Below, piece after piece: positions 1 through 18,184 of a stretch of 18,184 nt of DNA. Position numbers and translations under genes: made by a program. The notes under the pieces were generated by a model. It was not told where the DNA came from. It made no database searches and saw nothing but the letters and a program-made list of their open reading frames with translations. The first letter of the stretch is position 1, and each line of letters opens with the position of its first letter. Source of the stretch: Gemmatimonadota bacterium (lineage in GTDB: Bacteria > GCA-2686955); assembly GCA_002686955.1 (NCBI GenBank), contig NYZA01000161.1, positions 1 through 18,184 on the forward strand. Reading direction: 5' to 3'.

Positions 1-2
1 CT

Positions 3-620
3 CTCGGTGCCGCCACGCCGGCTGGCACGGAGTCGGCCGAGACCGCGCCGATGAACGGAGGTGGGGACAATTTGGTTGCGGTCGCATCGAGACCCGCGGT
101 CAGCGTGGGTCCGGTGACACGGTTCACTTTGCAGGTGCAATCGATGACGAGCACGCGCGGAAACGCGCTTCCGACCTCTCCAGCGGGAGAGGTGATCGAA
201 GGGTCCCCCGTAAGCCGAAGAGCGATCGAGATTACGCGCAAGGCTGAAGGGGAAGGTGGGAGCGACGGGTCAGCGATCGCCCGATCTACAGAGGAAGGCG
301 AATATCCATCGATGGACCAGACGCCCCCCACGCCTCGATCCTTCGAGTTCGGGATGGGCGCCGCGGCGCCGAATCCCTTCAATCCGCGCACTCTCATCCC
401 TTTCACCCTCGAGGAATCGGCGCCAAGCAGCCTGATGATCTACGATGCGGCGGGGCGGCGAGTCGTTGTGCTCGTAGAGGGGACGATGGAACGAGGTGCA
501 CACGTCGTGGAATGGGATGGGCGAACTGGTGCCGGCCTCCCAGTGGCGAGTGGCGTGTATTCAGCCGTTTTGCGAACGAAGGGAAAGGAAGCCCTAACTC
601 GGCTGGTTCTTCTGAAATAG
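3..620 (+). CDS. Secreted protein fragment with C-terminal FlgD/T9SS-like domain (5' end outside window)
   Basis: The frame is open to the left edge with no stop before the ATG at 51, so this is probably the 3' end of a longer gene and the ATG at 51 need not be its start. The last ~95 residues form a FlgD Ig-like / type IX secretion sorting-like module: a PNPFNP motif, then alternating strands with IPFTL, LMIYDAAGRRV, a central HVVEWDGR and a final SGVYSAVLRTKG...RLVLLK. In this family the domain sits at the extreme C-terminus of surface or secreted proteins, and it ends right before the stop here. The ~95 residues before it are low-complexity, rich in Ser, Gly, Glu and Arg, and look like a linker. 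The protein's main function lies outside the window. The gene converges with the regulator gene that ends at 679. Confidence 0.7.
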   Translation, partial: LGAATPAGTESAETAPMNGGGDNLVAVASRPAVSVGPVTRFTLQVQSMTSTRGNALPTSPAGEVIEGSPVSRRAIEITRKAEGEGGSDGSAIARSTEEGEYPSMDQTPPTPRSFEFGMGAAAPNPFNPRTLIPFTLEESAPSSLMIYDAAGRRVVVLVEGTMERGAHVVEWDGRTGAGLPVASGVYSAVLRTKGKEALTRLVLLK

Positions 621-632
621 CGCGCCGGCGCG
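621..632. repeat. 12-bp perfect palindrome after the FlgD-domain gene
   Basis: CGCGCCGGCGCG is a perfect GC-only palindrome that begins at the base after the TAG stop, in the 58-bp gap between two convergent genes. It could add to transcript termination, but there is no T-run on either side, so a canonical intrinsic terminator is not supported. Confidence 0.3.
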
Positions 633-678
633 CAACGCGTGCCGACTCGGGAAGCGAGATCGCACTCAATCCGGACGA

Positions 679-1233
679 CTATTCGACCTCCGTCGCGAGC
701 CGATACACGCCCCGCTCGCGTGTCAGCAAGCGCTCATCCACCATGTCGCGGCGGATTTGGCAGAAGTCGTCGTGGTATTCGGCGATGAGTAGATTCACCT
801 CCTTTTCCGGGTAGATTCGCCCGGGCTCGAAGGCTTGGACGATCTGCTCCAGCACGATCATTCGTTTCTTCCTTTGGACCGGAATGCTGCGGAGCTTGCC
901 GTGGCGGAAGAAGGCGTCGAGAACCTTCTGGCGATACTTTTTCTCGCGCTTCTCCTGCTCCGCCAGTTCGCGCCTGGGCGGGCGGACGAGATCCCGCAGG
1001 GATTGCTCCAAGATCGTGCGGTCGACCGTGAAGATCGTGTAGTACTGATCGCGCTGCGAGGACACCAGGCCCGCCGCCTCGAGCTTCTTCAGGTGGAATG
1101 AGACGGTAGATGCCGAAAGCTTGAGTCGCTCGGCCAGGACCTCAACATAGGTGGGCTGTTCCAGAAGTGCGGCGAGCAGAGAGAGCCTGGACTGGTGCGC
1201 GAGCGCCTTGAACAGGGTCAGAGGATCAGACAT
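679..1233 (-). CDS. ArsR-family winged-helix transcriptional regulator with DUF2087 C-terminal domain
   Basis: I place the start at the ATG at 1233 (MSDPLTLFKALAHQSRL), giving 184 aa. The frame extends further upstream, but homology to ArsR proteins begins here, and GAAGAG-like bases about 10 nt upstream can serve as the ribosome site. Residues 1-75 are a winged helix-turn-helix: ALAHQSRLSLLAALL, then a recognition helix LSASTVSFHLKKLEAAGLV, then a wing ending YYTIFTVD. Residues ~80-104 are a charged linker. Residues ~105-180 match DUF2087 (FFRHGKLRSIPVQRKKR, then YPEKEVNLLIAEYHDDFCQIRRDMVDERLLTR, then VYRLA). No ArsR-type metal-binding Cys cluster is visible, so the signal is probably not a metal. 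The start overlaps the upstream gene's stop by 8 nt, indicating translational coupling. It is a likely autorepressor of its own operon (inference). Confidence 0.85.
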   Translation of the reverse strand: MSDPLTLFKALAHQSRLSLLAALLEQPTYVEVLAERLKLSASTVSFHLKKLEAAGLVSSQRDQYYTIFTVDRTILEQSLRDLVRPPRRELAEQEKREKKYRQKVLDAFFRHGKLRSIPVQRKKRMIVLEQIVQAFEPGRIYPEKEVNLLIAEYHDDFCQIRRDMVDERLLTRERGVYRLATEVE

Positions 1234-1672
1234 CACCGATCTCTTCATCGCGTGCCAGCTTTCCGAAATGATGCTCGAACCGATCTTGCACTGCCTCCAT
1301 CCGGCCGATCTGGACGAGAGCGATTCGACGCTCACGGTGGCGGCCGAAACGCTCGTCCTTCTCCGCCTTCTCGTTCCATCGCACCAACATCTCGTTCACG
1401 AAATCGCAATAGGCCCGGTGGAATCTCTTCGCCGGAGGGAGTGCACTGTCGAGCGGTTTCGCCAATCGCCGTCCGATGGCCGAATCCTCTCCTTCGACGA
1501 AAGTGCGGTACATCTTCGTGAAGACCGTGCCTGCGATGTCGAGCACGTTCGAGCCCACGCGGGCCAGGACGACTTGGTCTTCGTCCTTCCGAGTCTCGAT
1601 CGCAGTGGCTGAGCGCATGGAGTCGAGATCCGATTCGAACGAGCGCCTCGCCTCGTCGAGTCGATTGCGCAT
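1226..1672 (-). CDS. Hypothetical 148-aa helical cytoplasmic protein, operon partner of ArsR-DUF2087 regulator
   Basis: The ATG at 1672 has a GGAG ribosome site at 1679-1682 with 6-nt spacing. The product is highly charged, has no signal peptide or membrane segment, and looks mostly alpha-helical (for example RNRLDEARRSFESDLDSM, then FHRAYCDFVNEMLVRWNEKAEKDERFGRHRERR). I do not recognise the family. It is the first gene of the operon, and its TGA lies inside the first codons of the regulator (overlap 1226-1233), so the two are very probably co-translated. ArsR regulators paired this way often act with a small partner (activator/START-type protein or effector), but nothing in this sequence establishes that role. 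Confidence 0.7.
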   Translation of the reverse strand: MRNRLDEARRSFESDLDSMRSATAIETRKDEDQVVLARVGSNVLDIAGTVFTKMYRTFVEGEDSAIGRRLAKPLDSALPPAKRFHRAYCDFVNEMLVRWNEKAEKDERFGRHRERRIALVQIGRMEAVQDRFEHHFGKLARDEEIGDV

Positions 1673-1716
1673 GAAGGGCTCCAGTTCGCTATCATGAGAG
1701 TCGAAACACTAGTAAC

Positions 1717-1736
1717 ATGGCTAATTCGATAGCCAT
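1717..1736. promoter_or_regulatory. 20-bp palindrome, candidate operator of the ArsR operon
   Basis: ATGGCTAATTCGATAGCCAT has perfect 7-bp arms (1717-1723 and 1730-1736) around a 6-bp centre. It lies from about +2 to +21 relative to the start predicted from the minus-strand promoter at 1745-1773. A repressor bound there would block transcription. Binding by the operon's own regulator is inference. Confidence 0.5.
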
Positions 1737-1744
1737 CGAACCCC

Positions 1745-1773
1745 AAGATAGATCCGCCCTTACGCCGCGTCAA
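1745..1773 (-). promoter_or_regulatory. Sigma-70-type promoter for the ArsR operon
   Basis: On the minus strand TTGACG (-35, at 1768-1773, 5 of 6 to consensus) is followed after exactly 17 bp by TATCTT (-10, at 1745-1750, 4 of 6). The predicted start is near 1738, about 65 nt upstream of the first ATG. This is the best promoter match in the window. Confidence 0.5.
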
Positions 1774-1874
1774 TCTGTTTTTACGATTCTCGATATGGAC
1801 TGTGGTCGCCGGGGTTGTACCATCGGCGAGCTCCTCCTGGAAGGTCCGCGCAATTCGCCTCGAAAAGGTCCGCC

Positions 1875-3494
1875 ATGACCAATGCCCCTCCCCTCACCCT
1901 CTTCCGCGGCGGCCCGATCCACACGATGCTCGGGCCGCGCCTCGACGCGGGCGCCGTGCTCTGCTGTGGAGGATCGATCGACTACGTCGGACCGGTTGAG
2001 GGGCTCGATCGAGCACGGACACGCGGCGCCGAAATCGTGGAATTGGATGGTCGACCGCTTCTGCCGGGATTCTGCGACAGCCACGTGCATATGATCCTCG
2101 CGGCTCAGCAGTTCGCGGCAATCGATTTGCGTGATATCGGCACGCTCGATCAGCTCATCAACATTGTCGCCAACCGTGCCGCCTCCCGCGGAGCCGGCGA
2201 GTGGATCACCGGGTACGGCTGGGAGCGCGAATCACTCCTGACGGAAGGTCCCCTCTCTTCCGCGCTTCTCGATGCCGCAACGATGGACCATCCGGTTTTC
2301 TTGGTGAGCAAGGATTGTCACTCCGCTTGGCTGAACACGTCGGCGTTGAGGCGTCTCGAGGCACTACCGAGGCTCCCCGTCAAGAGCCAAGTGGAACGGA
2401 ATGACGGGCGGCCATCAGGCCTGGTATTCGAAGACGTCTTTTATCTGAGGGAAATGTTGTTGCCACCACTCGCCGATACGGAAAAGGAGCGCGCACTCGC
2501 TTCCTTCGTGCGCCATCTCTGGGGCTGCGGAATCACCGCTGTTCATACCCAAGAGACGAGCAGTGATCTCGAACTCCTGCTGCGGCACCAGGCTCGGTCG
2601 CAAGAGCGGGTCAGGGTGCTCTGCAACCTTGTACTTCCCGAAGCCGGGGAGCTGGAGGTCATCGCCGATTCCTTCCACGCAACCATCCCGAACTGGTTGG
2701 GGATAGGCGGCGCAAAGATCTTCCTCGACGGCTCGTTCGGCTCGCTCACCGCTGCCGTGACCACACCCTATGCGCGCGGCGGCGGTCGAGGAATCTTGAG
2801 TTTGAGCGACACCGAGCTCGGGCGGTGGCTCGACGCCTGCGCGACAAAGAATCTGCCGGCGGTCATGCACGCAATCGGTGATCGGGCGGTCGAGCAGGCG
2901 TTGCGCTGTCTGAAAGGGCGAAAATGGCCGCCGGGAACCCGCCACCGACTCGAGCACGCACAATTGCTCTCGCAACGGATTCTTGCCCGCCACGACCTAC
3001 GCGGGTTGATCTTCAGCGGACAGCCCTCGCATATGTGGCCCGACCGAGGAATCGTCGAACGCAACTTGCCCAATCCCACGGCCAAACGGTGGACTTACCC
3101 GTATCGTACCATCCAGAAATGTGGAGCGATCTTGGTTTTCGGTTCGGACGCCCCGATAGAAACTCCCCACCCATGGAAAGGGATCGAAGCGGCGGTGACC
3201 CGATTGGAAAGTGCCGAGAATTCTCCGTGGATCGCCGAAGAGAGCATCACTCTGACCGACGCCCTGTCCGCCCACACTTCGCGCCCCGCGCTGATCCACG
3301 GGCACGCCTTCCGAACAGGTACTCTGGAGCGAGGACGATCCGCCGATCTGGTGATCCTCGACCGCGATCCCTGGGAGGTGTTCGACCGCGATCCAAGTGA
3401 GTTGCGGCATATTCAGGTAGAACAGACCTTTGTCGAGGGAGAGCGGGTCTACCGACAATCGAATCGAAGACCTCCCGGGGGGACCGCGCACTGA
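1875..3494 (+). CDS. YtcJ-like metal-dependent amidohydrolase (Amidohydrolase_3 family)
   Basis: Start at ATG 1875, preceded by AAAAGG at 1863-1868 with 6-nt spacing; the product is 539 aa, the normal length for this family. The metal-centre residues of the amidohydrolase TIM barrel are all present: the HVH pair at H70 and H72 in GFCDSHVHM, K281 in GGAKIFLDGSFGS, H332 in MHAIGDRA, H361 in RLEHAQL, and D425 in FGSDAPIE. The N- and C-terminal beta-sandwich strands (LFRGGPIHTM at the start; RSADLVILDRDPWEV near the end) flank the barrel. The family hydrolyses C-N bonds of amides and related small molecules, but the substrate cannot be predicted. There is no signal peptide, so it is cytoplasmic. 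It is transcribed divergently from the ArsR-DUF2087 operon, so control by that regulator is possible but unproven. Its stop codon lies inside a dispersed repeat copy. Confidence 0.9.
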   Translation: MTNAPPLTLFRGGPIHTMLGPRLDAGAVLCCGGSIDYVGPVEGLDRARTRGAEIVELDGRPLLPGFCDSHVHMILAAQQFAAIDLRDIGTLDQLINIVANRAASRGAGEWITGYGWERESLLTEGPLSSALLDAATMDHPVFLVSKDCHSAWLNTSALRRLEALPRLPVKSQVERNDGRPSGLVFEDVFYLREMLLPPLADTEKERALASFVRHLWGCGITAVHTQETSSDLELLLRHQARSQERVRVLCNLVLPEAGELEVIADSFHATIPNWLGIGGAKIFLDGSFGSLTAAVTTPYARGGGRGILSLSDTELGRWLDACATKNLPAVMHAIGDRAVEQALRCLKGRKWPPGTRHRLEHAQLLSQRILARHDLRGLIFSGQPSHMWPDRGIVERNLPNPTAKRWTYPYRTIQKCGAILVFGSDAPIETPHPWKGIEAAVTRLESAENSPWIAEESITLTDALSAHTSRPALIHGHAFRTGTLERGRSADLVILDRDPWEVFDRDPSELRHIQVEQTFVEGERVYRQSNRRPPGGTAH

Positions 3495-3550
3495 CAGGCT
3501 TTTCACCGCCATTCGCAGCCAGGCCCGCCCAACGGCTCCGCAAGACCGAA
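3488..3550. repeat. Dispersed 63-bp repeat, copy A
   Basis: This segment aligns without gaps to 14996-15058 at 51 of 63 positions. The core TTCGCAGCCAGGCCCGCCCA is identical in both copies. Copy A includes the TGA stop of the amidohydrolase (3492-3494) and runs into the gap before the convergent polyprenol-kinase-like gene. No other copy was seen in the window. Confidence 0.7.
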
Positions 3551-3578
3551 GCCGCGGGTCGGCGTGCTTCTTTCGTTC

Positions 3579-3594
3579 TCCGGCGAAAGCCGGA
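3579..3594. repeat. REP-like GNRA-loop hairpin between convergent genes
   Basis: CCGGC-GAAA-GCCGG (3580-3593) with an extra T-A pair forms a tight hairpin with a GAAA tetraloop, followed by AATCCAGG. It resembles the widespread palindromic intergenic repeats of the form 'gcgaaagc...ggaatccag' seen in many proteobacterial-type genomes. Lying between two gene ends, it may act as a bidirectional transcript end or RNA stabiliser. Confidence 0.5.
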
Positions 3595-3636
3595 ATCCAG
3601 GCCTACACGGCAACCCGGGTCGCGAATCGCACGGGT

Positions 3637-4614
3637 TCAGATCCACCCGAGCATCCCCAAAACCAGCGTCGCCCCGGCGGCAGCCGACAACGGAATCGTG
3701 AAGTTGTCGTCGATCCTCTTGCTCACCAGCTCGGCTAGCGCGGCCAGCACCGAGGCCCCGGCGGCTACCAAGACCGCCGATCCCACTCCGAGCCCACCGT
3801 GGAACACCGATAGAACCGCGAAGGCGGTCACCGACCCGATCACAAAAAATGTGGTGCTACCTTCGAGCGAGCGGCCGTTAATCAAAGAGATTCGACCCCA
3901 GCGTCGCCCGACGATCGCAGCCGCGGGATCGGCCAGAGCGAGGATCGAAACCGCCAGGGCGCAGACCATCGGCGGGCTCGACAGCGCCAGCACCAGAAGT
4001 GCGGTGGCGTACCAGGTGGCGGAGTTGACGCGCAGCCGCTCGTGAGGGTGGATCACGCGCTCGAAGAGCGCCATCAGAACCCGTTGCAGGAACTTGCTGC
4101 GTCGCCGCCCGAGCTCCAGGGTCCAGGCGAGTGCCGCCAGAAGCGCAGCCATCACGACCAGGCCGGTGGGCGGCAGCACCAGCTCGATGAAGATGAGCGC
4201 CGTGACTCCGTTCGCCAGATGGTAGAGATTGCGGGCGTAGTTGGTGGGGCGCAGGCTCGGAACGTGGATCGACCAGGCCTCGAGATCGAAAGAGAGGCTC
4301 GCGTAGGCGTCGACCAGTTGAGAGCGAAAGGCCATCCAGTCGGCGCGTAGCTCGGCAACCTGCACACCGGGGGGGAGGGTCGGCGTGTTCGCGCGCAACA
4401 CCTCGAGCAGCTCGCTGAGGCGCCCGGTCAGCTCAGCTTGCGGATGGCTCTTCGACGCCTCCAATAGGGCCGCCACCCGCTCCTCGACCTCCTCGAGCCG
4501 GGCGCGAAAGGCGGCGGTCAGCTCGGCCTGCCAGACACTCGGATCGAGCTCCTCGAGGAGGCTGTGCAGATCGAGAGCGATCACTTGGGAGTCGAGCGCC
4601 CGGGCGTAGGTCAT
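3637..4614 (-). CDS. Membrane CTP-dependent polyprenol/dolichol-kinase-like protein
   Basis: I choose the ATG at 4614 (MTYARALDSQVIAL) because GAGGA lies 7 nt upstream; the product is 325 aa. Residues 1-115 are soluble and amphipathic, probably coiled coil (RARLEEVEERVAALLEASK, then LSELLEVLRA). From ~125 on it is a multi-pass membrane domain with hallmarks of the dolichol kinase / phytol kinase / CTP-transferase superfamily: NLYHLANGV (about 129-137), a HPHERLRVNSATWYATALL segment (189-207), DPAAAIVGRRWGR (229-241), GRSLEGSTTFF (247-257) and DDNFTIPLSAAAGA (302-315). Such enzymes phosphorylate isoprenoid alcohols or a related lipid using CTP. The substrate is unknown; a diacylglycerol-kinase-like or cytidylyltransferase role is possible. 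The gene is divergent from the large membrane protein at 4774. Confidence 0.75.
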   Translation of the reverse strand: MTYARALDSQVIALDLHSLLEELDPSVWQAELTAAFRARLEEVEERVAALLEASKSHPQAELTGRLSELLEVLRANTPTLPPGVQVAELRADWMAFRSQLVDAYASLSFDLEAWSIHVPSLRPTNYARNLYHLANGVTALIFIELVLPPTGLVVMAALLAALAWTLELGRRRSKFLQRVLMALFERVIHPHERLRVNSATWYATALLVLALSSPPMVCALAVSILALADPAAAIVGRRWGRISLINGRSLEGSTTFFVIGSVTAFAVLSVFHGGLGVGSAVLVAAGASVLAALAELVSKRIDDNFTIPLSAAAGATLVLGMLGWI

Positions 4615-4773
4615 GCGGAATCCTCGTGGGCTCGGCGGCAGGGAGCCGATCGACACAGAACCCAAACTCTAGCAGATCGGCGGAGCCCGGCTCTCCCCGC
4701 GGTCGGTCATCGAGGACCGAAAGGTCTCCGGCGCGAAGTAGACTGATCGTCAACTCGCTCGCAGGAGATGAAA
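4615..4773. other. Divergent intergenic region with inverted repeats
   Basis: These 159 bp separate two divergently transcribed genes and must hold both promoters, although no clear -35/-10 pair is visible. They contain a 7-bp inverted repeat (GCCGATC at 4645-4651, GATCGGC at 4675-4681, 23-nt loop) and a short palindrome GAGCCCGGCTC (4683-4693). Either could be an operator; both are short enough to be chance. Confidence 0.25.
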
Positions 4774-5622
4774 ATGATCCATCGACTCGTCCTGAATCTC
4801 GTCGCCCTGCTCGTGGGCGCTCCCTTTCTCGCGAGCGCCGATCCACTTCCACGCAATCTCGTTCCGGAGCAGCTGGAGGACTGGATCGATTGGGCCCTCT
4901 GGGAGGACGAGAAAGCGATGTGTACGCGGCTCTACGGTGCCGACGAGACACGTTGCGCTTGGCCTTCGAGGTTGGAGCTCCGGGTCGATGACGGTGGCGG
5001 CGAGTTCGAACAGGGGTGGCAATTGGAGCGGGAATCGTTCGTGCCCCTGCCCGGAGACGCCCGGCGGCGCCCGCTCGATGTGCGGGTCGATGGCAATCTG
5101 GCCATTGTGCACCAGCGGGAGGGGAGGCACGGCGTGACCCTGGGGGCCGGGTCCCACGTTCTGCGCGGCAAGTTCGAATGGGGCGAACTGCCCGAAGCGG
5201 TCCGGATTCCCTCCGAAACCGGACTGGTGTCGCTGGAGCTCCGCGGTGACGAGATCGCATTTCCCCACCGTGACGAAGCAGGAAACATCTACCTCCAGAA
5301 GCGTCTCGGCGAGGAGGATTCCACCAACCGACTCGATCTGGTCGTCCAGCGGCGCATCATCGACGAAGTGCCGCTCCTCGTCTTGACTCAGGTCGAGGTT
5401 CGTGTCTCGGGTCGCAACAGGGAAGAGCTGCTCGGTCCCGCGTTGCTCGAAGGCCTCGTTCCGATGTCCCTCCACGCTTCGCTGCCGGCTCGCCTCGAAC
5501 AGGACGGCAAGCTTCGGGTGCAGGTGCGGCCGGGGTCCTGGACATTGAGGCTACTCGCGCGCGATGTTTGGACGCACATCCTCTCTGGGTCTGTCGGACG
5601 GGCCGGCCTGGGTCGAGGATGA
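4774..5622 (+). CDS. N-terminal part of a large exported two-half membrane protein (frame breaks near 5567)
   Basis: Of two nearby ATGs, the one at 4774 has AGGAG (4763-4767) at 6-nt spacing, whereas the ATG at 4768 would abut it; so translation begins MIHRLVLNLVALLVGAPFLASA, a signal peptide with cleavage after ASA. The mature part opens with a Cys-containing helical stretch (C50, C61), then beta-rich sequence with FVPLPGD (89-95), DVRVDGNLAIV, VTLGAGSHVL and VSLELRG. The in-frame end (after LRLLARD) is an artefact of a frame change: the continuation is in the next frame from about 5567, and removing one T from TTT at 5567-5569 joins the two into one smooth protein of about 1355 aa. I recognise the type from unnamed large membrane proteins of Gram-negative bacteria but know no function for it. 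Confidence 0.7.
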   Translation: MIHRLVLNLVALLVGAPFLASADPLPRNLVPEQLEDWIDWALWEDEKAMCTRLYGADETRCAWPSRLELRVDDGGGEFEQGWQLERESFVPLPGDARRRPLDVRVDGNLAIVHQREGRHGVTLGAGSHVLRGKFEWGELPEAVRIPSETGLVSLELRGDEIAFPHRDEAGNIYLQKRLGEEDSTNRLDLVVQRRIIDEVPLLVLTQVEVRVSGRNREELLGPALLEGLVPMSLHASLPARLEQDGKLRVQVRPGSWTLRLLARDVWTHILSGSVGRAGLGRG

Positions 5623-8600
5623 GGTCTGGGTGTTCGATGCCCGCCCGGACCTGCGGATCGTCGATCTCGAAGGGGCCCCCGCCCTCGATCCGCAGCAAAC
5701 TCGATTACCCGACGAATGGAAGGTCTTGCCTGCCTACCGGATGCGTCCAGGCGAGAAACTCGAATTCGTCGAGCACCGCAGGGGGGATTCCGACCCTGCT
5801 CCCGATCAGCTCGATCTGACGCGTCGATTGTGGCTCGATTTCGACGGCGGCGGTTACACGATCGAGGACCGCATCGTCGGAACGCTGAATGCCGGCTGGC
5901 GACTGGTGATGGCGCCGCCCACGCTGCTGGGCCGGGTGGCGGCGGGGGGAAGCGACCAGCTCATCACGCGACTCGATCGAGAAGGAGAGGGGGTTTCGGG
6001 CGTCGAGCTGCGCAGCTCTTCGATCGATATGGTCGCGGAGAGCCGCTACGAGGGTTCGGCAGCCAGCCTTCCGGCGGTTGGCTGGTCTCACGATTTCCGT
6101 TCCGTAGACGCAACATTGAATCTGCCGCCGGGGTGGCGCCTCATCCACGCAAGAGGGGTCGATCAGGTCGAGAACACATGGGTGAATCAGTGGACTCTCC
6201 TGGATCTGTTTCTGATGCTCATTCTCGCCGCGGCGGTAACGCGCTTGTGGGGCTTCCCTTCGGGGGCACTAGCCCTGATAACCCTCGCGTTGACCCTTTC
6301 GGAGCCCGAGGCGCCACGATGGATCTGGGCCTACGTTCTGATCGCCGAAGCTCTGGTGAGAATGCTGCCGGCCGGATCGTTCGCGAACGTGGTTCGCGGC
6401 GCGCGAATGTTGGGCCTTGCGGTTTTGGTCGGGCTCTCGCTTCTATTCGTCGTGCAACAAGGTCTGCACGGCATGTACCCGGCACTGGAGCGGTCCAGCC
6501 CGGCTCGAGGGGGTCCGCCGCCACCTCCGATCACTTCCGCGAGATCGGTTTCTTTCGCGGTGGCTGATCCCGACGCAAGTCCCGAATTCGAGTTGCCGGC
6601 AGAGGGGACGGCCGAGCAGAGAGTTCCACATGCCGCGCCAAGACCCAGGAAGGTCAGCTACGAACAGAAGATTGGGGTCGATCCAAACGCCATCGTTCAA
6701 ACTGGGCCGGGTCTCCCTCATTGGTCATGGGAAGGAGTATCGCTTCATTGGAGCGGTCCGGTTGCACAAGACCAGGTCGTGAGCCTCGCTCTTCTGGGGC
6801 CAGGCATGAACCTAGTCCTCTCGTTCATGCGGATCTTGCTGACGGCTGCACTCGTGCTCGTCACACTCGGCATTGGAGCGCGACGGGGCGGAAGGCGAGG
6901 AGTGGGGAGCGAGGCTGCGGTAGCGGCTGTTCTCTTTGCGCTCCTTTTCGCCCCCGCGGCGGCAGCGGCATCAGAGACCGGGCATGACGGAGTCTCCAAG
7001 CTTGCCTCCCACGACGGGCGTTCGCCGGATCCCGAGTTGCTCGAGGATCTTCGGCGTCGATTGTTGGCGCCGCCCGATTGTGCGCCGAACTGTGCATCGA
7101 TCGGACGAATGCGACTTCAGGCCGACCCCGGTGTTCTGATCCTGCGTCTCGAGGCGCATACGCAGATTCCCACAGCCATCCCTCTTCCGGGCGACCCCCA
7201 AGGCTGGATGCCGACACAAGTGTTGGTGGATGGCACGGAAGCGGAAGCGATGGCGCGCGAAAGAGATGGAACGCTGAGTCTCGCGCTCGCTCGGGGGCGG
7301 CACCAAGTGATGCTGAAGGGGCCCATCTCGACACTCGATGTCGTGCAGATTCCGCTCCCAATGCGCCCCGCACGCGTCGAGGGGAAAGCGCGAGGGGGGA
7401 ATGTGGAGGGAGTGCACGACGACGGCATGGCCGAAACCGATCTGCAGCTCACCCGAATTCGTGCCGGTGGAGAGGGGGAGACGGGCGACCTCGTTTCGGA
7501 GTCGCTGCCGCCCTTTGTCCGCATCGAGCGTTCGATCTCATTGGGACTCGAGTGGAAGGTCGAAACACGTGTGATCCGGGTGACGCCCCTTGGATCGGCC
7601 ATCTTGCTCGCGGTGCCCTTGCTGGCCGGCGAATCGGTCACGACCGAGGGACATCGCGTAGAAGACGGGCGGGTGCAGGTCACTCTGGGAGCGAAAGAAG
7701 GAACCCGGGAATGGTCGTCTCTCTTGGCTCGACAGAGCGTGCTCGCTCTACGGGCTCCCGATTCCACCGAATGGACCGAGACCTGGCGGATCGATTCCAG
7801 CCCGCTCTGGCATGTGGAGTTCCAAGGGATCCCCCCGATCCACGTTCCGAAGGAGGATGTTGCGCGCGAGTGGCGACCCTGGCCGGGAGAGGAGCTGGAA
7901 ATCAGGGTCATGCGCCCGGAGGCGATCTCGGGTCGAAGCATGACGATCGATCACAGCGAGCTCGTCGTTCGCCCTGGGAGTCGGGCGAGCGATGCGACGC
8001 TCGTTCTCACCGTGCGAACGAGCCGAGGCGGTACGCAGTCGATTACTCTGCCCGATGGTGCCCGCGCGCAGAGAGTCCAGGTGGGCGGATCCGAGCAGCC
8101 GATTCGACAGGAAGGGCGAGTTGTATCGATCTCCTTGAAGCCGGGCAAGCAGAAGGTCGCGATCGACTGGAGGGAGCCGGGCGAAATCGGAGCACGTTAC
8201 ACTACCCCCTCGATCGACGTGGGTACCGAGAGCGTCAACGCTGAGATCGAGGTGGAGTTCCCCCCCAGCCGATGGATCCTCTTCGCGAGTCGACGGCAGT
8301 CGGGCCCCGCCGTGCTCTTCTGGAGCTTCTTGGTGATTGCATTCCTGGTGGCGACAGTTTTGGGAAGAAGTCCGTGGACCCCGCTGAGATTCCGCCACTG
8401 GGCGCTTTTGGGGGTTGGCATGACGCAGGCTGAGCTCGTGGTTGCAATGCTCGTGCCGGCGTGGCTCTTCGTCCTGGGATGGCGAAAACGGACTCCCGAT
8501 CTCTCCCCGGGGCGATTCGATCTGCGACAGATTGCGATCGCGATCTTGACTCTGGTTGCGCTCGCCGGACTCTTCGAGTCGGTGCGGCAAGGCTTGCTGA

Positions 8601-8842
8601 GTCAACCCGATATGCAGATTGCGGGGAACGGCTCGGCCGGATCGACACTGCGCTGGTTCATCGACCGCTCCGATCACGCGCTGCCGACCCTTTCGATCGT
8701 GTCGGTGCCGATCCTGTTCTACAGAGGCTTGATGTTGGCATGGGCACTTTGGCTGGCGTCGGCATTGGTCTCTTGGCTTCGGTGGGGATGGGACGCATTC
8801 CAGGAAGGCGGCCTGTGGCGCCGGTTGCGCCGACCCTCATGA
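5564..8842 (+). CDS. Main part of the large exported two-half membrane protein (continues the frame begun at 4774)
   Basis: The frame has no good ribosome site at the ATG at 5564 and starts in mid-domain, so it is best read as the continuation of the gene at 4774 after a +1 shift. Order: beta-rich ectodomain (DEVWVFDARPDLRIVDLEGAPALDPQQTRLPDEW...), several membrane spans from about 6200 to 6460 (LLDLFLMLILAAAVTRLW onward), a proline-rich loop, further spans at about 6815-6880, and a second signal-like segment AAVAAVLFALLFAPAAAA (about 6920-6970). There follows a second ectodomain homologous to the first, then C-terminal spans (AVLFWSFLVIAFLVATVLG, PAWLFVLGWRKR, ILTLVALAGLFESV, LMLAWALWLASALVSWL). 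Function is unknown; a role in envelope assembly or sensing is conceivable. The stop overlaps a downstream ATG as ATGA. Confidence 0.7.
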   Translation: MFGRTSSLGLSDGPAWVEDEVWVFDARPDLRIVDLEGAPALDPQQTRLPDEWKVLPAYRMRPGEKLEFVEHRRGDSDPAPDQLDLTRRLWLDFDGGGYTIEDRIVGTLNAGWRLVMAPPTLLGRVAAGGSDQLITRLDREGEGVSGVELRSSSIDMVAESRYEGSAASLPAVGWSHDFRSVDATLNLPPGWRLIHARGVDQVENTWVNQWTLLDLFLMLILAAAVTRLWGFPSGALALITLALTLSEPEAPRWIWAYVLIAEALVRMLPAGSFANVVRGARMLGLAVLVGLSLLFVVQQGLHGMYPALERSSPARGGPPPPPITSARSVSFAVADPDASPEFELPAEGTAEQRVPHAAPRPRKVSYEQKIGVDPNAIVQTGPGLPHWSWEGVSLHWSGPVAQDQVVSLALLGPGMNLVLSFMRILLTAALVLVTLGIGARRGGRRGVGSEAAVAAVLFALLFAPAAAAASETGHDGVSKLASHDGRSPDPELLEDLRRRLLAPPDCAPNCASIGRMRLQADPGVLILRLEAHTQIPTAIPLPGDPQGWMPTQVLVDGTEAEAMARERDGTLSLALARGRHQVMLKGPISTLDVVQIPLPMRPARVEGKARGGNVEGVHDDGMAETDLQLTRIRAGGEGETGDLVSESLPPFVRIERSISLGLEWKVETRVIRVTPLGSAILLAVPLLAGESVTTEGHRVEDGRVQVTLGAKEGTREWSSLLARQSVLALRAPDSTEWTETWRIDSSPLWHVEFQGIPPIHVPKEDVAREWRPWPGEELEIRVMRPEAISGRSMTIDHSELVVRPGSRASDATLVLTVRTSRGGTQSITLPDGARAQRVQVGGSEQPIRQEGRVVSISLKPGKQKVAIDWREPGEIGARYTTPSIDVGTESVNAEIEVEFPPSRWILFASRRQSGPAVLFWSFLVIAFLVATVLGRSPWTPLRFRHWALLGVGMTQAELVVAMLVPAWLFVLGWRKRTPDLSPGRFDLRQIAIAILTLVALAGLFESVRQGLLSQPDMQIAGNGSAGSTLRWFIDRSDHALPTLSIVSVPILFYRGLMLAWALWLASALVSWLRWGWDAFQEGGLWRRLRRPS

Positions 8843-8905
8843 CAGGTCTCGGAGAATCGTGCTCATCCGAGAGGGGGGGCGGGAGGTCCAGCAGGCGTTC
8901 GTGGG

Positions 8906-9202
8906 ATGTCGCAATCGTGTTGGCTCTTGGCGCTCGTCCTTCGCTCACGCGGGCAACACGAGGAAGCACGAAAGGCGCTGCAATCGGTAATGAGAATGGC
9001 GACTGAGGAGTTCGACCCGGACTGTCGCGCGACACTTTTCTATCTCGCCTTGCTCGAGCTAGAGCTCGCACGCGAGGCCATCGCGCGCGGGGAGCTTGAC
9101 GAGTATCTGCGACTCACTGAGTTCGCCCGCGATCGGGCCACCCAAGGAGCGGCGCGCGCGCGGAGAAGATTCTTCACGAGCTCGATGCCGGAAGGGCACT
9201 GA
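8906..9202 (+). CDS. TPR-like small protein or gene fragment
   Basis: 98 aa starting MSQSCWLLALVLRSRGQ. The helical pattern LALVLRSRGQHEEARKALQSVM followed by CRATLFYLALLELELAREAIARGELDEYLRL resembles tetratricopeptide repeats, which are protein-interaction scaffolds. The nearest Shine-Dalgarno-like bases (GGGAGG, 8881-8886) are about 19 nt from the ATG, too far. An alternative start at 8839 overlaps the previous stop (ATGA) but lies in another frame; it would reach this one only through an indel, for instance in the run of seven G at 8873-8879. I therefore suspect a decayed or mis-assembled gene. The 3' end overlaps the next reading frame by about 100 bp. Confidence 0.4.
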   Translation: MSQSCWLLALVLRSRGQHEEARKALQSVMRMATEEFDPDCRATLFYLALLELELAREAIARGELDEYLRLTEFARDRATQGAARARRRFFTSSMPEGH

Positions 9203-9863
9203 ATGGACCCTGACCGCGCATTGTTGTCTCGGCATCGGCGAGGAGCCGGCGGTCCCTGATCGCTGGCTCGACGCGCCGGAGCGGATTCGAGTGAATCTTC
9301 GACCCGGTAGCGGCATTTCGGCGGACGACCACCCGTGCTTCCCCGTCGCGAGTTGGGATTTCGAAGGCGACGAAGGGGCAGCGGGCTGGGAGATCCGGAT
9401 CGCCAAGGGGCAAGGTCGAGCAGGGCTTTCCGCCGCCTGGGGGCGAGGGGGGGGAGGGGCGTTTCTTCTCGAATCGGATCGGGAGGGTGCTGAGCTGGAG
9501 GCGCAAACTCGCCTACCCGTTCGACCCGGTGTTCGCTATCGTCTGGAAGCTTGGGTGAAGTCGACGCTCTTGGTACCCGTGGACGCCCGGATCTACGGAA
9601 CTGTGTATCTAGGCGAGTTCAGCGAACTTCACGGTGGCGATCCTGCGCCGCAAAAGAACCGCGGTCTCCTCCGTTGGCATCGAAACCTGCCATGGAGCGA
9701 AGGGGGTAGCGACGATTGGGTACCGATCCGCTACGAGTTCGAAACATCGTCGCGCACGCGCGGGCTGCGTCTCGGAGCGGCGCTAGGAAAGCGGGGAAAG
9801 ACCCAGGGGAGCTTGCTCTTTGACGATGTACGTCTATCTCAGAGTCTCGTTGAATGGGAAGAA
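9096..9863 (+). pseudogene. Carbohydrate-binding jelly-roll-like domain, 5' part of a disrupted sulfatase gene
   Basis: The only start codon available is a TTG at 9096 without a ribosome site, and recognisable protein begins near 9280 (ERIRVNLRPGSGI). The sequence then reads as a CBM4/9-like beta-sandwich: ASWDFEGDEGAAGWEI, LEAQTRLPVRPGVRYRLEAWVKSTL, a middle with YLGEF and WVPIRYEFET, and the typical end GSLLFDDVRL. Such domains precede sulfatase domains in some secreted or envelope sulfatases. After VRLSQSLVEWEEDPE the frame carries on as meaningless sequence to 10052, while a sulfatase continues in another frame from 9854. This is best read as the N-terminal accessory domain of one broken gene. 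Confidence 0.5.
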
Positions 9864-10807
9864 GATCCCGAGTCCGGGACCGATTCCGAGCCTCGCGGGC
9901 CATCGAATGGGTGGAAGAGAACCAAGGAGCTCCGTTTTTTCTCTGGCTGCACGTTTGGGATCCGCATTTTCGATATGTACCTCCCGCCCCTTGGGACGAT
10001 GCCTTCGCGCCGCCCGGTGGCGGCAGCAACTTCGATCTCTACGAGCGGCTGAGCCGGCGGGAGCTCTCTCTTGGTGAGGTCTTTTTCCAGAGCTCACTGA
10101 ACGCCGAGGGGCTGCCCCGGGCAATCTCTCTCTACGACGCGGAGATTCGCTATACCGACCAGATCGTCGGTGAGTTCCTCGAGCGTCTTCGCGCCCTGGA
10201 GCTGATCGACAGCGCGATGATCGTGCTGGCGTCGGACCATGGGGAGAGCCTCGGAGAACATGATCTCTATTTCGAACACGGCGAGTACCTCTATGAGCCG
10301 ACCCTGCGAATCCCTCTGCTGGTCCATTTCCCGGGCGGTACGGGCGGAGGCGCCCGGGTGGACGAGCTTGCATCGATCACGGATATCTATCCCACCGTGC
10401 TTGGCGCGGTTGGCCTGGACCGCGATCTCCCGGGTCGGAATCTCGATCCTCGTGCGCGCGAACCGCCCCCCCCGGTGCTGCTCGCCGAGACCGGTCGGAA
10501 CTTCTACGCGGAGGATCCCCGCCGCCCCGTGCCCGGGATCGCCGGGAACTGGCTCTGCGCCATTTCCGGGGAATGGAAGCTGATCCGCATTCCAAGCGAT
10601 ACCGGTTTTGATTGCGAACTCTACGATCTGAGCGAAGATCCGTCGGAGTCCCACAACCTCTACAGCCCGCACGACACGATCGCACGTCGACTCGAGGCGG
10701 AAATCGAGCAGTGGATCGGATCCTTTTCGCCCTCCGATGGGGCGATGGACGAGTCTCTGGATCCGGCAACCGCCGCCCGCCTCCGGGCTCTTGGCTATTT
10801 GGACTGA
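9854..10807 (+). pseudogene. C-terminal half of a sulfatase (alkaline-phosphatase superfamily), catalytic N-terminal half missing
   Basis: 317 codons. The opening ~15 residues (Arg-rich) look like junction sequence; homology starts at AIEWVEENQGAPFFLWLHVWDPH (about 16-38). Family landmarks of the second half follow: SLYDAEIRYTDQIVGEFLERL (92-112), the metal-site segment ASDHGESLGEHD with D128 and H129, EHGEYLYEPTLRIPLLVHFPG (141-161), SITDIYPTVLGAVGL, and the end LRALGYLD. The first half of a sulfatase, with the C/S-x-P-x-R nucleophile motif and the LISIDTLRADHL-type metal motif, does not occur in any frame upstream, where a carbohydrate-binding-like domain is found instead. A deletion of roughly 200 codons plus a frame change near 9854-9899 explains this. 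The product should lack sulfatase activity. Confidence 0.65.
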
Positions 10808-10952
10808 CACTCCGGTCGGCCGCTACGGCTGAACCCGATTGTGCGAAAATGTCCGATCTTGATGAAACGCGATCGGCATTTCCGCCCGACTTGCAGCACA
10901 TCCACTCTCCTCCCCGCTCCGCACGGCGATTCAAGAACAGGGAGCTTCGATC

Positions 10953-11504
10953 ATGTCAGTACGAATCCTCAAGTTTCCAACGCCGGGTTGTATTCCGCTG
11001 TCTCTACTCTTGCTTGCGATCGTCTCGGGCGTAGCACCGGCCGATGTGATCTTCCCGGTGGAATGGGGCGGAATCTGGGAGATGGATAGCGTCAACCGAG
11101 AATGTGAATCGGGGGACCTGATCAGCGAGACGGCGACGACCGACACGATCTGCCCCGGAACTTCGATCGAAGGGATCATCGAGTCCGGCGGCACCATCGA
11201 TGTGACCTGCACCGGCACGGCGACCGGCGATCGAATTATCGCTACCTGCGCCGGATCGTTCGAGGTGTTTCCCGGCTGTACGGCCCAAGTAGACTGGGAT
11301 TTCGACGGCACTCTCTCCGGTGAGACGATGGTTCTCGATCAACAGATCGTCATCAGTTACGAAGGGTCCTGTCCCGGGCTCAGCGACACATGCACCGACA
11401 ACATCGTTGAAGGAGAACGGATCGATACGAACTGGAACGACTATTGCGAGCAGACGAGAGTCCAAGAGCGAAGTTGGGGAGCAATGAAGACGGGTGCCAG
11501 ATAG
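10953..11504 (+). CDS. Small cysteine-rich secreted protein of unknown function
   Basis: 183 aa; ATG at 10953 with AGGGAG (10939-10944) 8 nt upstream. The N-terminus is a signal peptide (MSVRILKF..., hydrophobic IPLSLLLLAIVSGVAPA, likely cut before DVIF). The mature part has eight cysteines, an even number that suits disulfides in the periplasm or outside, and a Thr/Ser/Gly-rich beta-type sequence with recurring short blocks such as DTICPGTS, DVTCTGTATG and IIATCAGSF. A two-layer beta fold is plausible, but I do not recognise a family. The gene stands alone; its end is 17 bp from the end of the convergent radical SAM gene. Confidence 0.7.
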   Translation: MSVRILKFPTPGCIPLSLLLLAIVSGVAPADVIFPVEWGGIWEMDSVNRECESGDLISETATTDTICPGTSIEGIIESGGTIDVTCTGTATGDRIIATCAGSFEVFPGCTAQVDWDFDGTLSGETMVLDQQIVISYEGSCPGLSDTCTDNIVEGERIDTNWNDYCEQTRVQERSWGAMKTGAR

Positions 11505-11521
11505 CTGTCGCGCGAACGAGA

Positions 11522-12433
11522 CTATTCCCAGTCTCTTCCCGGATAGATCGCAACCGGCATATCGAGTCGCGTGCGCAAGAGTTGACCGATGCACTCCAGG
11601 CGATCGTCGGATACGCGACCGATTTCGGGATGAGCCGGGCGTCGCGCCGTCGTGTGGAGCTGCACCAGCTTCACCCGACCGCCCTGGTTGGCGATGAACC
11701 GGACGCGATCGGCGATGGCGACGATCTCGTCGTCCCCAGGATCGCTACCGTGGAGTGTCGGTACCAGGCACTGGATCGTTACCTCGAGGGTACGGGCAAG
11801 GGTCGCGATACCGTCTACAATGCGATCGAGGGCCAGTTTCTTTCCAGAAATCGTCTCGAAATATGTCTGCGTGCCCGCGTCGAGTTTCACCCAGATCTCG
11901 TAGGGCCGCGCCGCCAGCACCTCTAGGCGAGCGCGCACTTCGGCATCGCCTAGACGGGTTCCGTTGGTGAGCACGATCGTCTTCACGTGGCCGGCACCGC
12001 GCTCATCCAAGATGTTCTGCACACCGCTGATCGCCTCGCCGAGCAGTGGATAGCTCGTCGGTTCGCCATCGCCGGAGAAGGCGACATCGTTCAGTCGCTT
12101 CCATTCTTCCGGTGTGTGTTCGAATCGCGGATGAGAGAATATCCGTCCGCTCTGGGCCAGGTCGAGCAGCGCGTCGACCTCATCGAACAGCAGATCGAGG
12201 TCGACGCGGGCCAAGGCCGCGGGTGAGCCGCGGTCCACTTGGCAGTAGCGGCAGCTGAAGCTACATACTTTGTTGGGATTCACGTTGACGCCGACGGAAA
12301 GTCCGGCGCTACGTCTGCTCACCACTGGATAGACGTATCGAAATGCGTCGAAGCTGCGGGAGTGATCACTGAGGAACGAGCCGGGATCCATGATTCGATT
12401 GGTCGGCTTGGCCGACGACGACTTCTTTCTCAT
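11522..12433 (-). CDS. Radical SAM protein, COG0731 (wyosine-synthetase-like) type
   Basis: 303 aa. The [4Fe-4S] cluster motif CSFSCRYC gives C57, C61 and C64 (C-x3-C-x2-C). Other barrel landmarks are LSVGVNVNPNKVC before it, SGDGEPTSYP (120-129, the GGEP-type SAM-binding segment), IVLTNGT (153-159) and WVKLDAG (181-187), then VQLHTTARRP near the end. This order matches uncharacterised COG0731 radical SAM enzymes. True TYW1-type tRNA modification is not implied in a bacterium, and the substrate is unknown. The ATG at 12433 directly abuts the esterase stop codon, with only a weak ribosome site (GAAG); an internal ATG at 12391 (MDPGSFLSDHSRSF) is an alternative start and fits the usual N-terminus of the family better. 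It is co-transcribed with the esterase upstream. Confidence 0.85.
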   Translation of the reverse strand: MRKKSSSAKPTNRIMDPGSFLSDHSRSFDAFRYVYPVVSRRSAGLSVGVNVNPNKVCSFSCRYCQVDRGSPAALARVDLDLLFDEVDALLDLAQSGRIFSHPRFEHTPEEWKRLNDVAFSGDGEPTSYPLLGEAISGVQNILDERGAGHVKTIVLTNGTRLGDAEVRARLEVLAARPYEIWVKLDAGTQTYFETISGKKLALDRIVDGIATLARTLEVTIQCLVPTLHGSDPGDDEIVAIADRVRFIANQGGRVKLVQLHTTARRPAHPEIGRVSDDRLECIGQLLRTRLDMPVAIYPGRDWE

Positions 12434-13306
12434 CTACGGCTTCGGATGAGCGTAGAAGTACTCTACGATACCGCGGCTGAATCTCGAGGTCACCAGGGGG
12501 ATGTGCCAAGAGCGTCGCATCTCCCAGAGCTCGACACTTCCTCCGAGCTCGCAGCCGACTTCGGCTTTGGCGATGTGGGTCTCGGCTCCGGGCACGAGCC
12601 AGTCCAGATTCATGGGCGGAGCGGACTGATCGACCACGGGCGCACAATCGTTGTAGCGGCCCCAGTGGATCGAGCTCCGAATCGCACCGGGGTAGAAGCC
12701 GGCATCTTCGATGTAACCACCACGGTAGCGAATGACGGTGTCGAGGGTTCCGTGGATCCTCAGCGAATGCACCGGCGCGGAGGGCTCGCAGAGGCTCGGG
12801 TCGTTCCAGCTCGATCCAGCGAAGTTGGCGATCGCTGCGATCGTCTCCGCATGATCGCAGGCCAGCCGGCTCGACATGAAGCCACCGTTCGAATGTCCAA
12901 CGACAAAAACCCGCGTGTCGTCGATATTGCGTAGCGATTTAGTCTCGTCGATCAATGCGCGAATGTACGCGGAATCATCGATGCCCGTGTCGTAGAAATC
13001 GCAGCACGCGTCGGTCGCGTTCCAGAAGCGGTCGCCGCCTTCATCCACGGTTCCATCGGGGTACATGTAGAAGAAGCCGAACTCCTCCGAGAGCGGGCTG
13101 AACTTCAGGTAATCCTCCTGGCCCTGCCCGCTGCTTCCATACCCGTGCAAAAGAACCACCAAAGGGGTCGGCACGCCCGGATCGTACGATTGCGGCTCCT
13201 CGACCAGAACCGGACCACGGCCGAGGTTGATCTCGAAGTCGTCGGCCGAGCAGGGTGCGGCGACAAAGCTGAGGATGAGTAGGGGAGAAAGGTCTCGAAG
13301 GGTCAT
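12434..13306 (-). CDS. Exported PHB-depolymerase-family (LpqC-type) esterase
   Basis: ATG at 13306 preceded by TTGGAG at 7-nt spacing gives 290 aa starting with a signal peptide (MTLRDLSPLLILSFVAAPCSA); a longer frame to 13348 would bury it. This is an alpha/beta hydrolase of the polyhydroxybutyrate depolymerase / feruloyl esterase group: oxyanion-hole loop LLHGYGSSG (52-60), WNATDACCDFYDTGIDDSAYI (95-115), characteristic of the group, nucleophile S139 in GHSNGG, acid D189 in IHGTLDT, and probable catalytic H268 in SWHIP. Such enzymes cleave polyesters or aromatic/sugar esters outside the cytoplasm. No separate substrate-binding domain is present, so a small soluble ester is as likely as PHB. 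Its TAG is immediately followed by the ATG of the radical SAM gene. Confidence 0.85.
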   Translation of the reverse strand: MTLRDLSPLLILSFVAAPCSADDFEINLGRGPVLVEEPQSYDPGVPTPLVVLLHGYGSSGQGQEDYLKFSPLSEEFGFFYMYPDGTVDEGGDRFWNATDACCDFYDTGIDDSAYIRALIDETKSLRNIDDTRVFVVGHSNGGFMSSRLACDHAETIAAIANFAGSSWNDPSLCEPSAPVHSLRIHGTLDTVIRYRGGYIEDAGFYPGAIRSSIHWGRYNDCAPVVDQSAPPMNLDWLVPGAETHIAKAEVGCELGGSVELWEMRRSWHIPLVTSRFSRGIVEYFYAHPKP

Positions 13307-13344
13307 GGTGGGACTCCAAAGTTTCGTTGCCGCCATCGTAACCT

Positions 13345-13518
13345 TCACACGGGGGCGGCGTGTTCCGTATTGGGGCTGATGCGAAGTCGCAGATGCTCGT
13401 TCCTCAGCTCGTTTGCGTCGCCAGGTGGCGGCACGCCGACGGAAGCCGTCGCCGGCGGGATGCTCGTCGCGAAGAGAAGGGCGGCGAAGAACGAGGCGCG
13501 GCCGATTATCTTGAACAT
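13345..13518 (-). CDS. Possible 57-aa exported peptide
   Basis: From the ATG at 13518 the frame encodes MFKIIGRASFFAALLFATSI..., a credible signal peptide with cleavage near TAS, followed by only about 30 mature residues (PPPGDANELRNEHLRLRIS...). The ribosome site is weak (AGAAG, about 8 nt upstream). It lies 38 bp upstream of the esterase on the same strand and could be the first gene of that operon. It could equally be the start of a truncated secreted protein, or spurious. Confidence 0.3.
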   Translation of the reverse strand: MFKIIGRASFFAALLFATSIPPATASVGVPPPGDANELRNEHLRLRISPNTEHAAPV

Positions 13519-13599
13519 GTTTTGCTTCTGCGCATTGACCGAGGTGGGTGAGCGCCGACGCAAGAGTAACCCGACGTTTCGCCGCCCTTCCCCTCGCAC

Positions 13600-13609
13600 T
13601 TCGTACGAA
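13600..13609. promoter_or_regulatory. 10-bp perfect palindrome in a divergent intergenic region
   Basis: TTCGTACGAA lies about 35 bp upstream of the ATG at 13643, between divergent reading frames, where operators commonly sit. No core promoter could be assigned, so this is a weak candidate. Confidence 0.2.
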
Positions 13610-13642
13610 ATAGGCTGATTCGAATTCTGTTAGGATTCAGTC

Positions 13643-14179
13643 ATGATCCCCTACACCCTTTTGCCTTGGCTCGCGGCGATCTCGGCGAGTGCGGCCAACC
13701 CAGCGGATCCCCGCGACGCCCAGCACGGCGTCGCCGTCAACGCCTTCAGCGAGGCGGGTGCCCTCCGCTACCTTCTCGCATGGTCCAGCTCCGCGCACGC
13801 CCCTTGGGAGCACGACATCTATGTGCAACGTATTCACTTCGAACAAGCCGTGCTCCTTCCAGAGATGCCCCCCTTGCGCGCCATCGGCACCGGAAGCGAC
13901 GGTGCCCAGGAACCGGTCGACCCGGTTGAAGCGCGAGGTCTTTTTCTAACGGCGTGGGAAGACGGCACGGGACAAACGATCGATGTGCGCGCGGTGTTGC
14001 ACGATGCCCGAGGCGACGTCGAGCGAGCCGAGTGGATCGTCGCGGGTGGAGAGAGCTCCCAGCATTCCGTTTCGACGGCCGCATTGCGTGATGGTTTCGT
14101 GGTTGCCTATGCCGACGAGGCGCCGCCGGCCCAGGCAGCCATGATCGAAGTTGCCCTGTTCGACCTCACAGGCTCCTAG
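13643..14179 (+). pseudogene. Exported propeller-like protein, 5' fragment (frame break near 14175)
   Basis: ATG at 13643 has AGGA (13632-13635) 7 nt upstream. The product begins with a signal peptide (MIPYTLLPWLAAISASA) and then shows recurring beta-strand blocks of the kind LLAWSSS..HDIYVQRI, GLFLTAWEDGTGQ and GFVVAYADE. These resemble blades of exported beta-propeller-like proteins that carry repeats with an 'xLVAWxDxR...DIYxQRI' pattern. The frame stops at 14179 directly after VALFDLTGS, but the same protein goes on in another frame as LGRIDLSAADEDNWWLVAA. Adding one C to the CC of TCC at 14175-14176 would restore continuity. Function is unknown; a surface or periplasmic location is inferred. 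Confidence 0.55.
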
Positions 14180-14793
14180 GTCGAATCGACCTGAGCGCAG
14201 CCGACGAAGACAATTGGTGGCTGGTCGCTGCATCCGACGCGGACCGGAGCGCCATGGTGGTCTGGGGCAACGGCTCCGAGCTCTCGGGATCGATGCTTCT
14301 CTTCAGCGGAACCGGCGTGCAGGTCGGACCTACGCGGCGGCTCATTTCCGACATCGACCAGTATCACTACCACGTGATCTGGCTCGCCGAGATCGAACGA
14401 TACTTCGTGATGAGTCGCCAGGGGTTCAGCTCTGAAACTGTGCTCGGCGATCGGCAGGGTGAGATCCGCGCCAGTCGCTCATTGCCTCATCCCCTCATCC
14501 GCGAAGCGCGTCCCGCCGTCCGCTGGCGCGCCGAGGCCGAGGCGTTCAAGGTGGCCTACCCCACTCTGATTCGAGACGTCGCGTTGCTCAGGGTCGAAAG
14601 CGACACCATTATCTATCATGGAGGATCGACGGCGATTCCGATCCCGTGCTTCCAGGGATCCGTTGGCCCGCGACCGGTACCTGCGCGACTTTTGTCGCCG
14701 ATTGCGACGGCACTGCCGAATGGAGCGGCGAGAGCCTCATCCTATTTGTCGCCAATCTCGATGACTCCGGCGACCCGCTCCTCGCGCCCGTGA
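14173..14793 (+). pseudogene. Exported propeller-like protein, middle fragment
   Basis: This frame continues the gene begun at 13643: LGRIDLSAADEDNWWLVAASDADRSAMVVWGNGSELSG, then YHYHVIWLAEIERYFVMSRQG, with the same strand-rich pattern. The first internal ATG (14254) is in mid-blade with no ribosome site, so it is not an independent start. From about 14610 the frame turns into Pro/Ala/Arg/Ser-rich sequence of low plausibility while a better protein appears in the next frame, so the true coding part of this fragment ends near 14610. Confidence 0.5.
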
Positions 14794-14813
14794 GAATAGC
14801 CGCCGGTTTCTGA
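14610..14813 (+). pseudogene. Exported propeller-like protein, 3' fragment
   Basis: After a second -1 frame change near 14610 the protein continues SWRIDGDSDPVLPGIRW, then VADCDGTAEWSGESLILFVANLDDSGDP, and ends LAPVRIAAGF at the TGA 14811-14813. Its acidic, strand-forming composition matches the upstream fragments and differs from the two other frames. The whole gene would thus span 13643-14813, about 390 aa. Confidence 0.45.
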
Positions 14814-15225
14814 TGGCACCCACTCTGGTCGCGATCTTCCCGCATCGGCCGCGGTCGGATATGTATGCCGTCGCCGACAAGGAAACGCCGACAGATTCAG
14901 ATCGGTATCAGCTCACTGCTCCAAGCCCCCCTCGATGATAGAGGAAACCTCGCTGGAACCGACTTTTCGATAAGAGAGAATTCCCGCAGGACCGAGCACT
15001 GACCGGCGGGCAACCGCATTTCGCAGCCAGGCCCGCCCAGTGGCTCCGCATGCCCGAACGCGACGCCCTCTCTGCGCCTCGATCGATGCAGTTCGGCATG
15101 CGCCCCACCTCGCACGCGCACGAGCTCACTTGAAGTGATTCTTGTGCGAACTCTACGGAACCTCCATTGACACGCCAGAGGTGCGGGGTCACCATGGGAA
15201 GAACTTGAAAGCGAGGTCGGAAGCG
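14814..15225. other. Intergenic region holding dispersed repeat B; no gene seen
   Basis: These 412 bp contain no convincing reading frame. They hold repeat copy B and its inverted-repeat tail (14996-15101). A TTGACA at 15167-15172 matches a -35 box but lacks a -10 at the right distance. The promoter of the downstream beta-helix pair must lie here but is not clear. Confidence 0.5.
14996..15101. repeat. Dispersed repeat, copy B, with long inverted-repeat tail
   Basis: Positions 14996-15058 match copy A (3488-3550) at 51 of 63 bases without gaps. The end of the match (GCATGCCCGAAC, 15048-15059) pairs with GTTCGGCATGC (15091-15101), leaving one bulged base and a 31-nt loop. Copy A has a shorter, degenerate version of this tail. 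The layout suggests a small non-autonomous intergenic element or structured RNA. Confidence 0.6.
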
Positions 15226-16641
15226 ATGCGCTACTCATCGGATGTTCTCTTCGGTCTTCTCGCGGCGGCGCTGTGCGGGTCGCCATGTTCAATCGCCGAC
15301 ACGATCGATGTTCCAGGCGATTTCGCCTCGATCGCGGCCGCTATGGACGCCGCCGTCGACGGAGATCTCGTGTTGGTTGCTCCCGGCACCTATCTGGAGG
15401 GGGAGCTGAACTTCGCCGGCAAGAAGATCACCGTCTCGGGAACAGCTCCCGACGACAGCGTGGTCGTCGAGGCGACGGTCGTGGAAGCGCAAGGCGAACG
15501 GGCCGTGGTCTTTTCGAGCGGTGAGGACACGCTCTCGATCTTGAGGGGAATCGCGCTGAGGGGGTCGCCTCCCCTCCTCACCGCCTTGACCGTTGCCGCC
15601 GGATCGCGACCCGTCGTCGATCGCTGCTTGCTGGTGGGGAGCTATTGGTACGACTCGCATCGTGGCATCGATGTCGACGGCGCTGCGATCGAGCTCCGCG
15701 GTTGCCGAATCCGGGAGTTCCAGGTAGGGAGCAAGGGAGCTGGTATCTCTCTTTCCGAATCAACCGCCAGGATCGTCGGCTGCCGCATCGAGTCGAATAT
15801 CACTCAAGGTGACGGGGCCGGCATTCTGGCTGAGGATTCTTCGGTCCAAATCGTAGACACCGTGATTCGAGATAACATAACCATCGATGAAGGTCGTGAA
15901 GGTGGCGGCATCGCGGCCTTTCGGAGCAGATTCGATATCAGGAACTCCCGCATCGTTGGGAATCAGTCCGTGACTATCAGCTGTTCCGGTGGGGGAATGA
16001 GTCTCGGCCGGTCTGAGGCACTACTCGTGGGGTGTGCGATCGACAACAACCACGCGGAAGGATTGGGCGGCGGAATCCTCTCGTTGCATTCCCGACTGCA
16101 CATGATTGGGTGCACAGTGAACGACAACGACGCCTGGGATGGTGGCGACGCGATCTACGGCAGTGGCGTCGCTCTTCTCGAGTCGTGTGTAGTCATTGGG
16201 GGCGAATCCGGTCGCAGTAGCGCCATCAGATGGCGAGGCGTATACTTGCTCCTCCAGAACTGCACAGTCGCGGGAAACACCTCCAACTCAGATGCCGCAT
16301 TGGAAATCGTTACAGGACGATCCTGGATCCGCAACACCATCCTCTACGACAACAGTCCTTCGTCTCTCGATTGGGACGAGCTCCCTCCAACCGTCGTCTA
16401 TTCCAACATCGAAGGCGGTTGGCCTGGAGCCGGCAACATCGATGCGGATCCGCACTTTTTCAGCGCCGCGGGCTTCGACGTCCTGCTGCGCCCCGGCTCA
16501 CCCTGTATCGACACCGGCACCCCGAATCTCGAAGACGCGCTCCATGACGGCGCTCCGCGATGGCCGGACGGACTACCGAACGGGCCCCGTTCGGACATGG
16601 GTGCGTATGGAGGGCCGGAGAACGGCTCTTGGTGGCGGTGA
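15226..16641 (+). CDS. Secreted right-handed parallel beta-helix protein (paralogue 1)
   Basis: Start at ATG 15226 (MRYSSDVLFGLLAAALCGSPCSIA, a signal peptide), with GAGG at 15213-15216; 471 aa. The mature protein begins TIDVPGDFASIAAAMDAAVDGDLVLVAPGTYLEG, the classic first turn of a pectate-lyase-like/NosD-type beta helix. It continues as ~20-25-residue coils with repeating 'GGGI...S.......C.I..N.A' units, for example GAGILAEDSSVQIVDTVIRDN and GGGILSLHSRLHMIGCTVNDN. It ends with a block NIDADPHF...SPCIDTGTP...SDMGAYGGPENG shared with its neighbour. No catalytic residues of a lyase or hydrolase could be identified, so binding or adhesion is as likely as polysaccharide cleavage. The next gene starts 34 bp downstream, so the two form an operon. 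Confidence 0.85.
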   Translation: MRYSSDVLFGLLAAALCGSPCSIADTIDVPGDFASIAAAMDAAVDGDLVLVAPGTYLEGELNFAGKKITVSGTAPDDSVVVEATVVEAQGERAVVFSSGEDTLSILRGIALRGSPPLLTALTVAAGSRPVVDRCLLVGSYWYDSHRGIDVDGAAIELRGCRIREFQVGSKGAGISLSESTARIVGCRIESNITQGDGAGILAEDSSVQIVDTVIRDNITIDEGREGGGIAAFRSRFDIRNSRIVGNQSVTISCSGGGMSLGRSEALLVGCAIDNNHAEGLGGGILSLHSRLHMIGCTVNDNDAWDGGDAIYGSGVALLESCVVIGGESGRSSAIRWRGVYLLLQNCTVAGNTSNSDAALEIVTGRSWIRNTILYDNSPSSLDWDELPPTVVYSNIEGGWPGAGNIDADPHFFSAAGFDVLLRPGSPCIDTGTPNLEDALHDGAPRWPDGLPNGPRSDMGAYGGPENGSWWR

Positions 16642-16675
16642 CAACCAACCAGAAAACCCGACGGAGAATCCCGAG

Positions 16676-17887
16676 ATGCCCCCAAACAACCGCCGATCCG
16701 CGGGATCGATCGTACTCGCCCTCGCGGCAGTGGACCTCATGGTCGCACCCGCCACCACTCTTCGCGTTCCCGGTGACTACGGAACGATCCAGCCCGCACT
16801 TGCCGCCGCGTTCGCGGGCGATACCGTGCTCGTGGCGCCCGGCACATATTCCGGCTCCGGGAACAACACTCTCGATTTTCTCGGCAAAGACCTGGTGCTG
16901 CTCGGGGAGGGCGGCGCCGCAGCCACCAAGATCGAATGCGGCGGAGCGCCCCACGGAATTGCGCTCTCATCGGGCGAAACCCGCGCCGCGGTGATCGAGG
17001 GGTTTACGGTGCGCGGCGCCGATAACCGCGATGCCGGAGGCGGAATCGTTCTCACATTCCAGGCTTCGCCGACGATACGAGGTTGCGTGGTCGAACACAA
17101 CCGCACCGATTTCTATGGCGCGGGATTCTATGTTGCTTCAGGGGCCTCTCCCCTGATTGAAAACTGTATCATTCGCGACAATATGGCTGACGGTCGCGCA
17201 GGCCGCGGGGGCGGCATTCTTTGCTCCTCCTCTGAAGCGGAGATCGTGCACTGCTTGATCGAACGCAACTTCGCGCACCTGAGCGGCGGCGGCATCCACT
17301 GCTGGTCCGCGTCACCGACTCTGCGCGGCTGTGTGATACGGAGCAACGAAGCCGACATCCGCGCAGGCGGTGTCTACTGCAAAGTCGAGTCTTCGCCCCT
17401 GCTCGAGAATTGCGTAATCCAGGACAATCAAAGCGCGCTCGGAGGAGCCTCCTACTGCTATGTCAATTGCACACCTACGTTCGTCAACTGTGTCATCACT
17501 GGAAACAGGGCCACCGAAACGGCTGGAGGGATCTTCTGCCACGTCACGTCTCAGCCGACTCTGACGAACTGTATCCTGTGGGACGACGAACCTGGAGAGA
17601 TCGTTCTGAGTGGAGCGGAACCGATAGTTCGGTATTGCAACATCGAGGGCGGCTGGAGCGGAGAAGGGAACATCGACGCGGATCCGCGCTTCGTCTCCTA
17701 TCGTGGTTTCGATCTGTTGCTCGCTCCCGCCTCGCCCTGCGTGGATGTGGGCGACCCAACGCTCGAAGACGCGATATACGATTCCGATCCTCGGTGGCCG
17801 GCTTTCTACACCAATGCAGCGCGCTCCGATATTGGGGCTTACGGCGGTCCGAGAAACGGCATTTGGGTCGAAGATCTGGGATTCTAA
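16676..17887 (+). CDS. Secreted right-handed parallel beta-helix protein (paralogue 2)
   Basis: ATG at 16676 with GGAG (16663-16666) 9 nt upstream; 403 aa. The signal peptide is MPPNNRRSAGSIVLALAAVD... and the mature part opens LRVPGDYGTIQPALAAAFAGDTVLVAPGTYSG, as in paralogue 1. Coils with regular Cys and Asn positions follow, such as GGGIVLTFQASPTIRGCVVEHN, GGGILCSSSEAEIVHCLIERN and GGGIHCWSASPTLRGCVIRSN. The C-terminal block NIEGGWSGEGNIDADPRF...SPCVDVGDP...SDIGAYGGPRNG matches paralogue 1 closely, and the protein ends soon after with no FlgD/T9SS-type sorting domain. Role unknown; extracellular or surface. Its TAA overlaps, tail to tail, the stop codon of the remnant gene on the minus strand. 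Confidence 0.85.
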   Translation: MPPNNRRSAGSIVLALAAVDLMVAPATTLRVPGDYGTIQPALAAAFAGDTVLVAPGTYSGSGNNTLDFLGKDLVLLGEGGAAATKIECGGAPHGIALSSGETRAAVIEGFTVRGADNRDAGGGIVLTFQASPTIRGCVVEHNRTDFYGAGFYVASGASPLIENCIIRDNMADGRAGRGGGILCSSSEAEIVHCLIERNFAHLSGGGIHCWSASPTLRGCVIRSNEADIRAGGVYCKVESSPLLENCVIQDNQSALGGASYCYVNCTPTFVNCVITGNRATETAGGIFCHVTSQPTLTNCILWDDEPGEIVLSGAEPIVRYCNIEGGWSGEGNIDADPRFVSYRGFDLLLAPASPCVDVGDPTLEDAIYDSDPRWPAFYTNAARSDIGAYGGPRNGIWVEDLGF

Positions 17888-18033
17888 TCGTCGGGATGGT
17901 TGATCCGCGATTTCACGAGGTCCGCCATCCCCAGCTGCATTCCCTCGATCCAGATCCGGGTCCGGTGCTCGGAATCGAGGAGGATGGTCAGAGGGAGATT
18001 GGCGGACGGATCGTCGAGCGAGAAGACTCTTGC
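17884..18033 (-). pseudogene. 3' remnant of a host gene cut by an IS66-like element
   Basis: On the minus strand the frame reads ARVFSLDDPSANLPLTILLDSEH, then RIWIEGMQLGMADLVKSRI, and ends INHPDD at TAG 17884-17886. It has the composition of a real protein C-terminus, and an LPLTILLD strand reminiscent of thioredoxin-like folds, but 49 residues are too few to assign a family. It is cut at 18033/18034 exactly where the element's terminal repeat begins, so the rest of the gene should lie beyond the element, outside the window. Confidence 0.5.
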
Positions 18034-18184
18034 GTAAGCGGTCAAACTGCACCGTCAGGCCGCTACCCGGCTCAAGTCGGATCGTATCGGGTCGTCGGCG
18101 AAGAGTTCCTTCCATCGCCTCGGCGTGAGCTCCTCGACCCGACTTGCCGGATGGTCAGCCACGCGCTGCAACACGTCGACCAGA
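18034..18184. mobile_element. IS66-like insertion sequence, one end (continues past right edge)
   Basis: The element end is marked by GTAAGCGGTCAAACTG from 18034, matching the GTAAGCG terminal inverted-repeat start known for the IS66 family. The transposase stop lies 21 bp inside, as expected. The 8 bp outside the end, ACTCTTGC (18026-18033), are the expected target duplication; the other copy is outside the window. Confidence 0.6.
18055..18184 (-). CDS. IS66-family transposase, C-terminal fragment (5' part outside window)
   Basis: The minus-strand frame is open from the right edge and ends at TGA 18055-18057, leaving 42 codons: LVDVLQRVADHPASRVEELTPRRW, then KELFADDPIRSDL, then SRVAA. The 'DVLxRVxxHPASRxxELTPxxWK' pattern is typical of the short C-terminal domain (IS66_C-like) of IS66 transposases. 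Its position 21 bp from a GTAAGCG element end supports the assignment. The catalytic DDE core would lie to the right of the window. Confidence 0.6.
   Translation of the reverse strand, partial: LVDVLQRVADHPASRVEELTPRRWKELFADDPIRSDLSRVAA

Follow-up and report, generated by a model that had tools for sequence, protein, structure and literature searches.

A duplicated bacterial envelope protein with a candidate internal signal peptide and a predicted ribophorin-I-like fold

The gene at positions 4768 to 8842 (+) of an 18,184-nucleotide contig from a Gemmatimonadota bacterium (NYZA01000161.1; the window hereafter) raises the question of what protein it encodes, and how such a protein is built and made. 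The initial annotation read it as a giant membrane protein of two homologous halves, termed A and B here. The encoded product is of ~1,357 aa, and its frame is broken by a frameshift: two ORFs, in frames 1 and 2 (Table 1), can be joined only via a one-base shift. The break must lie between the frame-2 stop at 5546-5548 and the frame-1 stop at 5620-5622. Judged from the sequence, it is most likely one extra base in a run of T; removing one T from this run unites both frames, and the product then aligns with the relatives. The 80 relative loci kept from the family scan are in a single frame, except for L033, which has another apparent frameshift, and for truncations at contig ends. The break is therefore private to the window copy and stems from either misassembly or a recent mutation. 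One giant protein is thus what the relatives encode in a single-frame gene (1,364-1,463 aa at full length), whereas the window carries two ORFs. Scans of the window for tRNAs and Rfam families gave no matches. The adjacent sulfatase gene also appears incomplete.

Table 1. Positions of the gene, its frameshift, and the observed or predicted elements of halves A and B in the window.
Feature	Position	Strand	Basis
First ORF (frame 1), 284 aa: signal peptide, beta domain D1, most of D2 (half A), then out-of-frame residues	4768-5622	+	
Predicted N-terminal signal peptide, half A, ...FLASA/DPL	4768-4839	+	Sequence, hydropathy, strict signal test (54/79 members)
Conserved Cys pair C52/C63, half A	4921-4956	+	85/86 members
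Frameshift interval, likeliest extra base in T run 5567-5569	5549-5619	+	Stops in frames 1 and 2; relatives single-frame
Second ORF (frame 2), 1092 aa: remainder of half A and whole of half B	5564-8842	+	
Third beta domain D3 (M1-N-like), half A	5726-6160	+	Model of relative, mapped via alignment
TM helices 1-4, half A	6182-6460	+	Hydropathy, AlphaFold2
TGPGxPxW beta-hairpin completing D3, then TM helix 5, half A	6713-6890	+	Hydropathy, AlphaFold2, fold match
Candidate internal signal peptide, start of half B, VAAVLFALLFAPAAAAA	6899-6970	+	Signal-motif counts
Beta domain D1, half B, Cys pair at 7079-7093	7070-7456	+	AlphaFold2, domain-wise hhalign
Beta domain D2, half B	7511-7828	+	AlphaFold2, domain-wise hhalign
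Beta domain D3 (M1-N-like), half B	7865-8290	+	AlphaFold2, fold match
TM helices 1-4, half B	8318-8599	+	AlphaFold2
GNGS beta-hairpin completing D3, then TM helix 5, half B	8645-8803	+	AlphaFold2, fold match

The motifs on which the two-half reading was based are all found, namely FVPLPGD, VRVDG, VTLGAGSHVL, and EVWVFDARPDLRIVDLEGAP in half A, and DCAPNC (7076), AIPLPGD (7175), VLVDG (7220), and ETWRIDS (7778) in half B. Both cysteines reported for half A are present as well, but their numbering as C50/C61 takes the second ATG, at 4774, as its start and shifts to C52/C63 when the count starts from 4768. The window protein contains four cysteines in total, two in each half. They are retained by 84-85 of the 86 members, and each pair might form a disulfide in the N-terminal arm of the mature half.

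The family was reached via one relative on the Azoarcus sp. KH32C plasmid pAZKH, annotated as 'hypothetical protein', and a broad genome search; single-sequence scans of genome-contig and viral-contig collections gave no relative. At least 531 candidate stretches in the genome scan encode a relative. Going by record titles, relatives occur in Myxococcota, gammaproteobacterial methanotrophs, Beggiatoa relatives, Desulfobacterota, Acidobacteria, and one Elusimicrobia MAG. In the phylum of genome G248, the family is found in 71 of 235 genomes, nearly always as a single copy, and among 386 diverse bacteria the half-B profile has matches in nine, one of them marginal. Profiles from Pfam, NCBIfam, and PDB sequences gave nothing significant, and Pfam provided no convincing family for half A (57 members) or half B (58 members). 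The family is widespread even though it is absent from Pfam and NCBIfam. Among the papers searched, neither the family nor a bacterial likeness to Ost1 was found described.

Two further leads of the initial annotation, conserved neighbours and single-half homologues, came back empty. No partner gene is shared across the relatives' loci, and the recurrent neighbours are confined to methanotrophs: an upstream gene (9 loci) and a downstream gene (8 loci) that, on reading their sequences, are presumably Mpl and a TrmN6-like gene. The half-B profile was searched against 386 genomes of diverse bacteria, 235 genomes of the phylum, and 10 carrier genomes. Among them, neither a gene for a single half nor a genome encoding the halves separately was found. 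The short ORFs inspected go back to contig ends, to a frameshift in a MAG (G571), or to a remnant damaged by an insertion (G220), and the stretch matched by the profile in G287 (E 0.0097) is D3-like and lies within an ORF of 1588 aa. The patchy presence and the transposase-flanked remnant in G220 suggest an accessory gene.

The two halves almost certainly arose when a complete module for an exported membrane protein was duplicated and fused long ago, and on this point the profile-profile alignment, the domain-wise best matches, and two AlphaFold2 models bear out the initial annotation. Aligned by hhalign, half A matches half B with 98.6-98.8% probability and E values of 1e-15 to 1e-16 over 503-521 colinear columns. 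The best alignment (98.8%, E 1.2e-16, 503 columns) covers the signal and the beta region and reaches into the TM helices, and a reversed-profile control gave 0.5%. In the domain-wise comparison, every A domain scores best against its counterpart in B, with 97.3% for D1 and 83.5% for D2. D1 also matches D3 inside half B (90%), and the beta domains therefore look like older repeats. In addition, the half-B profile detects half A within the same ORF in several genomes. The AlphaFold2 models (pLDDT of 84.4 for half A and 89.1 for half B) have a common order of elements: signal helix, three beta-sandwiches, four TM helices, beta-hairpin, and TM helix 5. Owing to the frameshift in the window copy, the half-A model is that of the relative L009, whose half A has an additional disordered linker ahead of its hairpin.

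A signal-like segment had been noted in each half, and the second, internal one looks like a conserved canonical signal-peptidase-I signal and not a leftover TM helix. A lax count of cleavage sites was uninformative, with TM1 of half A scoring 83/86, and the strict criteria (polar mature side, helix breaker) were set after that count failed to separate TM1. The strict test comprised a hydrophobic core, a small residue at -3, Ala at -1, a breaker at -7 to -4, and a polar start. The internal segment passed in 75/86 members, the N-terminal signal in 54/79, and each of ten other TM helices in 0-12/86. The tightening was post hoc, and therefore the positional frequencies are to be weighed alongside these counts. 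Pro is common at -7/-6, residue -2 is varied, and a net-positive stretch lies ahead of the hydrophobic core in 76/86. Moreover, an [AVST]xA motif is placed at most 10 residues from the conserved P..LL.EL..RL helix at the start of half B in 72/86, and at the same distance in 50. With such a signal conserved, the chain would most likely be cut mid-chain during export, and cleavage at the internal signal is considered probable.

The predicted folds show where else such a module is encountered. The top PDB match of both halves is ribophorin I/Ost1 (Foldseek 6.2e-8 for A and 1.4e-10 for B; VIA Z 12.8 over 271 residues for A and Z 16.2 over 275 for B); the rmsd of the alignment is large (12-25 Å), and the agreement is therefore domain-wise. 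The next matches of both halves are M1 aminopeptidase N-domains, with Z 13.6 and 2.8 Å over 149 residues for half B and Z 11.4 for half A. In half B the M1-like match spans residues 345-603 with only ~149 aligned, and the domain is therefore D3 plus the hairpin after TM4, which would place the TM bundle inside the beta-sandwich. As in ribophorin I/Ost1 (PF04597), tandem beta domains on the exported side are followed by a TM helix, and a catalytic motif is absent. Unlike Ost1, the family has an extra N-terminal beta domain and four more TM helices inserted into D3, and its module is duplicated, bacterial, and without an STT3 link or a sequence match. D3 with its hairpin shows the beta-saddle fold of the M1 aminopeptidase N-terminal domain (PF17900). 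In contrast to M1 aminopeptidases, the HExxH and GxMEN zinc-peptidase motifs are absent in 86/86 members, and neither half has an M1 profile match. On these models, the relation to Ost1 and M1 is a structural likeness, not membership. CreD (PF06123) has a single-module layout of an N-terminal hydrophobic segment, a periplasmic beta region, and several TM helices, which resembles that of each half; relatedness was rejected, with hhalign giving PF06123 0.1% with A and 0.1% with B.

The proposed explanation is a duplicated polyprotein. Each module would comprise a Sec signal, the conserved pair of cysteines, three beta-sandwiches in the periplasm, TM helices 1-4, a beta-hairpin completing D3, and TM helix 5. 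TM helix 5 of half A would end in the cytoplasm, and the next segment would enter as a second signal that exports the beta region of half B; these two features are the reason for proposing a polyprotein. A cut coupled to export would release two homologous, periplasm-facing subunits with five TM helices each, made 1:1, and the cleaved A and B subunits may pair as a pseudo-symmetric heterodimer. Their beta-saddles would bind and retain an extended polymer, either an exported polypeptide or a glycan, at the membrane surface, and the module would act as a non-enzymatic scaffold, like ribophorin I/Ost1. Taken as a whole, this explanation is judged fairly probable. The bacterial polyprotein FbcH (cytochrome b/c1) contains an internal signal peptide and is split into two membrane subunits, which are unrelated proteins. 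The present family is similar in having one chain with a second, internal signal of the signal-peptidase type that would split it. It differs from FbcH in that a duplication made its two products homologous, and in that the cleavage is a prediction.

The function is hypothetical. A periplasm-facing non-enzymatic scaffold that binds an extended polymer or client is a tentative and so far rather improbable assignment; it is suggested because M1-type catalytic motifs, conserved neighbours, and any co-occurrence with STT3 or exosortase beyond expectation are all lacking, and because of the likeness to Ost1. According to one study, Ost1 has two similar luminal beta domains and one TM helix, and binds glycosylated peptides (PMC7226087).

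Other explanations compete with parts of this account. The halves could resemble each other by convergence, through widespread beta-sandwich repeats and TM helices, without any duplicated gene. D3 alone gives a weak match (26.7%), the TM block alone is not significant (1.4%), and the likeness is barely visible in single-sequence BLASTP, where the frame-2 part of A against B is marginal (E 0.016). However, the colinear match takes in the signal, all three beta domains, and the TM region over ~500 columns, each A domain pairs best with its equivalent, and the predicted order of elements is identical, which makes convergence extremely unlikely. Another proposal is that the gene is a pseudogene in this organism and the window copy is without function. 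Its reading frame is interrupted, the G220 genome retains just a C-terminal remnant beside a transposase-like fragment, and the sulfatase gene next to the window copy seems incomplete too. Against this, both ORFs are otherwise open over ~4 kb with ~48% identity to relatives, and the shift is compatible with a one-base homopolymer error in a MAG of 270 contigs (completeness 84.5%), of which the window is contig 161. A pseudogene is hence regarded as rather unlikely.

The duplicated chain may also stay uncleaved, as a single-chain pseudo-dimer in which the internal segment remains in the membrane, giving 11 TM helices, and the fusion guarantees joint assembly. The halves are fused in every intact relative inspected, and in some members the segment is of membrane-spanning length. 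Moreover, an advantage of separate chains might predict split genes, and the lack of these in the genomes searched counts against the polyprotein. On the other hand, the combination of small -3, Ala -1, helix breaker, and polar start is kept in 75/86 while the intervening residues are varied, and such a c-region pattern is absent from the ten other TM helices, so an uncleaved chain is less plausible and judged unlikely. Even though ribophorin I/Ost1 ranks first in the PDB for both halves, it is also very unlikely that the fold signals the same pathway and that the protein is a subunit of a bacterial OST-like glycosylation or exosortase machine. Among the 235 genomes, co-occurrence is null for STT3 (15 genomes vs 17.8 expected, p 0.41) and for exosortase (21 vs 22.1, p 0.88), and STT3 is absent from most carrier genomes. 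Ribophorin_I (PF04597) has no sequence match in 13 carrier genomes at E <= 10, Pfam scans of 115 half sequences at E <= 0.1 did not return it either, and the conserved neighbours include no glycosylation genes.

Beyond the initial annotation, the present analysis adds the cleavable-looking internal signal and the ribophorin-I-like fold. A speculative and quite doubtful extension of the processed-polyprotein proposal is that the family yields a ribophorin-I-like heterodimer that would serve as a client-holding periplasmic scaffold; this would point to an equivalent of the Ost1 architecture in bacteria that works apart from glycosylation. An envelope protein of ~1,400 aa occurs in 71 of 235 genomes of one phylum, with at least 531 matches overall, yet has no Pfam or NCBIfam family. 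It lends itself to clear tests as a candidate cellular polyprotein of bacteria that carries a second signal peptide inside the chain, and as a duplicated gene that may have given rise to an obligate heterodimer. The match to ribophorin I raises the question of whether bacteria, outside glycosylation, have the fold of a non-catalytic OST subunit.

Other genes lie on both sides of the duplicated membrane-protein gene (the family gene) in the window. The 342-aa membrane protein has no Pfam match at E 0.01, and its C-terminal half may resemble a membrane domain of the dolichol-kinase/CTP-transferase type. In the sulfatase-like gene, PF00884 and SGSH_C are matched by Pfam in the open C-terminal part (9854-10807), while the N-terminal catalytic part is either lacking or shifted into another frame. 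No Pfam family matches the ORF ahead of the C-terminal part (9063-10052). The gene looks affected by a frameshift or an internal deletion. The C-terminal blocks of the two beta-helix proteins are alike, ending in ...SDIGAYGGPRNG and ...SDMGAYGGPENG, respectively, and the pair is apparently a further local duplication in the window.

Features flanking the family gene in the window
Feature	Coordinates	Strand	Remark
Membrane protein, 342 aa	3637-4665	minus	transcribed divergently
Sulfatase-like gene	9063-10810		downstream of family gene
Parallel beta-helix protein (PF13229)	15142-16641		first of tandem pair
Parallel beta-helix protein (PF13229)	16196-17887		second of tandem pair

At methanotroph loci (e.g., L037, L048, and L069), a murein ligase gene that we read as mpl-like often lies upstream of the family gene, and a methyltransferase gene read as TrmN6-like often lies downstream. 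This flanking arrangement was not seen in non-methanotroph lineages.

Genome G084 has a second, diverged copy of the family gene (L173:2811-6053), which is truncated by the contig end. In the MAG G571, the copy (L161:3774-8008) is split by a frameshift at a position different from that in the window, and therefore MAG frameshifts do occur in this long gene. In G220, only the C-terminal ~100 aa are left (L174:6772-7092), adjoining a transposase-like fragment; judging by this remnant, some lineages are losing the family gene.
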